A DNA stretch of 64,000 nt from Hoyosella sp. YIM 151337 (GTDB lineage Bacteria; Actinomycetota; Actinomycetes; Mycobacteriales; Mycobacteriaceae). The translations under genes and the position numbers were made by a program. Each line of letters starts with the position of its first letter. Within the stretch, counting starts at the first letter, position 1. The notes below the pieces were generated by a model. It saw only the letters and a program-made list of their open reading frames with translations, searched no databases and was not told the DNA's origin. The stretch lies in contig NZ_JAPEIQ010000033.1 in the NCBI RefSeq assembly GCF_026041215.1, positions 62,001 through 126,000 of the forward strand. The letters are read 5' to 3'. This document shows, piece by piece, positions 1 to 64,000 of the stretch.

Positions 1-625
1 GCTCGCGCAGTGCGCCAATCACTTGGGCGGCCGCGCCCGGCCCTTGTACGGCGGTATTCCGGACCGCGAATTGGACGTCGGGCCAGCGCCGCTGCGCGAC
101 CGACAGCACGTCACGTTCCGCCGCGCTCGCACGTCCCGTGATGAGACCGACGCAGCGCGGCAGATAGGGGAGCGGCCGCTTCAGCCGATCATCGAATAAG
201 CCTTCGGCACGCAGCAGCGCCTTCAGCCGCTCGATACGTGCAAGCAGTTCACCGAGGCCCACGGGCCGTATGTCCGTCACCCGCAGCGAGAAGGAACCAC
301 GCCCCGGAAAGAAGGTCGGCTTACCCAGCGCGACGACCCGAGTCCCCTCGGTCAGTTCCACCGGCGAATTCGTCAGCAGCATCGGCGAGCATGTCACCGG
401 CAGTGAAATATCCGCTGAAGGATCCCGCAACACCAAGAACGCAGTACGTGTGCCGGGACGCAGACTGATCTGAGTGATCTGTCCCTCTACCCACACCGCA
501 CCGAGACGATCGATCCACTGCGTGATCTTCGACGAGACCACGCGAACTGGCCACGGACTCTCGGGTGACGTACCTGCAGGAGCCGACTGGGCTGCCGAAC
601 CGCTGGTGGTTTCAGCTGAACCCAC
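1..625 (-). CDS. xseA: Exodeoxyribonuclease VII large subunit (N-terminal part, cut by window edge)
   Basis: XseA is the large subunit of exonuclease VII, which degrades single-stranded DNA to oligonucleotides in repair. I translated the minus strand by hand. After a short Ser/Ala-rich leader the frame reads [20 protein letters not shown], then WVEGQITQI, then [13 protein letters not shown]. This is the OB-fold nucleic-acid-binding domain followed by the beginning of the catalytic domain. About 208 codons are present and the C-terminal half lies outside the window. The GTG start at 625 follows the upstream gene's TGA (629-631) by three bases in the same frame, so the two genes are probably cotranscribed. 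Identity is firm; the exact start is less so. Confidence 0.9.
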
Positions 626-628
626 GGG

Positions 629-1240
629 TCACTTCGACACCGTTGCGATGCGGTTGCTCAGCATCGTCAGGAAGGGGGCACGGCTGAAGGTGCTCTCCTC
701 GTAGCGCAGCAGGGCCGTGAGATCGTCCACGGTCAGTTGGCGCAACCGTGCACGCAACTGTGCCAGAGTCAGCGTTCCGTAATCGATACGCTGCGCGACT
801 GCGGGAACGTCGGAGCCGTCAGGTTCTGCCGAAAGCGTGGTATCAGCATTACCGGCGGTGTCGGGCGCACCATTGACCGCACCGCTGTTGGCCGAGGTGA
901 CCGGAGCGGAATACAGCGCGAACCTGCCCTGCACGGCCGACTTCCCGGCGCCCGCTGTCACCGCTTTGCGCTCATCAGAGCGACCGGTGGTCTCGACCGG
1001 TTCATCATCGAAGACAACCCACTCAGGCTGCTGTTCCGGCGGGTATAGCCACGCGAGTGCCTCATCACCCTTGATGGCCAGCTCCGTCATTTTCTGCTGC
1101 ACCCGCATCGAAGTTTGCAGCACCTGGCTAACCGCGGTCATAGGGAATGTCGCAGCCGTTGTCGGGAGGCGGCGGGTCTCCTCAACGAACGTGACGGCAA
1201 GGCCGGCCATAACCCGCGCGGCGAAAGGTGGGCGAAACAT
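629..1240 (-). CDS. Lipid droplet-associated protein (Rv1109c-like)
   Basis: This 203-residue protein begins MFRPPFAARVMAGLAVTFVE and carries a helical N-terminal region (about residues 1-70) with LPTTAATFPMTAVSQVLQ. A low-complexity Ala/Thr/Ser-rich middle follows, then a C-terminal helix ending YEESTFSRAPFLTMLSNRI. That composition, and the position between xseA and ispH, match the actinobacterial family annotated as lipid droplet-associated protein. The longer open frame extending to 1618 runs antisense through ispH, so I use ATG 1240, which has GGAGA just upstream. It is adjacent to and in frame with xseA and probably transcribed with it. The molecular function is not established. Confidence 0.72.
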   Translation of the reverse strand: MFRPPFAARVMAGLAVTFVEETRRLPTTAATFPMTAVSQVLQTSMRVQQKMTELAIKGDEALAWLYPPEQQPEWVVFDDEPVETTGRSDERKAVTAGAGKSAVQGRFALYSAPVTSANSGAVNGAPDTAGNADTTLSAEPDGSDVPAVAQRIDYGTLTLAQLRARLRQLTVDDLTALLRYEESTFSRAPFLTMLSNRIATVSK

Positions 1241-1318
1241 GTCTCCAGCCTGCCCTAATTTGACGCACATCTCTAGCAGATCACTCCCGTCGTGTCGCAT
1301 TGATGCTGTCGCGACCCG

Positions 1319-1324
1319 TACTCT
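1319..1324 (+). promoter_or_regulatory. Probable -10 box of a leaderless ispH transcript
   Basis: TACTCT lies six bases upstream of the ispH ATG. A TAnnnT hexamer at this distance puts the transcription start at or next to the start codon, the usual leaderless arrangement in actinobacteria. No Shine-Dalgarno sequence lies in between. Confidence 0.5.
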
Positions 1325-1330
1325 GGTGGC

Positions 1331-2335
1331 ATGTCTTCGGCAGTGAACATGGGAATTCCCGGTGCTGTGAACTCGGCCGCCGCTAAACCGCAGGGCAAAC
1401 GAGTGCTGCTTGCCGAGCCTCGCGGCTACTGCGCTGGCGTCGATCGCGCCGTCGAGACCGTGGAGCGCGCGCTGGAAAAGCATGGCGCCCCCGTTTACGT
1501 CCGTAAGGAGATCGTGCACAACCGCCACGTCGTCGAAACGCTGTCCGATCGGGGAGCGGTCTTCGTCGAAGAAGTCGACGAGGTGCCTGAGGGTGCGCTC
1601 GTCGTGTTCTCCGCGCATGGTGTGTCACCAGCGGTGCACGATTCGGCCAGCTCACGTCAGCTGCGCACTATTGACGCGACGTGTCCGCTTGTGACGAAGG
1701 TTCACCAGGAAGCGAAGCGGTTCGCGCGGGACGACTATGACATTCTGCTCATCGGCCACGAGGGGCATGAGGAAGTTGAAGGCACCGCCGGTGAAGCGCC
1801 ATCGCATGTTCAGCTCGTTGACGGGCCGGACGCGGTTTCGCGCGTCTCGGTGCGGGATGAGTCCCGTGTTGTTTGGCTCTCGCAAACGACCCTGAGCGTG
1901 GACGAAACAATGGAGACGGTGGAGCGGCTCCGCCAGCGGTTCCCGGACCTGCAGGATCCGCCAAGCGATGACATTTGCTACGCGACGCAGAATCGTCAGG
2001 TCGCGGTCAAAGCGATGGCGCCCGAGTGTGATCTCGTGATCGTCGTAGGGTCTCGGAACTCCTCGAACTCGATGCGGCTCGTGGAGGTGGCGCTCGATGC
2101 GGGCGCGACCGCGAGTTACCTCGTCGATTACGCCAAGGAAATCGACCCGGCCTGGCTCGACGGTGTCACGACGGTCGGAGTGACATCCGGTGCATCGGTG
2201 CCGGAAATTCTCGTTGAGGGTGTCCTCGAGTACCTCGCAGGGCGGGGGTTCGGCAGTGTTCAGCCAGTGACCACCGCCAATGAGACCCTAGTCTTTGCGC
2301 TGCCCCGCGAGCTGCGGCCGGCCCGCCGGACGTAG
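1331..2335 (+). CDS. ispH: 4-hydroxy-3-methylbut-2-enyl diphosphate reductase (IspH/LytB)
   Basis: IspH catalyses the last step of the MEP pathway, reducing HMBPP to IPP and DMAPP with a [4Fe-4S] cluster in the cytosol. The 334-residue product contains the three family cysteines in context: [28 protein letters not shown] and [11 protein letters not shown]. It also has the substrate-binding histidines in [11 protein letters not shown] and [10 protein letters not shown]. The length is normal apart from an N-terminal extension of about 20 residues before [12 protein letters not shown]. It is divergent from the lipid-droplet gene and convergent with the DUF6542 gene. It probably supplies isoprenoid precursors for the polyprenyl phosphates used by enzymes such as PimE. 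Confidence 0.96.
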
Positions 2336-2352
2336 TACCAAGGAACCGCAGG

Positions 2353-2937
2353 CTACGGCTGGTCGGTCCCTGACCCGCCAGGTTGTGGCGGTCGCGGTTC
2401 CGTCGGTGCGTCAGTTACACGGCGTCCGCTCGCTGGCACCGCGGAGCCTTCACGCCTCCGGGTGCTGACTGTCCGGCGGCTGTACTGCGACGACGGCGCG
2501 GTGCCCACCCGGCCAGCGAAGATGCGGAAACCCGCGATGATGAGCACCACCGCGACGGTGAGGAGCATCAACGGGAAACGGGTCACTAGCGGCAGCACGA
2601 GGTCGATAATTCGGGTCCTGAGCCCGCCTGGGCTCTCCGGAACGAGCAGTTGGTACGCCAGCGGAATCCCAGCGAACAGAATCAGAGGCGGCTGCACGGC
2701 GGCGGTGAACAGGCTGCGTTGCTGCACTGCGAGTACGGCAGCCACACACCCCGCAAAGTAAAAGATGCTGAAAACGATCGTGAGTTCGTCACCGCGGATA
2801 GCGTCGAACGCAAAACCCAGTGCGGAGAAGCCAACAGCGATAACGATGGCCATCCACCAAGCGACGCCAATGCGGCTGGGTGACGCCGAACGCAGCTCGG
2901 GCGGGACACTCAGGGATGCGGATCGTCTTTCAGGCAC
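2353..2937 (-). CDS. DUF6542-type four-helix membrane protein (Rv1111c-like)
   Basis: This 194-residue protein has about four predicted membrane helices between residues 25 and 140: WWMAIVIAVGFSALGFAF, a second around FSIFYFAGCVAAVLAV, a third around PPLILFAGIPLAYQLLV, and the fourth MLLTVAVVLIIAGFRIF. A basic, Pro/Gly-rich cytoplasmic tail follows. Its place next to ispH matches Rv1111c and the DUF6542 family, whose function is unknown. It starts at GTG 2937. It lies downstream of rmuC on the same strand with a 23-base gap, so it may share the rmuC transcript. Confidence 0.65.
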   Translation of the reverse strand: MPERRSASLSVPPELRSASPSRIGVAWWMAIVIAVGFSALGFAFDAIRGDELTIVFSIFYFAGCVAAVLAVQQRSLFTAAVQPPLILFAGIPLAYQLLVPESPGGLRTRIIDLVLPLVTRFPLMLLTVAVVLIIAGFRIFAGRVGTAPSSQYSRRTVSTRRREGSAVPASGRRVTDAPTEPRPPQPGGSGTDQP

Positions 2938-2960
2938 AACCGCACGATACCGGCAGTTGG

Positions 2961-4148
2961 TCAGCTGGCCTCACTCTCACGGCTTCGAGTCGCATAAATC
3001 TCAGTGTGTGCGATGCCGCGGGGCCACAAATCGATCGTCTCGACCGTGGGTGGTTCCGTGTCGAATGCGGGCAGCTCATGGAGCTTGCGGGCAGTGACGA
3101 GTACGCGCGCCTCCATCGAGGCCACGGTGGAATTGAACGCTTCGACGCTCTTGCCGAGTTGTGAACCGAGCCGATCCATGTGAGCAGCGAGGACACCGAG
3201 CCGGGAGTACAGTTCGGCGCCCAGCTTGTGAATCTTTGCAGCGTCACGCGACAAGGTCTCCTGCCGCCACGTGAGGGCAACCGTGCGGAGCAAGGCAATC
3301 AGGCTCGTCGGTGTCGCGAGAACGACGTTCCGCGTGAATGCGTACTCAAGCAGCGCCGGATCGGTCGCGAGTGCCGCATCGAGGAACGGGTCGCCTGGGA
3401 CGAAGAGCACAACGAACTCGGGTGAAGGACTGAACGCGGTCCAGTAGGCCTTCGCGGATAGCTGGTCGACGTGCGCGCGCAACTGACTTGAATGCCGTTT
3501 CAGATGTCGTGCGCGGGCTTCGTCAGAGTCAGCCTCAGTGGCGTCCAGGTAAGCGGAGAAGGGAACCTTCGCGTCGACCACAAGGTTCTTGCCCCCTGCG
3601 AGGTGCACCACGAGGTCCGGGCGGACCGCCCGGACACCGTCATCACCGTCGTGGACGGTGTGGGCTTGCGTCGAGAAATCACAGTGCTCACGCATACCGG
3701 CTAGTTCGACGACTCGCTCGAGCTGCAGTTCCCCCCAGCGTCCGCGGACCTGCGGTGCACGCAGCGCCTGAACAAGCTGGTTCGTCTGTGTGGAGAGTGC
3801 CTGCGACGTTCGGCTCATTCCCGCGACCTGCTCCATCAGCCCGGAGTATGCACTGATGCGGCTGCGTTCGACTTCGCGTACCTGTTCGGCGAGATTGCCG
3901 ACCGCCTCCCGCAGCGGACTGACGACCGTCGACATCTGTTCGCTCATCGCCCCGGAATACCGTCGCGCAGAATCCTCGTTCGCGGCTGCGAGGGCCTCGC
4001 GAAGTAGCCGCTCGGAATCCCGCAGCGCCTGCAGTTGTGCTTCGGCAGCGACAGCGCGAGCATCAGACCGAGCGGCGTGCAGCAGCCAGCCAAGCAGCAC
4101 ACCTGCACCCAAAGCTGCTAGGACGGCAACGAAACTGAGGAGGTTCAT
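2961..4148 (-). CDS. rmuC: RmuC family DNA recombination protein
   Basis: RmuC proteins limit inversions and DNA rearrangement at repeats and contain a PD-(D/E)XK nuclease-like fold. The 395-residue product has one N-terminal membrane helix (MNLLSFVAVLAALGAGVLLG) and a coiled coil of about 100 residues rich in Ala, Glu and Arg. The RmuC core follows: RGRWGELQLERVVELAGM, RPDLVVHLAGGKNLVVDAKV and FVPGDPFLDAAL. The track's upstream extension is rejected because ATG 4148 precedes the membrane helix directly. It is divergent from sbcD, and a DNA-damage-type promoter sits in front of it (see 4157-4179). The family assignment is strong; its role here is inferred. Confidence 0.92.
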   Translation of the reverse strand: MNLLSFVAVLAALGAGVLLGWLLHAARSDARAVAAEAQLQALRDSERLLREALAAANEDSARRYSGAMSEQMSTVVSPLREAVGNLAEQVREVERSRISAYSGLMEQVAGMSRTSQALSTQTNQLVQALRAPQVRGRWGELQLERVVELAGMREHCDFSTQAHTVHDGDDGVRAVRPDLVVHLAGGKNLVVDAKVPFSAYLDATEADSDEARARHLKRHSSQLRAHVDQLSAKAYWTAFSPSPEFVVLFVPGDPFLDAALATDPALLEYAFTRNVVLATPTSLIALLRTVALTWRQETLSRDAAKIHKLGAELYSRLGVLAAHMDRLGSQLGKSVEAFNSTVASMEARVLVTARKLHELPAFDTEPPTVETIDLWPRGIAHTEIYATRSRESEAS

Positions 4149-4156
4149 GGCCGTTG

Positions 4157-4179
4157 ATAGTGCACCACGAGTCTGACAA
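4157..4179 (-). promoter_or_regulatory. PafBC/RecA-NDp-like DNA-damage promoter of rmuC
   Basis: Read on the minus strand, TTGTCAGAC is followed by 8 bases and then CACTAT, with 8 bases to the rmuC ATG. The published mycobacterial RecA-independent damage promoter is tTGTCRgtg-N8-TAnnnT. Spacing is exact and only the first base of the -10 differs. The same element faces the other way in front of sbcD. Confidence 0.6.
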
Positions 4180-4296
4180 TTTTTCGCGTGCACCCTGCCC
4201 GACGGTTCCGGCCGGGCTGCGTTTCCCCCGCCAACCAAGCCAGGTAACTGAGACACAAGTACCCGAAATGCGTGTCTGAGCAGCAGCTACCGAAAA

Positions 4297-4319
4297 TTGT
4301 CAGAGGAATGCTTTACCGT
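4297..4319 (+). promoter_or_regulatory. PafBC/RecA-NDp-like DNA-damage promoter of sbcDC
   Basis: TTGTCAGAG, then exactly 8 bases, then TACCGT, then 7 bases to the sbcD ATG at 4327. This matches tTGTCRgtg-N8-TAnnnT at all the conserved core positions and implies a leaderless sbcD mRNA. Together with 4157-4179 it forms a divergent pair. Confidence 0.68.
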
Positions 4320-4326
4320 TCGCCGC

Positions 4327-5475
4327 ATGAAGATCTTGCACACGTCGGATTGGCATGTCGGGCGCACGTTTCACGGCGTCGACCTTCTCGAGGATCAGCG
4401 TGCCGTCCTGGATGCGATCGCGGCTGTCGTCACTGAGCTGTCGATCGATGTTGTGCTGATCGCTGGAGACGTCTACGACCGTGCGGTGCCCAGTGCGGAC
4501 GCCGTACAGCTGTGTAACGCTGCCCTCGAAAAGATCCGGGCGGCTGGCGCGATCATTATCGCGACTCCTGGCAATCACGACTCGGCCACGAGACTCGGTG
4601 CGGGAGCCGCGTTCACCGGCGCGGGTGGCCTGCATCTGCGGACGTGTGTGGCCGACATCGATGCGCCGGTCGTGCTCAGTGACGAGCACGGGGAGGTTGC
4701 GTTTTACGGCGTCCCTTACCTCGAACCGGAAGCGGTGAAAACTGAACTGGGAGCACCGGCTGCGCGATCCCACCAGGAAGTTCTCAGCGCCGCCATGGAC
4801 AACGTGCGTAAGCACGTGCTGGACAGCGGTGACCGGCGCAGCATCGTACTCGCGCACGCCTTTGTGGTGGGTGGTGTCGCTTCTGAATCGGAGCGTCCCA
4901 TCACTGTGGGAGGCGTCGAGACGGTCGCTGCGTCAGTGTTCGATGGCGTTGACTATGTTGCGCTGGGGCACTTGCACACTCCACAAGTTGTGAGTGAACG
5001 TGTGCGATACTCAGGCAGTCCGCTGCCGTACTCATTCGGGGAGCGAGACCACCGCAAATCGGTGTGGGTAATCGATCTGGGTGCTGACGGGATTGAATCC
5101 ATCGATCAAGTGCATTTGCCACTTATTCGCGGACTCAGCGAAGTCACCGATACGCTCGAGGGTCTCCTCACTAGCCCCCGGTACGCGGAGTATGAGCAGC
5201 ACTATGTCTCGGCAGTGCTTACCGATGAGGTGCGTCCTATGGATGCCATGCGCAAACTCCAGGAGCGTTTCCCGCACGCGGTACACCTGCGTTGGGACTG
5301 TCCGCGGAAGCTTGCCACTGTGAGCTATTCCGACCGAGTCCGTGGACAAAGTGATTTGGACATCGCGCGCCGTTTCTTCGAGGACGCATGGACTGACCCT
5401 GACGAGGAACATTTGCGGCTGGTTGAGCAGGCGCTCGCCGAAAGCCGCCAAGAGGCCGCGAAGTTGCGGGCGTAA
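4327..5475 (+). CDS. sbcD: Nuclease SbcCD subunit D (Mre11-like)
   Basis: SbcD is the Mn-dependent nuclease of the SbcCD complex, which cleaves hairpins and processes double-strand breaks. The 382-residue product starts MKILHTSDWHVGRTFHG, which contains the first metal-binding Asp and His. It continues with VLIAGDVYDRAVPS, ATPGNHDS and YVALGHLHTPQ, the remaining calcineurin-type phosphoesterase motifs. ATG 4327 is preferred over the frame's opening at 4297 because the motif-bearing N-terminus begins there and a promoter lies just upstream. sbcC follows after 29 bases, so the two subunits form one operon. Confidence 0.95.
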   Translation: MKILHTSDWHVGRTFHGVDLLEDQRAVLDAIAAVVTELSIDVVLIAGDVYDRAVPSADAVQLCNAALEKIRAAGAIIIATPGNHDSATRLGAGAAFTGAGGLHLRTCVADIDAPVVLSDEHGEVAFYGVPYLEPEAVKTELGAPAARSHQEVLSAAMDNVRKHVLDSGDRRSIVLAHAFVVGGVASESERPITVGGVETVAASVFDGVDYVALGHLHTPQVVSERVRYSGSPLPYSFGERDHRKSVWVIDLGADGIESIDQVHLPLIRGLSEVTDTLEGLLTSPRYAEYEQHYVSAVLTDEVRPMDAMRKLQERFPHAVHLRWDCPRKLATVSYSDRVRGQSDLDIARRFFEDAWTDPDEEHLRLVEQALAESRQEAAKLRA

Positions 5476-5504
5476 CCGGCGCTGAAACGGACTTAGGGGG
5501 ACAG

Positions 5505-8504
5505 TTGAGGCTGCACAGGCTTCAGATTGAGGCGTTCGGGCCGTTCGCCGGCGTCGAGACCATCGATTTCGACCGAGTGGGGGCAGACGGCCTTTTCCTA
5601 CTGCATGGGCAGACCGGTGCAGGAAAGACGACGATTCTCGATGCCATTGCCTTCGCCCTGTACGGTGCTGTGCCGGGCGTGCGCACCGAGAGCAAGCGCT
5701 ATCTGTCTGACCACGCGGCCCACGGCGCGACCCCGAAAGTGACTCTTGAGGCCAGCGTGCAAGGCCGGCGTTTCCGAATCACTAGGACACCCGAGTTTGA
5801 CCGCCCCAAGAAGAGGGGTGACGGCTCGGTACGTGAAAAAGCCAAAGCAACTCTCACCTGGCTTGGTGCGGGAGACGACTCGGCCCGGAGGGAGAATCTG
5901 ACACGTATCGATGAGATCGCGGACGTCGTTCGCGAACTAGTCGGTATGTCGAAGGACCAGTTCTTCCAGGTGGTGCTGCTGCCCCAAGGCGACTTTGCCC
6001 GCTTCCTCCGAGCGTCAAACGAAGAGCGTGAAAGGTTGCTCGAAAGCCTATTCGACACAAAGCGTTTCGGCTCCGTTGAGTCATGGTTCGCAGACCGGCG
6101 CCGCGAAGCTGAGCGCCGTGTCGATGCAGTCCGCCAGCGGTTTGAGCTGATCGTTGCGAAGATCGTGCATTCAAGTGGGTCCGAGGATACCCCGGAAGTC
6201 GCGAATCCAGCTTGGCTGGAGGGACTGAAACACGACCTCGCGCAGCGACTCACTGCGGCGAAACACAACGCAGCGGAAACGGCGGAAGCCTTCGATAGGG
6301 AGCGGACAGAACTCGACCACGTTCGGTCGCTCGCCGAGCGGCAACACAAGTTGCGCGCTGCGCAAGCTGAGCTGAGCGAACTGGCGCACAGTGACGCCGA
6401 ACGCACCGAACTCGCGCGGACGCTCGATCGAGCTCGGCGCGCGCGGCCTTTTTCTGCGGCCGAGGACGAACTGCATCGTATTCAGCGTCAGAGCGATCAG
6501 GCCGAAAGCGAGCTGAAGCTGGCAGCCGAGTCGCTCTCGCTTATCAGGGGAGGAGAGCAACTTGTGGAGGGGCTCTCGTGGCCGCCTGCCGCAGGTGATG
6601 ACAGTGTTCTTAGACAGGCGATAGCCGCGTGGACCGAAGAGAGCGGTTCACTGAAGGAGCTTTGTGAGCGTGCCGCAGATAGCGGACGCATCAGTCGCGC
6701 CCTGACAGCTGTTGGGCGCGATATGGAGAAAGTCTCCGCGATGCGCGGCGAGGCTGAGGGTGAGCTCGCTTCTCTCCCGGAACGGATTGCAAAGGTCGAG
6801 TCCGACGTTGTCGCCGCGACAACTGCGCAAGCCCGCCTCGAACCGTTGCGCACCGCATACGGGGAACTAGAACATGCTCGACGCGCGGCTCAGGAGGCCA
6901 GAGACGTACAACAGAGCCTGGAGGCAGCGCGGGCGGATCTCACCGGTGCGCGGGCGACTTATCTCGATTGCCGCGAGAAATGGCTAGAGATGCGTGAACA
7001 GCGGATCGCCGGGATGGCAGGTGAGCTGGCGAGCTGGCTGCAGCAGGGTGAGCCCTGTGCGGTCTGCGGTTCGGATGTCCACCCCAACCCTGCGCCGCTC
7101 TCAGACTTCGCCGCAACAAGGGAAGAGGAGGAGGCGGCCGCGGCAGCGGAGCAGGAGGCCGCGCGCACGCTCGAGCGCCAGCGTGAAGCCGTGACCGCGC
7201 TGGAAAAACGCAGTGAGGCTCTTACGAGTGTGACGCGCGGCCGCGATGAGAACGAACTCGCGCAGCAACTAGTTGCTGCGGGAACATCGCTTTCCGACAC
7301 CGAGCGCCGAGCGGAGACTCTGGTGGGCTTGCAGGCGCTTCGAAACGAACTCGCGGACGCAGAACAGCGTCTCGAGGATCGTATTTCCGATTGTGCGGCC
7401 AGGCTCGCGGCGCTCGCGGAACGGCAACAGGGGCTGCAGCGTCAACTCGATGAACTGAACGCGGCCCTTGATGCGGCTCGTGGACCGGACGCGAGTGTGC
7501 AAGCACGAAAGTCCCGGCTTGATGATCTGGCACGCGCCGCCGCCCACTTGCAGTCAGCGAGAAACACCGCCCACACCGCGGCGACGCGGCTCTCCGAACG
7601 CGCCGCATACCTGCAAACCCTGGCTGAACAATCGGGCTTCGACTCGCTGGCGGATGCACGGTCAGCCGTTCGGAGTGCCCAGTGGCTGGCTGACACGGAG
7701 GCCACGCTCGAGGCGGCTCGCGAGCGTCGCGTCCGCGCACAGGCGGTGCTGGACGACCCAGCCGTGAAGGCGGCGGCCGACCAGGCAGACGCGGACGTGC
7801 CCGCCGCCGAAACGAGACTCGCGATCGCCCGCGGCGAGATGGAATCAGCACTCCGCGCCCACGCCGAATCGCAACGCGCGCATGACGCTGTATGCGCGCT
7901 GGAACCCGACTTCGGATGCGCGCTCGCCGAGCTGGGGCCGGCGGCTGCGGTACATGCCCGCCTGGCCCTCCTTTCGGAAGTAATCGCAGGGCGCGGCCAA
8001 AACACGCGGCGGATGTCACTCCGCTCGTACGTGCTGGCTGCCCGCCTTGAGGAAGTCGCGGTTGCAGCCTCAGGGCGCCTGCGAGTCATGTCCGGGGGCC
8101 GTTACGAATTCGTGCACTCTGATGCAGCGGGGCCGCGAGGATTGCGAGGGGGACTCGGCCTCGATATTCGCGATGACTACACAGGGGTCGTACGTTCGGC
8201 GAAAACGTTGTCCGGTGGGGAGACCTTCATGGCTTCTCTCGCCCTCGCGCTCGGGCTTGCCGACGTCGTTACCGCCGAGTCGGGAGGCATCATGCTCGAC
8301 ACGCTGTTTATCGATGAAGGCTTCGGAACGCTCGACAGCGACACGCTTGATTCCGTGATGGGCGTACTCGACGAGCTGCGTGCAGGTGGCCGCGTTGTCG
8401 GCCTGGTCAGCCACGTTGACGAAATGCGTCAGCGCATCCCAAGTCGGCTGCACGTCGTCAAGGCCCGGTCAGGATCGCACGTCCGTGCCACCGCATCGGG
8501 CTAA
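5505..8504 (+). CDS. sbcC: Nuclease SbcCD subunit C (SMC-like ATPase)
   Basis: SbcC is the Rad50-like ATPase that bridges and unwinds DNA for SbcD. The 999-residue product begins MRLHRLQIEAFGPFAGVETI (TTG start, preceded by GGGGGA). It has a Walker A GQTGAGKTT near residue 36 and QVVLLPQGDFARFLRA. Long coiled coils flank the zinc hook CAVCGSDVHPNP near residue 520. The C-terminal half has the signature LSGGETFMASLALALG and Walker B with D-loop LFIDEGFGTLDS. Length and order are those of full SbcC. It ends 4 bases into the convergent AI-2E permease gene. Confidence 0.95.
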   Translation: MRLHRLQIEAFGPFAGVETIDFDRVGADGLFLLHGQTGAGKTTILDAIAFALYGAVPGVRTESKRYLSDHAAHGATPKVTLEASVQGRRFRITRTPEFDRPKKRGDGSVREKAKATLTWLGAGDDSARRENLTRIDEIADVVRELVGMSKDQFFQVVLLPQGDFARFLRASNEERERLLESLFDTKRFGSVESWFADRRREAERRVDAVRQRFELIVAKIVHSSGSEDTPEVANPAWLEGLKHDLAQRLTAAKHNAAETAEAFDRERTELDHVRSLAERQHKLRAAQAELSELAHSDAERTELARTLDRARRARPFSAAEDELHRIQRQSDQAESELKLAAESLSLIRGGEQLVEGLSWPPAAGDDSVLRQAIAAWTEESGSLKELCERAADSGRISRALTAVGRDMEKVSAMRGEAEGELASLPERIAKVESDVVAATTAQARLEPLRTAYGELEHARRAAQEARDVQQSLEAARADLTGARATYLDCREKWLEMREQRIAGMAGELASWLQQGEPCAVCGSDVHPNPAPLSDFAATREEEEAAAAAEQEAARTLERQREAVTALEKRSEALTSVTRGRDENELAQQLVAAGTSLSDTERRAETLVGLQALRNELADAEQRLEDRISDCAARLAALAERQQGLQRQLDELNAALDAARGPDASVQARKSRLDDLARAAAHLQSARNTAHTAATRLSERAAYLQTLAEQSGFDSLADARSAVRSAQWLADTEATLEAARERRVRAQAVLDDPAVKAAADQADADVPAAETRLAIARGEMESALRAHAESQRAHDAVCALEPDFGCALAELGPAAAVHARLALLSEVIAGRGQNTRRMSLRSYVLAARLEEVAVAASGRLRVMSGGRYEFVHSDAAGPRGLRGGLGLDIRDDYTGVVRSAKTLSGGETFMASLALALGLADVVTAESGGIMLDTLFIDEGFGTLDSDTLDSVMGVLDELRAGGRVVGLVSHVDEMRQRIPSRLHVVKARSGSHVRATASG

Positions 8505-9781
8505 GGAGCAGAATCTCCACCGACTCGCGCCCCGCTGAGCTCAGCGTCCTCGTCGCCGAGTGATCCGGACGTGCTGTCCACGGCAGATTCCGCAGGGTCC
8601 GGTTCGGGAGGTGACTGGTCAGCGTCAGCGTTCTCCTCCGCACAGCGCGTATCGATGACCTCGTCGACGTAACGCACCGCTACGGCGACCACCGCTGCGA
8701 CAGGCACTGCGAGGAACGCGCCGATAACACCGAAAAGCGAACCGCCAGCCGTCACAGACAGCAGCACAACGACCGGGTGAAGGTTCATGCTTCTGCTCTG
8801 AAGCACGGGCTGCAGTATGTTGCTCTCGAGTTGCTGAACCAGAATGATGATGCCCAGCACGATCAGCGCTGTCGTAAACCCATTCGCCACGAGCGCGACG
8901 AGGACAGCGAGCGCGCCCGCCACAAAAGCACCCACGATGGGCACAAAGCCGGCGATAAACGTGATAACAGCCAGCGCACCTGCGAGCGGCACGCCGAGAA
9001 CGACAAGACCGAGGCCGATAAACACGGCGTCAACGAAGCTAACGATCGCTTGAGTCCGGATGAAGCCGCTCAGCGTGCGCCACTGTCGGCGCAGCACCTC
9101 CTCGACATGCAACGCACCAGGAGAGCCCGTGGAACGGTGCAGCCACGGCAGGAAATTCGGCCCGTCTTTAATGAAGAAGAACGTGAGAACCAGCGCCAGC
9201 GCGAGCGTGATGATGACCGAGGTTGCAGCGCTCACGCCAGTAAATACACCCGAAGCGATAGTTGTTGCACTTTGCTGAATGTGCGTAACGATTGCGTTTG
9301 TGTAATCCGCGAACTGTTCCTCAGCAATATTCAGCGGCGGTCCCTGCGCCCACTGCTGCAAAGTGCGGATACCGGCAGTTGCTTGGTTCGCGAGCTCAGG
9401 CATTTGCGCCACCACCGACGGAACAATCAGCGCAATCACACCGCCAAAGCCGCCAATCGCCGCCACCAAAGTGAGCAGCGCCGCGAGCGAACCGGGCACC
9501 CGCCACGTCCGCAACTGCCGCGTTATCGGCCACAAGACAGTCGAAATGATGATTGCGAGCGCTACGGGCAGCACAATCACCCAGAACTCACCAATAACCC
9601 AGCCAATGACCCATGCTGCGGCAGCGATCAGGATGAGCCGCAAGCTCCACGTCGCAAGCCAGGCGCCGCCGCGCCCAATCAGAGTGCCACGGTGCACGGC
9701 AGGGCGCCGGTTGCCTGCTGTGGGGTTGCCTGCACCGTCAGCGCCTGGAGTGGGGCTAGGTGCTTCGCTCTGTACAGTCAC
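8501..9781 (-). CDS. AI-2E family transporter (TqsA/PerM-like permease)
   Basis: This 426-residue polytopic protein has about eight predicted membrane helices. They include VIGWVIGEFWVIVLPVALAI, ITLALALVLTFFFIKDGPNF, FVDAVFIGLGLVVLGVPLAG and the family's typical FIAGFVPIVGAFVAGALAV. NILQPVLQSRSMNLHPVVVL is also characteristic of AI-2E/PerM proteins. The C-terminal 50 residues are acidic and presumably cytoplasmic. Family members export various small molecules or act as Na+/H+ antiporters, so the substrate cannot be read from sequence. The start is GTG 9781. It is convergent with sbcC, and the two genes overlap by 4 bases. Confidence 0.88.
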   Translation of the reverse strand: MTVQSEAPSPTPGADGAGNPTAGNRRPAVHRGTLIGRGGAWLATWSLRLILIAAAAWVIGWVIGEFWVIVLPVALAIIISTVLWPITRQLRTWRVPGSLAALLTLVAAIGGFGGVIALIVPSVVAQMPELANQATAGIRTLQQWAQGPPLNIAEEQFADYTNAIVTHIQQSATTIASGVFTGVSAATSVIITLALALVLTFFFIKDGPNFLPWLHRSTGSPGALHVEEVLRRQWRTLSGFIRTQAIVSFVDAVFIGLGLVVLGVPLAGALAVITFIAGFVPIVGAFVAGALAVLVALVANGFTTALIVLGIIILVQQLESNILQPVLQSRSMNLHPVVVLLSVTAGGSLFGVIGAFLAVPVAAVVAVAVRYVDEVIDTRCAEENADADQSPPEPDPAESAVDSTSGSLGDEDAELSGARVGGDSAP

Positions 9782-9999
9782 AATGCTGCTCCGTCATCGA
9801 AATTGAAGACCACACCGAATAGTCGCACCAGGCCACGGAAGATGCGCGCAAATGTGAGCAAGGCGTCACCTGCGGAAAGATAATTCCATGTTGTTATTTA
9901 GGAAGAAGTCGCCGAGAAACCATCGCTTTGCCGTGAATGTCTGGCTAGGCTCAATCGTGGGCAGGCAGTGAAGTGGAGCACACATTGGGAGTGATGAAC

Positions 10000-10449
10000 A
10001 TGCGACGTCTTGCCGGAATCAGCGCGATTGTTCTTGCCAGTGCATTGGTGGTGAGCTGTGGCGACGACACAACAGATTTGGATCCCACTGAAGACACCCC
10101 CGCGGTCGAAATACCGGAACCAATGCCGCAAGACCCACAATTGACCGAAACCGTCGCGCCTGACGAAGACGACGATGAAGCTGACGATGTCGCCGCATCG
10201 GTGCGCGTGGAGAACTTTGCGTTCGACCCGCCATCGATCACTGTGAGCGTGGGCGACACCGTTGAATGGGTATTCGCAGACGGGCCGGTGGACCACGACG
10301 TAACAGGACAGAACGGCGCGCCGGAAGACTTCCAGAGCCCCGTGCTCTCTGAGGACACGTGGACCTACACGTTCACCGAGGCCGGCGAGTATGACTACAT
10401 TTGCTCGCTGCATCCCAACATGACCGGAACAGTCGTCGTCGAGGAGTGA
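10000..10449 (+). CDS. Cupredoxin-domain lipoprotein
   Basis: This is a small secreted copper protein anchored as a lipoprotein. The N-terminus MRRLAGISAIVLASALVVSC has a basic n-region, a hydrophobic core and a lipobox VVSC. An acidic linker of about 45 residues rich in Asp, Glu and Pro follows. The C-terminal 85 residues form a plastocyanin-like domain with candidate type-1 copper ligands His in GPVDHDVTG and Cys, His and Met in ICSLHPNMTG. Two in-frame ATGs exist (9994 and 10000). GGGAG at 9987-9991 is better spaced for 10000. Its redox partner is unknown. Confidence 0.85.
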   Translation: MRRLAGISAIVLASALVVSCGDDTTDLDPTEDTPAVEIPEPMPQDPQLTETVAPDEDDDEADDVAASVRVENFAFDPPSITVSVGDTVEWVFADGPVDHDVTGQNGAPEDFQSPVLSEDTWTYTFTEAGEYDYICSLHPNMTGTVVVEE

Positions 10450-10462
10450 ACTGAACACACTG

Positions 10463-10503
10463 TCCGCTCCGGCGCGAAACCCACGGGGACGTGCCGGAGT
10501 GGA
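10463..10503 (+). terminator. Hairpin after the cupredoxin gene
   Basis: TCCGCTCCGGC (10463-10473) pairs with GCCGGAGTGGA (10493-10503), an 11-bp stem with one G-U and a 19-base loop, 14 bases after the stop codon. No T-tract follows, so termination is only plausible. Confidence 0.4.
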
Positions 10504-10523
10504 TAGTTGTGTAGGTAAGTCCG

Positions 10524-10529
10524 TACACT
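10524..10529 (+). promoter_or_regulatory. Probable -10 box of ychF
   Basis: TACACT sits 9 bases upstream of the ychF GTG and no ribosome-binding site lies between. This suggests a leaderless or nearly leaderless mRNA. Confidence 0.4.
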
Positions 10530-10538
10530 TAGCTACCC

Positions 10539-11618
10539 GTGAGCCTAACCCTCGGTATTGTCGGTCTGCCGAACGTCGGTAAGTCCACGTTGTTCAACGC
10601 ATTGACGAAGAACGACGTGGTCGCCGCGAACTATCCCTTCGCCACTATCGAACCCAACGTCGGCGTGGTTGAACTGCCGGATCCGCGGCTCGACAAACTT
10701 GCGGAAATCTTCGGCTCGCAGCGCATTCTTCCTGCAACGGTGTCGTTTGTCGACATCGCGGGCATCGTGAAAGGCGCGAGCGAAGGTGCCGGACTGGGCA
10801 ACAAATTCCTCGCGAACATCCGCGAAGCCGACGCGATCTGCCAGGTCGTACGGGTCTTCACCGACGGTGACGTCGTGCATGTCGACGGGCGTGTCGATCC
10901 GATGTCCGACATCGAGGTTATCGAGACCGAGCTGATCCTCGCGGACCTGCAAACCCTGGAGAAAGCCGTACCTCGCCTCGACAAGGAAGCAAAGAACAAT
11001 AAGGAGAGGCGCCCGCTCGCTGAGGCTGCGAAACAGGCGCAAGAGATTCTCGACAGCGGCAAAACTCTCTTCTCCCAAAATAACCAGATCGACTTCGCGT
11101 CACTGAAGGAACTGCACCTTCTCACCACGAAGCCGTTCCTGTATGTCTTCAACTCCGACGAAGGCGTGCTCACCGACGAGGACCGCAAGAACGAGTTGCG
11201 CGCCGCGGTTGCTCCCGCCGACGCGGTGTTCCTCGACGCGAAAGTCGAAGCGGACCTGCAGGAACTCGATGACGAATCGGCGCTGGAACTGCTGGAGACG
11301 ATTGGGCAGACGGAGCCGGGGCTGTACTCCCTTGCGCGGGCCGGTTTCCACACCCTCGGGTTGCAGACGTATCTGACCGCGGGGCCGAAAGAAGCGCGCG
11401 CCTGGACGATCAAGAAGGGCGACACCGCACCGAAAGCCGCAGGAGTCATCCACACCGATTTCGAGCGCGGCTTCATCAAGGCGGAAGTCGTGTCATACGA
11501 CGACCTCGTCGCGGCTGGATCGATGGCTGCAGCCAAGTCAGCCGGAAAGGTCCGCCTCGAGGGCAAGGATTACGTGATGGTTGACGGCGACGTCGTCGAG
11601 TTCAAGTTCAACGTTTGA
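10539..11618 (+). CDS. ychF: Redox-regulated ATPase YchF (Obg family)
   Basis: YchF/OLA1 is a universal Obg-family P-loop protein that prefers ATP over GTP and binds ribosomes. It is linked to stress and redox responses. The 359-residue product has G1 [14 protein letters not shown], the switch I region [16 protein letters not shown]3 [19 protein letters not shown] and YVFNSDE in place of the classic NKxD. The C-terminal TGS domain includes [20 protein letters not shown]. It starts at GTG 10539, and the full family length is present. In M. tuberculosis the equivalent gene is Rv1112, again close to ispH. Confidence 0.96.
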
Positions 11619-11652
11619 CCTCCATCGCGTGCGCCCGGCCCCGTGCCGCCGA

Positions 11653-11658
11653 TACGCT
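11653..11658 (+). promoter_or_regulatory. Probable -10 box of the PPOX gene
   Basis: TACGCT lies six bases before ATG 11665, again the leaderless spacing seen at several other genes in the window. Confidence 0.42.
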
Positions 11659-11664
11659 GGGGCC

Positions 11665-12090
11665 ATGCCGCTCTCTCGGGAAGAACGTGAGCATTTTCTT
11701 GCGCAGCCGCATGTCGCGGCATTAGCTGTGGAGCGCGGGCCCGATCACGGCCCGCTCGTCGTGCCGATCTGGTACGGCTACGAGCCGGGCGGTGACGTCT
11801 GGATCGACACGGAGACGGAGTCGTTGAAGGCGAGGAGGATTCGCGCCGCAGGCCGCTTTTCGCTCATGGTTGATCGGGTGGAACCGACTCCCCGCTACGT
11901 TTCGGTGGCGGGCCCCGTAAGCGCTGTTGAGCCGTTGACCAGCGATATGCACCGCGCGATGGCTGCCCGCTATCTCGCCGGCCCCGAACTCGACGCGTAC
12001 TGCGAATGGTTCGAAGCGTCGCTGGGGGATTCGGTGCGCATCAGTATGCGTCCGGGGTCGTGGTTTTCCGCTGATCTTGGCCTCAGCTGA
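11665..12090 (+). CDS. Pyridoxamine 5'-phosphate oxidase-fold (flavin/F420-binding) protein
   Basis: This 141-residue single-domain protein has the split-barrel PPOX fold used by F420- or FMN-dependent reductases and by haem-binding relatives. Visible family features are REEREHFLAQPHVAALAVE, then GPLVVPIWYGYEPGGDVWI, then ETESLKARRIRAAGRFSLMV and VEPTPRYVSVAGPV. The lysine/arginine patch after ETES is where many members bind cofactor phosphate. The organism encodes fbiC, so F420 is available, but the cofactor cannot be assigned from sequence alone. The start at ATG 11665 replaces a longer frame that runs back into ychF. Confidence 0.78.
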   Translation: MPLSREEREHFLAQPHVAALAVERGPDHGPLVVPIWYGYEPGGDVWIDTETESLKARRIRAAGRFSLMVDRVEPTPRYVSVAGPVSAVEPLTSDMHRAMAARYLAGPELDAYCEWFEASLGDSVRISMRPGSWFSADLGLS

Positions 12091-12109
12091 GCACTCGAGC
12101 GGCACACCG

Positions 12110-13132
12110 ATGGCGTCGTGGATCATGCACGTGGATCTTGACCAGTTTCTCGCAGCAGTCGAGAAACGCCGTGATCCTGCACTGCGTGCGATCCCCGTGA
12201 TCGTTGGCGGGGAAGGTGATCCCAGTCGGCCGCGGCAAGTTGTGGCCTGCGCTTCATACGAAGCTCGCGCTCACGGTGTGCACGCCGGGATGCCACTGCG
12301 AACGGCGCAGCGAAAGTGTCCAGAGGCCGTGTTTCTGCCGTCGGACACCGCCACGTACGAGGAAGCGTCAGCGGAAGTGATGAACACGATCCGTGCCCTC
12401 GACCTGCCGGTGGAGGTTCTGGGCTGGGACGAGGCGTTCGTCGGTGCAGACACGGAGGATCCGTTCGCGACTGCTGGCCGGGTGCGCGAGGCAATAATGG
12501 CGAACACCAGTCTGTCCTCATCGATTGGCATCGGCGACAACAAGTTGCGGGCCAAACTTGCGACCGGCTTCGCGAAGCCAGCAGGGGTCTTCCAATTGAC
12601 GGCCGAGAACTGGATGCCGGTGATGGGTGACCGCCCGACTGAGGCACTCTGGGGCATCGGACGTAAAACGGCGCAAAAGCTCGCGGACCTCGGGCTCACC
12701 ACCGTCGGTGCGCTCGCTGCGGCGGACCGGTGGGAACTTGCGGAACGTTTTGGCCCGACCACAGGCCCCTGGCTGGTTGCGCTCGGACGCGGCCTGGGAG
12801 GCAGAGAGATCATCACTGTGCCGCCACCGGCTCGTTCACACAGCCAGTCGCGCACCTACCCGCATGACCTGACCGACCTTGCGGATATCGAGTTACGTAC
12901 CAGCGAACTGGCACGCGGCGCGGCAGCGGAGGCACTCGGCGAGGACCGCGCGATTATCAGAGTGGCGGTGACTGTGCGTACGTCGACCTTCTACACCAGA
13001 ACACACGCGAGGAAGCTGCCGCAGCCAACACGCGATCCAGCCGAGGTGGAGAGAGCTGCGCTCGAGATTTTGAAACTCTTCCCCCTCGATCGACCCATCC
13101 GGTTGCTCGGGGTGCGGGCTGAGATGGAGTGA
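12110..13132 (+). CDS. dinB2: Y-family DNA polymerase IV, DinB2 type with Leu14 steric gate
   Basis: This is a translesion DNA polymerase. The first catalytic motif reads HVDLDQFLAAVE, giving metal-binding Asp9 and Leu14 at the steric-gate position, where E. coli DinB has Phe. The second reads LGWDEAFVGA, with Asp107 and Glu108. M. smegmatis DinB2, with the same Leu14 and WGWDEA signature, incorporates ribonucleotides efficiently. The palm, fingers (SYEARAHGVHAGMPL), thumb (LWGIGRKTAQKLADLGL) and little-finger domain are all present in 340 residues. ATG 12110 is chosen over the upstream TTG 12077 because it gives a family-sized N-terminus. No beta-clamp motif is obvious at the C-terminus and no LexA box is seen upstream. 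Confidence 0.9.
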   Translation: MASWIMHVDLDQFLAAVEKRRDPALRAIPVIVGGEGDPSRPRQVVACASYEARAHGVHAGMPLRTAQRKCPEAVFLPSDTATYEEASAEVMNTIRALDLPVEVLGWDEAFVGADTEDPFATAGRVREAIMANTSLSSSIGIGDNKLRAKLATGFAKPAGVFQLTAENWMPVMGDRPTEALWGIGRKTAQKLADLGLTTVGALAAADRWELAERFGPTTGPWLVALGRGLGGREIITVPPPARSHSQSRTYPHDLTDLADIELRTSELARGAAAEALGEDRAIIRVAVTVRTSTFYTRTHARKLPQPTRDPAEVERAALEILKLFPLDRPIRLLGVRAEME

Positions 13133-13270
13133 CCTAAGTTCGGGGTCGCTTCCGGGAAGAACCTGATGCGCCGGACTGGTGCCGGTCAGTACCGTCAATG
13201 GCAATAAGGGGTTCGCATCCGCGGCCCCGGACGGACGTGGACGACCGAGTCCCACGGGAGGGAGATTTCG

Positions 13271-13489
13271 ATGGCTCAGCTGACTCGAGCTCGGGAAGGC
13301 CGCTGGATTGGCGGTGTGTGCGCTGGAATCGCGCGTCACTTCGGGTGGGACCCGAATATTGTGCGGCTGGTTTTTGTGCTCTCGGTTTTGCTGCCGGGGC
13401 CGCAGTTCCTGATTTACATCGTGATGTGGATTTTCATTCCCGCTGAGCCAGAGGGGTTTAACCAGTTTGATCAGGGGTGGCGGGCGTAG
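13271..13489 (+). CDS. PspC domain-containing small membrane protein
   Basis: This 72-residue protein consists almost entirely of a PspC domain. It shows REGRWIGGVCAGIARHFGWD, then the hydrophobic helix IVRLVFVLSVLLPGPQFLIY and IVMWIFIPAEP. PspC domains sense or transmit envelope stress in the phage-shock response, and short stand-alone versions are common in actinobacteria without a defined partner. ATG 13271 is preceded by GGGAGGGAG at good spacing. No pspA is nearby. A T-tract terminator follows at 13561. Confidence 0.86.
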   Translation: MAQLTRAREGRWIGGVCAGIARHFGWDPNIVRLVFVLSVLLPGPQFLIYIVMWIFIPAEPEGFNQFDQGWRA

Positions 13490-13560
13490 CGGACGACGGT
13501 CGGCCTAGAGTCGGTCGCGTCTGTGAAGTGGCTGAGAAAGCCAGCGAAAGCGAGATCGTT

Positions 13561-13608
13561 TGCACGGGAATGCGTAATGTCGTGACTGCGCCCCCGTGCA
13601 GGCTTTTT
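13561..13608 (+). terminator. Rho-independent terminator downstream of the PspC gene
   Basis: TGCACGGG (13561-13568) pairs with CCCGTGCA (13593-13600), followed by GGC and a run of six T (13603-13608). An alternative 10-bp stem joins CGCCCCCGTG (13589-13598) to CACGGGGGCG (13629-13638), which could serve the convergent sirtuin gene. Confidence 0.55.
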
Positions 13609-13648
13609 TCACTCCTTGGTTCATGCGACACGGGGGCGTCCATAATTT

Positions 13649-14410
13649 CTAGGTCACGTGCATGTCGGCCAGGCGCGGTAGCGCAGATGCGGCGGGGATT
13701 CTGAGGCAGGCGGTGCACTGCGTTGATAGCGGTGTTTCCTCGGTGTTGACTTCGACGATCGGAATGCCTCGGTCCTGTGCGATCCGGGGGAGTCCAGCGG
13801 CTGGATACACAAGACTTGACGTGCCCACGACGAGCAGTAGATCGCAGTCTTGAACCGCACGTACCGACGCCTCCCAGGGGGAGTTCGGGAGCATTTCGCC
13901 GAACCAGACCACACCTGGCCGCACTGGACCGGCGCACTCGTCGCAGGCAGGTGGTTTCCGTGGTGTGTCGTGTGGCGGGGTGTCATCGACCGGCTGCGTG
14001 TAGGGACGGGAGCAGCGCGAACAGCGGAACGCGAACAGGCTTCCGTGCAGATGGTGAACGCGAGAACTTCCTCCGCGTTCATGCAGGTCATCGATGTTCT
14101 GTGTGACCACGGTGACACTGGCGGTGGTTTCCCACCCGCCGAGTGCCTTATGGCCCGCATTCGGCTCCGTTTGCCGGACGAGATGGTGGCGCCACATATA
14201 CCACGACCACACGAGCGCGGGGTCGCGTTCCCACGCCTCTGGGGTGGCGAGGGCTGTCGCGTCGTACCGCGCCCACAGTCCGGTCTGCGCGTCACGAAAC
14301 GTCGGTACGCCGCTTTCAGCGGACATGCCGGCACCGGTAAGCACGGTGACACGTTGCGCCTCGCTCGCGAGGGTGAGTACCGACGTGGGAATCGCGGGTG
14401 TGTTCGTCAT
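13649..14410 (-). CDS. cobB: NAD-dependent protein deacylase (sirtuin)
   Basis: Sirtuins remove acyl groups from lysines using NAD+. The 253-residue product has the NAD-binding GAGMSAESGVPTFRD, TQNIDDLH, catalytic His122 in HLHGSL, and two zinc CxxC pairs (Cys130/Cys133 and Cys156/Cys159). GTSSLVYPAAGLP and EVNTEET complete the Rossmann part. Tyr71 and Arg74 in the YMWR segment match the YxxR motif of class III sirtuins that prefer succinyl and other acidic acyl groups. ATG 14410 is preferred because the frame upstream lacks family similarity. It is divergent from pimE. Confidence 0.93.
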   Translation of the reverse strand: MTNTPAIPTSVLTLASEAQRVTVLTGAGMSAESGVPTFRDAQTGLWARYDATALATPEAWERDPALVWSWYMWRHHLVRQTEPNAGHKALGGWETTASVTVVTQNIDDLHERGGSSRVHHLHGSLFAFRCSRCSRPYTQPVDDTPPHDTPRKPPACDECAGPVRPGVVWFGEMLPNSPWEASVRAVQDCDLLLVVGTSSLVYPAAGLPRIAQDRGIPIVEVNTEETPLSTQCTACLRIPAASALPRLADMHVT

Positions 14411-14600
14411 CCACTCCTGCCGATCATCGAGCCTGCATCCGGTTTGCGATATAAGCGGCATTTGTTCGCTTCATTAAGTGTGGGCTGCGTGACGTCGCCT
14501 ACTGCATACTGCCGCGTGATTTGTTTCTCGGCTACCGTGGTCGGACGATGAGGCAGAGCAGTCGGGGTGCTTCAGCATGATGACGAACAGGTAGCGGAGA

Positions 14601-15830
14601 GTGTCGGAAACCAAAACGCTGTGGCCTCGTGTTCTGCGATGGGCCCCTCTCCTTCTCACAGTCGCGGTGCTTGCCCGTCTCGCATGGACGCTGCTTGTGC
14701 CCAATGCCACGAACTTCCTCGACTTACATGTTTACGTCGATGGCGCAGCACAACTCCGGGATGGAGACCTCTATTCCTTCCGGTATTCGGAGAACACCCC
14801 AGAGTTCCCGTTGCCATTTACCTATCCGCCCTTTGCCGCCTTAGTGTTTTATCCGCTCAGTCTGCTGTCTTTCGCTGTGCTGGCAATAGTGTGGCAATTG
14901 GGTATTGCGGGCGCACTCTACGCTGTCGTGCGTCTCTGCCAGCGCATGATCATTGGGCGAGGGCCGGCCGCGGACTGGGCGCGCGTGCGCGAAGCGATGC
15001 TATGGACGGCTGCGGGGCTGTGGACCGAGCCAGTCCGCACGACTCTCGACTATGGCCAGATCAATGTCTACCTCGTGCTATTGATCATGATCGCCGTCAC
15101 TAATCACCGCTGGTGGGTGAGTGGCGGTCTTGCTGGTATCGCGGCCGGTATCAAACTGACCCCAGCTATCGCTGGACTCTATTTCCTCGCTCGCCGCCGC
15201 TACAGCGCTGCCGCGTTTTCCGCGGTGGCGTTTGCCGCGACGCTCGGCGTCAGTTGGCTGCTGATTCGGGAGGAAACGAGGGAGTACTTCGCCTCGTATT
15301 TCGGGGACGCAGATCGCATCGGCCCGGTCGCATCGGTGTGGAACCAGTCGCTATTCGGCGCTGTGCACAGGTTTGAGGCCGAGGGTACGGCCGCGACCGT
15401 GACGTGGCTCATGCTGGTCGCGCTGTGTTGTGGGCTCGGGGTTGCGGCCTGGCGGCGGCTGGATCGGAGCGACGCGCTCGGCACGCTGATCGCGGTTCAG
15501 TTGTTAGGCCTGCTGATATCGCCGGTGTCGTGGTCACACCACTGGGTGTGGGCGCTGCCGCTTGTCATGTGGCTGGTTTATGGTCCTTTCCGGGAGCTGC
15601 GAGCCGCAAAGTATCTTGCCGTCTTCTGGAGCGTGGTGACACTTGCTGGTGTGCCCTGGCTGCTGAGTTTCGCGCAGCCGACCATCTGGTCGCGTGTGGA
15701 ACCGGCCGGATTGGCGTGGGTGGCGCTGGTGTACGTGGCTGGTGCGCTCGCTGTTTACGCTTTGATGATCTGCTGTGGGCGGCGCGTGCATCTACCGCGA
15801 GAGAGTAGCCGCGATACGGTTCGGGTGTGA
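14601..15830 (+). CDS. pimE: Polyprenol-phosphate-mannose alpha-1,2-mannosyltransferase PimE
   Basis: PimE (GT87, GT-C fold) adds an alpha-1,2-mannose to AcPIM4 on the periplasmic side, committing PIMs to the polar AcPIM5/6 branch. The 409-residue polytopic protein aligns from memory with mycobacterial PimE throughout. Matching segments are NFLDLHVYVDGA with the catalytic Asp (Asp41 here, Asp58 in mycobacteria), FTYPPFAALVFYPLSL, DYGQINVYLVLL, GIAAGIKLTPAIAGLYFL, SPVSWSHHWVWALPL and GVPWLLSFAQPTIW. The GTG at 14601 follows GGAGA closely. The last codons overlap the egtE start by 4 bases. In M. tuberculosis the homologue is Rv1159. Confidence 0.93.
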   Translation: MSETKTLWPRVLRWAPLLLTVAVLARLAWTLLVPNATNFLDLHVYVDGAAQLRDGDLYSFRYSENTPEFPLPFTYPPFAALVFYPLSLLSFAVLAIVWQLGIAGALYAVVRLCQRMIIGRGPAADWARVREAMLWTAAGLWTEPVRTTLDYGQINVYLVLLIMIAVTNHRWWVSGGLAGIAAGIKLTPAIAGLYFLARRRYSAAAFSAVAFAATLGVSWLLIREETREYFASYFGDADRIGPVASVWNQSLFGAVHRFEAEGTAATVTWLMLVALCCGLGVAAWRRLDRSDALGTLIAVQLLGLLISPVSWSHHWVWALPLVMWLVYGPFRELRAAKYLAVFWSVVTLAGVPWLLSFAQPTIWSRVEPAGLAWVALVYVAGALAVYALMICCGRRVHLPRESSRDTVRV

Positions 15831-16945
15831 CGAACTCGATCGCGCATCCGGAAGTCGGTGCAGAATTCAGGGCCCTGCGGTATGAGCCCGATGTTGTGCA
15901 TCTTGACTCCGCGGCGGCTGGGCGCGCGAGCCGGAATGTGGTGGCCCGCATGTCGGAGCATCTCGAACGCGAAGCTCGGGTGGGCGGGTATGTCGCGCAC
16001 GCAGAAGCCGCCGAGACTCTCGAGCGGGGGCGGGCGGCCGCCGCCGGGCTTCTCGGGTTCGCCCCGCACGAGGTTTTCTTCACGGAGAGCGCGCGATCTG
16101 CGCTCTTGGCGCTTGTGCATAACATGCCGGTTGAGGCTGGTTCGCCGGTGTGCGTTGCGCCCAGCGAGTTCGGTCCCAATCTCACGGTGTTCGCGTCATT
16201 CGGTTTACGGCCGATCCCACTGCCAGTTACCGACCGCGTGGGCCACCTGGATTATGAGGCCAGTGCCGAGGTGATAGCCCGGGAGCGGCCAGCGTTCGTG
16301 CACATCTGTGTGCATCCGTCACATCGCGGTCTTGTGCAGGATGTGGCCCGCCTGGGCGCTGTGTGTCGCGCTGCCGGTGTCCCGCTGATCGCGGACGCCG
16401 CACAGAGCTTCGCTCATATTCCGCCGGTGCTTGGTGCTGACGCGGTGTACGCGACGAGCCGAAAGTGGTTGTGCGGCCCGCGCGGCGTAGGAGTTGTCGG
16501 TGTGCGCAGCGGGCTTCTGCCTGCGAAGGAGCTGCTGCTCGAATCAGTTGAGGCGAACATCGCGGGCCGCGTCGGTTTCGCTGTGGCGCTGGCCGAGCAC
16601 CTGACGCTCGGCCCGGCCGCCGTTTATGAGCGGCTTGCAGCCATTGGTCAGGTGGCCCGTGCACGTCTCCACGGGGCTGGCGGGTGGTCGGTATCCGAAG
16701 AGGTGGAGGAACCGTGCGCGGTCACCACCTTGTTGCCGCCACACGGCTGGAGCGGTCGTGACGTTCAAGGATTCCGTGAGGCGCTCGCGGCGGGGACCGC
16801 AGCAAGCGCCCGAATCGTCACGACCTATCTGGGGCCCGAGCGCGCACCCTTGGAAGACGCGCCGGGCGCGCTGCGGATTAGTCCGCACCTCGACGTCACT
16901 GAACGCCACCTCGACGTGCTCGTTGCTGCTTTGGATTCTGCATAA
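15827..16945 (+). CDS. egtE: Ergothioneine biosynthesis PLP-dependent C-S lyase EgtE
   Basis: EgtE cleaves the hercynyl-cysteine sulfoxide to give ergothioneine. The 372-residue fold-type I PLP enzyme has HLDSAAAGRASRNVV near the N-terminus, DAAQSFAHIP carrying the PLP-pairing Asp, and ATSRKWLCGPRGVGVVGV with the Schiff-base Lys. This last motif is typical of EgtE-like and class V aminotransferase-like proteins. The other ergothioneine genes (egtA-D) are not in the window, so EgtE is detached from its pathway cluster. GTG 15827 overlaps the pimE stop, which suggests translational coupling. A class V desulfurase is the alternative, but less likely. Confidence 0.85.
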   Translation: MTNSIAHPEVGAEFRALRYEPDVVHLDSAAAGRASRNVVARMSEHLEREARVGGYVAHAEAAETLERGRAAAAGLLGFAPHEVFFTESARSALLALVHNMPVEAGSPVCVAPSEFGPNLTVFASFGLRPIPLPVTDRVGHLDYEASAEVIARERPAFVHICVHPSHRGLVQDVARLGAVCRAAGVPLIADAAQSFAHIPPVLGADAVYATSRKWLCGPRGVGVVGVRSGLLPAKELLLESVEANIAGRVGFAVALAEHLTLGPAAVYERLAAIGQVARARLHGAGGWSVSEEVEEPCAVTTLLPPHGWSGRDVQGFREALAAGTAASARIVTTYLGPERAPLEDAPGALRISPHLDVTERHLDVLVAALDSA

Positions 16946-16982
16946 CATTTGGGGGCGGCACCGTAAGGTACCGCCCCAAATG
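16946..16982. terminator. Bidirectional hairpin between egtE and metS
   Basis: CATTTGGGGGCGGCACC (16946-16962) pairs with GGTACCGCCCCAAATG (16967-16982) around a GTAA loop, with one mismatch and one bulge. It starts directly after the egtE TAA and serves convergent genes. The flanking A/T bases could act as a weak T-tract in either direction. Confidence 0.65.
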
Positions 16983-16993
16983 GGTGCTCAAAC

Positions 16994-17104
16994 TCAGTCG
17001 ATGTGTTCGTCCGGGTGTTTAGTGTGATGAACCAGGCTGATGATCAGCCCGCCCCAGACGATAGCGAGCGTGATGATCATCATGATGATCGCAGAGGTGC
17101 TCAT
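16994..17104 (-). CDS. metS: MetS-type small subunit of NSS amino-acid importer
   Basis: This 36-residue protein starts MSTSAIIMMIITLAIVWGG, giving one membrane helix followed by a short His/Asp/Glu-rich cytoplasmic tail. It matches the small subunit that accompanies NSS-family transporters in actinobacteria (MetS of the C. glutamicum methionine/alanine importer MetPS). Its ATG overlaps the TGA of metP as ATGA, so translation is coupled. The small size and exact coupling make the call solid; the transported amino acid is inferred from the family. Confidence 0.82.
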   Translation of the reverse strand: MSTSAIIMMIITLAIVWGGLIISLVHHTKHPDEHID

Positions 17105-18633
17105 CGATGGCCTCCCGGGTTGACGAATTCGTGATGCTTCGGCGGCGTGAGGTCTGTGCCCTGCCGCCAGGGCAGCAGAGACAGTGCCAGCGCAAGCACG
17201 ATAAGAGCTATCTGGACTGCCCATCCGAGCCCAGCCACAAAGTCAGTGGGATACCCGCCGTAGCCTTCGTCGACGAGTGTGATCATCTCGCTCACCAGCA
17301 TGTATCCGAGGACTATCGGTGTCGCAACGCCGATGCAGAGTCGCCAGATGATACCGATGTGGAACGATGACACGGAGTTGAGGTGCTCCACGAACTCAGG
17401 CCCGCGGCGCAGGAACCAGATGGTTGCGACGATCGCGGCAAATGCGACCCCGACGATGCCGATGTTGTTGACGAACTTGTCGACGACATCCAGTACGCCC
17501 ACGCCCGTCGTCGTGGGGAAAAGTGCCATCGACACAATCGTCATCGATCCGCCGACGAGCGCGACGGAAGCGAGTCGGCTTATGCGCATCTTGTCCTGCA
17601 CCGCCGCGATCACCACTTGCACGATCGAAATGAGCGAGGTGAAGCCCGCGGCGACAAGGCATGCGAAGAACACAAATCCGAAGAGTGGGCCCCCTGGCAT
17701 AGCGGAGATGATTTGCGGGAATGCGATGAACGCGAGCCCGATACCTCCGCTGACAACCTCGTCGACGGGTACGGCAGCCACCGCAGCCATGTATCCGAGC
17801 GCCGCGAACACGCCGATGCCCGCGAGAATCTCGAAGCTGCTGTTCGAAAACGCTACGACAAGTCCGGAACTCGTCATGTTGGTCTTCAGCTTCAGATAAG
17901 ACGCGTAGGTGATCATGATGCCGAATGCGATCGACAGCGAAAAGAAGATCTGCCCGTAGGCGGCTATCCAGACAGTCGCGTTCGTCAGGATCGACCAGTC
18001 AGGCTGGAAGAACGCGGTGAGCCCCTCCGCAGCACCGTCGAGGAAGAGTGAGCGAATAACCAGCGCGAGGAACAACACAACCAGCAGCGGCACGAAAATC
18101 TTGGCAGATGCGCCGATGCCGCGCTGAACACCGAATGCGAGGACCACGAGCGTCGCTATCCAGATCAGCAGAAGCGTAATCGCGACACCCGGTACAAGAT
18201 CAAACCCGACTCTCGCGGTGTCCTCTTGTTGCAGGAAGTTTCCAAAGAGGAATGCTTCCGGATCGTCCCCCCACGCTTCTCCGAGGGAAAAGATGGCGTA
18301 CCGCGCTGCCCACGCGATAATTACCGCGTAGTACACCGCAATGACGAAACAGATGCCCACCTGCCACCAGCCGAGGCTCTCAGCCCAGCGACTGATGCGG
18401 CGGAAGGCGAGCGGCGGCGATCCACGGAATTTGTGTCCGATCGCATAGTCGAAGAAAAGCAGAGGAATGCCCGCGGTGAGCAGCGCTATGAGATACGGGA
18501 TGATAAAGGCGCCGCCACCATTGGTGTATGCGACGTAGGGGAAGCGCCAGATGTTTCCGAGTCCAACCGCGGATCCGATCGCGGCGAGGATGAAGACAGA
18601 CCGGGCGCTCCACACTTCACGCTGTGTGTCCAT
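17101..18633 (-). CDS. metP: Sodium-dependent NSS-family transporter (methionine/alanine importer large subunit)
   Basis: This 510-residue transporter of the neurotransmitter:sodium symporter family has about twelve helices. Diagnostic segments are REVWSARSVFILAAIGSAVG, then GNIWRFPYVAYTNGGGAF (helix 1, sodium and substrate site) and the helix-6 region YGQIFFSLSIAFGIMITYAS. Together with MetS it should import methionine and/or alanine with sodium, as the C. glutamicum system does. The start at ATG 18633 (MDTQREVW) replaces a 51-residue upstream extension that lacks family character. A dyad lies 18-35 bases upstream of the start codon. Confidence 0.86.
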   Translation of the reverse strand: MDTQREVWSARSVFILAAIGSAVGLGNIWRFPYVAYTNGGGAFIIPYLIALLTAGIPLLFFDYAIGHKFRGSPPLAFRRISRWAESLGWWQVGICFVIAVYYAVIIAWAARYAIFSLGEAWGDDPEAFLFGNFLQQEDTARVGFDLVPGVAITLLLIWIATLVVLAFGVQRGIGASAKIFVPLLVVLFLALVIRSLFLDGAAEGLTAFFQPDWSILTNATVWIAAYGQIFFSLSIAFGIMITYASYLKLKTNMTSSGLVVAFSNSSFEILAGIGVFAALGYMAAVAAVPVDEVVSGGIGLAFIAFPQIISAMPGGPLFGFVFFACLVAAGFTSLISIVQVVIAAVQDKMRISRLASVALVGGSMTIVSMALFPTTTGVGVLDVVDKFVNNIGIVGVAFAAIVATIWFLRRGPEFVEHLNSVSSFHIGIIWRLCIGVATPIVLGYMLVSEMITLVDEGYGGYPTDFVAGLGWAVQIALIVLALALSLLPWRQGTDLTPPKHHEFVNPGGHR

Positions 18634-18650
18634 GTCGGCTCTTTCCGTAC

Positions 18651-18668
18651 TGTCCGTTTGGGCGGACA
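18651..18668. promoter_or_regulatory. Dyad TGTCCG-N6-CGGACA in front of metPS
   Basis: A perfect 6-bp inverted repeat with a 6-base spacer lies directly downstream of a TATACAT -10-like box (minus strand) and upstream of the metP ATG. The half-site-N6-half-site layout is like the McbR operator (TAGAC-N6-GTCTA) that controls metPS in C. glutamicum, though the half-site differs. Confidence 0.45.
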
Positions 18669-18856
18669 AATGTATATCGAACACGGTAAACGACGCCGCC
18701 GATGTGGCACCCCGAAAGCCGCGAATTGTTCGTTGCTCGTTGCGATTCGCGCGTTTACCCGCGTCCAGGGGAACACTCACGCTCACTCAGCGGTGGGGGC
18801 GGGTTTTATCGCTGCAGTGGGTGGAAATAAGTGATCTCTGAAGGCATCATTGTGGT

Positions 18857-19012
18857 ATGGATCACGTGACGAGCATCAACGATATCCGCAAGGCCATCCG
18901 GGAGTTGCGCGTCCGCGAGACCGAAGCCCGGAAAGAGGGTCGTGAGGCCGACGCCGACGAGATCGCGGAGCGCATCCGCGGTTATCAGGACGAACTGGCC
19001 GAGCGGCCTTAG
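18857..19012 (+). CDS. Small highly charged hypothetical protein (51 aa)
   Basis: The frame from ATG 18857 to TAG 19012 encodes 51 residues: MDHVTSINDIRKAIRELRVR, then a region dense in Glu, Arg, Lys and Asp, ending QDELAERP. It is predicted fully helical and amphipathic, probably a short coiled coil, with no cysteines or membrane segment. It is divergent from metP and followed by a strong bidirectional hairpin at 19108, which supports it as a real transcription unit. I do not recognise a named family. Confidence 0.6.
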   Translation: MDHVTSINDIRKAIRELRVRETEARKEGREADADEIAERIRGYQDELAERP

Positions 19013-19107
19013 GCGGAGAGGATCGGCATTCACCACCGGTAACCCCGGTGGCGACACCGCATGCGATTCGTGCGCGGATCGCCTGTCCAGAGAGGCCCCA
19101 AGTGTGA

Positions 19108-19141
19108 GGCCCCTGTGGGGCGCGATTGCTCCACAGGGGCC
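19108..19141. terminator. Bidirectional hairpin, 11-bp perfect stem
   Basis: GGCCCCTGTGG (19108-19118) pairs with CCACAGGGGCC (19131-19141) across a 12-base loop. It lies between two convergent genes (51-aa protein and the exported protein), the expected place for a shared terminator, although no T-run follows. Confidence 0.6.
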
Positions 19142-19181
19142 GTCGGGGGCAGCGGGCTGGCCGCTGGGCTCGGGGAGCCGG

Positions 19182-19937
19182 TCAGTCGATTACGATGAGA
19201 CCCACCGTTGGAGCGAAACCACAGGTCTTCGTGCCGTTGGGGCCACCGTGATTAAGGGCACCGTGGACCGTCGCGATAACCCGGCCCTTACCTGTGCGAT
19301 CGATTGCGGTGAGTGTGGCTGGTCCGTCCGGGTTGATTCCGGATGACGCATCGAGTGGCGCCGATCCAGCCCTGTTCGTATCGAGGTTCAGCCACGAGAC
19401 TGTAAGCGGATCATGGGGCTTGATGTTGCTCGCTCCGCCGGTGCCGAGAGCGGTGAAGACGAACGCAGCCTCGTTGCGCTTGGGGCCGGGCAGTGGCAGC
19501 GGTTGCGGGCCCGCCACTGCGAGGGCAGTGGCGATCGAGTGCTGTCCCGGACCCATGCAGTCGAGACCGACCGTGGGGTAAAGGAACTGCGAGATCGGCG
19601 GGCCATCAGTGGGTATCGCAGGACTGCCCGGCGCCGAGGGCTCCGGCGCGCTGATGAACGACACGATGCGTTCGGCGCCGATGGCCATCTCTTCCGGAAC
19701 GCCTGGTTGAGCCAGCAAGGCGCTGAGCGTTCCGAGGAGCTCTTCTCGCGCTTCGGCGCCAGACTTCGGCCCCTGCACCGCGGAGCCGATGATCGCGGGC
19801 AGAATCTCGAGGAAATTGAGGTCATTGGGCGGTGGCGGCGGATTCTGGGCCGTGACCGATCCCGGCGTCGCCGCAATTGCGGCAACGGAGAGCGCCAGTG
19901 CCGCTATTGTTTTGCGCACCTTGCGGGTTCGAAGCAC
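19182..19937 (-). CDS. Exported Ala/Pro-rich protein (Rv1157c-like)
   Basis: This 251-residue protein has a signal peptide: RTRKVRKTIAALALSVAAIA, then ATPGSVTAQN with a likely Ala-x-Ala cleavage site. A Pro-rich linker, NFLEILPAIIGSAVQGPKSG and a domain with two cysteines (GLDCMGPGQHS and KTCGFAPTVG) follow; the two cysteines could form a disulfide after export. Its location between the pterin dehydratase and pimE, and its Ala/Pro composition, match Rv1157c, a conserved exported protein of unknown function. GTG 19937 is taken as the start because GGAGG lies 11 bases upstream; TTG 19955 is possible. Confidence 0.7.
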   Translation of the reverse strand: MLRTRKVRKTIAALALSVAAIAATPGSVTAQNPPPPPNDLNFLEILPAIIGSAVQGPKSGAEAREELLGTLSALLAQPGVPEEMAIGAERIVSFISAPEPSAPGSPAIPTDGPPISQFLYPTVGLDCMGPGQHSIATALAVAGPQPLPLPGPKRNEAAFVFTALGTGGASNIKPHDPLTVSWLNLDTNRAGSAPLDASSGINPDGPATLTAIDRTGKGRVIATVHGALNHGGPNGTKTCGFAPTVGLIVID

Positions 19938-20125
19938 TGTGGTTCCGTCCTCCAAGTCGGTTGCATCCCGCAGCCGGCATGATCGAACAATTCACCGACG
20001 GGTTACGGGTCCCTTTCGTGCTTCATAGTCACAGTCCTCACCGATTGGGCAAGAAGGATTTTCCGGAGCGTTACGAAGTCTTGGCTGGAGGGGAGCCGAA
20101 TCCTTTCCGATTTGAAATGTAATGA

Positions 20126-20157
20126 GGGAGAAACGTGGCACTCCCCACATTTCTCCC
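20126..20157 (-). terminator. Terminator downstream of the pterin dehydratase gene
   Basis: GGGAGAAACGTGG (20126-20138) pairs with CCACATTTCTCCC (20145-20157), a 13-bp stem with one mismatch and a 6-base loop. It sits 35 bases past the phhB stop. The rest of 19938-20191 shows no open frame that I can support. Confidence 0.55.
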
Positions 20158-20191
20158 ATTTCGCATCAGTCGGCGCTGAAGTGTGGATCGG

Positions 20192-20491
20192 TTAGGAAGA
20201 AGCCTGTTCTTCGGCAAGCTCATTGATGGTGCGAGCGAGGTCGAGATCAAGTTGCGTGACACCGCCGAGCGCGTGGGTGCTGCACGCGAAGGTCACTTTC
20301 CGCCATCGGATATCGATATCTGGATGATGGTTGCGCTGCTCGGCTGTTTCGGCGACGCGATCGACCAGTGCGATCGCGTCCGGAAAACTGCGGAGGGCCA
20401 GCGTGCGGATGATGCTGGAACCAGAACGGCTCCACCCGTCCAGGCCCTCGAGTGCATTGTCGATGTCCTTATCGTCAAGTAGCTGTGCCAT
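20192..20491 (-). CDS. Pterin-4a-carbinolamine dehydratase
   Basis: The enzyme dehydrates 4a-hydroxytetrahydropterin, recycling the cofactor of aromatic amino-acid hydroxylases. The 99-residue product has LDGWSRSGSSIIRTLALRSF, then the active-site region AETAEQRNHHPDIDIRWRKV (E-x2-H-H-P with the paired histidines), and a closing THALGGVTQLDLDLARTI. The length is that of the whole family. M. tuberculosis has an equivalent (Rv1159A) near pimE. No aromatic hydroxylase is in the window, so the substrate source here is unknown. The start is ATG 20491. Confidence 0.93.
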   Translation of the reverse strand: MAQLLDDKDIDNALEGLDGWSRSGSSIIRTLALRSFPDAIALVDRVAETAEQRNHHPDIDIRWRKVTFACSTHALGGVTQLDLDLARTINELAEEQASS

Positions 20492-20635
20492 GGTCCCCTA
20501 TTGTCCTCCTCGGGCCGGTCCTTTGTGGGGGGTTAGATCACATGCGGCTGATCAGCGGCGTGTAGCGGCTAAAGTCCTACCTGCGGCCCCGCCGTGCCGG
20601 CCGCGGGCCCTGAAGCAGAACGGAAGTGGGGATTC

Positions 20636-21700
20636 ATGAGTTCGGTTTGGCGCACGCGAACACGCCGCGCAGCAGGTGTACTGCCGCTCTGCGTCCTTCT
20701 GCCGCTGCTGCCAGGCTGCACCCTGGCTGGTGGCGGCGAGGAACCCGATGATGACGTCGTCGTGCTTCTCACGCACGATTCGTTCACGCTGCCGAATGAA
20801 CTTATGGAGCAATTCACTGCGGACACCGGAATCCGCATCGATCACCGTGCGCAGGCAGACGCTGGCGAACTCGTCACCACGCTGGTGCTCACCAAAGACA
20901 ATCCGATCGGAGACGTCGCGTTCGGGGTCGACAACACGTTCGCGTCACGTGCTGTGCACGCGGACGTTTTCGCTGACTATGAGGCCAGTGTCACTGTGCC
21001 GGACGAGCTGAGGTATCCGGATTCGGCCGCGCTGACACCCATCGACTACGGCGACGTCTGCCTCAATATCGATACCCGCTACTTCGCTGAGCGCGGGCTC
21101 GACGAACCCGAGACTTTCGGCGACCTGTTGCGGCCGGAGTACCGGGACCTCACTGTCGTACAGAACCCTGGCACATCCTCGCCAGGTCTTGCGTTCCTGC
21201 TCGCGACGATCGACGAGTTCGGTGAAGACGGCTGGCAGGACTACTGGCGCGCCTTGCGTGACAACGGCGTGCACGTGGCCGACGGCTGGTCGCAAGCCTA
21301 TTACGTAGACTTTTCTGGTTCGGAGGGCGAAGGACCACGGCCCGTGGTGGTGTCGTACGCGTCGTCACCTCCGGCGGAGGCGGGGGCGGACGGGACGCCG
21401 CCGCCTACCCGGGCACTGGAGGACACGTGCTTCCGGCAAATCGAGTACGCGGGCGTACTGGAAGGCGCACGAAACCCGAGCGGCGCGCAGCAGGTGATTG
21501 AGTTTCTCCTCAGTGACGAGGTGCAGGAGGCATTCCCTGAGAACATGTACGTGTTTCCCGCCGTACCGGGAACTCGGCTGCCTGACGCGTTCGAACAGTA
21601 CGCGCCGAAGCCTGCAGCACCAAGGCTGCTCGACCCGGAGCTGATCGACGCGAATCGCGACGTGTGGATCACCCAATGGCGTGACATCGTGGTGGGATGA
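20636..21700 (+). CDS. thiB: Thiamine ABC transporter substrate-binding lipoprotein ThiB
   Basis: ThiB captures thiamine outside the membrane for the ThiPQ importer. The 354-residue product has a lipoprotein signal (RRAAGVLPLCVLLPLLPGC) with lipobox LPGC. The mature part begins VVVLLTHDSFTLPNELMEQF and continues with GDVAFGVDNTFASRAVH and NPGTSSPGLAFLLATIDEFG, which are typical of ThiB rather than of iron- or sulfate-binding relatives. ATG 20636 is chosen because it starts a proper signal peptide. Four bases overlap thiP. I looked for a TPP riboswitch upstream and did not find its conserved elements. Confidence 0.85.
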   Translation: MSSVWRTRTRRAAGVLPLCVLLPLLPGCTLAGGGEEPDDDVVVLLTHDSFTLPNELMEQFTADTGIRIDHRAQADAGELVTTLVLTKDNPIGDVAFGVDNTFASRAVHADVFADYEASVTVPDELRYPDSAALTPIDYGDVCLNIDTRYFAERGLDEPETFGDLLRPEYRDLTVVQNPGTSSPGLAFLLATIDEFGEDGWQDYWRALRDNGVHVADGWSQAYYVDFSGSEGEGPRPVVVSYASSPPAEAGADGTPPPTRALEDTCFRQIEYAGVLEGARNPSGAQQVIEFLLSDEVQEAFPENMYVFPAVPGTRLPDAFEQYAPKPAAPRLLDPELIDANRDVWITQWRDIVVG

Positions 21701-23337
21701 CGACGCTGTCGCCGCGGCGGCGAACGGTGCCGCCAGCTCTGCTGATCGGCATCGCTCCGCTCGTCTTTCTGCTCGTCTTCTTCGCGTGGCCGGTCAGCGC
21801 CATCGTGTACCGGGGCCTCGCCGACGAGACCGGCCGCTTTGATCCGCTCGGAATGGTCGAACTGCTGTCCCGTCCCTCGGTGTGGAATATCGCCGGTTTC
21901 ACGGTGGGCCAGGCTGCTGCGTCGACACTGCTGACTGTGGCGGCGGGGTTGCCGGTGGCCTGGTTGCTCGCACGCGTGCAGTTGCCCGGTCGCACTCTGC
22001 TGCGCGTGATCGTCACAGTCCCTTTCGTCCTCCCCACAGTGGTGGTCGGGATCGCGTTCCGCGCACTGCTCTCCGAGGGCGGCATGCTCGGTTTCGCGGG
22101 CCTTGACGGCACCATATGGGCGATTCTGCTTGCTCATGTCTTCTTCAATGTCGCTGTGGTGGCCCGGACTGTCGGCTCCGTGTGGGCTCACCTCGATCCA
22201 CGGACGGAGCAGGCGGCCCGCAGCCTTGGCGCCTCCCCGCTGCGAGCTTTTCGTACAGTGACGCTGCCGGCCCTCGCGCCGGCGATCGTGTCGGCCGCAG
22301 CGGTTGTGTTCCTCTTCTGTGCGACCAGTTTCGGTGTGGTGCTGGTTCTCGGCGGGACGCGGTACCGCACCCTCGAGACCGAAATCTACTTTCAGACGGT
22401 TCAGGTTTTCGATCTGCGGATGGCCGCCGCGCTTTCCCTGCTGCAGATGCTCGCGATCGCGGGGGCGATCACGGTTGCCACGCTGACGCGACGCGGTCGC
22501 GAACGGGGCCTTTCCCTGCGGCCGATGGACGCGACGTCGCGCCGCCCGCGCGGCAGGCAATGGTTCAGTGTTGGTGCGGTGCTGATGCTCGTTGGTGTTC
22601 TGCTGGTCGTTCCGCCTGTGGCGTTGCTCATCCGGTCGCTGCGGCCGCGCGGTGAGTGGAGCATCGAGGGCTACCGCTTGCTCACACAGACGCGCGCGGG
22701 AGTGAGCGGCATCGACGCGGCGCTGCTCTCGCTGCGTACCGCGACGGACGCGGCAATACTCGCACTCGTCGTGGGAGTGCTTGCCGCGATCGCGATCGCG
22801 CAGGCCCGGGGCCGTTTCGCATGGATTGCGGACGGTGCGATTCTGATTCCCCTGGGCATCAGCGCGGTCACTGTTGGGTTTGGTTTTCTTATTACGCTGG
22901 GGCGGCTGCCGGGAGATCTTCGCAGTTCCGCACTGCTGATTCCGATCGCGCAAGCGCTGGTTGCTGTACCGCTGGTGGTGCGCATCGTGTTGCCTGCCAT
23001 GCGCACCGTGAGCGCACGGCTGCGAGAGGGCGCAGCTGTCCTCGGTGCGTCACCGGTACGCGTGTGGTTCACGATCGACTTACCGCTCGTCGCCCGCTCG
23101 ATCGCGGCGGCCGCTGGTTTCGCGTTTGTTGTCACGGTGGGTGAATTCGGGGCAACATCGTTCTTAGCTCGTGCGGGTGACCCGACGCTGCCGGTGCTCA
23201 TCGGGCGGATGATCGGGCGTCCCGGGGTGGAGAACATGTCGGTAGCGCTGTCGGGTGCTGTGTTGCTGGTGGCGGTGACGGCCGCTGTTGTCGCGCTGAT
23301 CGAAGTTGTGCGGATCCGCGACGTAGGGGAGTTTTGA
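21697..23337 (+). CDS. thiP: Thiamine ABC transporter permease ThiP (fused two-module permease)
   Basis: This 546-residue protein carries two homologous six-helix permease modules in one chain, as in E. coli ThiP and FbpB-like permeases. Each half has an EAA-type loop: AARSLGASPLRAFRTVTLPA in the first, and EGAAVLGASPVRVWFTIDLP in the second. These loops contact the ATPase ThiQ. The ATG overlaps the thiB stop (ATGA), and the gene overlaps thiQ by 4 bases. Thiamine is favoured over iron because of the ThiB-type binding protein. Confidence 0.85.
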   Translation: MTTLSPRRRTVPPALLIGIAPLVFLLVFFAWPVSAIVYRGLADETGRFDPLGMVELLSRPSVWNIAGFTVGQAAASTLLTVAAGLPVAWLLARVQLPGRTLLRVIVTVPFVLPTVVVGIAFRALLSEGGMLGFAGLDGTIWAILLAHVFFNVAVVARTVGSVWAHLDPRTEQAARSLGASPLRAFRTVTLPALAPAIVSAAAVVFLFCATSFGVVLVLGGTRYRTLETEIYFQTVQVFDLRMAAALSLLQMLAIAGAITVATLTRRGRERGLSLRPMDATSRRPRGRQWFSVGAVLMLVGVLLVVPPVALLIRSLRPRGEWSIEGYRLLTQTRAGVSGIDAALLSLRTATDAAILALVVGVLAAIAIAQARGRFAWIADGAILIPLGISAVTVGFGFLITLGRLPGDLRSSALLIPIAQALVAVPLVVRIVLPAMRTVSARLREGAAVLGASPVRVWFTIDLPLVARSIAAAAGFAFVVTVGEFGATSFLARAGDPTLPVLIGRMIGRPGVENMSVALSGAVLLVAVTAAVVALIEVVRIRDVGEF

Positions 23338-24401
23338 TGCTGGTTCTGGACTCGGTGACGGTTCGATACGGGGAGCACCTCGCGGTCGATGACGCTAATT
23401 TGCGTTTTTCTGCGGGCTCCTCCGTCGTAGCGCTGCTCGGCCCTTCCGGGTCGGGGAAGTCGACCGTACTCCGTGCGATCGCGGGTCTCGAGCCGCTCCT
23501 GACGGGGCGAATCACGTTTGCTGGGACGGATATATCTGAAGTCCCGGTGCACCGCCGGAACATCGGACTTGTGTTCCAGGATGGACAGCTGTTTCCGCAC
23601 CGCACGGTGGCGGGCAATGTCGCCTATGGTCTGACGATCCGGCGCCCTGGGCAAAACTCGGTGCTCCCGCGTGATGCCCGGGACGCGCGGGTAGCCGAGC
23701 TCCTGGCGCTCGTCGGGCTGCACGGCTACGAGAACAGGCGGGTTGACCAGCTGTCTGGCGGCGAGGCACAGCGGGTCGCGCTGGCACGGGCGCTGGCTCC
23801 GCACCCGCGGCTTCTGCTGCTCGACGAGCCGCTTTCAGCGCTGGACAAGGGGTTGCGGGAACGGCTGGCGATGGACATCCGCCGGATCGTCGCAGACTCT
23901 GGAACTCCTGCGCTCGTCGTCACTCACGATCAGTCAGAAGCTGCGTTTCTCGCGGACGAGATAGCAGTCATCATTGACGGGCGGATTCGTCAGATCGCCC
24001 CGCCGCGCAAGTTGTGGAGCGCCCCCGCTGACCGTGCGGTGGCCAGCTTCCTCGGTTACACGAGCATCGTCCCGGCAGAGGTCGAGCACGGCGTGGCGCG
24101 TAGCGCCCTCGGCGCGACAAGCGTCGACGTTCCGGATGGGCCGGCCGAGCTGGCACTGAGCGCTGACTCGCTGGTGGTTGCCCGGCACGGCCCCATCACG
24201 GGGGTGGTCACGTCGCTCGCTGTGCTGCCGGACGGGCTGCGCTTGCGTGTAGTGATCGACGGCCATGGTGAGTTCGCCGCGAGAGGTGCGGTGCACGACG
24301 AGGTACTAGTAGGCGGCATTGGTGAAGTTGTACGGCTCGGCCTCGACGGACGCAGGACCGGCGTGATCAGACCTGTCCAGGCGGACAGCCATGTCCGATG
24401 A
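23334..24401 (+). CDS. thiQ: Thiamine ABC transporter ATP-binding protein ThiQ
   Basis: This 355-residue ABC ATPase has Walker A LLGPSGSGKSTVLRAIAGLE, Q-loop LVFQDGQLFPHRT, signature QLSGGEAQRVALARALAP, Walker B LLLLDEPLSALD and H-loop VVTHDQSEA. The C-terminal 110 residues form a regulatory domain of the TOBE type (FLGYTSIVPAEVEHG and following), longer than E. coli ThiQ. It is the last of the three transporter genes and overlaps the NUDIX gene by 11 bases, so all four are likely one transcript. Confidence 0.86.
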   Translation: MMLVLDSVTVRYGEHLAVDDANLRFSAGSSVVALLGPSGSGKSTVLRAIAGLEPLLTGRITFAGTDISEVPVHRRNIGLVFQDGQLFPHRTVAGNVAYGLTIRRPGQNSVLPRDARDARVAELLALVGLHGYENRRVDQLSGGEAQRVALARALAPHPRLLLLDEPLSALDKGLRERLAMDIRRIVADSGTPALVVTHDQSEAAFLADEIAVIIDGRIRQIAPPRKLWSAPADRAVASFLGYTSIVPAEVEHGVARSALGATSVDVPDGPAELALSADSLVVARHGPITGVVTSLAVLPDGLRLRVVIDGHGEFAARGAVHDEVLVGGIGEVVRLGLDGRRTGVIRPVQADSHVR

Positions 24402-24834
24402 AGTGGCCGCGGGCAGTGCCGCAAGTGACGATCGTCAGGAAGTCACGGCGGCGGCGATCGTGCAAAACGGCACGATTCTTCTCGCGCAGCGGACGTACCC
24501 GCCCGATCTCGCGGGGCAATGGGAACTGCCGGGCGGAAAGGTGCACGAGGGCGAGTTGCCTGCCGAGGCGCTGCGGCGTGAGTTAGAGGAAGAACTGGGG
24601 GTAACGAGCGCGATTGGCCCGCGGATCGGCGCAGATGTGCTGATCGCCCCGGCCGGAACAGACAATGGTTACGTGCTGCGCGCGTATCTGGTCCAGCTGA
24701 TCGAGGGTGTCCCTGAACCGCGAGAGCATGCGGATGTGCGCTGGTTCACCGCCGCTGAACTGCGTGAGGCTGATCTCGTCCCCAACGACCGTGTGTGGAT
24801 CGACGATTTGTGTGAGGCGATGGCGGAGCACTAG
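24391..24834 (+). CDS. mutT2: (Deoxy)nucleoside triphosphate pyrophosphohydrolase, MutT2-like NUDIX
   Basis: This 147-residue NUDIX hydrolase has the box GKVHEGELPAEALRRELEEE, matching Gx5Ex7REUxEExGU when continued through LGVTSAI. The N-terminal strand reads VTAAAIVQNGTILLAQRTYP and the product ends RVWIDDLCEAMAEH. In mycobacteria the equivalent, Rv1160 (MutT2), hydrolyses CTP/5-methyl-dCTP and, more weakly, oxidised nucleotides. Its ATG lies inside the end of thiQ, an unusual partner, since nothing links it to thiamine. The stop overlaps the convergent small Cys-rich gene by 4 bases. Confidence 0.85.
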   Translation: MSDEVAAGSAASDDRQEVTAAAIVQNGTILLAQRTYPPDLAGQWELPGGKVHEGELPAEALRRELEEELGVTSAIGPRIGADVLIAPAGTDNGYVLRAYLVQLIEGVPEPREHADVRWFTAAELREADLVPNDRVWIDDLCEAMAEH

Positions 24835-25007
24835 GCCGCGCGCGCCTTCTTGAGGCACTTTTTGAGTTCACCGCCCGTGATGCCAGCGGCCTCGTATTTC
24901 TTCATTTTGGCGATGACGTAAGGGCAGCGCAGGCAGCGGGTTTTGCTGCGACAGCACTTCTTCTTTGGTTTCAGGCTGCTGACCTTCGAGGCCTTCACCT
25001 TGCCCAT
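24831..25007 (-). CDS. Small basic Cys-rich protein (58 aa), function unknown
   Basis: I translated this by hand. ATG 25007, with GGGAGA six bases upstream, opens a 58-residue frame: MGKVKASKVSSLKPKKKCCR, then SKTRCLRCPYVIAKMKKYEA, then AGITGGELKKCLKKARAA. Lysine and arginine make up more than a quarter. Cysteines 18, 19, 24 and 27 form CC-x4-C-x2-C, a possible zinc or nucleic-acid-binding knuckle, with a fifth cysteine near the C-terminus. It is convergent with mutT2 with a 4-base overlap. I recognise no named family. M. tuberculosis has the narGHJI operon in the corresponding place. Confidence 0.65.
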   Translation of the reverse strand: MGKVKASKVSSLKPKKKCCRSKTRCLRCPYVIAKMKKYEAAGITGGELKKCLKKARAA

Positions 25008-25246
25008 GCGCGATCTCCCGTGACGAGGGACGGTTGCGAACGTTCTCCAGTCAGGCCAGGGTAGCTTACTTAGTGTAGGGTCCCCTCACTTGAGTGAGCT
25101 TGTCGGCGTTCGCCTCCGCACCGATTGAGCGTCACGCGCCAAATCCCGCTATCCTTGCTAGGGCCTGCGGCTGGCCTTTGAACGAAAAACCCCTCGGGCT
25201 GTATCGCGCCGCCTCGCGGTTACCCCTTTCATGTACAGGAGCTTGT

Positions 25247-27184
25247 GTGTCGTCTGTGTCGTCGAGCAGCGCGGATTTCCGCAACACCGCATTCCGCAAC
25301 ATTGCTATCGTCGCGCACGTCGACCACGGTAAGACCACCCTGGTTGATGCGATGCTGCGCCAGTCGGGCGCATTTGCTGAGCGCGCCGAACTCGTCGAGC
25401 GGGTGATGGACTCCGGCGATCTCGAGCGTGAAAAAGGCATCACCATTCTGGCTAAGAACACCGCGGTCCGCCGTACCAATCCAGACGGCAGTGAAGTGAT
25501 CATCAATGTGATCGACACTCCCGGACACGCGGATTTCGGCGGTGAGGTGGAGCGTGGCTTGTCGATGGTCGACGCAGTGGTGCTCCTGGTTGATGCGAGC
25601 GAGGGTCCGCTCCCACAAACCCGGTTCGTGCTGCGCAAGGCGCTCGAAGCCGCACTGCCGGTAATTTTGGTGGTCAACAAGACCGACCGGCCAGACGCCC
25701 GCATCGCCGAAGTGGTCGACGAGGTGCACGACCTGCTCCTTGACCTCGCGTCGGACCTCGAGGACGAGCAGGCCGCCGCTGCGGCTGAGCATGCTCTTGA
25801 ATTGCCAGTAGTGTACGCGTGCGCCCGCAGTGGCAAAGCGAGCCTGGCCGCTCCCGCAGATGGCGAAGAGCCTGATTCCCCAGATATTCAGCCGTTGTTC
25901 GATCTTCTCGTCGAGTACGTTCCGGCTCCGAAAGCGGATCCGGAAGCGTCCCTGCAGGCACATGTCACCAACCTCGACGCCTCATCGTTCCTGGGCCGGA
26001 TCGCGCTGGTTCGGATGCACAACGGGCGGCTCCGCAAAGGGCAGACCGTAGCGTGGCTGCGCGGTGACGGCGAGGTCAAGCAGGTCCGCCTCACCGAGCT
26101 GCTCCGCACGGAGGGGGTCACCCGTGTTCCCGCCGAGGTCGCTGAGGCCGGTGACATTGTGGCTGTCGCGGGCATCGAGGACATCATGATCGGCGATACT
26201 CTCGCGGCACCCGAAAATCCGGTCGCGCTGCCACGTATCACGGTGGATGAACCTGCGATTTCCGTCACCATTGGCACGAATACCTCGCCGCTGTCCGGGC
26301 GCAACGGTGGAACGAAGCTGACCGCACGTTTGCTGAAGGCCCGTCTCGATCAGGAGTTGATCGGCAACGTCTCGCTTCGCGTGCTCCCGACCGAACGTCC
26401 CGACGCGTGGGAGGTGCAAGGCCGCGGCGAACTTGCACTTGCCATCCTCGTCGAAACGATGCGCCGCGAAGGCTACGAAATGACGGTCGGCAAGCCGCAG
26501 GTGGTGACGCGAGTCGTCGATGGCAAGATTCAGGAGCCTTACGAGGCGCTCACCATCGACGCCCCAGAGGAGTTTCTGGGGGCGATCACCCAGCTGATGG
26601 CCGCGCGCAAGGGCCGCATGGACCACATGACCAACCACGGCCAAGGTTGGGTACGCATGGAATTCACGGTCCCTGCACGTGGGCTCATCGGATTCCGCAC
26701 AGCGTTCCTCACCGAGACGCGCGGCACGGGTATCGCCAACAGCCACTCGGCGGGATATGCGCCGTGGGCAGGCGAGATTCGCAGCCGGCACACGGGTTCC
26801 CTTGTGTCTGACCGGGCCGGAGCCGTCACGACGTACGCACTGCTTCAGCTTCAGGATCGCGGCAGCTTCTTCGTTGAGCCGGGCGACGCCTGTTACGAAG
26901 GCATGGTGATCGGTGAAAACCCGCGTGCCGAGGATCTCGACGTGAACATCACCAAAGAGAAAAAGCTGACGAACATGCGCTCGTCTACTGGAGATGAGCT
27001 CGAGCGGCTGCAGCGCGCTGCGCGGCTCGACCTCGAGGGTGCACTCGAATTCTGTTCCGGTGACGAGTGTGTCGAAGTGGGGCCAGACGTCGTGCGTGTC
27101 CGTAAAGTTGTGCTCGGTGGCACCGAACGTGCCCGGGAGCGCTCACGGGCGAAAGCGCGGGACAACGCCGCAGTGTCTAGCTGA
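25247..27184 (+). CDS. typA: Ribosome-associated GTPase TypA/BipA
   Basis: TypA/BipA is a translational GTPase related to EF-G that assists 50S assembly and stress or low-temperature growth. The 645-residue product has G1 IVAHVDHGKTTLVDAM, switch I EREKGITILAKNTAV, G3 DTPGHADFGGEVERG and G4 VVNKTDRPDAR. EF-G-like domains II, III and V (GRGELALAILVETMRREGYE) and the BipA-specific C-terminal domain with YEGMVIGENPRAEDLDVNIT follow. Of several upstream starts in the frame, GTG 25247 is preferred because AGGAG (25237-25241) is 5 bases away and the protein then begins just before the G-domain. Confidence 0.94.
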   Translation: MSSVSSSSADFRNTAFRNIAIVAHVDHGKTTLVDAMLRQSGAFAERAELVERVMDSGDLEREKGITILAKNTAVRRTNPDGSEVIINVIDTPGHADFGGEVERGLSMVDAVVLLVDASEGPLPQTRFVLRKALEAALPVILVVNKTDRPDARIAEVVDEVHDLLLDLASDLEDEQAAAAAEHALELPVVYACARSGKASLAAPADGEEPDSPDIQPLFDLLVEYVPAPKADPEASLQAHVTNLDASSFLGRIALVRMHNGRLRKGQTVAWLRGDGEVKQVRLTELLRTEGVTRVPAEVAEAGDIVAVAGIEDIMIGDTLAAPENPVALPRITVDEPAISVTIGTNTSPLSGRNGGTKLTARLLKARLDQELIGNVSLRVLPTERPDAWEVQGRGELALAILVETMRREGYEMTVGKPQVVTRVVDGKIQEPYEALTIDAPEEFLGAITQLMAARKGRMDHMTNHGQGWVRMEFTVPARGLIGFRTAFLTETRGTGIANSHSAGYAPWAGEIRSRHTGSLVSDRAGAVTTYALLQLQDRGSFFVEPGDACYEGMVIGENPRAEDLDVNITKEKKLTNMRSSTGDELERLQRAARLDLEGALEFCSGDECVEVGPDVVRVRKVVLGGTERARERSRAKARDNAAVSS

Positions 27185-27304
27185 TCCACGGTTCGCTTGC
27201 GTCACGGCGCGACCCTGCGAGGGTGCGTGCCACTGTTACGTACCCGTGGCACGATTGCAGAGAAGGTGGGCCAGGCGGCGGAATTCACGGGCAGGGGAGG
27301 TTCA

Positions 27305-29137
27305 GTGCGGAGGTCCCGGGCAGCGCGGTGTGCGCGGCGAAGCCGAATTGCCACCGCATGCACCAGTGGAGCGGCTGCACTAGCGCTCGTACTCACCGGT
27401 TGCACGGCGAGCCCGCCGCCCCCGATCGAAAGCACCGGAACAGTGACGCCGACGAGGCAGCCGCCGCCAGTGTCCAACGAAGTCGTCGTCGCTATCGACG
27501 ACATCGGTCTTGGCTTTAATCCGCATCTGCTGTCTCACCTATCGCCGGTGAGCCGGGCAGTCGCGGATCTGGTCCTGCCGAGTCCCTTCCGCCCGGTACA
27601 AGATCCGGATGCTCCTGGGGGATTTGTCTGGGAGGCAGACCCCTCACTCATCGTGTCCGCGGACGTCATCGAAGACGGATCGGGCGAGAACCCGTTCACA
27701 GTCGAATACGTGCTGCGGAATGAGGCGCAGTGGTCTGATGCCGCACCGATCGCAGCCGAGGACTTTCAGTACCTGTGGCGGCAGATGACAACGCAGCCAG
27801 GTGTGGTTGACCCCGCGGGGTATGACCTCATCGAGTCGATCGCGTCGTCGTCCGGCGGAAAAACTGTGACAGTACGCTTCCGGCAGCCATACCCCGCGTG
27901 GCGCGAGCTTTTTACCTACTTGCTGCCAGCGCACCTCATTAAAGACTCGCCAGGCGGTTTTGATGCGGGCCTCACTGAGACGATTCCAGTTTCCGGTTCG
28001 CGGTTTCACATCGATCGGGTGGACCGCGGGCGCGACGACATTCGGCTCGAACGCAATGACCGCTTCTGGGACGTGCCGGCGCGGCTAGATCAAATACATC
28101 TGCGGAGGGGCGGGACTCCAGCGCAGATCGCGGATACGCTGCGCAGCCAGGACGCCCAGATAGCAGATGTGCATGGCGGAGCGGCTTTGCAAGCTCAGCT
28201 TTCCGCGATCGCCGGGCTAGACAGTGCGCGCAATTATCAGACTCGGGCGCTGCAACTCGTGCTGAACACACGTGTAGAACCACTGGATGACCAGAACGTG
28301 CGCAACGCACTTATCAGCTTTCTCGACACTGATGTTCTGGCGACAGTCGGAGGTGGTGGTGCCGCGACTGTCGCCCCCGCTCAGGCACAGCTCACCCCGC
28401 CTTCATCACCGTCCTATACACCAACAGCCCCGAGCCGGATGCGGTACGAGGAAGCAATAACTGTCCTGGCGGATGCCGGTTACGAACTTGTCGACGGCGT
28501 GCTGCGCCGGGATGGCGAACCGACCGGTGCCGCACTCACTGTCGTGCTTGGCGTTCCCGCAGGCGATGAAGCGGCCCGCGCTGTCGCGAACACCGCGGCC
28601 GATCAATTGCGGCAAAATGGGGTCCGCCCGCGCGTCACTGAAATGGCTCCCGCACGACTTTACGGGGATGCGCTCACTGGTGGCGAGGTCGACGCTGTCG
28701 TCGGTTGGGTTCAGGCGGGGTACGACCCGGCAACAGTACTGGCATCGCGCTGGGCGTGTCCGCCCGTGGACGTTCCCGCCGAGCCCGGACGGGGCGCCGA
28801 ACCTGATGATCCCACCGCTGAGGACAGCAACTCCGATCAGCCTGACGAGGGTAGAGCGCGAGTGCGTGACGTCGTGCGCGCGCCCAGCAACCTGTCTGGC
28901 GCGTGCGAGCCAGCCCTCAGCGATACCGTCGCGGCGGTACTGACGGGCCGCCAGGATCTGCACGGTGTTCTGCCATCCATCGAATCACAGCTCTGGCAGC
29001 TCGGGGCGGTGGTGCCGATTTTGCAGGATGCGACACTTCTTGCCGCCACTGATGTGGTCACCGGTGTCGAACTCGACGTTCCTGTCCCGGTCGGAGTGTT
29101 CAGCTCGGCCGCCGAGTGGGTGAGGTTGCCCCGATGA
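27305..29137 (+). CDS. lpqW: LpqW-like lipoprotein (family 5 solute-binding fold)
   Basis: LpqW controls the flow of intermediates between PIM and lipomannan/lipoarabinomannan synthesis in mycobacteria, probably outside the membrane. The 610-residue product has a lipoprotein signal ending LALVLTGC. A Pro-rich linker follows, then a family 5 extracellular solute-binding fold with EYVLRNEAQWSDAAPIAAED and DFQYLWRQMTTQPG. Gene order typA-lpqW-mshB matches Rv1165-Rv1166-Rv1170. GTG 27305 has GGGGAGG four bases upstream and gives a proper signal peptide. The stop overlaps mshB. An ordinary oligopeptide-binding protein is the alternative, but no permease is adjacent. Confidence 0.82.
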   Translation: MRRSRAARCARRSRIATACTSGAAALALVLTGCTASPPPPIESTGTVTPTRQPPPVSNEVVVAIDDIGLGFNPHLLSHLSPVSRAVADLVLPSPFRPVQDPDAPGGFVWEADPSLIVSADVIEDGSGENPFTVEYVLRNEAQWSDAAPIAAEDFQYLWRQMTTQPGVVDPAGYDLIESIASSSGGKTVTVRFRQPYPAWRELFTYLLPAHLIKDSPGGFDAGLTETIPVSGSRFHIDRVDRGRDDIRLERNDRFWDVPARLDQIHLRRGGTPAQIADTLRSQDAQIADVHGGAALQAQLSAIAGLDSARNYQTRALQLVLNTRVEPLDDQNVRNALISFLDTDVLATVGGGGAATVAPAQAQLTPPSSPSYTPTAPSRMRYEEAITVLADAGYELVDGVLRRDGEPTGAALTVVLGVPAGDEAARAVANTAADQLRQNGVRPRVTEMAPARLYGDALTGGEVDAVVGWVQAGYDPATVLASRWACPPVDVPAEPGRGAEPDDPTAEDSNSDQPDEGRARVRDVVRAPSNLSGACEPALSDTVAAVLTGRQDLHGVLPSIESQLWQLGAVVPILQDATLLAATDVVTGVELDVPVPVGVFSSAAEWVRLPR

Positions 29138-30015
29138 CTGTCCGGCCGCAGCGGGTGCTGTTCGTGCATGCGCACCCAGATGACGAAACCCTGATCACCG
29201 GCGGAACGATCGCTCGTTACCTTCGCGACGGCGCTGAGGTGCGGGTGGTTACCTGCACGCTCGGCGAGGAAGGTGAGGTGATTGGGCAGGAATACGCGCA
29301 GCTGTGCGCGGACGCAGCCGATCAGCTTGGGGGTTACCGAATACTCGAACTGACACAGGCGCTTGCTGCGCTGAGCGGGAATCGGCCAGCAATAACTCCG
29401 CGCTTCCTTGGCGGTGCGGGCAGGTTCCGTGATTCTGGCATGGCAGATATGCCGTCAAGCCAAAATCCGCGCGCGTTCGTCAACGCGGATCTGTCGCTCG
29501 CGGCGGAAGAACTCGCAGCGCTGATCACCGATTTTCAGCCGCACGTTGTTACCACATACGACCCTGACGGTACCTACGGGCACCCGGACCACATGCGGGT
29601 GCATGCCGTCACGAACGCCGCGGTCGTCCGGGCTCAAGAACGCGGGTGGGACGTCCCGAAGCTGTATTGGGCTGTGGCGGGCCGGGCATATGCGCAGGCT
29701 GCAGCCCGCGCATTGAAGGGCGTTCCCGAGGGCTGGGTGCATGCCCCCGCAGATGGCCTCGGCAGGTTTCCCGACGAGCAGATCACCACGAGGATCGATG
29801 TGTCGAGCGTCCTCGCCGCCAAGCGGGCCGCGCTGCGCGCGCACGCGACGCAAGTGACCCTGGCCGCGAATGGGATGGCGTTCGCCCTCTCCAACAAGAT
29901 TGCGCAACCTGTCCTCGCCGAGGAGCACTTCGTGCTCGTCCGCACGGGCGCTGGGTGCAAAGGCACCCTGCTGGATGGGGTTGTCGATGAAACAGACCTC
30001 TTCGCTGGGTTGTGA
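29134..30015 (+). CDS. mshB: Mycothiol biosynthesis deacetylase MshB
   Basis: MshB deacetylates GlcNAc-inositol to GlcN-inositol in mycothiol synthesis, using zinc. The 293-residue product has the family motif VLFVHAHPDDETLITGGTIA with His14 and Asp17 as zinc ligands, and a second histidine in TYGHPDHMRVHAVT. TCTLGEEGEVIGQEYAQL is also typical of MshB. It starts at ATG 29134, overlapping the lpqW stop as ATGA. The paralogue Mca, which cleaves mycothiol S-conjugates, is the alternative. The length and the position next to lpqW favour MshB. Confidence 0.92.
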   Translation: MTVRPQRVLFVHAHPDDETLITGGTIARYLRDGAEVRVVTCTLGEEGEVIGQEYAQLCADAADQLGGYRILELTQALAALSGNRPAITPRFLGGAGRFRDSGMADMPSSQNPRAFVNADLSLAAEELAALITDFQPHVVTTYDPDGTYGHPDHMRVHAVTNAAVVRAQERGWDVPKLYWAVAGRAYAQAAARALKGVPEGWVHAPADGLGRFPDEQITTRIDVSSVLAAKRAALRAHATQVTLAANGMAFALSNKIAQPVLAEEHFVLVRTGAGCKGTLLDGVVDETDLFAGL

Positions 30016-30064
30016 CACGACACCACCCGCTACGCTGTCCAATAAGACCGTGGGAGGTTACGAG

Positions 30065-30202
30065 ATGGACATCATTGCGTGGATCATGGATCCAGTCCGC
30101 TACGAGGCGGAGATTTCCGAGGCATACTGGGGCGCCATTTACGCCTGGGTCGATTCGGTGAGCGCCTACCTCACGCAGATGGGTTATCCGCCGGTTGGCT
30201 GA
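30065..30202 (+). CDS. Small aromatic-rich hypothetical protein (45 aa)
   Basis: From ATG 30065 to the stop at 30200-30202 the frame encodes MDIIAWIMDPVRYEAEISEA, then YWGAIYAWVDSVSAYLTQMG and a short end. GGGAGG lies about 8 bases upstream. It is rich in Tyr, Trp and acidic residues and is probably an amphipathic helix rather than a membrane span. It overlaps the next gene by 8 bases, which suggests coupling. I do not recognise a family; the good ribosome-binding site is the main support. Confidence 0.55.
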   Translation: MDIIAWIMDPVRYEAEISEAYWGAIYAWVDSVSAYLTQMGYPPVG

Positions 30203-30695
30203 TGGGACGCAAACGGATGGCCGGCGGCTCAATTTACGCGGAGTAGCTGACGCCGCGCGCTCGGCGCGCCTGCCCTACGGTGATCCAGAAAATCTCACCA
30301 GGCTCGACTACATCATCGTTGCGGTGCTGTGCGTCGACGGATTCATCCTCGGCCTCGTGTCGGTGTTTTTTCTGCCCAGTTACGTTGGGGGAGTGCCATT
30401 TCCGCTGTCCGTCTTTGTGAGCGCGGTCGGCAATATCGTGCTTGTGGAGGCGGCGCGCAGGCTCGGTTTCGGGCGTGCGATGGCAGCGGTTCCCGTCGCG
30501 GCATGGATGATCGCGGTACTGCTCGCCTATGCGGGGGGACCTGGCGGCGACATGGTGATTCCGGCTGCGGACGCGCGGGGGCTGTTCCTCGTCCTCGGTG
30601 GCCTGGTGCCGGTTGGGTTCTGGCTATTTCGTGACATGGTTCAGTTCGACCCGGCACACCGCTCCGGCGACCGCGGAAATTGGCTGTCACGCTGA
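30195..30695 (+). CDS. Four-helix membrane protein downstream of mshB (Rv1171-like)
   Basis: This 166-residue protein has about four membrane helices: IIVAVLCVDGFILGLVSVFF, then FPLSVFVSAVGNIVLVEAAR, then AMAAVPVAAWMIAVLLAYAG and GLFLVLGGLVPVGFWLFRDM. A short N-terminal cytoplasmic stretch and a basic C-terminus flank them. The position right after mshB matches Rv1171, a conserved protein of unknown function. The only start preceding the first helix with reasonable length is TTG 30195, so the N-terminus is uncertain. The 3' end runs 55 bases into the convergent PH-domain gene. Confidence 0.65.
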   Translation: MADGTQTDGRRLNLRGVADAARSARLPYGDPENLTRLDYIIVAVLCVDGFILGLVSVFFLPSYVGGVPFPLSVFVSAVGNIVLVEAARRLGFGRAMAAVPVAAWMIAVLLAYAGGPGGDMVIPAADARGLFLVLGGLVPVGFWLFRDMVQFDPAHRSGDRGNWLSR

Positions 30696-32359
30696 AACGT
30701 CCGGCTCATGCCCGGCGTCACGGACTCGATCAGATCCCAGGCATCCACTGCGGGCATGTCTTCCACCGAGTACGCACCCCGGCCGGCTGGGGTCGCCGCT
30801 GTCACGGTTGCGAGGCCTGCGCGGCGCTGGAAGAAGGTCTGAGTGATCGTCCACCCGATGATGCCCTGCGCCGCGACACAGTCTCGGGACCGCGTGAGTG
30901 AGCCGCTTTGGCAGATGAGCCAGCCAGCCGGTGTCGCGTGCCCTAGCGCACGGTAGCGATCAATACCCAGGAACACCGACAGCGCCACGATAACGGCCGC
31001 GAGCACCCACGCCCACCGCGGCAGACCAGCGATCGTGTTCTCCACGACGAGCATCCCGGCTACCGCGAGCAACGGCAGGATCAACGCCCGAAAGAGCCGC
31101 CGCTGCAGGGCTTTCGGCCCATGACGGCGCAGTGGGGTGCGGGCGAGTTCACCATCGTGGAGCACGGCGCCAAACACCTCGCGCGCCCGTCGCTGCGGCG
31201 CGTCCGGCAGGATCAGCGAGGATTCACCGGAAGCGTCGCGAAGCCCAGTCATGATCGCGCGTGCGCGGGCGCCACCAGCGGCGCGCAGCAGCAGCGGGTT
31301 CTCGATTGTGACGCCACGCAAGCGGCGGCGGTCCAGGGTGCTTTCACGTGTATTGAGCAAGCCATGATGCACGCGCAGCGTGCGGCCGTCGTCGTGGAGG
31401 GTGAAGCCGGAGTAGGTCAAAAAGTATTGCGCCATGGCGATCAGGCTGGCGACAATCACGAGCCCCGCTATTGCAGCTGTCCCAGCCAGGAAGGGGTTGA
31501 CGTCGCGCACCGCGTCAGCGCTCTCGGCGATGAACTGCGTATCGAGCAGCCGTTCGTAGACGGCACCCGACTGAAAGAACAGCCCCAGACCGGCGAGGAT
31601 GATGAACACTCCAGTGAATCCGAAGGGTGCATACCACGTCCACGCGCGCTTCCAGTGCGCGAGCTCGGGCCCGGGCGTGCGCTGTCCGGCAGCACGTTCC
31701 GCGGCAGGGCCGATTGAGCTGTCGTCCGCTGCGGTGCCCGGCGCGTCGCTGTCATCAGCTGCGGCCCGGACGCCCGCCAGGAGGACCTCGCGGAGTTCGG
31801 GCACATCCTTCGCGGCGATCGCGTCGAGTTCGAAACTGCTGCCAGATAACCCGGCTGAGCGCTGACCGGTTCCGATTCGCAGGACGGCCAGCCCCAGCAT
31901 GCGGTGCAGTACGGTCGCTCGAACATCAACAGACCGAATCCGTGAGCGGGGGATCGAGAGGACGTTGCGGCTGATCAGCCCCGTTTTGAGCTGCACGTGT
32001 TCCGGGCCGACGCGGTACCGCGTCATCAGCCAGTCGATACATGCGACGTACACGAACGCGGCAGCACCCAGGATGATCCACGTGGGGTTACCGGTTTGTG
32101 CGCCCACGAATAATGGCACGATGATCGCGGGCAGTGCGCGGAACCCGGCGGTGATGGGCTTGACAAGCAGCATTCGGGGGTTGAGCTGTTTCCATGGCAC
32201 TGCCTGGTCAGCGGGACTCGTCGTCTCGTCGTCAGGGGCATGCGGTGCGGTGCGGTCCAGTGACGGGGGAGCCCATACATCTGCCGAATCGCTGGGCTCG
32301 CCCTGCGGCACGGCAGCCGGTCGATCCGGCTGGTCGCCGGGGGGTGTCGGACCGCTCAC
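30641..32359 (-). CDS. YdbT-like membrane protein with PH (DUF304/bPH2) domains
   Basis: This 572-residue protein has a disordered acidic N-terminus of about 50 residues. Several membrane helix pairs follow (ALPAIIVPLFVGAQTG..., FTGVFIILAGLGLFFQSGAV, GTAAIAGLVIVASLIAMAQY, LPLLAVAGMLVVENTIAG). Between them are repeated bacterial PH domains of the DUF304 type, recognisable by RYRVGPEHVQLKTGLISRNV, SIPRSRIRSVDVRATVLHRM and LGLAVLRIGTG. This is the architecture of B. subtilis YdbT, which acts with YdbS. GTG 32359 overlaps the ydbS-like stop. Function is unproven; resistance to amylocyclicin is reported for the Bacillus pair. Confidence 0.82.
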   Translation of the reverse strand: MSGPTPPGDQPDRPAAVPQGEPSDSADVWAPPSLDRTAPHAPDDETTSPADQAVPWKQLNPRMLLVKPITAGFRALPAIIVPLFVGAQTGNPTWIILGAAAFVYVACIDWLMTRYRVGPEHVQLKTGLISRNVLSIPRSRIRSVDVRATVLHRMLGLAVLRIGTGQRSAGLSGSSFELDAIAAKDVPELREVLLAGVRAAADDSDAPGTAADDSSIGPAAERAAGQRTPGPELAHWKRAWTWYAPFGFTGVFIILAGLGLFFQSGAVYERLLDTQFIAESADAVRDVNPFLAGTAAIAGLVIVASLIAMAQYFLTYSGFTLHDDGRTLRVHHGLLNTRESTLDRRRLRGVTIENPLLLRAAGGARARAIMTGLRDASGESSLILPDAPQRRAREVFGAVLHDGELARTPLRRHGPKALQRRLFRALILPLLAVAGMLVVENTIAGLPRWAWVLAAVIVALSVFLGIDRYRALGHATPAGWLICQSGSLTRSRDCVAAQGIIGWTITQTFFQRRAGLATVTAATPAGRGAYSVEDMPAVDAWDLIESVTPGMSRTFQRDSQFPRSPERCAGSN

Positions 32360-32865
32360 GTTGCGTCACCCCGTGTGCGCGCCGCGATGTCCGTGAGTTC
32401 GCGCACTGTGCGATCAGCGACGTCTTCGTCGAGCGCGGTGATCGTCACTGCGCCTGCAGAGGAGGCGGTTGTCACAGTGACGGTGGACAGGCCAAGCAGT
32501 CGGTCGATCGGGCCGCGTGTGGTATCGACTGTTTGCACGCGGGAGATCGGCGCGATCCGGCGTTCCTGCACGAACCAGCCCTGACGTGTGTACACGGCTT
32601 CATCACTGATTTCCCACCGGTGGACGTGGTAGCGCCATAACGGCACGCCGATGATGTGCAGCGGTGCGAGCACGAGAGTCGCGACGAGCGCGGCGATGTG
32701 CGGCCAGGTCGCCGGGTCACCCGAGAGCCCAGCCCAGATCATTTGTCCCAGCAGCAGGAAACCCCAGCCGATCGCGGCACTGAACCCCCACAGCAACGGA
32801 GCCTTCTTGCTCGGTCGCCAGGCGGGGTCCGCCATCCGGATGCGGTCGGGTTGCTCGACTGACAC
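32356..32865 (-). CDS. YdbS-like membrane protein with one PH (DUF304) domain
   Basis: This 169-residue protein has two N-terminal membrane helices ([20 protein letters not shown] and [20 protein letters not shown]). One bacterial PH domain follows: [60 protein letters not shown]. It is the usual partner of the larger YdbT protein and overlaps its start by 4 bases, so the two are made together. It starts at GTG 32865 and is divergent from fbiC. Confidence 0.83.
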
Positions 32866-32924
32866 TCGTCCCCACTTTCTGATGGCCGTTTTCTGGTGGC
32901 TTGCAGGTGCCGGATTTGTCCGCA

Positions 32925-32990
32925 GGGCAGGCGCGTGACGTGGCCAAATCCTCGTGCCTTCACCCCAACTGTACGGGTTCGCGCCTGCCC
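32925..32990. promoter_or_regulatory. Widely spaced 11-bp dyad between ydbS-like gene and fbiC
   Basis: GGGCAGGCGCG (32925-32935) and CGCGCCTGCCC (32980-32990) are perfect inverted copies 44 bases apart in the divergent promoter region. It could be two operator half-sites or a long-loop hairpin; the sequence does not decide. Confidence 0.3.
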
Positions 32991-33030
32991 CACGCTGGTC
33001 GCTGCCCGGTCTTTAGAGCATTATCGAGGG

Positions 33031-35586
33031 GTGACGTTTACCCCGCCGGACTCACCCTCCGCAGGCCCTCCCGCCTCCGCAATTCGCCGTGTGCTGCGGC
33101 GCGCCCGCGACGGAGTGACTCTCAACCCGGACGAAGCGGCGGTCGCGCTGCAACTGCGCGGTGACGATCTGACCGAACTGTGCAGCGCGGCGGCGCGTGT
33201 GCGCGACGCGGGCCTCGAAGCCGCGTACGGCCCGGCGGTTCCTTTGCCAATCACGTATTCGCGCAAGGTGTTTATCCCGTTGACGAGACTCTGCCGGGAC
33301 CGCTGCCACTACTGCACGTTCGTGACGGTGCCGGGGAAGCTGAGATCGGCCGGTGAATCCTTGTTCCTCGACCCCGACGAGGTGCTCGACATCGCCCGGC
33401 GCGGCGCGCAACTCGGCTGCAAGGAAGCACTGTTCACACTCGGGGACCGCCCGGAGGAGCGGTGGCCGGAGGCGCGCGCCTGGCTTGAGTCTCGCGGGTA
33501 CGACTCCACCCTTGAATACGTGCGGGCAATGGCGATCCTGGTGCTCGAGGAGACCGGATTGCTGCCACATGCCAACCCTGGAGTGCTCTCGTGGGATGAG
33601 ATAGCTGCACTGAAACCGGTGTCGCCGTCAATGGGGATGATGCTCGAGACGTCGTCTCGGCGGCTGTTCGACACACCGGGCGAGTGCCACTATGGCAGCC
33701 CGGACAAAGATCCTGACGTACGGTTGCGGGTGCTCATGGACGCCGGGCGGCACTCGGTGCCCTTCACCACGGGGATCCTCGTCGGAATTGGCGAGACGCC
33801 GATCGAGCGGGCGCAATCCATTTTCGCGATCAGGCACGCGCACAAGCAGTTCGGACACATCCAGGAAGTGATCGTGCAGAACTTCCGGGCGAAGCCGGAC
33901 ACCGCGATGCGTTCAGCACCGGATGCGGAAATCGACGAGTTCATCGCCGCGGTCGCGGTTACGCGGCTGGTACTGGGGCCTTCGATGCGTGTTCAAGCAC
34001 CGCCGAATCTGGTCTCGCCCGCCGAATGCCGCGCCCTTGTCGCGGCCGGTATTGACGACTGGGGCGGGGTGTCGCCTCTCACCCCGGACCACGTCAATCC
34101 GGAGCGTCCCTGGCCAAACATCGATGCGCTTGCGGAACTCACCGCCGCGGCGGGGTACCGGCTTACCGAGCGGCTGACGGTGCACGCTCCCTATGTGCGT
34201 TTTGGCAACCCGTGGATCGACCCCCGTGTGCGGCGGCACGTGAGCGCGCTGGCCGACCCGACTTCAGGTTTGGCGGCGCAGGTGACGCCAGCGGGTCAGC
34301 CCTGGCAGGAACCAGATCAATCGTGGGAGTCACAGGGACGCACCGATCTTCACGAGCAGATCGACGTGTCCGGCCGGGCAACGGAGCACCGCAGCGATTT
34401 GGCCAGCGCCTTCGGCGACTGGGAATCCGTACGTGAACAGGTTCGTGCCGTGCGGGCTCCCGAACGTGTCGACAGCGACGTGGCCGGTGCGCTGCGCCGG
34501 GCTGAGAAAGCGCCGGCTGGTCTCTCGGACGACGACTACGTGGCCCTCGCGCTGGCTGACGGTCCCGCGCTAGACGCCCTCGCAGAACTCGCCGACGGAT
34601 TGCGCCGAGACGTATGCGGCGACGACGTCACCTTCGTCATCAACCGCAACATCAACTTCACCAATATCTGTTACACCGGTTGCCGTTTCTGTGCCTTCGC
34701 GCAGCGAAAAGGTGATGCTGACGCCTTCACGCTGTCGACGGCTGACGTCGCGGACCGGGCCTGGGAAGCGCACGTCGCCGGCGCCACCGAGGTGTGCATG
34801 CAGGGCGGGATCGACCCCGAACTCCCCGTGACGGGCTACGCAGACTTGGTGCGTGCGGTCAAGGAACGGGTACCGGGCATGCACGTCCATGCTTTCAGCC
34901 CGATGGAAGTGGTGAATGGTGCGTCCCGCGGCGGCCAGAGCGTGCGGGAGTGGCTCAGCGCGCTGCGCGAAGCGGGCCTTGACACCATTCCGGGCACTGC
35001 TGCGGAAATCCTCGACGATGAGATCAGGTGGATCCTCACGAAGGGAAAACTCCCGGCTAGCACGTGGATCGAAGTGGTGACGACCGCGCATCAGGTCGGT
35101 TTGCGGTCGAGTTCGACGATGATGTACGGCCATGTCGATCAGCCCCGTCACTGGGTCGGGCACATGCGGGTTTTGCAGCGAATTCAGGACGAGACCGGCG
35201 GATTCACCGAATTCGTTCCGCTGCCGTTTGTGCACCAAAGTGCGCCGTTGTATCTCGCGGGTGCGGCGCGGCCGGGGCCCACGATTCGCGATAACCGCGC
35301 GGTGCACGCACTGGCCCGGATCATGCTGCATGGGCGGATCGAAAACATTCAGACCAGTTGGGTCAAACTCGGGGTTACCGGGACGCGGTCAATGCTGCAA
35401 GGCGGTGCGAATGACCTTGGCGGGACGCTGATGGAAGAGACGATTTCCCGGATGGCAGGCTCGCAGCACGGATCCGCCAAGACCGTCGCTGAACTACAGG
35501 AGATCGCTACTGGGATCGGGCGTCCCGTGCGGCAGCGCACAACGACGTACGAGCCGGTCGGGGCCACCACGATCGTCGTGCGCTGA
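33031..35586 (+). CDS. fbiC: 7,8-didemethyl-8-hydroxy-5-deazariboflavin (FO) synthase FbiC
   Basis: FbiC makes FO, the deazaflavin core of coenzyme F420, from a flavin-pathway precursor and tyrosine. The 851-residue product is the fused CofG-CofH form. The N-terminal radical-SAM domain has [15 protein letters not shown] (CxxxCxxC) and the C-terminal one [16 protein letters not shown]. Supporting segments are [20 protein letters not shown], then [20 protein letters not shown] and [23 protein letters not shown] 33031 gives the family length. CATTAT at 33019-33024 leaves 6 bases to the start, so the mRNA is probably leaderless. Likely F420 users include PPOX-fold proteins such as the one at 11665. 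Confidence 0.96.
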
Positions 35587-35673
35587 ATACCACGGTCTGT
35601 GGGTGCCCAGATTATGGGGCAGGCGAGCACCACCGGTAGGCTTGAGGATGCTTCGGCGGTTACGGGGCACAGA

Positions 35674-35704
35674 TAACACTGTTGCGGGGTAACACGGTTG
35701 CGGG
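35674..35704. repeat. Two tandem 15-bp direct repeats upstream of fdxC
   Basis: TAACACTGTTGCGGG (35674-35688) and TAACACGGTTGCGGG (35690-35704) differ at one base and have a 16-bp period. They lie about 120 bases before fdxC in a 238-base intergenic region that otherwise shows no gene. Confidence 0.7.
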
Positions 35705-35824
35705 ACCACTGCGGGGGGCCCGACGAACCGGAGCGCTAGAACCCGCGCGTCGCACAGCCCGCGGCGTGCGTTAGCCGACAGGTGGCCAGAACGAGGGGCC
35801 GGTGAGTAGGACAGGAGAGCTGCT

Positions 35825-36148
35825 GTGACGTATGTCATTGCAGAGCCGTGTGTCGATCTATTGGACAAGGCATGCATTGAAGAGTGCCCTGTCGACTGCA
35901 TTTACGAAGGGGACCGGATGCTCTACATCCACCCCGACGAGTGCGTGGACTGCGGTGCGTGTGAACCTGTCTGTCCGGTTGAGGCGATCTTCTACGAGGA
36001 CGATGTGCCGGACGAGTGGGACGACTATGTCCAGGCGAACGTCGACTTCTTCGACGAACTCGGTTCTCCCGGGGGCGCTGCAAAGGTCGGGAAGAAGCCG
36101 TTCGACCCGCCGTTCGTCAAGCAGTTGCCGCCCATGAATGAGGAGTGA
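35825..36148 (+). CDS. fdxC: Seven-iron ferredoxin FdxC
   Basis: This 107-residue ferredoxin carries [3Fe-4S] and [4Fe-4S] clusters. The cysteine pattern is Cys9, Cys17 and Cys21, then Cys40, Cys43, Cys46 and Cys50 ([16 protein letters not shown]), plus an extra Cys25. The C-terminal extension ending [17 protein letters not shown] is typical of actinobacterial 7Fe ferredoxins such as Rv1177. It donates low-potential electrons, for example to cytochromes P450 or Fe-S enzymes. GTG 35825 follows AGGAGAGC. Downstream dapC begins directly after the stop. Confidence 0.95.
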
Positions 36149-36149
36149 G

Positions 36150-37253
36150 GTGCACCGAACTCCGGTAGCGCGCACCCTTCCCGATTTTCCATGGGATTCC
36201 CTGGCTGAGGCGAAAGCCCGGGCGCAGGCGTATCCCGATGGGATCGTTGATCTTTCAGTGGGGACTCCGGTAGATCCCGTAGCTTCCCACATTCGGGAAG
36301 CGCTTGCGGCGGTAGCCGATCAGCCAGGCTATCCGACGACACACGGCACGCCTGCACTCCGCATCGCAGCTGCCGAGTCGCTGCAGCGCCGGTATGGCAT
36401 CACGGGTATCGAGCCGAGCGCGGTGCTGCCAGCGATCGGCACGAAGGAGCTGATTGCCTGGCTCCCACGCTTGCTTGCAGTGCAAGGGGGCGATACCGTC
36501 GTCATCCCGGAACTCGCGTACCCCACGTACGAGGTTGGTGCGCTTCTCGCCGGAGCTGACGTTGTCCGTGCGGATGGAGTCTTTGCGCTCGGGCCGCAGC
36601 GGGTACGCATGATTTACCTCAACTCGCCGTCGAATCCGACAGGGCGAGTTTTGGGTGTGGAACATTTGCGCAAGGTAGTCGCGTGGGCGCGGGAACGCGG
36701 TGTCATCGTCGTTTCCGACGAGTGTTATCTGGGCCTCGGCTGGGATGCTGAGCCGGTGTCCTTGCTGGATCCTCGAGTGTGCGACGGGGTTTTCGACGGT
36801 CTGCTGGCGGTACATTCGCTGTCCAAGACGTCCAATCTCGCAAGCTACCGCGCCGGTTTTGTGACGGGCGATCCGGAACTCGTCAGCGACCTGCTCGAAG
36901 TGCGAAAGCACGCGGGGATGATGGTCCCGCTCCCTATCCAAGCGGCCGCCACTGCGGCGCTCTCTGTCGACGAGCATGAGGCTGAGCAAAAAGAACGCTA
37001 CCGCGAGCGGCGTGACATCCTGAGCGCCGCGGTGGTCGAAGCGGGTTTCCGCATCGACCACTCTGAGGCAGGTTTGTATCTGTGGGCGACTCGGGGTGAG
37101 CCGGCTGCGAACACCATCGCGTGGCTCGCGGAGCGAGGTATCCTTGCCGCTCCAGGCCATTTCTATGGGCCGCAGGGGAGTGAGCATGTGCGCATCGCGC
37201 TGACAGCTACGGACGAGCGCATTAGCGCTGCAGCGCGTAGGCTCGCGTCGTAG
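36150..37253 (+). CDS. dapC: N-succinyldiaminopimelate aminotransferase DapC (Rv1178-like)
   Basis: This 367-residue class I/II PLP aminotransferase transfers an amino group to N-succinyl-2-amino-6-ketopimelate in lysine/diaminopimelate synthesis. It has DLSVGTPVDPVASHIREAL, the cofactor region IYLNSPSNPTGRVLG, SDECYLGLGW and the Schiff-base lysine in VHSLSKTSNLASYRAG. GTG 36150 sits just after the fdxC stop with GAGGAG upstream and gives the N-terminus VHRTPVARTLPDFPWDSLAE expected for actinobacterial DapC. ATG 36138 is a longer alternative. dapD and dapE a few kb away support the pathway. Confidence 0.86.
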   Translation: MHRTPVARTLPDFPWDSLAEAKARAQAYPDGIVDLSVGTPVDPVASHIREALAAVADQPGYPTTHGTPALRIAAAESLQRRYGITGIEPSAVLPAIGTKELIAWLPRLLAVQGGDTVVIPELAYPTYEVGALLAGADVVRADGVFALGPQRVRMIYLNSPSNPTGRVLGVEHLRKVVAWARERGVIVVSDECYLGLGWDAEPVSLLDPRVCDGVFDGLLAVHSLSKTSNLASYRAGFVTGDPELVSDLLEVRKHAGMMVPLPIQAAATAALSVDEHEAEQKERYRERRDILSAAVVEAGFRIDHSEAGLYLWATRGEPAANTIAWLAERGILAAPGHFYGPQGSEHVRIALTATDERISAAARRLAS

Positions 37254-37349
37254 ACTCTGGCGGTATTTTGACCGATTCGGTCCAGTCCATGCGCAGGGTG
37301 AGCGGCCGCGGGCCTCGGGGTGCCGTGCTGTTGCCGAGAGGAGGGCGAG

Positions 37350-37715
37350 ATGGCTCTGCCACTAATTCCTATTGCCATCGGGGTGGGCGTCGCAGCTTTC
37401 GGGGCTGGACGCAAACTGCTCAAGAATCTGGAGACAACCCGTCAAGCGGACGACGCGAAGGCGAAAGCGCGCAGCGCATACCTGCAGCTCGCCTTCGCCG
37501 TTGACACTATTCATGCAGAAGACGATGACGTGGCACACCAACATCTCCGCAGGGCGAAAGACCTGTTAGATCGTGCACGCGTGATGCTTGACGTGGCGGC
37601 TACTCCGGAAGCGGCTGACGCCGCTGGAGCCGTGATTTTGGAAGGGTTCGAGCAGGTCGAGATGGCGTGCGCGGCACTGGGAATCGAGCCTCCCAAGCGG
37701 GCCAGCGAGCTGTGA
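37350..37715 (+). CDS. Hypothetical protein with one membrane helix and helical tail (121 aa)
   Basis: The protein begins MALPLIPIAIGVGVAAFGAG, a likely membrane helix. About 95 residues of Ala/Asp/Glu/Arg-rich helix follow, including AYLQLAFAVDTIHAEDDDV, QHLRRAKDLLDRARVMLDVA and EGFEQVEMACAALGIEPP. The pattern resembles a membrane-tethered coiled coil with TPR-like helices, but I cannot name a family. GAGGAGGGCGAG precedes ATG 37350. It stands between dapC and the fadD36-like gene. Confidence 0.62.
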   Translation: MALPLIPIAIGVGVAAFGAGRKLLKNLETTRQADDAKAKARSAYLQLAFAVDTIHAEDDDVAHQHLRRAKDLLDRARVMLDVAATPEAADAAGAVILEGFEQVEMACAALGIEPPKRASEL

Positions 37716-37719
37716 CGAC

Positions 37720-37725
37720 TATGCT
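37720..37725 (+). promoter_or_regulatory. Probable -10 box of the fadD36-like gene
   Basis: TATGCT is followed by six bases and then the GTG start, again a leaderless arrangement. Confidence 0.45.
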
Positions 37726-37731
37726 GGCACC

Positions 37732-39144
37732 GTGCTTCTGACTTCACTGCACGATGCGGCAATCCGGGACAGTGACACGAGCGTGGTCACGATCGATGGT
37801 GAGACGCTTTCCCGGGAGGCGCTTCTCGGTGCGGCAACCGCAGCGGCCGCCCGCGTGCAAGGCGCCCGGGTGGTCGCCGTTCTCGCGGCACCGTCAGCGC
37901 GCACGATCGTAGCGGTGACCGGAGCGCTGCTCGCCGGTATCCCAGTGGTTCCGGTGCCACCGGATGCGGGTCCCGCGGAAGTGTCCCACATCCTCCGTGA
38001 TTCCCGTGCACAGGTGTGGCTTGGGCCCGTGCCCGCGGTTGCAGAGGCGCCGGACGTGCCGCAACTCCCTGCGATACCGGTGCGGGTGCACGCCCGTGAC
38101 TGGCACCGGTTGCCGGAGCCTTCCGCCGACACACCGGCATTCATCATGTACACATCCGGGACGACTGGACCTCCGAAGGGTGCCGTGCTGAGCAGGCGGG
38201 CTATCGAGACTGGGCTAGACGCGCTTGCGGAGGCATGGCAGTGGACGCCGGATGATCGGCTTGTCCACGGTTTGCCGCTCTTCCACGTGCACGGACTGGT
38301 TCTGGGAGTGCTCGGCGCGCTGCGGGTGGGCTCCCCGCTCGTTCACACGGGCCGGCCGAGCCCAGGTGCCTACGCGGCTGCCGGGGGCACCCTGTACTTC
38401 GGCGTCCCGACAGTGTGGTCCCGGGTTGCGGGGGACGCGTCCGCCGCCCGGGCGCTTTCGGCGGCACGACTGCTCGTGTCGGGCAGCGCGGCGCTGCCGG
38501 TGCCAGTGTTCGAGCAGCTAGCGTCGCTCACGGGGCACCGCCTGGTTGAGCGATATGGCATGACAGAGACGCTGATCACCGTGAGCGCGCGGGCGGACGA
38601 AGAACGCCGTGCGGGATGGGTGGGTCTGCCGGTGCGCGGCGCGGAAACTCGCATCGTTTCTGAAGGCGGCGCGGTGCCGCACGACGGGGAGTCCATTGGC
38701 CAGTTACAAGTACGTGGCCCTATGTTGTTCAGCGGTTATGCGGGCCGTCCCGAAGCGACAGCTGCTTGCTTCACGGACGATGGCTGGTTCCGGACGGGGG
38801 ATATCGCGACGATCGACGGCGGCGGGTCACACCGTATAGTCGGCCGGGAGTCGACCGATTTGATCAAGTCGGGCGGCTACCGCATCGGGGCGGGTGAGGT
38901 CGAGGCGGCACTGCTAGCCCACCCCGGAATCCAGGAAGCCGCGGTTGTTGGTGTTCCAGATGCCGACCTGGGGCAGCGCATCGTCGCGTACGTCGTGGGC
39001 GAGCTTGACAACGAGGGCGCGGCGATTGATTTCGTGGCTGAGTACCTTTCGGCGCATAAGAGGCCGCGGGAGGTCCGCTTCGTCGAGGCATTGCCGCGAA
39101 ACGCCATGGGCAAGGTGCAGAAGACCAAGTTGCTCGAAGGCTGA
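37732..39144 (+). CDS. fadD36: Acyl-CoA synthetase / AMP-binding ligase (FadD36-like)
   Basis: This 470-residue ANL-superfamily ligase activates a carboxylic acid as acyl-AMP and then acyl-CoA. Motifs are the P-loop-like FIMYTSGTTGPPKGAVLSR, HGLPLFHVHGLVLGV, the adenine-binding VERYGMTETL, GDIATIDGGGSHRIVGRES and the catalytic lysine in RNAMGKVQKTKL. Size and position between dapC and the dapD/dapE genes fit Rv1193 (FadD36). The short N-terminus resembles malonyl- or methylmalonyl-CoA synthetases, so dicarboxylic acids are possible substrates. The specific substrate is not proven. Confidence 0.82.
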   Translation: MLLTSLHDAAIRDSDTSVVTIDGETLSREALLGAATAAAARVQGARVVAVLAAPSARTIVAVTGALLAGIPVVPVPPDAGPAEVSHILRDSRAQVWLGPVPAVAEAPDVPQLPAIPVRVHARDWHRLPEPSADTPAFIMYTSGTTGPPKGAVLSRRAIETGLDALAEAWQWTPDDRLVHGLPLFHVHGLVLGVLGALRVGSPLVHTGRPSPGAYAAAGGTLYFGVPTVWSRVAGDASAARALSAARLLVSGSAALPVPVFEQLASLTGHRLVERYGMTETLITVSARADEERRAGWVGLPVRGAETRIVSEGGAVPHDGESIGQLQVRGPMLFSGYAGRPEATAACFTDDGWFRTGDIATIDGGGSHRIVGRESTDLIKSGGYRIGAGEVEAALLAHPGIQEAAVVGVPDADLGQRIVAYVVGELDNEGAAIDFVAEYLSAHKRPREVRFVEALPRNAMGKVQKTKLLEG

Positions 39145-39180
39145 ACTCGAGTCAGCCGTCACATGGCCACAGGCTCAGCA

Positions 39181-39227
39181 GAAACGGGACAGGTTCACGA
39201 CAAAAAGTCGTGAACCTGTCCCGTTTC
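39181..39227. terminator. Perfect 21-bp hairpin between convergent genes
   Basis: The left arm 39181-39201 (GAAACGGGACAGGTTCACGAC plus its complement at 39207-39227) pairs perfectly around an AAAAA loop. It lies between the fadD36-like gene and the permease, both of which end toward it. It is far longer than the other terminators in the window. Confidence 0.75.
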
Positions 39228-39247
39228 GGGTGCGTTTGCCGCCGTAC

Positions 39248-40642
39248 TTAGGATGGCGCCGAAACCAGGCTCTCCTCCGCACGTTTGCGCCGCTCGTTCC
39301 ACAGCCCGAGGGCGGTGAGAATCAGGCACAGCACGGCTGTCGAGATCAGCTGTTCGCGTGCGGCCGCGTCGGTAAGCATCAGCACGATGAGGCCAGCGAG
39401 CAGGGCCAGCGTGAACCAGGTCAGGTACGGGAACAGCCACATGCGCAGGTGCAGTTTTCCCTCCCGCTCGAGCTGTGGCCGCAGGCGCAGTTGCGCTACC
39501 GCGATGAAAATCCAGATCACGAGCAGCGCCGCGCCCACAGCATTGAGCAGTGTGTACAGCAGATTCTCGGCACGCCACCAGATCAGCACGACGGTGACGA
39601 AGCTGAAGAAAATCGAGAGCAGGACACCGTACACCGGCACGTTGTTCGCTGACAGTTTCGTCAGGAGACGAGGGCCATCCCCACGGCTCGAGAGGGAGAA
39701 CGCCATGCGTGACGTGGCGTAGATTTGCGCGTTGTACGCGGAGAGCAGCGCAACAACGACAACGAACTCCATGAAACCGGCGACGGCTGGAATGTTCGCG
39801 AGGTTGAGCACGGAGACGAACGGGCTCTGGGCCAGGCTTTCGGAGTTCCAGGGCAACAGGAAAACCATCACGGCCACGGAACCGATGTAGAAGATGCTGA
39901 TTCGCCAGATCACGCTGCGCACTGCGATGCCGATGCTGCGTTCCGGGTCGCGTGATTCCGCGGCCGCGATCGTAACGATCTCGATGCCACCGAATGCGAA
40001 CGCGACGATCAGAAGCCCAGCCGCGATGCCTGCGATGCCGTTCGGCAAGAAGCCGCCATGGCCCACAACATTGGTGAAGCCGACGGGGTCAGTGCCGGGC
40101 AGCAGGCCGAAGACGAGCAGCCCACCGATCGCGAGAAAACCAACGATCACGGCTACCTTGACGAGTGCAAACCAGAATTCGAACTCACCGAAATTCGCAA
40201 CGCGGGCAAGGTTGACGAGTGCGAAGAACACGACGATGCCGAGCGCGATCGCCCACTGGGGGATGTTGGGCCACCAGTGGTGCATGAGTGCCGAAGCGCC
40301 GGTGATTTCGGCGCCGATAACCATGATGAGCAGTCCCCAGTAGAGCCAGCCCATGACGAACCCGGCCCACGGGCCGATACCAATACGAGCGTAGTGGGAG
40401 AACGAGCCGCTCGCGGGTATGGCCGAACCCATTTCACCGAGCATGCGCATCACCAGGATGACGATGAATCCGGCGATGCAGTACGAAATCAGGATTGCGG
40501 GTCCCGCTGTGGCGATTCCCGCTCCGGTGCCGAGGAATAGCCCGGCTCCGATGGCAGATCCGAGACCCATCATGGTGAGATGGCGGACCTTGAGGCCGTG
40601 CCCGAGGTGTGCGGGCTGCGGCGCTTTAGTTGTGGTTGTCAA
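39248..40642 (-). CDS. Amino-acid permease (APC superfamily, AAT type)
   Basis: This 464-residue protein has twelve predicted helices. It begins with the AAT-type motif RHLTMMGLGSAIGAGLFLGT, then AGPAILISYCIAGFIVILVM and RMLGEMGSAIPASGSFSHYA. GGIEIVTIAAAESRDPERSI in helix 6 and its following loop is characteristic of bacterial permeases for aromatic amino acids, GABA, histidine, proline or D-serine/alanine/glycine. The substrate cannot be narrowed. It starts at ATG 40642 and lies 41 bases downstream of dapD on the same strand. Confidence 0.88.
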   Translation of the reverse strand: MTTTTKAPQPAHLGHGLKVRHLTMMGLGSAIGAGLFLGTGAGIATAGPAILISYCIAGFIVILVMRMLGEMGSAIPASGSFSHYARIGIGPWAGFVMGWLYWGLLIMVIGAEITGASALMHHWWPNIPQWAIALGIVVFFALVNLARVANFGEFEFWFALVKVAVIVGFLAIGGLLVFGLLPGTDPVGFTNVVGHGGFLPNGIAGIAAGLLIVAFAFGGIEIVTIAAAESRDPERSIGIAVRSVIWRISIFYIGSVAVMVFLLPWNSESLAQSPFVSVLNLANIPAVAGFMEFVVVVALLSAYNAQIYATSRMAFSLSSRGDGPRLLTKLSANNVPVYGVLLSIFFSFVTVVLIWWRAENLLYTLLNAVGAALLVIWIFIAVAQLRLRPQLEREGKLHLRMWLFPYLTWFTLALLAGLIVLMLTDAAAREQLISTAVLCLILTALGLWNERRKRAEESLVSAPS

Positions 40643-40683
40643 TTGGTGTGTGTCCCTTGAATGGGCGCTTGGGTGTGCGCTGG

Positions 40684-41661
40684 TCAGTCGTTGGCGTGTA
40701 ATGCCGCGTTGAGTTCGATGCCGCTGCCCTGCCGGGAAACGACCTCAACAGCTCCGGTTACGGAGTTGCGACGATAGAGCAGTCCGTTCGCGCCGCTGAG
40801 TTCACGGGCTTTTACGGATGTACTCCCGCTGCCAGACACGACAGTGACCTTCGTGCCTGCAGTGACGTACAGCCCGGCTTCGACAACGCAATCGTCCCCG
40901 AGAGATATTCCCACACCGGCATTGGCGCCGAGAAGGCATCGTTCGCCGAGCGAGATGATTTCCTTTCCGCCACCGGAAAGGGTGCCCATGATGGAGGCGC
41001 CGCCGCCCACGTCCGTCCCATCACCGATCACCACGCCTGCGGAGATGCGGCCTTCGACCATCGACGCGCCGAGCGTCCCCGCGTTGAAGTTGACGAACCC
41101 TTCGTGCATGACTGTGGTTCCGGACGCGAGATGCGCGCCGAGGCGAACCCGGTCCGCGTCGGCGATGCGCACACCCGATGGGATGACGTAATCGACGAGA
41201 CGCGGGAACTTGTCAATGCTGTACACGGTGACTGGGCCGTGGCGGCGCAGCATTGCCCGGACCTTTTCGAACCCCTCTACGGCGCACGGGCCGTAGTTGG
41301 TCCACACGACGTTCGTCAGCTTTCCGAAGACACCGTCGAGGTTGAGCCCATGCGGGCGGACCAGCCGGTGTGAGATCAGATGCAAGCGGAGGTATGCATC
41401 GTGCGCATCGGCGGGGGGTTCATCCAGCGCGGCGATAGTGGTCCGGACGGCAACCTTTTGTACACCCCGGTCATCGTCAGTGCCGAGAAGGCTGACCAAC
41501 TCCGGAGGAGTGGCTGCCATGTTGAGGACCTCAGTGCCGGCCGGGCCGAAATCACCCAACTCCGGAGCTGGGTACCACGTGTCTAGGACAACGCCGTCAT
41601 TGGTGATGTTCGCGATGCCGACCGCTTGTGCGCCCGTTGCTGCAGTACTGTTTGTGCTCAC
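40684..41661 (-). CDS. dapD: 2,3,4,5-tetrahydropyridine-2,6-dicarboxylate N-succinyltransferase DapD
   Basis: DapD succinylates tetrahydrodipicolinate at the branch to diaminopimelate and lysine. The 325-residue actinobacterial form has an N-terminal domain ([17 protein letters not shown]), a middle ([20 protein letters not shown]) and a left-handed beta-helix of hexapeptide repeats. In the repeats [20 protein letters not shown] and [20 protein letters not shown] carry the active site. GTG 41661 gives the expected length. Its start is 94 bases from dapE, divergently. TAACCT lies 8 bases upstream of the GTG. Confidence 0.94.
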
Positions 41662-41755
41662 GGGCAGACAGGTTACCGCTTGCGACCGACATCTGGTGTT
41701 CTGCCTCCGTATGGCGCCGCACAAGGAAGCGGCTGCGGGCGATAGCCTGGATTGC
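41662..41755. promoter_or_regulatory. Divergent leaderless promoters of dapD and dapE
   Basis: In this 94-base gap the minus strand has TAACCT 8 bases before the dapD GTG, and the plus strand has TAGCCT (41743-41748) 7 bases before the dapE GTG. Neither gene has a ribosome-binding site. No dyad was seen. Confidence 0.42.
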
Positions 41756-42820
41756 GTGACTCTTGATCTTCGCTCAGACCCGATCAGCCTGACCGCTGCG
41801 CTCGTTGATATCCCCAGCGTCTCGCACGACGAAGCGTTCATCGCCAACGAGGTCGAGACAGCGCTGCGCACGCAGACGGCCGGGTACGAGATCACCCGGA
41901 GCGGCAACGCGGTGCTCGCGCGTACGAACCGGGGCCTGGGCAGGCGAGTCATTCTGGCCGGTCATCTCGACACGGTGCCGATCGCTGAGAACGTACCGTC
42001 CCGCCGCACGGGCGACATTCTGCACGGCTGCGGAACAGTGGATATGAAATCTGGCGACGCGGTCTTCCTGCACCTTGCTGCGACGCTGCGCAATCCCCGG
42101 TTCGACCTGACGCTGATCTTTTATGACTGCGAGGAGATCGCCGCCGCGTACAACGGGCTGGGGCGGATCGAGCGGGAAATGCCTGAATGGCTGGTTGCTG
42201 ATGTCGCAATTCTTGGTGAGCCCACCGCGGGCGTGATCGAAGCAGGCTGCCAGGGCACGTTGCGCGCCAGGCTCAGCACGAGCGGCATCCGCTCACACTC
42301 CGCCCGCGCCTGGATGGGCGACAACGCCATCCACAAACTCGCGCTCATCCTTGAGCGGCTATCGCGGTACGAAGCGCGGTCTGTGGATATCGATGGGTGC
42401 GTTTATCGTGAGGGCCTGTCCGCGGTGGGGATCAGTGGTGGCGTCGCCGGGAACGTGGTGCCCGACGAGGCGTGGGTAGACGTCAACTTTCGTTTCGCAC
42501 CAGACCGCAGTGTCGAGGCCGCCGTGTCACATGTTCGCGATGTGTTCGCGGGTATCGAGTTCGGACTTGAGCTCACGGACAGTTCGCCGGGCGCCCTGCC
42601 TGGCCTCGCTAACCCGGCAGCGGCCGAACTGGTCACCGCTGCGGGCGAGGTGCGCGCCAAGTACGGCTGGACTGATGTATCGCGATTCGCGGCGCGGGGT
42701 GTGCCCGCGGTCAACCTCGGCCCGGGAGATCCCAATCTTGCGCATCGGCGCGACGAGCATGTACCCGTCGCACAGATCACCGCGGTGACGGAACTGCTGC
42801 GGGCGTATCTGGAAGGCTGA
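41756..42820 (+). CDS. dapE: Succinyl-diaminopimelate desuccinylase DapE
   Basis: DapE hydrolyses N-succinyl-diaminopimelate to LL-diaminopimelate using two zinc ions. The 354-residue M20-type product has [31 protein letters not shown] (first zinc His and Asp), [20 protein letters not shown] (bridging Asp), [20 protein letters not shown] (catalytic Glu) and [20 protein letters not shown]. The long frame upstream to 41297 is antisense to dapD and is excluded; GTG 41756 gives the family N-terminus. The 3' end overlaps the convergent MMPL gene by 44 bases. Confidence 0.95.
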
Positions 42821-44918
42821 TGTTCTCGTGCTCGTGCCGCAGCCGGCTCGGCCACCAGATCGCCGGCCCAGCTTGTCTGACGACGGCCGGAACGATCAGT
42901 GACCGCATGATGAGCGCATCGAGCAGAACGCCAAACGCAACGATGAACGCGATCTGCACCATGAAAATCAGCGGTATCACGGCGAGCGCCGCGAACGTCG
43001 CAGCGAGCACGATCCCAGCGGAAGTGATCACGCCGCCCGTTACGACAAGTGAGCGCAGCACGCCAGCACGGGTGCCTATCCGCAAGGTCTCTTCACGGGC
43101 CCGCGTCATCAAAAAGATGTTGTAGTCGATACCAAGAGCCACCAGGAATACGAACGCGAACAGCGGGATCACCGGGTCCGCGCCAGGGAAACCCAGCACG
43201 TGGTTGAAAATTAGCGCGCTCACGCCAAGTGTCGCGGCGAATGAGACAACAACTGTCGCGATCAGGAACAACGGGGCGAGCAGTGCCCGCAGCAGCAGCG
43301 CGAGAATCGCGAAGACAACGAGCAGGACGAGCGGCATGATCAACGCACGATCGCGCTTGGACGTGTCATCGGTGTCAATTTGGATCGCGGTTGGGCCACC
43401 GACCTTGGCATCTCCCCCATCAACGGCAGCGAGGGTGCTGCGCAACTCCCGCACGGTCTGTTCGGCGTCTTCGGAATCGGCGGGTGCCGAGAGCGTCGCT
43501 TCTAGCTGCACGAGCCCGTCACGCACGAGCGGTCCGCCGTCTTCGCCGGGAATGAACTCGGCGCGCGATATGCCTTCTGTCCGCGCCGCAGCTGCGCGCA
43601 CCGACTCTGCTGCGCTGGCGTTCGCGATCACAATGGCAGGGGATCCGCTGCCTGCGTCAAAGTGACGTTCGAGTGCCTGCTGGCCTTCCTGCGACTCGAC
43701 CTGCGTCAGGAAGATCTCGCTCTGCGCGACCCCGTCGGCGCGCAACTGCGGCAGAAAGGCAGCGAATGCGAGAACGATGATGAGGGGTACGGTCCAATAG
43801 CGGCGCGGATGTGCTTCGATTTGCCTGGCTAGCGCCGCCCAGAATCGGTAATTGCGGTCAGGAGTGGTTTCTTCGGCGCTGTAGCGGGGCCGGGCAGGCC
43901 AGTAGGCGCTGCGGCCGAGCAACGCGAGCACAGCTGCCAGAAATGTCATGGTCGCGACGAAGGATGCGGCGATGCCGATGGCAGCGACCGGTCCGAGACC
44001 GCGATTGGAGTTGAGGTCTGACAGCAACAAGCACAGCACGCCCGCGATGACGGTGCCCGCGGAGGCGGCGATGGGCGGCAGGGCGGCACGCCAGGCGCGC
44101 CACATGGCGCCGAGCCGGTCTGTACCCACCCGCAGTTCTTCGCGAAAACGCGCGACGAGCAGGAGTGCGTAGTCTGTCGCCGCACCGAACACGAGGATAA
44201 AGAGAATGCCCTGGCTTTGTCCGTTCAGCGTCACGATGCCGGCGTCCGCGAGAAAGTAGACCGCCATGCTTGCCAGCGCGAGAGCAAGGATCGCGCTTGT
44301 CACGACGATCAACGGCAAGAACGGGCTGCGGTAGACGATGACCAGGATGACGATCACAACCGCGGCCGCAACGATCAGCAGCAGCCCGTCGATACCCGCG
44401 AAGGCCGCACCAAGGTCGGCGCTGGATCCAGCTGGCCCAGTGACGAATACGCTCAGGCCGTCGGGTGCGTCCGCCAGCGCTTCTCGCAATTCATCGACGG
44501 CGTCGGAGACCGAGCCGTTCGCATCCACCGGAATGATCACCTGGACCGCATCACCATCTTCGGATGGGATCGGTGGCGATGACGGACCGGCGAGGCCGGG
44601 CTGACCCTGGATGCCGGTGAGTGCCCCTTCCAGAAAATCCGCATCCTGCGGCTGCACCCCGCCCGAGCGTTCGGCGATTACGATCGCAGGGACGGCGGTG
44701 GTGTCTGTGAAGAGGCGCTGCAGTTCCTGTACCTCGGTGGATTCGGCTGATTGCGGCAGGAAGGCGGCGGCGTCGTTGACCTGAACTTCGCCGAGTTTCC
44801 CGGCGAAGGGCCCGGCAACGCCGCCGAGGCCGAGCCAGGCGACGAGCAGCAATCCGGGAAGCAGCCAGCGGAGTTGCCGGGCTGCAGATCGGGGTGGGGC
44901 GGCGGTCATGCCAGCCAT
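42777..44918 (-). CDS. MMPL-family RND exporter
   Basis: This 713-residue RND-type membrane protein has two halves. Each has a periplasmic domain and about six helices; [20 protein letters not shown] in the first and [20 protein letters not shown] in the second hold the Asp-Tyr pairs that carry protons. FSTQ-like MmpL3 features are absent. It is closer to small MMPL exporters that remove lipids, siderophores or drugs. Two starts exist. ATG 44909 ([13 protein letters not shown]) has AATAAT seven bases upstream and may be the leaderless start; ATG 44918 is given as the outer limit. A MarR-type operator overlaps its promoter. Confidence 0.88.
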
Positions 44919-44938
44919 TATTCAGCAAGCTGAACAAT
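44917..44938. promoter_or_regulatory. MarR-type operator between the MMPL exporter and its regulator
   Basis: ATTATTCAGC and GCTGAACAAT form a 10-bp dyad with a 2-base spacer (9 of 10 match; the inner TTCAGC/GCTGAA arms are perfect). On the minus strand it lies between TTGCAA and AATAAT, a promoter-like pair with a 16-base spacer for the MMPL gene. Confidence 0.58.
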
Positions 44939-44948
44939 TTGCAACTGG

Positions 44949-45422
44949 GTGAGGTTAATGACTGATGAGATCGATCCATTATCAGCCTGGCCGACTGGCC
45001 GTCTGCTGTCAGCGGCGGCGCGGAGACTCGAGCACGCTTGGGAAGCGATCCTCAGTGAGCGAGGGCTGACGCATGCGGGCCTAGCCGTGCTGCACTGTGT
45101 CGCGCAACGTTCGCGCTACCAGCGCGAGGTGGCCCGGCAGTGCCGTGTCACCGACCAGACGATCAGCCGGACGATCGAGCGGCTAGTGCACCAGGGCTAT
45201 GTCACTCGCGCGCGCGACGAGAACGATGCTCGCCGCACCACGGTGGCAATCACGGACCGCGGCTATCGGATCTATCACGAACTCCACGCCCTGGAGCGCG
45301 ACGATCCGCGCCTCGTCTCAGGCATGCCCGAGCACTCCGAGTTGCGGCGATTACTTGTGCGGTTGATCGCACATCTCGAAACGCCGCAGACGGACAGCAC
45401 AGAACACCCCCACGTTGGTTAG
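44949..45422 (+). CDS. MarR-family transcriptional regulator
   Basis: This 157-residue winged-helix protein has the MarR recognition region CRVTDQTISRTIERLVHQG and the wing YVTRARDENDARRTTVAITD. N- and C-terminal helices for dimerisation flank them. It is divergent from the MMPL exporter and separated from it by a good dyad, so it most likely represses both genes and responds to an exported compound. GTG 44949 and ATG 44958 are both possible starts; neither has a strong ribosome-binding site. Confidence 0.88.
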   Translation: MRLMTDEIDPLSAWPTGRLLSAAARRLEHAWEAILSERGLTHAGLAVLHCVAQRSRYQREVARQCRVTDQTISRTIERLVHQGYVTRARDENDARRTTVAITDRGYRIYHELHALERDDPRLVSGMPEHSELRRLLVRLIAHLETPQTDSTEHPHVG

Positions 45423-45425
45423 TCT
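45420..45425 (+). promoter_or_regulatory. Probable -10 box of the first LOG gene
   Basis: TAGTCT starts at the last base pairs of marR and leaves six bases to ATG 45432, giving a likely leaderless mRNA. Confidence 0.4.
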
Positions 45426-45431
45426 TCGCGC

Positions 45432-46241
45432 ATGGCGCCAACGAAGCTCCCATCGCCGAGTCCGGACGATCCCCTGAACGCGGCGTGGGAACAGTATTGT
45501 GGCCCGGTGCTTCAGCGCTGCCCGCCTGGGGTTACTCCGGTAACGATGGACCAGCGGCTTCTCGACAGCCGCGGGCCAAGCGACTGGGTGCACACCGACC
45601 CCTGGCGGGTATTGCGCATCCAGGCTGAGTTCGTCGAGGGTTTTGGCGCCCTCGCTGAGGTTCCGCGCGCGGTAACGGTGTTTGGCTCGGCGCGTACTGA
45701 GCCTGGTTCCGGCGACTACGAGGCAGCACGCGAAATCGGCACGGCGCTGGCGCGCGCGGGCTACGCGGTGATCACTGGAGGCGGCCCCGGTGCAATGGAA
45801 GCAGCGAACCGTGGAGCGCGGGAAGCGGGCGGGTACTCGATCGGTCTTGGGATCGAGCTGCCATTCGAACAGGCACTCAATGACTGGCTCGACCTTGGCA
45901 TCAACTTCCGTTACTTCTTCGTGCGCAAGACCATGTTCGTCAAGTATTCGCAGGCGTTCGTGTGCGTCCCTGGCGGGTTCGGCACGCTCGACGAACTCTT
46001 CGAGGCGCTCACCCTTGTTCAGACGAACAAGATCACGCGATTTCCGGTGATACTTTTTGGAACGGACTTCTGGGGCGGCCTGGTCGACTGGATTCGCGAC
46101 CAGCTGGGGGACACCGGCAAGATTGGCGCCGCGGACGCGGACCTCATCCATGTCACGGATAGCGCGGAAACGGTTGTGGAAATCATTGACGCGGCGCAAC
46201 AGACGATCCACACGAAGTCAATTGCGGGCGGCACCCCATGA
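45432..46241 (+). CDS. LOG family protein, long form (TIGR00730-type Rossmann fold)
   Basis: LOG proteins hydrolyse nucleoside 5'-monophosphates such as cytokinin ribotides to release the base. The 269-residue product has the two family motifs YAVITGGGPGAMEAANRGAR and CVPGGFGTLDELFEALTLVQ. It carries an N-terminal extension of about 85 residues compared with minimal LOGs. It is the first of two adjacent LOG genes and overlaps the second by 4 bases (ATGA). Substrate is unknown; bacterial LOGs can also act as AMP nucleosidases. Confidence 0.86.
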   Translation: MAPTKLPSPSPDDPLNAAWEQYCGPVLQRCPPGVTPVTMDQRLLDSRGPSDWVHTDPWRVLRIQAEFVEGFGALAEVPRAVTVFGSARTEPGSGDYEAAREIGTALARAGYAVITGGGPGAMEAANRGAREAGGYSIGLGIELPFEQALNDWLDLGINFRYFFVRKTMFVKYSQAFVCVPGGFGTLDELFEALTLVQTNKITRFPVILFGTDFWGGLVDWIRDQLGDTGKIGAADADLIHVTDSAETVVEIIDAAQQTIHTKSIAGGTP

Positions 46242-46807
46242 AGCACCAGGGCTCACACCGCCACATGATTGCCGTGTACTGCGCCTCGGGGCCGGTGCCC
46301 GCCGAGTATCTGCAACTCGCCGCAGACGTCGGTGACGCGATCGCCCGCCGTGGCTGGGGCGTCGTTTCAGGCGGCGGGCACATTTCGATGATGGGCGCCG
46401 TCGCGACCGCTGCCCGCGCGGCCGGCGGCTGGACTGTCGGGGTTATCCCTAAAGCGCTGGTGCACCGTGAGGTCGCCGACACTGCGTCGGATGAACTGAT
46501 CGTCACCGACACCATGCGGCAGCGGAAGAAGCAGATGGAAGAGCGCGCGCACGCCTTTTTGACGCTGCCCGGCGGGATCGGCACGCTCGAAGAATTCACT
46601 GAAGCATGGACCGCTGGATATCTGGGAATGCACGACAAACCGCTGGTCGTGCTCGATCCCATGGGTCACTTCGCGGGTTTTTTCGACTGGCTGCATTCGA
46701 TGGTGCCTACAGGCTTCGTGAGTCAGCGCTCGCTCGCTCGGGTCCACATCGTGAAGAGCCTCGATGAGGCGCTGGAGCGGTGTGCGCCCGGAGCCGCGGG
46801 CGTTTAG
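46238..46807 (+). CDS. LOG family protein, short form (Rv1205-like)
   Basis: This 189-residue LOG protein has VVSGGGHISMMGAVATAARA and LTLPGGIGTLEEFTEAWTAG, with the catalytic Arg/Glu region of phosphoribohydrolases. It also has IAVYCASGPVPAEYLQLAAD at the N-terminus. It resembles Rv1205, the cytokinin-releasing LOG of M. tuberculosis, which also sits near folP2. The ATG overlaps the stop of the long LOG gene. The two paralogues share the fold but only modest similarity, so they may act on different nucleotides. Confidence 0.86.
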   Translation: MKHQGSHRHMIAVYCASGPVPAEYLQLAADVGDAIARRGWGVVSGGGHISMMGAVATAARAAGGWTVGVIPKALVHREVADTASDELIVTDTMRQRKKQMEERAHAFLTLPGGIGTLEEFTEAWTAGYLGMHDKPLVVLDPMGHFAGFFDWLHSMVPTGFVSQRSLARVHIVKSLDEALERCAPGAAGV

Positions 46808-46835
46808 CGGCTACTCCTAGGGATAGGACTCGCAG

Positions 46836-47699
46836 GTGGACTGGATTATCACTGCGCTGGGGGCTGCGCTCGTCGTCGTGGTGCTGTGGGATATTTTCCA
46901 CACGCTGTGGCATACGAGCGGTCAGGGGAGGATCGCACATTTCGTTCTCATGTGTGTGTGGCGGCTGACCGCACTGATTGGACGGCGCGGACGCAGGCTG
47001 AGTGGACCGCTCGCGATGGTCGGTGTAATCGGCACGTGGGGCGGGCTGATTGTGCTGGGGTGGACGCTGATCTACTACCCCCACATGCCGGAAGACGTGA
47101 GCTATGAAGTGGGGCTAGACCCCTTCCGTGCTGGACAGGTCATCGATGCGTTGTACATGTCCCTTGTGACTCTGGCGACGCTTGGCTACGGCGACATAGT
47201 GCCGACCGCCCCCTGGCTGCGGGTGGTGTCGCCTGTTCAGGCGCTGATCGGATTTGGTCTGCTGACGGCTGCAGTTTCTTGGGTCCTGCAGGTCTATCCA
47301 GCGCTCTCGCGACGCCGCGTGCTGGCACTGCGGATCGATATGATCGAGCGCAACGGTTTCAGTGATCTCCTCGGCGAGTTGCGCGTCGACACTGTGACGA
47401 GAACGCTCGATGAAATCGCGACTGGTCTCGCACAGGTGCGTATTGACTTGGACCAGTACGCCGAAACGTACTATTTTCGGGATGGCGGCCAGCACTCGAC
47501 GCTGGCGGCCAAGCTTGGCCATGTGTTGTCGCTGTCCGAGCGGGCAAGCCTGGCAGACTCTGCCGACATCCAGTATTCAGCGAGCGTGCTGGACGACGCT
47601 GTGCACAAGCTCGCGGAACTGCTCGACCGGCGGTTTCTCAAGACCGGAGGCAGCGTGGACGTTGTGCTGAACGCCTATGCGGAGCAGCAACAAACCTGA
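46836..47699 (+). CDS. Two-helix potassium channel protein
   Basis: This 287-residue protein has N-terminal membrane helices (IITALGAALVVVVLWDIFHT and PLAMVGVIGTWGGLIVLGWT). The pore loop YMSLVTLATLGYGDIVPTAP carries the K+ selectivity filter TLGYGD. A third helix (VVSPVQALIGFGLLTAAVSW) follows, then a cytoplasmic helical domain of about 130 residues without a recognisable RCK/NAD motif. It starts at GTG 46836, 29 bases after the LOG gene. It presumably mediates K+ flux; its gating ligand is unknown. Confidence 0.86.
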   Translation: MDWIITALGAALVVVVLWDIFHTLWHTSGQGRIAHFVLMCVWRLTALIGRRGRRLSGPLAMVGVIGTWGGLIVLGWTLIYYPHMPEDVSYEVGLDPFRAGQVIDALYMSLVTLATLGYGDIVPTAPWLRVVSPVQALIGFGLLTAAVSWVLQVYPALSRRRVLALRIDMIERNGFSDLLGELRVDTVTRTLDEIATGLAQVRIDLDQYAETYYFRDGGQHSTLAAKLGHVLSLSERASLADSADIQYSASVLDDAVHKLAELLDRRFLKTGGSVDVVLNAYAEQQQT

Positions 47700-47716
47700 T
47701 TGAGAAACGTGACACG

Positions 47717-48622
47717 ATGGACGCCATGTGCCCAGACGACTCTTCGCGCGGCGTGACGATCGCACCGACACTGTGCGGGCGTTCGGTCCCCACTGATCGC
47801 GCGCTCGTGATGGCGATCGTCAACCGCACCCCTGACTCCTTCTATGACCGCGGCGCAACGTTCACTGATGCGGCCGCGATGCGGGCGGTGGAGCGGGCAG
47901 TCGCCGAGGGCGCCGACGTAATCGACATTGGCGGTGTGAAAGCGGGTCCGGGCGCGCTGGTCGATGAGCAGGAGGAGATTCGCCGTGTTGTGCCTTTCGC
48001 GGCGGCGGTACGGCAGGAGTTCCCAGACGTCTTGATCAGTGTGGATACCTGGCGAGCGGAAGTGGCCAGCGAAGCGTGTGTGGCCGGCGCGGACCTCATC
48101 AACGACACCTGGGCCGGCGCGGATCCCGATTTAGTGCACGTCGCGGCGTCACTCGGCGCGGGCATCGTCTGCTCGCACACTGGCGGCGCCGCGCCACGGA
48201 CTAGACCGCATCGCGTGCGCTACGCCGACGTCACGGCGACCGTCGCGGACGATCTGACGCGCGCGGCACAGCGTGCGCTGGCTGCTGGGGTGCGACGGGA
48301 CGGTATTCTCATCGACCCGACACATGATTTCGGGAAGAACACCTTTCACGGCCTTGAATTGTTGCGGCGGTTGGACGTTCTTGTGAATTCCGGATGGCCT
48401 GTCTTGATGGCGCTGAGCAATAAGGATTTCATCGGGGAGACTCTAAACGTGGGTCTGACCGAAAGATTGGAGGGCACCTTGGCAGCGACTGCTGTAGCCG
48501 CGTGGTGTGGCGCGCGTATGTTCCGCGTTCACGAGGTTGCCCAAACGCGGCGTGTTCTTGAGATGGTGGCGGCGATCGCCGGAACACGACCACCCGCGCG
48601 AACAGTAAGGGGTCTCGCATGA
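47717..48622 (+). CDS. folP2: Dihydropteroate synthase homologue FolP2
   Basis: This 301-residue TIM-barrel protein has ALVMAIVNRTPDSFYDRGAT, GADVIDIGGVKAGPGALVDE, ISVDTWRAEVASEACVAGAD, LINDTWAGADP, DPTHDFGKNTFHGLELLRRL and RMFRVHEVAQT, all pterin-binding-family motifs. It matches the Rv1207 (FolP2) type. GGVKAGPG replaces the usual GGEST-like pterin motif. FolP2 proteins of mycobacteria lack measurable dihydropteroate synthase activity, and their true role is open. It overlaps gpgS by 4 bases, so it belongs to the gpgS operon. ATG 47717 or 47726 could be the start. Confidence 0.86.
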   Translation: MDAMCPDDSSRGVTIAPTLCGRSVPTDRALVMAIVNRTPDSFYDRGATFTDAAAMRAVERAVAEGADVIDIGGVKAGPGALVDEQEEIRRVVPFAAAVRQEFPDVLISVDTWRAEVASEACVAGADLINDTWAGADPDLVHVAASLGAGIVCSHTGGAAPRTRPHRVRYADVTATVADDLTRAAQRALAAGVRRDGILIDPTHDFGKNTFHGLELLRRLDVLVNSGWPVLMALSNKDFIGETLNVGLTERLEGTLAATAVAAWCGARMFRVHEVAQTRRVLEMVAAIAGTRPPARTVRGLA

Positions 48623-49572
48623 CGATTACACCGCTGCGCCAAGATTGGATGCAGACCAATAGCTGGACAGAGCCCGAGTGGAGGGTGGCTGAACTCGTAG
48701 CTGCGAAGCGCGGACGGACGGTGTCTGTTGTATTGCCGGCCCTGAACGAGGAAGAATCCGTGGCAGGCGTGCTCGACACCATACGGCCGCTCACCGACGG
48801 ACTGGTTGATGAGCTGATCGTGCTGGACTCGGGCTCGACTGATAGCACCGCTGCCGTGGCACGCGCTGCCGGTGCCACCGTCTACTCGCGGGAGGAGGCG
48901 CTGCCGGGTGTCGTGCCAGTGCGCGGCAAAGGTGAGGCGCTGTGGCGAGGTGTTGCGGCGAGTACCGGCGATTTCATTGTCTTCATCGACTCGGATTTGA
49001 TCGATCCCGACCCGATGTTCGTCCCGCGACTGCTTGGCCCGTTGCTGATGACTCGCGGGATCCACCTGGTCAAAGGCTTCTACCGGCGCCCGCTCGTCGA
49101 TGGGGGTGCCGAGCATTTTCATGGGGGAGGCCGCGTGACAGAACTCGTGGCACGACCCCTCTTGACCGCCCTGAGACCGGAACTCTCCGCGGTTTTTCAG
49201 CCGCTCGGCGGCGAATACGCCGGTTCACGTGAATTACTCGAGTCGGTGCCATTCGCGCCTGGGTACGGAGTAGAAATCGGGCTGCTGCTCGATACCTATC
49301 ACCGATGGGGAATCGACGCGATCGCCCAGGTGAACCTTGGCGTCCGGAAGCATCGAAACCGCCCGCTGACCGATCTTGGGTTCATGAGCAGGCAAATCAT
49401 GGCAACTCTGCTCGAACGCGTGGGTGTCGGCGACTCCGGTGTCGGGCTCACGCAGTACCTGCCGTCGGGCGAGTCGTTCGAGGCCGTAACGTCACAGGTC
49501 GACCTCGAGGATCGCCCGCCGCTGTCGCGACTTGTGCAAGAAATTCATGATCACGGCAAAATGAGAGCGTGA
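48619..49572 (+). CDS. gpgS: Glucosyl-3-phosphoglycerate synthase GpgS
   Basis: GpgS transfers glucose from NDP-glucose to 3-phosphoglycerate, starting methylglucose lipopolysaccharide synthesis. The 317-residue GT81-type (GT-A fold) product has VSVVLPALNEEESVAGVLDT, LIVLDSGSTDST, the metal-binding IVFIDSDLIDPDP and GFYRRPL, then GGEYAGSRELLESVPFAPGY in the acceptor half. It matches Rv1208 throughout. It is the second gene of folP2-gpgS-divIVA-tagA, in which every junction is a 4-base overlap. Confidence 0.93.
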   Translation: MTITPLRQDWMQTNSWTEPEWRVAELVAAKRGRTVSVVLPALNEEESVAGVLDTIRPLTDGLVDELIVLDSGSTDSTAAVARAAGATVYSREEALPGVVPVRGKGEALWRGVAASTGDFIVFIDSDLIDPDPMFVPRLLGPLLMTRGIHLVKGFYRRPLVDGGAEHFHGGGRVTELVARPLLTALRPELSAVFQPLGGEYAGSRELLESVPFAPGYGVEIGLLLDTYHRWGIDAIAQVNLGVRKHRNRPLTDLGFMSRQIMATLLERVGVGDSGVGLTQYLPSGESFEAVTSQVDLEDRPPLSRLVQEIHDHGKMRA

Positions 49573-49859
49573 CCACCGCGCTACTCTACGTCCTCGTTGT
49601 TGCTGGTGTCGCGGGGGTGCTGTACGCCCTCGCCGCGCTCGTCTTCGGGCGCGGCGAAGCCTTGCCTCCGCTGCCCCCGCATACCAGCCCGACGGCGCTG
49701 CCCGTCGAGCGAGTAAGCGGTGATGACGTGCGGGCCCTCAAATTCCAGCAGGCGCTGCGCGGCTACAAGGCGGCTGAGGTCGATTGGGCACTAGACCGGC
49801 TGGCCGCAGAAATCGACGTGTTGCGCGCCGAGTTGGCGGCTGAGCGGGCGCAGCAGTGA
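49569..49859 (+). CDS. DivIVA-domain membrane protein (Rv1209-like)
   Basis: This 96-residue protein starts with a membrane helix (LLYVLVVAGVAGVLYALAAL), then a Pro-rich linker. A short DivIVA-type segment VRALKFQQALRGYKAAEVDW, followed by ALDRLAAEIDVLRAELAAER, forms the coiled coil. Such mini-DivIVA proteins may recruit enzymes to curved membrane or poles. The gene overlaps both gpgS and tagA by 4 bases. Function is unproven; its position next to gpgS is conserved in mycobacteria. Confidence 0.85.
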   Translation: MTTALLYVLVVAGVAGVLYALAALVFGRGEALPPLPPHTSPTALPVERVSGDDVRALKFQQALRGYKAAEVDWALDRLAAEIDVLRAELAAERAQQ

Positions 49860-50434
49860 CGGATGACCTGTCGCAGCTCCGTTGCCCATGGGCAGAAGGC
49901 GATCCACTCTACGAGAAGTACCACGACGAAGAGTGGGGCAGACCGGTGCACGGGCGCGATGCGCTATTCGAGCGGTTGTGTCTCGAGGCCTTCCAGTCGG
50001 GCCTGTCGTGGCTGACGATTTTGCGTAAGCGTGACGCTTTTCGGAGGGCGTTCGCGCAGTTTCGTGTGGAGGTCGTGGCCCAATTCGGCAGTGGCGATGT
50101 CGAACGGCTGCTGCTCGATTCATCGATCGTCCGGAACAGGCGAAAAATTGAAGCCTGCGTGAATAACGCGCGCCGGGTTCTAGAACTCGATTGCGAGCTC
50201 GGTGAGTTGTTGTGGTCTTTCGCCCCACCGCCGCGGCCGCAGCGATTCCGCGTGATCGGGGATATTCCTGCAGTAACCCCCGAATCAGCCGCAATGGCGA
50301 AAGAACTGCGCCGCCGGGGCTTCACATTCATCGGCCCTACAACGGCATATGCACTCATGCAAGCGACGGGAATGGTCGACGACCATCTGCGTAATTGCCC
50401 GGTAAGAGTGAAAAGCCCCGTCTCGAGTCTGTGA
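49856..50434 (+). CDS. tagA: DNA-3-methyladenine glycosylase I
   Basis: TagA excises 3-methyladenine from alkylated DNA. The 192-residue helix-hairpin-helix-like product has the N-terminal zinc and base-recognition part RCPWAEGDPLYEKYHDEEWG, then LFERLCLEAFQSGLSWLTIL with the catalytic-site Glu/Trp, and SIVRNRRKIEACVNNARRVL. The C-terminal RRRGFTFIGPTTAYALMQAT and GMVDDHLRNCP supply the second zinc ligands. GTG 49856 overlaps the DivIVA stop. It is the last gene of the four-gene operon, as in M. tuberculosis (Rv1210). Confidence 0.94.
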   Translation: MTDDLSQLRCPWAEGDPLYEKYHDEEWGRPVHGRDALFERLCLEAFQSGLSWLTILRKRDAFRRAFAQFRVEVVAQFGSGDVERLLLDSSIVRNRRKIEACVNNARRVLELDCELGELLWSFAPPPRPQRFRVIGDIPAVTPESAAMAKELRRRGFTFIGPTTAYALMQATGMVDDHLRNCPVRVKSPVSSL

Positions 50435-50574
50435 AAAGACTCAGAGGAGTGGTGTTGCACTGCACAGTGCGGGCGTAAACAAGAGAGAATGAGGAGCGTA
50501 CAGGACCTGCGCTGCGGCAGGGCAGGTTTCTGAGCCGTGTTGCGGCACGACTAGACTAATGGTCTGACATCCGC

Positions 50575-50594
50575 CATTCCGCCGAAGCGGAATG
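50575..50594 (+). promoter_or_regulatory. Perfect 8-bp hairpin in the DUF3117 leader
   Basis: CATTCCGC (50575-50582) and GCGGAATG (50587-50594) flank a CGAA tetraloop. It lies 27 bases before ATG 50622. Nothing else in 50435-50621 is clear. Confidence 0.5.
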
Positions 50595-50621
50595 TGCACG
50601 GGATTTGTGGAGGGAGCAGAG

Positions 50622-50789
50622 ATGGCGGCGATGAAGCCCCGTACTGGCGATGGTCCGCTGGAGGCGACCAAGGAGGGGCGCGGGATCGTGATGCGTGTGC
50701 CACTCGAGGGCGGTGGACGACTGGTCGTCGAACTAACACCGGACGAGGCCGCCAATCTGGGAGAAGCTCTCAAGACAGTGACCAGCTGA
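50622..50789 (+). CDS. DUF3117 family small protein (Rv1211-like)
   Basis: This 55-residue protein, MAAMKPRTGDGPLEATKEGR, continues GIVMRVPLEGGGRLVVELTP and DEAANLGEALKTVTS. It is an almost invariant small actinobacterial protein of the DUF3117 family with a compact beta-hairpin plus helix. Function is unknown. GGGAG precedes ATG 50622 at a good distance; the frame's opening at 50592 is not used. Strong hairpins lie both before and after it, suggesting a separately regulated short mRNA. Its neighbour tagA matches Rv1210-Rv1211. Confidence 0.88.
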   Translation: MAAMKPRTGDGPLEATKEGRGIVMRVPLEGGGRLVVELTPDEAANLGEALKTVTS

Positions 50790-50819
50790 CAAGGCTGCTT
50801 GCTGACCGTGTGGTTCTGG

Positions 50820-50849
50820 GCCCTGTCTTCCGATGCGGAAGCACAGGGC
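50820..50849 (+). terminator. Strong hairpin between the DUF3117 gene and pepA
   Basis: GCCCTGTCTTCCG (50820-50832) pairs with CGGAAG (50836-50841) and ACAGGGC (50843-50849), a 13-bp stem broken only by one bulged C with a 3-base loop. No T-tract follows, so it could be a terminator, an attenuator or an mRNA-stabilising structure. Confidence 0.5.
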
Positions 50850-50867
50850 TCCGGCATGTGAGGTGAC

Positions 50868-52376
50868 ATGAACGTGCAACCCGAAATCCCGACGCTGGTA
50901 ACTACGGTGACATGGGAAACCGCCCGCCCCGACGAAGCCGGCAACAGCAGTGTCGAAGTGGAGCTGTGCGCCCCGGATTCGCTCCGCCCCGTGGTCGAGA
51001 TACCGGGCGACTCACACCTGCCGTGGCGGGTGCAGCTCGATCCGCGCAACGCAGCAGTCAGTATCGGAGATGGCGTTCCGGATCCGTACAGGCCGTGGCG
51101 CGCGGCAGGCGCGGATATGATCCGTGCTGCGCGGCAGTACGCATCTGGTCCTGCGAAGAACGGTGTTACCGTGCGTATCCCGGCGGAGACGAGCGATGCT
51201 GAGATCGAGGCGTTCACCGTGGGAATCGTCGCCGGATCGCATGAGATGCGAGTGTCCGGCACTGCACCGAACCGGGTTCCGCACGTCACGCTGTCCGGTT
51301 CGCGCGACGCGCGGAATGCGGTGCGCCGCGGGGGGGCACTGGGCCGCGCGACGGCGCTGGCGCGTGATCTCGCTAATTTGCCCTCTAACCTGAAGACGCC
51401 AGCGACCCTCGCGGGTTTTGCGCTTTCCGCAGTCGGTGCGAAGGCCGGTGTCGAAGTGACCGTCTTTGACGAGAACTGGCTGGCAGAAACGGGTTTCGGA
51501 GGTCTGCTTGCGGTTGGCGGCGGCTCGGCCGCACCGCCACGGCTGATTGAGGTGCGCTGGCATCCGCCACAGGATTCACGTGAACCATCCAGCGGGGGAG
51601 CCGATGTCCCGCATGTCGTCCTCGTCGGTAAGGGCATCACTTTCGACACGGGCGGGATCTCGGTCAAGCCTGCCGAGAACATGCATCTCATGAAGACTGA
51701 TATGGCCGGTGGCGCAGCCGTGCTCGGTGCGATGTGCGCGATCGCCGATCTTGGCCTGAACGCCCGCGTGACCGCATTGGTGCCGTGTGCCGAAAACATG
51801 CTGTCAGGCAGTGCGTATCGCCCAGGTGACGTCGTGACCCACTATGGGGGGCTTACCACTGAGGTAACCAATACTGACGCTGAAGGGCGAATGGTCCTGG
51901 CTGACGCACTTGCGTACGCGGCGGCGAATCTCGAACCGGACGTGCTCGTCGATATCGCCACGCTGACGGGAGCGATGAAGGTCGCTCTGGGCATGCGGAC
52001 GGGTGCTGTGTTCACCGACGACCAGGAACTCGCGACGGCCCTGTGTCGCAGCGGTTCTGACGTAGGCGAGCGATGGTGGCGCCTGCCGCTTTCCCCCGAG
52101 TACGCCGACGCTGTCCGGTCCGCTATCGCGGATCTGAAACAGGCGCCGGGCGGCCCCGGCGCGATCACTGCCGCGTTATTCCTTAAGGAGTTCGCCGGCA
52201 GCACCCGCTGGGCACACCTCGACATCGCGGGTCCCGCACGCGCCGAAGATACCTACGACGAGGTCAATCCGGTTGCCAGCGGTTTTGGGGCACGGACACT
52301 GACGAGGCTGGTAGAGCAGATTGCTGCGCGGGGGCCCGCACAGCCTGAGCGGCCATGCGACGGGCAGCAGGGCTGA
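50868..52376 (+). CDS. pepA: Leucyl aminopeptidase (M17 family)
   Basis: This 502-residue aminopeptidase removes N-terminal residues from peptides with two metal ions. The C-terminal catalytic domain shows VLVGKGITFDTGGISVKPAE, then MHLMKTDMAGGAAVLGAMCA, then the active-site motif NTDAEGRMVLADALAY and VDIATLTGAMKVALGMRTG. The usual NTDAEGRL has Met instead of Leu. The N-terminal 170 residues form the macro-like domain. The position is unusual compared with M. tuberculosis, where glgA lies between Rv1211 and glgC. It ends 4 bases before the likely rlmA start. Confidence 0.9.
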   Translation: MNVQPEIPTLVTTVTWETARPDEAGNSSVEVELCAPDSLRPVVEIPGDSHLPWRVQLDPRNAAVSIGDGVPDPYRPWRAAGADMIRAARQYASGPAKNGVTVRIPAETSDAEIEAFTVGIVAGSHEMRVSGTAPNRVPHVTLSGSRDARNAVRRGGALGRATALARDLANLPSNLKTPATLAGFALSAVGAKAGVEVTVFDENWLAETGFGGLLAVGGGSAAPPRLIEVRWHPPQDSREPSSGGADVPHVVLVGKGITFDTGGISVKPAENMHLMKTDMAGGAAVLGAMCAIADLGLNARVTALVPCAENMLSGSAYRPGDVVTHYGGLTTEVTNTDAEGRMVLADALAYAAANLEPDVLVDIATLTGAMKVALGMRTGAVFTDDQELATALCRSGSDVGERWWRLPLSPEYADAVRSAIADLKQAPGGPGAITAALFLKEFAGSTRWAHLDIAGPARAEDTYDEVNPVASGFGARTLTRLVEQIAARGPAQPERPCDGQQG

Positions 52377-52380
52377 TCGG

Positions 52381-53235
52381 GTGCTCGGCGTGGCCGTCGA
52401 TGCGCTGATGTGCCCGCATTGCCGTGGTGCACTAAGTCGCGACGGTCAGCGGCTGACGTGCGGCTCCCGGCACTCCTTCGACATCGCTAAGCAGGGGTAC
52501 GTCACGCTCTTGCGCGCGCCCCTGCAGGGCGCTCCGGGAGATGACGCGGCGATGCTCGCCGCGCGGCATGAGTTCTTGTCTCACGGGCATTACCGGCCGA
52601 TACAGGACGCGATCGCGGCAGCCGTACGGCGGCATGCAGGCAGCCAGGCCGGTCAGGTAGTGGCTGATGCTGGTGCTGGCTCTGGTGACTATCTCGCCGC
52701 GGTACTGGATCAGTTCCCGGCCAGCGTGGGCATCGGCGTCGACGTGTCTAAGTTCGCAGCGCGCAGGCTGGCGCGCCGACACCCCCGGATGTGCGGCGTG
52801 CTCGCGGATGTATGGCGGCAGATTCCCTTGCGAGACGGGCGCGCTGATGCGGTTCTCTCTGTCTTCGCGCCGCGCAACGTTGCGGAGACCGCGCGAATTC
52901 TGGGTACAGGGGGTCACTGGATCGTTGTGACTCCCCGGCCGCAGCATCTTTGCGAACTCACTGCGGTTCCGGGGGTGGTAACCGTCGAAGCGGGAAAGAC
53001 CCAGCGACTCGACAGCAGTTTGGGCGACCGCTTCACCGTCGCCGAGCGGTTAGCCGTCACGTACGAACTCGACATGCCGAAGGCATCAGCGGAACTGCTA
53101 CTTGCTATGGGGCCGACCGCATATCACCTCGATAGTGCGCAGCGAAGCGCGATCCTTGCCGGGCTGACTCCGCGCTCGAGTGACTCACTGGCTATCACAG
53201 TCGCGGTTGATCTGTCCGTGTTCACAAAAACGTGA
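52381..53235 (+). CDS. RlmA-type 23S rRNA (guanine-N1) methyltransferase homologue
   Basis: This 284-residue SAM-dependent methyltransferase has the N-terminal zinc finger MCPHCRGALSRDGQRLTCGS (C-x2-C and C-x4-H through RHSFD) found in RlmA/TlrB enzymes. The SAM-binding segment VVADAGAGSGDYLAAVLDQF follows, then FAPRNVAETARIL. RlmA enzymes methylate G745/G748 in helix 35 of 23S rRNA, and TlrB confers tylosin resistance. GTG 52381 follows the pepA stop by 4 bases; GTG 52390 is also possible. Which guanine is modified is not readable here. Confidence 0.8.
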   Translation: MLGVAVDALMCPHCRGALSRDGQRLTCGSRHSFDIAKQGYVTLLRAPLQGAPGDDAAMLAARHEFLSHGHYRPIQDAIAAAVRRHAGSQAGQVVADAGAGSGDYLAAVLDQFPASVGIGVDVSKFAARRLARRHPRMCGVLADVWRQIPLRDGRADAVLSVFAPRNVAETARILGTGGHWIVVTPRPQHLCELTAVPGVVTVEAGKTQRLDSSLGDRFTVAERLAVTYELDMPKASAELLLAMGPTAYHLDSAQRSAILAGLTPRSSDSLAITVAVDLSVFTKT

Positions 53236-53288
53236 CGTGATAAACCAGCTTGTTACGCGCGCCCTTGTGTGATCAGTCGTGGCGATGG

Positions 53289-53317
53289 TTGGCAAGCCCC
53301 GCACGCGACGATAGGTT
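53289..53317 (+). promoter_or_regulatory. Sigma-A-type promoter of glgC
   Basis: TTGGCA (53289-53294), a 17-base spacer and TAGGTT (53312-53317), then 7 bases to GTG 53325. This is a near-consensus promoter producing a leaderless mRNA. Confidence 0.58.
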
Positions 53318-53324
53318 GAATGGC

Positions 53325-54539
53325 GTGAGGAGTCAGCCGCACGTTCTGGGGATCGTTCTCGCTGGCGGTGAGGGCAAGCGCCTCTATCCGCTAACCGCAG
53401 ACAGGGCAAAACCTGCCGTGCCGTTCGGCGGGGCCTATCGCCTTATCGATTTCGTTCTGAGTAATCTTGTCAACGCCGGGTACTTGAAGATCTGCGTGCT
53501 GACGCAATACAAGTCACACTCACTGGACCGGCACATATCCCAGAACTGGCGGTTGTCGGGACTCGCGGGCGAGTACATCACGCCGGTGCCCGCGCAGCAG
53601 CGGCTCGGCCCCCGGTGGTATACCGGCAGTGCGGACGCGATCTATCAGTCGATGAATCTCATCTTCGACGAAGACCCGGAGTACATCGTGGTGTTCGGGG
53701 CTGACCATGTGTACCGGATGGATCCGGAACAGATGGTGGCTCAGCACATCGATTCGGGCGCCGGGGTTACAGTCGCGGGTATCCGCGTACCTCGCTCCGA
53801 CGCGCGTGCGTTCGGGTGTATCGAAGCCGACGCGTCGGGGACAATCACGAAATTCCTTGAGAAGCCCGCAGATCCGCCTGGTACACCCGACGATCCGACC
53901 GTGACATTCGCTTCAATGGGCAACTACGTCTTCACAACAAAGGCGCTCGTGGACGCGCTCCGCAGTGATGCGGAAGATTCAGACTCCGACCATGACATGG
54001 GTGGCGACATCATTCCGATGCTCGTGTCCAGGGGTGAAGCAGCGGTGTACGACTTCAATGACAATCACGTACCGGGCGCGACTGACCGCGACCGCGGCTA
54101 TTGGCGTGATGTCGGAACAATCGACGCGTTCTACGACGCCCACATGGATCTCGTGTCCTCACAGCCAGTATTCAACTTGTACAACCGCCGCTGGCCGATC
54201 CGCGGCGCCGCCGAAAATCTGGCGCCAGCCAAGTTCGTCGACGGCGGGCTCGCTCAAGAATCGGTGGTCGGAGCAGGAAGTATCATCTCGGCGTCGGTGG
54301 TCCGGCAGTCGGTGCTGAGTTCCAACGTGATCGTCGACGCGGGCGCCACCGTCGAGGGAAGCGTGCTGATGCCTGGCGTGCGCATCGGGCGCGGAGCGGT
54401 TGTGCGGCACGCCATTCTCGACAAGAACGTCGTTGTGGGTGAAGGCGCACTCATCGGTGTCGACGACGAACGCGACCGAGAGCGCTTCGCCGTCAGCAAT
54501 GGCGGCGTAGTGGCCATAGGCAAGGGCGTCTGGGTCTAG
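53325..54539 (+). CDS. glgC: Glucose-1-phosphate adenylyltransferase GlgC
   Basis: GlgC makes ADP-glucose from glucose-1-phosphate and ATP for glycogen and maltose-1-phosphate/alpha-glucan synthesis. The 404-residue product begins [20 protein letters not shown], with [24 protein letters not shown]-like [28 protein letters not shown] and [11 protein letters not shown]. The C-terminal left-handed beta-helix includes [20 protein letters not shown]. The length equals M. tuberculosis GlgC. No glgA is beside it in this window. Confidence 0.95.
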
Positions 54540-54567
54540 CGGAAGCGGCCGGAGGGCCGCGCTGTGC

Positions 54568-55200
54568 TCAGCAGCGCGCTGCGCAGAGCAGGCCTTCGCC
54601 AAGCGGGAACAGGACGCTGGTTAGTGTCTCGTCATCCTCGATCAGTTGGGCTGCCTCGCGTGCACCCTGTACCGCGGCGTCCTGCTGGCTCGCGTCGCCC
54701 ACTCGGCCGCCGAGCATCGATGCGTTGACGACCAGCGCCCCACCAGGACGCAGCAGCCGGGTGCTTGCGGCCACGTACTGCGGCTGGTCCACGACGTTGG
54801 CATCGATAAAAACGAGGTCGTACGCGGCGTCAGCCAGGCGGGGCAGCACGTCGAGAGCGCGTCCATTGATGAGACGCGTGCGCGTGGACGCGATCTTGGC
54901 CTCCTGGAATGCGCGCCGGGCTGCGCGGAGGTGCTCGGTGTCGGTGTCGATGGTCGTTAGGATGCCGTCTTCACGCATCCCTCGAATCAGGCACAAGCCG
55001 CTCACACCAGCGCCGGTGCCGATCTCAACGACGGCACGAGCGCCGGTGAGCTTGGTGAGGACTGTCAGTGCTGCGCCCACCGCCGGGGTTACCGCGCGGG
55101 CGCCGAGGTCGTCGGCTCGCTCGCGGACCGTGCGGAGGACCTCGTCTTCGAGAGTGGACGATTCGGCGTGGTTGAGCATGAGGTCGGCATTAGCTAGCAC
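54568..55200 (-). CDS. SAM-dependent O-methyltransferase (Rv1220c-like)
   Basis: This 210-residue class I methyltransferase of the catechol-O-methyltransferase-like family has [20 protein letters not shown] (SAM site), [20 protein letters not shown], and [20 protein letters not shown] with a metal-binding Asp. Its divergent position next to sigE equals Rv1220c. The substrate is unknown. It starts at GTG 55200 or a nearby ATG (55179). A short hairpin (54545-54560, GCGGCC and GGCCGC with a 4-base loop) separates it from convergent glgC. Confidence 0.87.
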
Positions 55201-55320
55201 GTCAGCAGGTTATCGCTTTATCGGCAGGCGGTGGTGGCAGGCACGCGGAGAACGACGTGATAGCGCCGGTTTCTTTGAGAAACTCAGCACAATCGAGATC
55301 CCGCGCGTCCGGCGAGGTTT

Positions 55321-55337
55321 CTCAGGCTGTCCTCAGG
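55321..55337 (+). repeat. Direct repeat CTCAGG with 11-bp period upstream of sigE
   Basis: CTCAGG occurs at 55321-55326 and 55332-55337, one helical turn apart, which suits tandem binding of an OmpR-family response regulator. MprA is known to activate sigE in M. tuberculosis, so it is a candidate. A related CTCAGC lies at 55283-55288. Confidence 0.35.
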
Positions 55338-55423
55338 GCACTCATAGTGGGTGCACATTACTGCCGGCCACAGTAATGGTCAGCGAAACGGTGCGACTGC
55401 AGCGCGGCAGGTGTCCGCGGGCC

Positions 55424-55451
55424 GGGAATAAAACCGGTGGCGCGGGAAGTT
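55424..55451 (+). promoter_or_regulatory. SigR/SigH-type ECF promoter of sigE
   Basis: GGGAAT (55424-55429), 19 bases, then GTT (55449-55451). The oxidative-stress sigma consensus of Streptomyces SigR / mycobacterial SigH is GGGAAT-N18/19-GTT. Transcription would begin a few bases before ATG 55462. Confidence 0.55.
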
Positions 55452-55461
55452 GACAGGGGCA

Positions 55462-56208
55462 ATGATGTCGCGTGAGAGTGGTCTTGATGGGGAGGCGGCA
55501 CTGAGTTTGATGCGCGTACTTGGCTCGGGATCGAGCAAGCAGAAGGCCTCGTCGGCGCCTGAAGAAGCCGAGGTTCAACTCGCGAGCACCGAAGAAGTGG
55601 GGAGCTCCGCGGACCATGACTCACGCCCGGACTTGACAGGTACAGGCGCGTTTGACGCGTCGGACGGGCAAGTTCCGCTCCCCAGTTGGGACGAACTCGT
55701 CCGCGAGCATGCCGATCGGGTCTATCGCCTTGCTTACCGCTTGTCTGGTAACGCCCACGATGCTGAGGACCTCACGCAAGAAACCTTCATCCGCGTTTTC
55801 CGGTCGCTATCGAGCTACCAGCCCGGAACCTTCGAGGGATGGCTCCACCGAATCACGACCAACTTGTTCCTCGACATGGTCCGCAGGCGCACCCGCATCC
55901 GGATGGAATCGCTGCCCGAGGACTACGAACGTGTCCCGTCCGGCGGTGCGAACCCGGAGCAGATCTATCACGACTCTCGGCTTGATCCGCATTTGCAGCG
56001 TGCACTCGACGGTCTTCCGCCTGACTACCGTGCGGCGGTCGTGCTGTGCGATATCGAGGGATTGTCATATGAGGAAATCGCCGCGACCCTCGGAGTGAAG
56101 CTTGGTACGGTTCGCAGCCGCATCCACCGGGGACGGCAAGCGCTGCGCGAAAACCTGAAGCAGATGGGTGTTTTGGGGATGCAAGGACTCGCTCCCGCAA
56201 AAAGTTAG
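55462..56208 (+). CDS. sigE: ECF RNA polymerase sigma factor SigE
   Basis: SigE directs transcription of envelope- and oxidative-stress genes. The 248-residue product has an unconserved acidic N-terminus of about 75 residues. Region 2 follows ([40 protein letters not shown]), then the linker [20 protein letters not shown]. Region 4 comes last ([40 protein letters not shown]). From memory it matches mycobacterial SigE closely over these regions, but the last 15 residues differ. Two adjacent ATGs (55462, 55465) are possible starts. The anti-sigma gene rseA follows, then htrA and tatB, the conserved order. Confidence 0.94.
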
Positions 56209-56325
56209 CGGCTGGGCCGGTGCTTGCCGGCAGGCGCGAGCCGTGAGTTTCGGTACTCTGGAATCGCGCGTCGCGACGTATTCTGGCGTAGCGTGGAAAG
56301 AGCAGAAACCGATCGAGGAGGTGTG

Positions 56326-56754
56326 ATGGTGTCACCAGGCGGCATGCCTAGGCGAATGTTCGGCTGGAGGCTTCCTTCCCTCTCCGCTTGGAACTCAGGT
56401 TCCGGGCTTCCCCTGCAATCGCCTCCGCTTACTCTCCAGCATTCATCTCGGCAGCGGACGTTTCGGCCTACGGAGCACCTCGCGCACGAGGCCATCGCAG
56501 CCTATGTCGACGGCGAGATGCCGATGTCGGCTTATCTGCGGGCCGGTTCACACCTCGCGGTCTGCCAAGAGTGCCGCGAACAGGTCAGCGCACAGGTGCA
56601 AGCGCGCTCCGCGTTGCGGCAATCCGGGCCGGTGGGGATCCCGGAGTCACTTCTGAATGTGCTTTCCCAGATTCCCGCGAGCGCGGCGATGGCGCCCGAA
56701 TTCCCCGTGGTATCGCCTGCGACTCCTGCTCAGCCGCGGCGAAAGCGCCGCTAG
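56326..56754 (+). CDS. rseA: Anti-sigma-E factor RseA (zinc-associated)
   Basis: RseA binds and silences SigE. The 142-residue product is soluble. It has an unusual N-terminal stretch of about 45 residues, then HLAHEAIAAYVDGEMPMSAY and the zinc-associated anti-sigma motif HLAVCQECREQVSAQ, with His76, Cys80 and Cys83. A Pro/basic tail follows. In mycobacteria the homologue releases SigE after oxidation of its cysteines or phosphorylation and proteolysis. ATG 56326 has GGAGG directly upstream. No membrane helix is predicted, unlike E. coli RseA. It is separated from sigE by 117 bases. Confidence 0.9.
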   Translation: MVSPGGMPRRMFGWRLPSLSAWNSGSGLPLQSPPLTLQHSSRQRTFRPTEHLAHEAIAAYVDGEMPMSAYLRAGSHLAVCQECREQVSAQVQARSALRQSGPVGIPESLLNVLSQIPASAAMAPEFPVVSPATPAQPRRKRR

Positions 56755-56833
56755 GCGGTGACACTGCTGACTGCGTCCCCCGCGGTAGCCGGGTGGTCCG
56801 CGTTGTCGTGACGGATAGAAGACTGGGTGGTTT

Positions 56834-58330
56834 GTGAACGACGGTGAGATCGGGGGGATCGGCCATTCCCGGGATCGCAGTGCCCGTCCACGGCTTGCGC
56901 CTCGGCCGTTAGCCAGCCCGGACATCGACCCAGAAACCCGTCGCGCGTTCGGTCGGCCAAATGGGGTAAGCGGGGCTTTCCTGCCCCGAGATGGCCACGC
57001 ACGTGACGTGCCGGAGATTGAGATCCAGCGTCCCGACCCGGTGCTCGCTGAAGCGTTTGGGCGCCCCGCGCCAGACGCTGATGTTCTCCAGCGTCCCCCG
57101 GATGAGGATGCTATGGCGGCCGGGCAGTCCGCAGCGGAGGCTTCTGACCCATGGCGGAATCCGCAGTCATCCGCGCAGTTGGGTGCCCCGGCGCTCCGGG
57201 CACCAGTCGCCGATCCGCAGGCGTTACCACCCGCGCCCCGGTTGACTACTCGGGAGGTGCTGTTCGGGCGCCGGATTGAGCGCCGTGCCCTGGCTGTGCT
57301 GGCCGTGGCAGCGCTCGTGATCGGCGTCGCGGGTGGCCTCATCGGTCGACTGACTGCCGAAGTGTATGAAGCGCGTACGAGTTCTCGCGTGTCGATTTCG
57401 CAGTACGAACCAGATGCCGCAAACCCTGGCGGGCCGATTGCCTCGGTCGCGCAGGCTGTCACACCCGCTGTCGTCTCCATTCGTGTCCTGTCAGGTAATC
57501 AGGCCGCGACGGGCTCCGGGGTCGTCATCGACGGCGCCGGCTACATAGTGACGAACAACCACGTAGTGTCCATGGCTGCTCGGGGCGGCGATACGGAAAT
57601 CGAGGTGCTCTTCTTCGACGGTCGCCGCGCGCCTGCTGAGATCGTCGGGCGTGATACGCGCACTGACCTCGCAGTGATCCGTACCACCGCCGATAACCTC
57701 ACGGTGGCAGAGTTCGGGGTGTCTCAGTCCGTCCAAGTGGGTGAGGAAGTCCTTGCGATCGGTGCGCCGCTAGGGCTCGACCGTACGGTGACGCGGGGTA
57801 TCGTAAGCGCGCTCAACCGCCCGGTACCGCTCAGTGGCGAGGGCACCGACACGGATGGCGTGATCGATGCGATCCAAACGGACGCTTCAATCAATCCGGG
57901 TAACTCTGGTGGCCCGCTCGTTGACCTGGAGGGCCGGGTAATTGGCATCAATACAGCCATCAGATCTGCCACTGGTGGCTCTATTGGCCTCGGGTTCGCC
58001 ATTCCCGCGGACACCGTCGTGATGGTCAGTCAGCAGCTGATCAGCCAGGGCCGTGCCGAGCATCCCGGGATTGGCGTCACCGCCCGGTCAGTGTCGAACG
58101 ACGTCGCGACGGGGGCGGAAATCGCCAACGTCAACAGCGGCAGTCCGGCAGAGCGCGCCGGGATCAGGGAAGGTGACGTGATCGTCCGCGTGGGCGACCG
58201 CGAGGTCTTCACTGCCGACGAGCTAATAGTCGCGGTCAACAATCTAGCGATCGGCGAATCGGTGACCGTACAGCTCGTCCGCGCTGGACGACTCATCGAT
58301 ATTGAAGTGACTCCAGAGGCCCTCCCATGA
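56834..58330 (+). CDS. htrA: Membrane-anchored serine protease HtrA (PDZ)
   Basis: This 498-residue HtrA/DegP-like protease guards the envelope. An N-terminal cytoplasmic region of about 145 residues, rich in Pro and Arg, precedes one membrane helix (RALAVLAVAALVIGVAGGLI, residues 151-170). The extracytoplasmic trypsin-like domain has His243 in TNNHVV, Asp277 in TDLAVI and Ser357 in GNSGGPL. One PDZ domain follows (ARSVSNDVATGAEIANVNSG onward). It starts at GTG 56834. The position after rseA matches Rv1223, an essential mycobacterial gene, and SigE control is expected. Confidence 0.94.
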   Translation: MNDGEIGGIGHSRDRSARPRLAPRPLASPDIDPETRRAFGRPNGVSGAFLPRDGHARDVPEIEIQRPDPVLAEAFGRPAPDADVLQRPPDEDAMAAGQSAAEASDPWRNPQSSAQLGAPALRAPVADPQALPPAPRLTTREVLFGRRIERRALAVLAVAALVIGVAGGLIGRLTAEVYEARTSSRVSISQYEPDAANPGGPIASVAQAVTPAVVSIRVLSGNQAATGSGVVIDGAGYIVTNNHVVSMAARGGDTEIEVLFFDGRRAPAEIVGRDTRTDLAVIRTTADNLTVAEFGVSQSVQVGEEVLAIGAPLGLDRTVTRGIVSALNRPVPLSGEGTDTDGVIDAIQTDASINPGNSGGPLVDLEGRVIGINTAIRSATGGSIGLGFAIPADTVVMVSQQLISQGRAEHPGIGVTARSVSNDVATGAEIANVNSGSPAERAGIREGDVIVRVGDREVFTADELIVAVNNLAIGESVTVQLVRAGRLIDIEVTPEALP

Positions 58331-58368
58331 TCCGGATCGCACACACGCCACGTCTGCTGTCGAGGAAG

Positions 58369-58374
58369 TAAGCT
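58369..58374 (+). promoter_or_regulatory. Probable -10 box of tatB
   Basis: TAAGCT is followed by six bases and the tatB GTG, suggesting that tatB has its own leaderless promoter inside the htrA-tatB block. Confidence 0.42.
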
Positions 58375-58380
58375 AGCACC

Positions 58381-58794
58381 GTGTTCAGCAATATCGGTTG
58401 GGGCGAGATATTCATCTTGATGGTGGCCGCCCTCGTCATACTCGGGCCGGAACGGTTGCCGGGCGCGATGACCTGGACTGCCCGCGCCCTTCGGCAGGCC
58501 CGCGAGTACGTTTCCGGGGCGAGTAAACAGATCCGGGAAGAGATCGGTCCCGAGTTCGACGAATTCCGCAAGCCGATCGCTGAACTGCAGAATCTACGCA
58601 ACATGTCGCCGCGCAGCGCGATCACCAAGCATCTGCTCGACGGCGACGACTCGATATTCACCGGCAATTTCGACGACAAGCCTGCCCCCGGTGCTGACAA
58701 AAAGGCGAACGGAGGAAGTAAGCCGCACATGAACCCCGAACGATCCCCGCTCACCCCGAATGAGACGCCACCGATCGATACGGACGCGACGTAA
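58381..58794 (+). CDS. tatB: Sec-independent twin-arginine translocase subunit TatB
   Basis: TatB recognises twin-arginine signal peptides with TatC and passes folded proteins across the membrane. The 137-residue product begins [20 protein letters not shown], then [20 protein letters not shown], the membrane helix followed by the GPERLP hinge and an amphipathic helix. A charged, Pro-rich C-terminal tail of about 80 residues follows. It starts at GTG 58381. The stop TAA overlaps the ATG of a 29-codon membrane-peptide gene. tatA and tatC are not in the window. Rv1224 is the expected homologue. Confidence 0.92.
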
Positions 58795-58883
58795 TGCAGA
58801 ACAACCGGCTCCTCGTCATTTGGGCGGTGCTCGTGTCACTCGTTGTGGTGCTGTCGGTTGTATCGTTTTTGGTCAACAGCTGA
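58794..58883 (+). CDS. Tiny single-helix membrane protein coupled to tatB (29 aa)
   Basis: The ATG at 58794 shares its A with the tatB TAA (TAATG). The frame encodes [20 protein letters not shown], then SVVSFLVNS and TGA at 58881-58883. It is one membrane helix with a short polar start, oriented probably N-out or N-in undetermined. It overlaps the 3' end of the convergent hydrolase gene by 48 bases, so it might be coincidental. The stop-start coupling and uninterrupted hydrophobic composition favour a real gene. Confidence 0.5.
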   Translation: MQNNRLLVIWAVLVSLVVVLSVVSFLVNS

Positions 58884-59828
58884 CTGTATGAACTCGGCGG
58901 CTTCGGCGATCGCGTCCGCAGCCTCGGGTATGACGTACACCATCGCGGGAAAGGCATGGAGTTGGCGCGGCCACGCGTGCACCTCGGTATGGACCCCGCG
59001 GCGGTGGAGTGCTGCCGCGAACTCGTGGATGTCGGCGGCGAGCAGTTCGTTGAGCGCCACAGTAATGAACACCGGCGAGGTGATCACATCGACTGCGTGG
59101 AGCGGGGAGAGCACGCCTTCGACGTCAACGTCACCGGAAAGCCAGTGTTTACGGACTCGAACGACCCGCCGGGCGGGCAGGTAAGCGTCCCGTGCCGGTC
59201 GTGCGGCGTGGTAGCGCTCGGGAAATAGCGAAAGCAGTGGAGAAAACCCGAGCAACCCATCGGGCCGGCGGAGGTTCCGCGCCGCAGCTAGTTCGCCCAC
59301 CTTCATCGTGAGGTAGCCGCCCGCGGAATCGCCGGCCACGAATAGCGGCCGTTCTGCTCCCGCCGTGGTGAGGAGTTCTTCGTAAGCGGCGATCACATCG
59401 GCAATGGACGTGCCTACGCCGCCGTCAGGAAGCTGTCGATACGCGATCGACACCACCTCGGCCTGCGCGACCTGAGCGAGAGCTGTGCAGATCGGCCGGT
59501 GCGAACCCAGGCCCCCGAAGTAGAACCCGCCGCCGTGCAGATAGAGGATGATTGGTCGCTGGTCCGTGGGCTCCGGTATCCGAGAGGTCACCCACTCGGC
59601 AGGGCAGCCACCGAGCTTCGCATTGGTGTAGATGCAGCGCGACGATTTGCCGTGAGTGGCCAGTCGGCGCTCGACCCGGGCGGAAAGCGCGATGATCAGC
59701 GAGAATCCCAGCACGCCGAGCGGCCAGAGCAGAAAAAGAGGGCGTACGAACAGCCAGGTACACCACCACGTGATACGCGAACGCAAACTCGGTGGGCCGT
59801 GGTGGACGGTGTACTCCGACGGCTCCAC
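58836..59828 (-). CDS. Alpha/beta hydrolase (hormone-sensitive-lipase family esterase)
   Basis: This 330-residue esterase has one N-terminal membrane segment (WCTWLFVRPLFLLWPLGVLG). Next come the oxyanion motif YLHGGGFYFGGLGSHRPICT, the nucleophile elbow FVAGDSAGGYLTMKVGELAA and a C-terminal His in PRQLHAFPAM. These are the marks of the HSL/family IV lipase and steryl acetyl hydrolase group. The substrate is unknown. It starts at GTG 59828, 9 bases after mrp, so both are likely in one operon. The 3' end overlaps the small peptide gene downstream of tatB. Confidence 0.86.
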   Translation of the reverse strand: MEPSEYTVHHGPPSLRSRITWWCTWLFVRPLFLLWPLGVLGFSLIIALSARVERRLATHGKSSRCIYTNAKLGGCPAEWVTSRIPEPTDQRPIILYLHGGGFYFGGLGSHRPICTALAQVAQAEVVSIAYRQLPDGGVGTSIADVIAAYEELLTTAGAERPLFVAGDSAGGYLTMKVGELAAARNLRRPDGLLGFSPLLSLFPERYHAARPARDAYLPARRVVRVRKHWLSGDVDVEGVLSPLHAVDVITSPVFITVALNELLAADIHEFAAALHRRGVHTEVHAWPRQLHAFPAMVYVIPEAADAIAEAAEFIQSAVDQKRYNRQHHNE

Positions 59829-59837
59829 GGCGCCTGC

Positions 59838-60980
59838 TCAGCGACTGTGCCGCGTCGTGTCGATCCCCAGGGACATGCCCGCGAGCCCTCGCTGCCGGAC
59901 AGCCAGCTTCTCAGCGATACCGAGCAGTGCGGCGCCTGCCGCCGACTCCGGTGCACTGAGAACGATCGGCGTTCCCGCATCGCCCCCCTCGCGAACCGCG
60001 GGGTCCAGGGGCACCTGACCGAGCAGCGGCACCTTCGCGCCAATTGAGGTGGTGAGCTGCTCCGCGACGGTTTGCCCGCCACCAGAGCCGAAAACGTCCA
60101 TTCGGGTGCCATCAGGCAGTTCAAGCCACGACATGTTCTCGATCACGCCCGCGACCCGCTGATGCGTCTGAAGTGCGATGGCGCCAGCACGTTCGGCGAC
60201 CTCGGCTGCAGCCTGCTGCGGGGTTGTCACGACGAGGATTTCCGCACCAGGGATGAGCTGGGCGACCGAGATTGCGATGTCACCCGTTCCCGGTGGCAGA
60301 TCAAGCAGCAGCACGTCGAGATCGCCCCAGAAGACGTCGGCGAGAAATTGCTGCAGCGCACGATGGAGCATGGGACCGCGCCATACAACGGGCACATTGC
60401 CCGTCGTGAACTGGGCGATCGAGATAAGCTTCACATCGTGCGAGATCGGCGGCAGGATCATCCGCTCGACCTGGGTGGGCTTCGCGTCAGTGCCAAGCAT
60501 GCGAGGAATCGAATGTCCGTAGATATCCGCGTCGAGCACACCGACGGAGAGTCCGCGTGCCGCTAGGGCGGCGGCGAGGTTCACCGTCACACTAGACTTC
60601 CCGACCCCGCCCTTTCCCGATGCGACTGCGTAGACCCGCGTAAGTGAGTCCGGCTGGGCGAACGGGATTACCGGCTCGCTGGCGTCACCGCGCAGCTTCT
60701 TGCGTAGTTCGCTGCGCTGCTCATCGCTCATCACATCGAGTGTGACCTGAACATTCCGGACGCCGGCGACGTCCGCGGCGGCTGCGGTGACGCGATTCTC
60801 GATTTCAGAGCGCATCGGGCACCCAGACACAGTCAGGTAAATACCAATCTCGACATCTCCGTCGTGCGAGATGTCGATGTTTTTCACCATGCCGAGGTCA
60901 GTAATGGGCTTACGGATCTCAGGATCCTGTACCCGGGCAAGCGCTGACCGGATGGCCGATTCAGTAAGTGATGACATCAC
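59838..60980 (-). CDS. mrp: Mrp/NBP35 family Fe-S cluster carrier ATPase
   Basis: Mrp/ApbC proteins carry and transfer Fe-S clusters using ATP. The 380-residue product has an N-terminal MIP18/DUF59 domain (IRSALARVQDPEIRKPITDL, IYLTVSGCPMRSEIENRVTA). The deviant Walker A AVASGKGGVGKSSVTVNLAA follows, then LDADIYGHSIPRMLG and VLLLDLPPGTGDIAISVAQL. The usual C-terminal CxxC found in many Mrp proteins is not visible here. The region after VIENMSW lacks paired cysteines, as seen in actinobacterial Mrp. It starts at GTG 60980 or ATG 60977. Position matches Rv1229c. Confidence 0.92.
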   Translation of the reverse strand: MMSSLTESAIRSALARVQDPEIRKPITDLGMVKNIDISHDGDVEIGIYLTVSGCPMRSEIENRVTAAAADVAGVRNVQVTLDVMSDEQRSELRKKLRGDASEPVIPFAQPDSLTRVYAVASGKGGVGKSSVTVNLAAALAARGLSVGVLDADIYGHSIPRMLGTDAKPTQVERMILPPISHDVKLISIAQFTTGNVPVVWRGPMLHRALQQFLADVFWGDLDVLLLDLPPGTGDIAISVAQLIPGAEILVVTTPQQAAAEVAERAGAIALQTHQRVAGVIENMSWLELPDGTRMDVFGSGGGQTVAEQLTTSIGAKVPLLGQVPLDPAVREGGDAGTPIVLSAPESAAGAALLGIAEKLAVRQRGLAGMSLGIDTTRHSR

Positions 60981-61045
60981 CCTCGATCATAGGCGCCGCC
61001 CCCAGCAGACGACGACTCGCCTAGGTGCGCTGGGGGCGGACACGA

Positions 61046-62263
61046 TCATGGCAGTGGCAACCGCAGGTCCGGCAGGCCCGGAATCAGTGGTGCGGGCGCA
61101 TCCTGCGGGGGTGGCGGCGGTGCATCCTGCGGGGGTGGCGGCGGCGCGCAGAACAGCACACATGGCACTTGCGGCGGTGGCGGCAGCATATCCGCGAGCT
61201 CTTCGAGCGGGTTGCGCGGCCGCTCGTCGTCTCGGGTCTCCTCCTCGGTGGCGTCGTCGTCCTCGTCGTCTTCGTCTTCCCGGCGAAGCTCGTCGAGCAG
61301 CGCGGCCATCGGATCGCGATCCTGCCCGGCTGATGGGTCAGGCAGCTCCCACGGCAGGTCACCGGCCGGTGGTAGATCGGTCGGTGTCGGCAGGACGCCA
61401 GTCGCGTACGCCACCGCCCAGTTGCGCACATTGTTCAGGTAGCTGCGTGAAGCGTTGTAACGGAGAATCGCACGTTCCTGGTTACCGGGCACCGTGAGGT
61501 CACCACCGGCGTCGCAAAGGTACTTTGCGGCAGCGACGGTCGCGTCGTAGATGTTGTGCGGATCGGAGTTGCCATCACCGTTGCCGTCCGAGGCGTACAT
61601 ACGCCACGTGCTCGGAATGAACTGCATTGGTCCCACGGCACGGTCGAACTGCGGATCACCGTCAAGTTCGCCATTGTCAGTGTCCCGGATAACCGCGGTG
61701 TTCGGGGTGGTGCCGTCCAGACGCGGACCCAGAATAGGCCGCAGTGTGCGGCCATTGACGTCGACCGCGCCGCCTGACGCGTGTCCGGACTCCACGTGGC
61801 CGATACCGGCGAGCAGCGTCCACTCGATCCCGCAGCCGGGACGCAACGCCGTCATCTGCGCTGCGGCCTTCTTGTAGGCCTCCAGCATCACAGCGGGAAT
61901 CCGGAACGCGCCGAGGTTCACGGTGGCGCCGTTGAGGGCATCACCGACGGCAAGATTGAGGCCCTCTAGTAAGTCTTCACCTGCTTGTCGCGCGATTGCA
62001 TCAGCAGCCACTGTTTGCGGGCTGCGGAGAACCGTTGGATTGCGCTGGACAGGCGCGACCATTCCCACTGTGGCTGGGGTGTATGACGCGGCGGTGGCCG
62101 CATGGCTGATCTCGACTTCATGCGCAGCCTGAGCTGCACTGTCTGAGTATTCGAGGTCAGATGCGGCGGCAACTCCGAACAATCCTGCTGGGAGCAACCC
62201 CGCCATAGCGAGAACGCTACCCCTGCGGTTGCGCTTCGTCGCGCGGCGTTTCTTCGTCGGCAC
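61046..62263 (-). CDS. Lytic transglycosylase with acidic and poly-proline tail (Rv1230c-like)
   Basis: This 405-residue protein cleaves peptidoglycan glycan strands outside the membrane. It begins with a basic n-region and a signal or membrane helix (SVLAMAGLLPAGLFGVAAAS). The catalytic SLT/MltB-like domain (about residues 130-295) has EWTLLAGIGHVESGH with the catalytic Glu, then AVGPMQFIPSTWRMYASDG and NIYDATVAAAKYLCDAGGDL. The C-terminal 95 residues contain an acidic run (EDEDDEDDDATEEE) and two copies of PPPPPQDA with two cysteines between. TTGACA lies about 25 bases upstream of ATG 62263. A 264-base intergenic region follows upstream with no gene that I can support. Confidence 0.88.
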   Translation of the reverse strand: MPTKKRRATKRNRRGSVLAMAGLLPAGLFGVAAASDLEYSDSAAQAAHEVEISHAATAASYTPATVGMVAPVQRNPTVLRSPQTVAADAIARQAGEDLLEGLNLAVGDALNGATVNLGAFRIPAVMLEAYKKAAAQMTALRPGCGIEWTLLAGIGHVESGHASGGAVDVNGRTLRPILGPRLDGTTPNTAVIRDTDNGELDGDPQFDRAVGPMQFIPSTWRMYASDGNGDGNSDPHNIYDATVAAAKYLCDAGGDLTVPGNQERAILRYNASRSYLNNVRNWAVAYATGVLPTPTDLPPAGDLPWELPDPSAGQDRDPMAALLDELRREDEDDEDDDATEEETRDDERPRNPLEELADMLPPPPQVPCVLFCAPPPPPQDAPPPPPQDAPAPLIPGLPDLRLPLP

Positions 62264-62527
62264 GGGCGAAAATCCTCACGTTCGTTGTCAAAACGTGACT
62301 AACTTTACATAGTCGACACCGATCTCTGCGCACCGAATGGGTGAATCGGCCCAGCGCGGGCCGGAACTCTCAGGAACTGTCGCGTACCGTGTGCATGCCT
62401 GGCGTCGTAACAATCGCCGCGCTGGGTGAGCGTGGGATTAGAGTCACAGTTGAGCACGGCCCGGCACTTCTCGCTCTGGTCATGCGTTATCTAGGTAGAA
62501 CGCCGCACACTTCCGAGGAGAGCGACG

Positions 62528-63016
62528 ATGACAAGCCCGCTGCGCGGGGCCAAGAATTTCGGGCTGCCCACCCCGCCAACTGGATGGCCGATTGGTGCGT
62601 ATCCGACCTACGCGGAGGCCCAGCGTGCTGTGGATTACCTGTCCGATCAGCAGTTCCCAGTACAGGATGTAACTATCGTCGGAGTCGATCTCATGCAGGT
62701 CGAGCGAGTGACTGGCCGTCTGAATTGGCCGCGAGTGATCGGCGGCGCAGTGGTGACAGGCGCGTGGATCGGCGTTTTCATCGGTTTGCTCATCGGCATC
62801 TTCACCGGACAACTTCTCGAGCCGCTCGTTACAGGCATCTTCTTTGGCGTGCTCTTCTGGGTAGTTATGCAAGCGGTGCAGTATGCGGCCTCGCGCGGCC
62901 AGCGCGATTTTCAGTCGACCATGCAGCTTGTTGCCGGCAGATACGACGTTCTGTGCAACCCCAAGTCGGCTGAACAGGGCCGCGATCTGCTGGCCCGGCT
63001 TGCGGGTGACTACTGA
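62528..63016 (+). CDS. YflT-like general stress protein (membrane)
   Basis: This 162-residue protein has an N-terminal GSP17M/YflT-type domain (PIGAYPTYAEAQRAVDYLSD, QQFPVQDVTIVGVDLMQVER). Two membrane helices follow (VIGGAVVTGAWIGVFIGLLI and LEPLVTGIFFGVLFWVVMQA), then a basic end. The general stress protein 17M/YflT family is induced by heat, salt or ethanol in Bacillus, but its action is unknown. ATG 62528 is preceded by GAGGAGAG. It resembles Rv1234 in position. SUFU follows 2 bases later, so the two are cotranscribed. Confidence 0.84.
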   Translation: MTSPLRGAKNFGLPTPPTGWPIGAYPTYAEAQRAVDYLSDQQFPVQDVTIVGVDLMQVERVTGRLNWPRVIGGAVVTGAWIGVFIGLLIGIFTGQLLEPLVTGIFFGVLFWVVMQAVQYAASRGQRDFQSTMQLVAGRYDVLCNPKSAEQGRDLLARLAGDY

Positions 63017-63018
63017 CG

Positions 63019-63612
63019 ATGGCGCTGCGCGATATCCCGGCGAGAGTGCGTGCTCACGTTACGACCGAGCTGAACCTCGGTGATCCCGTTGCCGCCTCCG
63101 TGACGTTCCTCGGTGTCGAGCCGATCGAGGTGCTGCGCTACGGACCGGCAGGCGGCGATCCGCAAGGGCTGGTCTACTACGTGACCAGTGGATGCAGTCA
63201 GCACCCGATGGGCGACCCGGCAGATCTCATGGCAGATCCGGTGCGCGGGCCGCGCGCGGAGATACTTATGCGGCTGCGCGGAGGTGTCGACCAGGTGCTG
63301 CGTCCCCTGGCGGTTCTCGCGGCGTCGCCGTCGGTCGACGGGCTCGTGCTCGCTGCGGACTCGCTAGTCGACCTCAGCGAGCCGCTGTGGCCGGGATCCG
63401 CTTTCACCGCGGTGGTGCTCGGCCCCTGCGATATCGCTCCGCTGACGCTCAGCGAGCCGATGTCGGCAGTCGAGTTCTTTGAAGCAGTCCCTGTCACGGC
63501 GACGGAGGCCGCGTGGGTCCGTCTGCGCGGGGTCGCCGCTCTCCGGGAGGCATGGAAGGAAGCTTCGATCGACACTGCCGACCCGGCGCGCTCCGCGGTG
63601 CGCATGTCGTGA
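63019..63612 (+). CDS. Suppressor-of-fused (SUFU) domain protein
   Basis: This 197-residue protein is made of one SUFU-like domain. Segments such as AASVTFLGVEPIEVLRYGPA, VYYVTSGCSQHPMGDPADLM, ADPVRGPRAEILMRLRGGVD and TEAAWVRLRGVAALREAWKE match the actinobacterial version. In animals SUFU binds Gli factors; in bacteria the role is unknown and immunity or toxin-antitoxin functions have been proposed for other SUFU contexts. It starts at ATG 63019, two bases after the stress-protein stop. Confidence 0.82.
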   Translation: MALRDIPARVRAHVTTELNLGDPVAASVTFLGVEPIEVLRYGPAGGDPQGLVYYVTSGCSQHPMGDPADLMADPVRGPRAEILMRLRGGVDQVLRPLAVLAASPSVDGLVLAADSLVDLSEPLWPGSAFTAVVLGPCDIAPLTLSEPMSAVEFFEAVPVTATEAAWVRLRGVAALREAWKEASIDTADPARSAVRMS

Positions 63613-63637
63613 CGCACGGCGTGGGAGGATTTACGTG

Positions 63638-64000
63638 ATGAGGCGCATTGATCTTCACACGCACACCACAGCGTCCGATGGGACAGACACCCCCGCGGCG
63701 CTAGTGCGCAACGCCGCCGCAGCTGAGCTAGACGTCCTGGCAGTGACTGACCATGACACCACCGCTGCCTGGGATGCGGCCCTGGCAGCTCTTCCGTCGG
63801 GAATGGCCCTCGTGCGGGGCATGGAGATGTCCTGTGTGGGACGGGGCGAGGACGGCTACCCGGTTTCCGTGCATCTGCTTGCCTACCTCTTTAATCCTGA
63901 CCACCCGGCACTGGCTAATGAGCGCAAGCGGCTGCGAGACGCACGCCGGACGCGGATCAGGGTGATGGCTGAGCGCATGCGTGCTGACGGCGTGCCGATC
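63638..64000 (+). CDS. PHP-domain phosphoesterase (N-terminal part, cut by window edge)
   Basis: The frame from ATG 63638 (or GTG 63635) stays open for 121 codons to the end of the window. It begins MRRIDLHTHTTASDGTDTPA with the PHP metal motif HTH, then LDVLAVTDHDTTAAWDAALA with DHD, then GMEMSCVGRGEDGYPVSVHL with the next ligands. This is the TrpH/RNase AM type of PHP protein, a 3',5'-nucleoside bisphosphate phosphatase or 5'-3' exoribonuclease. GGGAGG lies upstream at 63622-63627. The rest of the gene is outside the window. Confidence 0.85.
   Translation, partial: MRRIDLHTHTTASDGTDTPAALVRNAAAAELDVLAVTDHDTTAAWDAALAALPSGMALVRGMEMSCVGRGEDGYPVSVHLLAYLFNPDHPALANERKRLRDARRTRIRVMAERMRADGVPI

Follow-up and report, generated by a model that had tools for sequence, protein, structure and literature searches.

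Putative PafBC-type promoters placed at the start codons of the divergent rmuC and sbcDC genes of Hoyosella sp. YIM 151337

The divergently oriented rmuC and sbcD genes of Hoyosella sp. YIM 151337 are very probably served by two independent PafBC-dependent promoters of the RecA-NDp type, one for each gene, giving rise to leaderless transcripts. The activating signal of PafBC is single-stranded DNA, and its action consists in adapting the housekeeping RNA polymerase (PMC11804915), with a -26 element being used in this sigma adaptation (PMC10609372), and the published RecA-NDp consensus (Gamulin 2004) is quoted in PMC5656591 as tTGTCRgtg - 8 nt - TannnT. In the window, by which we mean the whole 64,000-nucleotide stretch of DNA analysed, the intergenic region of 178 bp between the two genes features one such motif in front of each of them, as laid out below in window positions.

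2961 to 4148, minus strand: rmuC, encoding an RmuC-family nuclease of 395 amino acids with an N-terminal membrane helix (NCBIfam RmuC model, E 4e-40, under the equivalog cut-off).
4148 to 4156, minus strand: predicted rmuC transcription start region, at the ATG or at most 2 nt away, placed by the 8-nt distance from -10 element to ATG.
4157 to 4162, minus strand: -10 element of rmuC, CACTAT (direct read; the C at -12 is kept in orthologs).
4171 to 4179, minus strand: predicted PafBC (-26) box of rmuC, TTGTCAGAC (direct read and pattern; matrix rank 2 in the window).
4179 to 4157, minus strand: whole rmuC motif, with the 8-nt spacer TCGTGGTG between TTGTCAGAC and CACTAT.
4297 to 4305, plus strand: predicted PafBC (-26) box of sbcD, TTGTCAGAG (direct read and pattern; matrix rank 1 in the window).
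4297 to 4319, plus strand: whole sbcD motif, with the 8-nt spacer GAATGCTT between TTGTCAGAG and TACCGT.
4314 to 4319, plus strand: -10 element of sbcD, TACCGT (direct read).
4320 to 4327, plus strand: predicted sbcD transcription start region, at the ATG or at most 2 nt away, placed by the corresponding 7-nt distance.
4327 to 5475, plus strand: sbcD, encoding the Mre11-type exonuclease subunit of 382 amino acids (TIGR00619 over cut-off, E 1e-48).
5505 to 8504, plus strand: sbcC, encoding the Rad50-type subunit (NCBIfam SbcC models, E 7e-96 and 1e-82, both under cut-off).

Orthologs of rmuC occur in 177 of 200 genomes of the order, and by SbcD the closest named relative is Hoyosella altamirensis (75% identity). 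Since sbcC lies 29 bp 3' of sbcD on the same strand, the two genes presumably form an sbcDC operon. A TTG at 4297 was rejected as the sbcD start, because SbcD orthologs align from ATG 4327 onward. Direct reading and a pattern search agree with the preliminary description, which had reported the motif with an 8-base spacer and a -10 box before both genes, 7-8 bases from the ATG. The TGTCR box of the consensus is present in both TTGTCAGAC and TTGTCAGAG, the spacer between box and hexamer is exactly 8 nt at both genes, and variation at the weakly conserved last box positions is also common in the other sites of this genome. The hexamer of sbcD fits TAnnnT, whereas that of rmuC has the A at -11 and the T at -7 but a C at -12. 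On the minus strand CACTAT is followed by 8 nt (4156-4149) and the ATG at 4148-4146, and on the plus strand TACCGT is followed by 7 nt and the ATG at 4327.

The weight-matrix scan proposed in the preliminary description was run on the window (127,956 positions), using a matrix trained on 14 other sites of the same genome with sbcD and rmuC left out, while the whole genome was covered by pattern searches. With this matrix, which favours TTGTC by construction because its training set was chosen by means of related patterns, the two sites take both top ranks, sbcD scoring 22.1 bits and rmuC 16.7 bits, with 12.4 for the third position. Sequence simulated with matching dinucleotide content yields 0.000 and 0.10 sites per 64 kb at 22.1 and 16.7 bits, respectively. 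Genome-wide, the pattern TTGTCAG-N11-A-NNN-T gave 40 matches versus 10 for its reversed form, and the control with one extra spacer base gave 16 versus 14. The looser pattern TTGTCR-N11-TANNNT showed no genome-wide excess (28 matches versus 31 reversed), so motif counts alone are no evidence; signal is told from noise by three features only, namely the G that follows TTGTCA, the spacing and the location at gene starts.

Conservation of both motifs in related genomes, a point on which the preliminary description had made its reading depend, was found for each gene. We collected 102 distinct sbcD upstream regions from the Mycobacteriales in the wide sense, including Pseudonocardiaceae and Geodermatophilaceae, and 71 of them contain.TGTCR-N12-A-NNN-T within 60 bp, compared with none for the reversed and spacing-shifted controls. 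The distance from motif to start is 6, 7 or 8 nt in 13, 52 and 6 orthologs, respectively, and no other distance occurs. Columns that the pattern leaves free are conserved as well, with G after TGTCR in 54/58 and T at -12 in 58/58 sites. Beyond the order, 18 of 28 sbcD upstream regions from further families of the class carry the site, again at 6-8 nt from the start (controls 0). By eye, at least seven more sbcD upstream regions from other families show TGTCC in place of TGTCR at identical spacing, which may represent a variant box used by some families.

For rmuC, the site lies 6-8 nt before the start in 36 of 67 upstream regions of the order (controls 0-2) and is found, at this same distance, in 15 of 28 from further families of the class (controls 0). 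Most misses in the order set fall in two families (f12 and f15), in which a PafC homolog is present and the sampled rmuC loci have no site at the start, so that the gene there has either dropped out of the regulon or relies on a different site. The few sbcD upstream regions sampled from these two families all belong to divergent SbcD paralogs (about 34% identity), likewise with no site at the start. Pseudonocardiaceae possess a divergent RmuC-like gene (about 30% identity) that often has the motif, mostly with a leader. Genomes whose genus we take to be Mycobacterium also differ from the arrangement described here: they mostly lack rmuC, and their SbcD-like gene is preceded by a leader. In four such genomes the motif of this divergent gene stands tens of bases before the start, and three of the four show a clear purine-rich stretch in front of the start. 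The regulatory link may therefore predate the leaderless layout, or may have been re-made in these genomes, and the leaderless placement is not universal.

The regulator is encoded in the same genome. A single stretch holds dop, the proteasome genes prcB-prcA, pafA, pafB, pafC and tatC, of which prcBA, dop and tatC were named by eye from their translations, whereas PafA scores over its NCBIfam cut-off. PafB (E 1e-109) and PafC (E 4e-100) both match chains of 7p5x, the solved complex of PafBC with the polymerase of M. smegmatis, and the recognition-helix stretch RMFERDK of PafB is identical in the alignment with M. smegmatis PafB. Among 45 distinct genomic matches examined, the motif also precedes recA, uvrA, uvrC, polA, dnaE1, mfd (assigned by its UvrB-interaction domain) and recO, as well as genes for an exonuclease-domain protein, an ABC transporter and two DUF222-type proteins. 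Fourteen of the 45 lie 5-9 nt before an open reading frame of at least 60 codons, as opposed to 0 of 16 off-spacing controls, which makes start-adjacent placement a common feature of this genome's regulon; many of the remaining matches, inside or far from genes, are probably due to chance. The promoters of the two DUF222-type genes are perfect start-adjacent PafBC-type sites, a hint that damage induces members of a repetitive gene family. The motif is likewise present at a gene resembling those of DNA cytosine methyltransferases and at two unnamed open reading frames (L028, L018 and L006), which are candidates for new damage-induced genes.

Matrix ranks, the presence of pafBC, the repair genes among the other matches and the conservation together make PafBC-type promoters with leaderless mRNAs the best reading. 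The preliminary description had called the promoters PafBC-type, and the consensus match, the regulator genes, the DNA-repair genes behind other matches and the class-wide conservation argue for this on the sequence level. Its prediction of leaderless mRNAs gains indirect support from the fixed distance of 6-8 nt between -10 element and start codon, which would limit the leader of a transcript from such a promoter to about 2 nt at most and leave no room for a Shine-Dalgarno sequence; none was seen before the rmuC or sbcD start in the window. By analogy with the mycobacterial mechanism, PafBC would be activated by single-stranded DNA when DNA is damaged and would then recruit RNA polymerase in its housekeeping form to the -10 element and the TGTCAG (-26) box. 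We infer PafBC binding and induction at rmuC and sbcD, with transcription predicted to start at the ATG or at most 2 nt away and the resulting leaderless sbcDC and rmuC mRNAs expected to be co-expressed alongside recA, uvrA, uvrC, polA, dnaE1, mfd and recO. Points that weigh against this explanation are the rmuC -10 element without the T of TAnnnT, the siteless loci sampled from families f12 and f15, which have a PafC homolog, and the leader of the Mycobacterium SbcD-like genes.

The preliminary description had further proposed one intergenic switch, and this part is overstated, as each gene has its own site, the gap between the boxes varies and unlinked genes keep both. The gap amounts to 117 bp here and to 3, 51, 62, 66, 92, 194 and 286 bp in relatives, which rules out a single site common to both genes. 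In nine genomes of other families rmuC and sbcD are unlinked and each has its site. Because the gap ranges from 3 to 286 bp and both sites survive the separation of the genes, we favour two independent promoters, and conservation after gene separation is the strongest sequence evidence for each site working alone. A bidirectional switch with coordinated promoters, where occupancy of one site influences the other, would be in keeping with the divergent layout retained in Hoyosella, Nocardia, Rhodococcus, Speluncibacter and two distant families, and with the boxes of H. rhizosphaerae being merely 3 bp apart. However, it is unlikely in view of the variable spacing, the survival of both sites at unlinked genes, and Lentzea, which has the sbcD site only. 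In H. rhizosphaerae (L035, about 2940-2995) the boxes stand back to back (CTGACAAGAACTGTCAG) in an intergenic region of 64 bp, so that simultaneous binding of two polymerase complexes is hardly possible there.

Another regulator, for example ClgR, could read the motif alone or together with PafBC. According to a report cited in PMC5656591, ClgR recognises the P1 motif in mycobacteria, and damage induction is impaired when clgR is mutated. Yet P1-driven recA transcription is lost without pafBC (PMC5656591), and for PafBC both in vivo binding of RecA-NDp sites and adaptation of the polymerase to the -26 element have been described (PMC10609372 for the latter), leaving this explanation with a low probability. 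Lower still is the probability of ordinary housekeeping (sigma-70 type) promoters that resemble the PafBC motif by chance: the -10 elements are of the housekeeping type, as fits a regulator that itself works with the housekeeping sigma factor, but the distance from TTGTCA to the -10 element is 11 nt and not about 17, and the TGTCRG box is conserved with its exact spacing, shifted spacings being found never or almost never. LexA (SOS) regulation of sbcDC and rmuC in place of PafBC is highly improbable, for although LexA also controls a number of the known PafBC targets, recA among them, no match to TCGAAC-N4-GTTCGA with up to 3 mismatches exists from 3734 to 6039, and an SOS box between the two genes was rejected on this ground.

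Returning to the two PafBC-type promoters, we compared their -12 bases. In the order set this position of rmuC is C in 32 of 36 sites, G in 3, A in 1 and never T, nor is it T in the 15 class-level sites, so that overall T occurs in 0 of 51 rmuC sites. All counted sbcD sites, in contrast, have a -10 element of the form TANNNT, with T at -12 in 76/76; as related sequences are not independent, the value of a Fisher test on this difference measures the contrast only. A start-adjacent site at recO (L144:1501-1523) has the -10 element GACACT and resembles rmuC in having no T at -12. We tentatively consider, at somewhat less than even probability, that the non-T base of rmuC is a selected gene-specific setting, in which a non-T at -12 would reduce basal activity such that RmuC is made only with active PafBC, while sbcDC keeps a basal level. 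If true, PafBC promoters would fall into graded types that the -12 base tells apart across the class, and this base would serve as a testable code for the strictness of a gene's dependence on PafBC.

The sites resemble mycobacterial RecA-NDp/P1 promoters in box sequence, 8-nt spacing, position of the -10 element, linkage to DNA repair and the presence of pafBC in the genome, and differ from them in lying 6-8 nt from the start codon and, for rmuC, in a -10 element that begins with C instead of T. A comparable case is SCO6735 of Streptomyces coelicolor (PMC5087735), whose RecA-NDp promoter was likewise found by sequence and whose UV induction was shown by experiment; a primer printed in that paper contains a TGTCAG-type motif a few bases before the ATG, although the target gene differs in encoding a macrodomain hydrolase. 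Leaderless transcription of a damage gene is known from M. tuberculosis lexA, where the transcription start coincides with the start codon (PMC2897130), but lexA is not described as a RecA-NDp gene in that study, and Rv1955, the RecA-NDp gene mapped there, has a leader. Our literature search yielded no publication that lists sbcDC or rmuC among the PafBC targets; their novelty as such is provisional, as full regulon tables lay outside this search. Taken as predicted, the two promoters would extend the PafBC damage regulon to SbcCD and RmuC, nucleases linked to abnormal DNA structures. This extension would hold across much of the class, including genomes in which the two genes lie far apart, with the start-adjacent, putatively leaderless placement of these promoters as a conserved feature.
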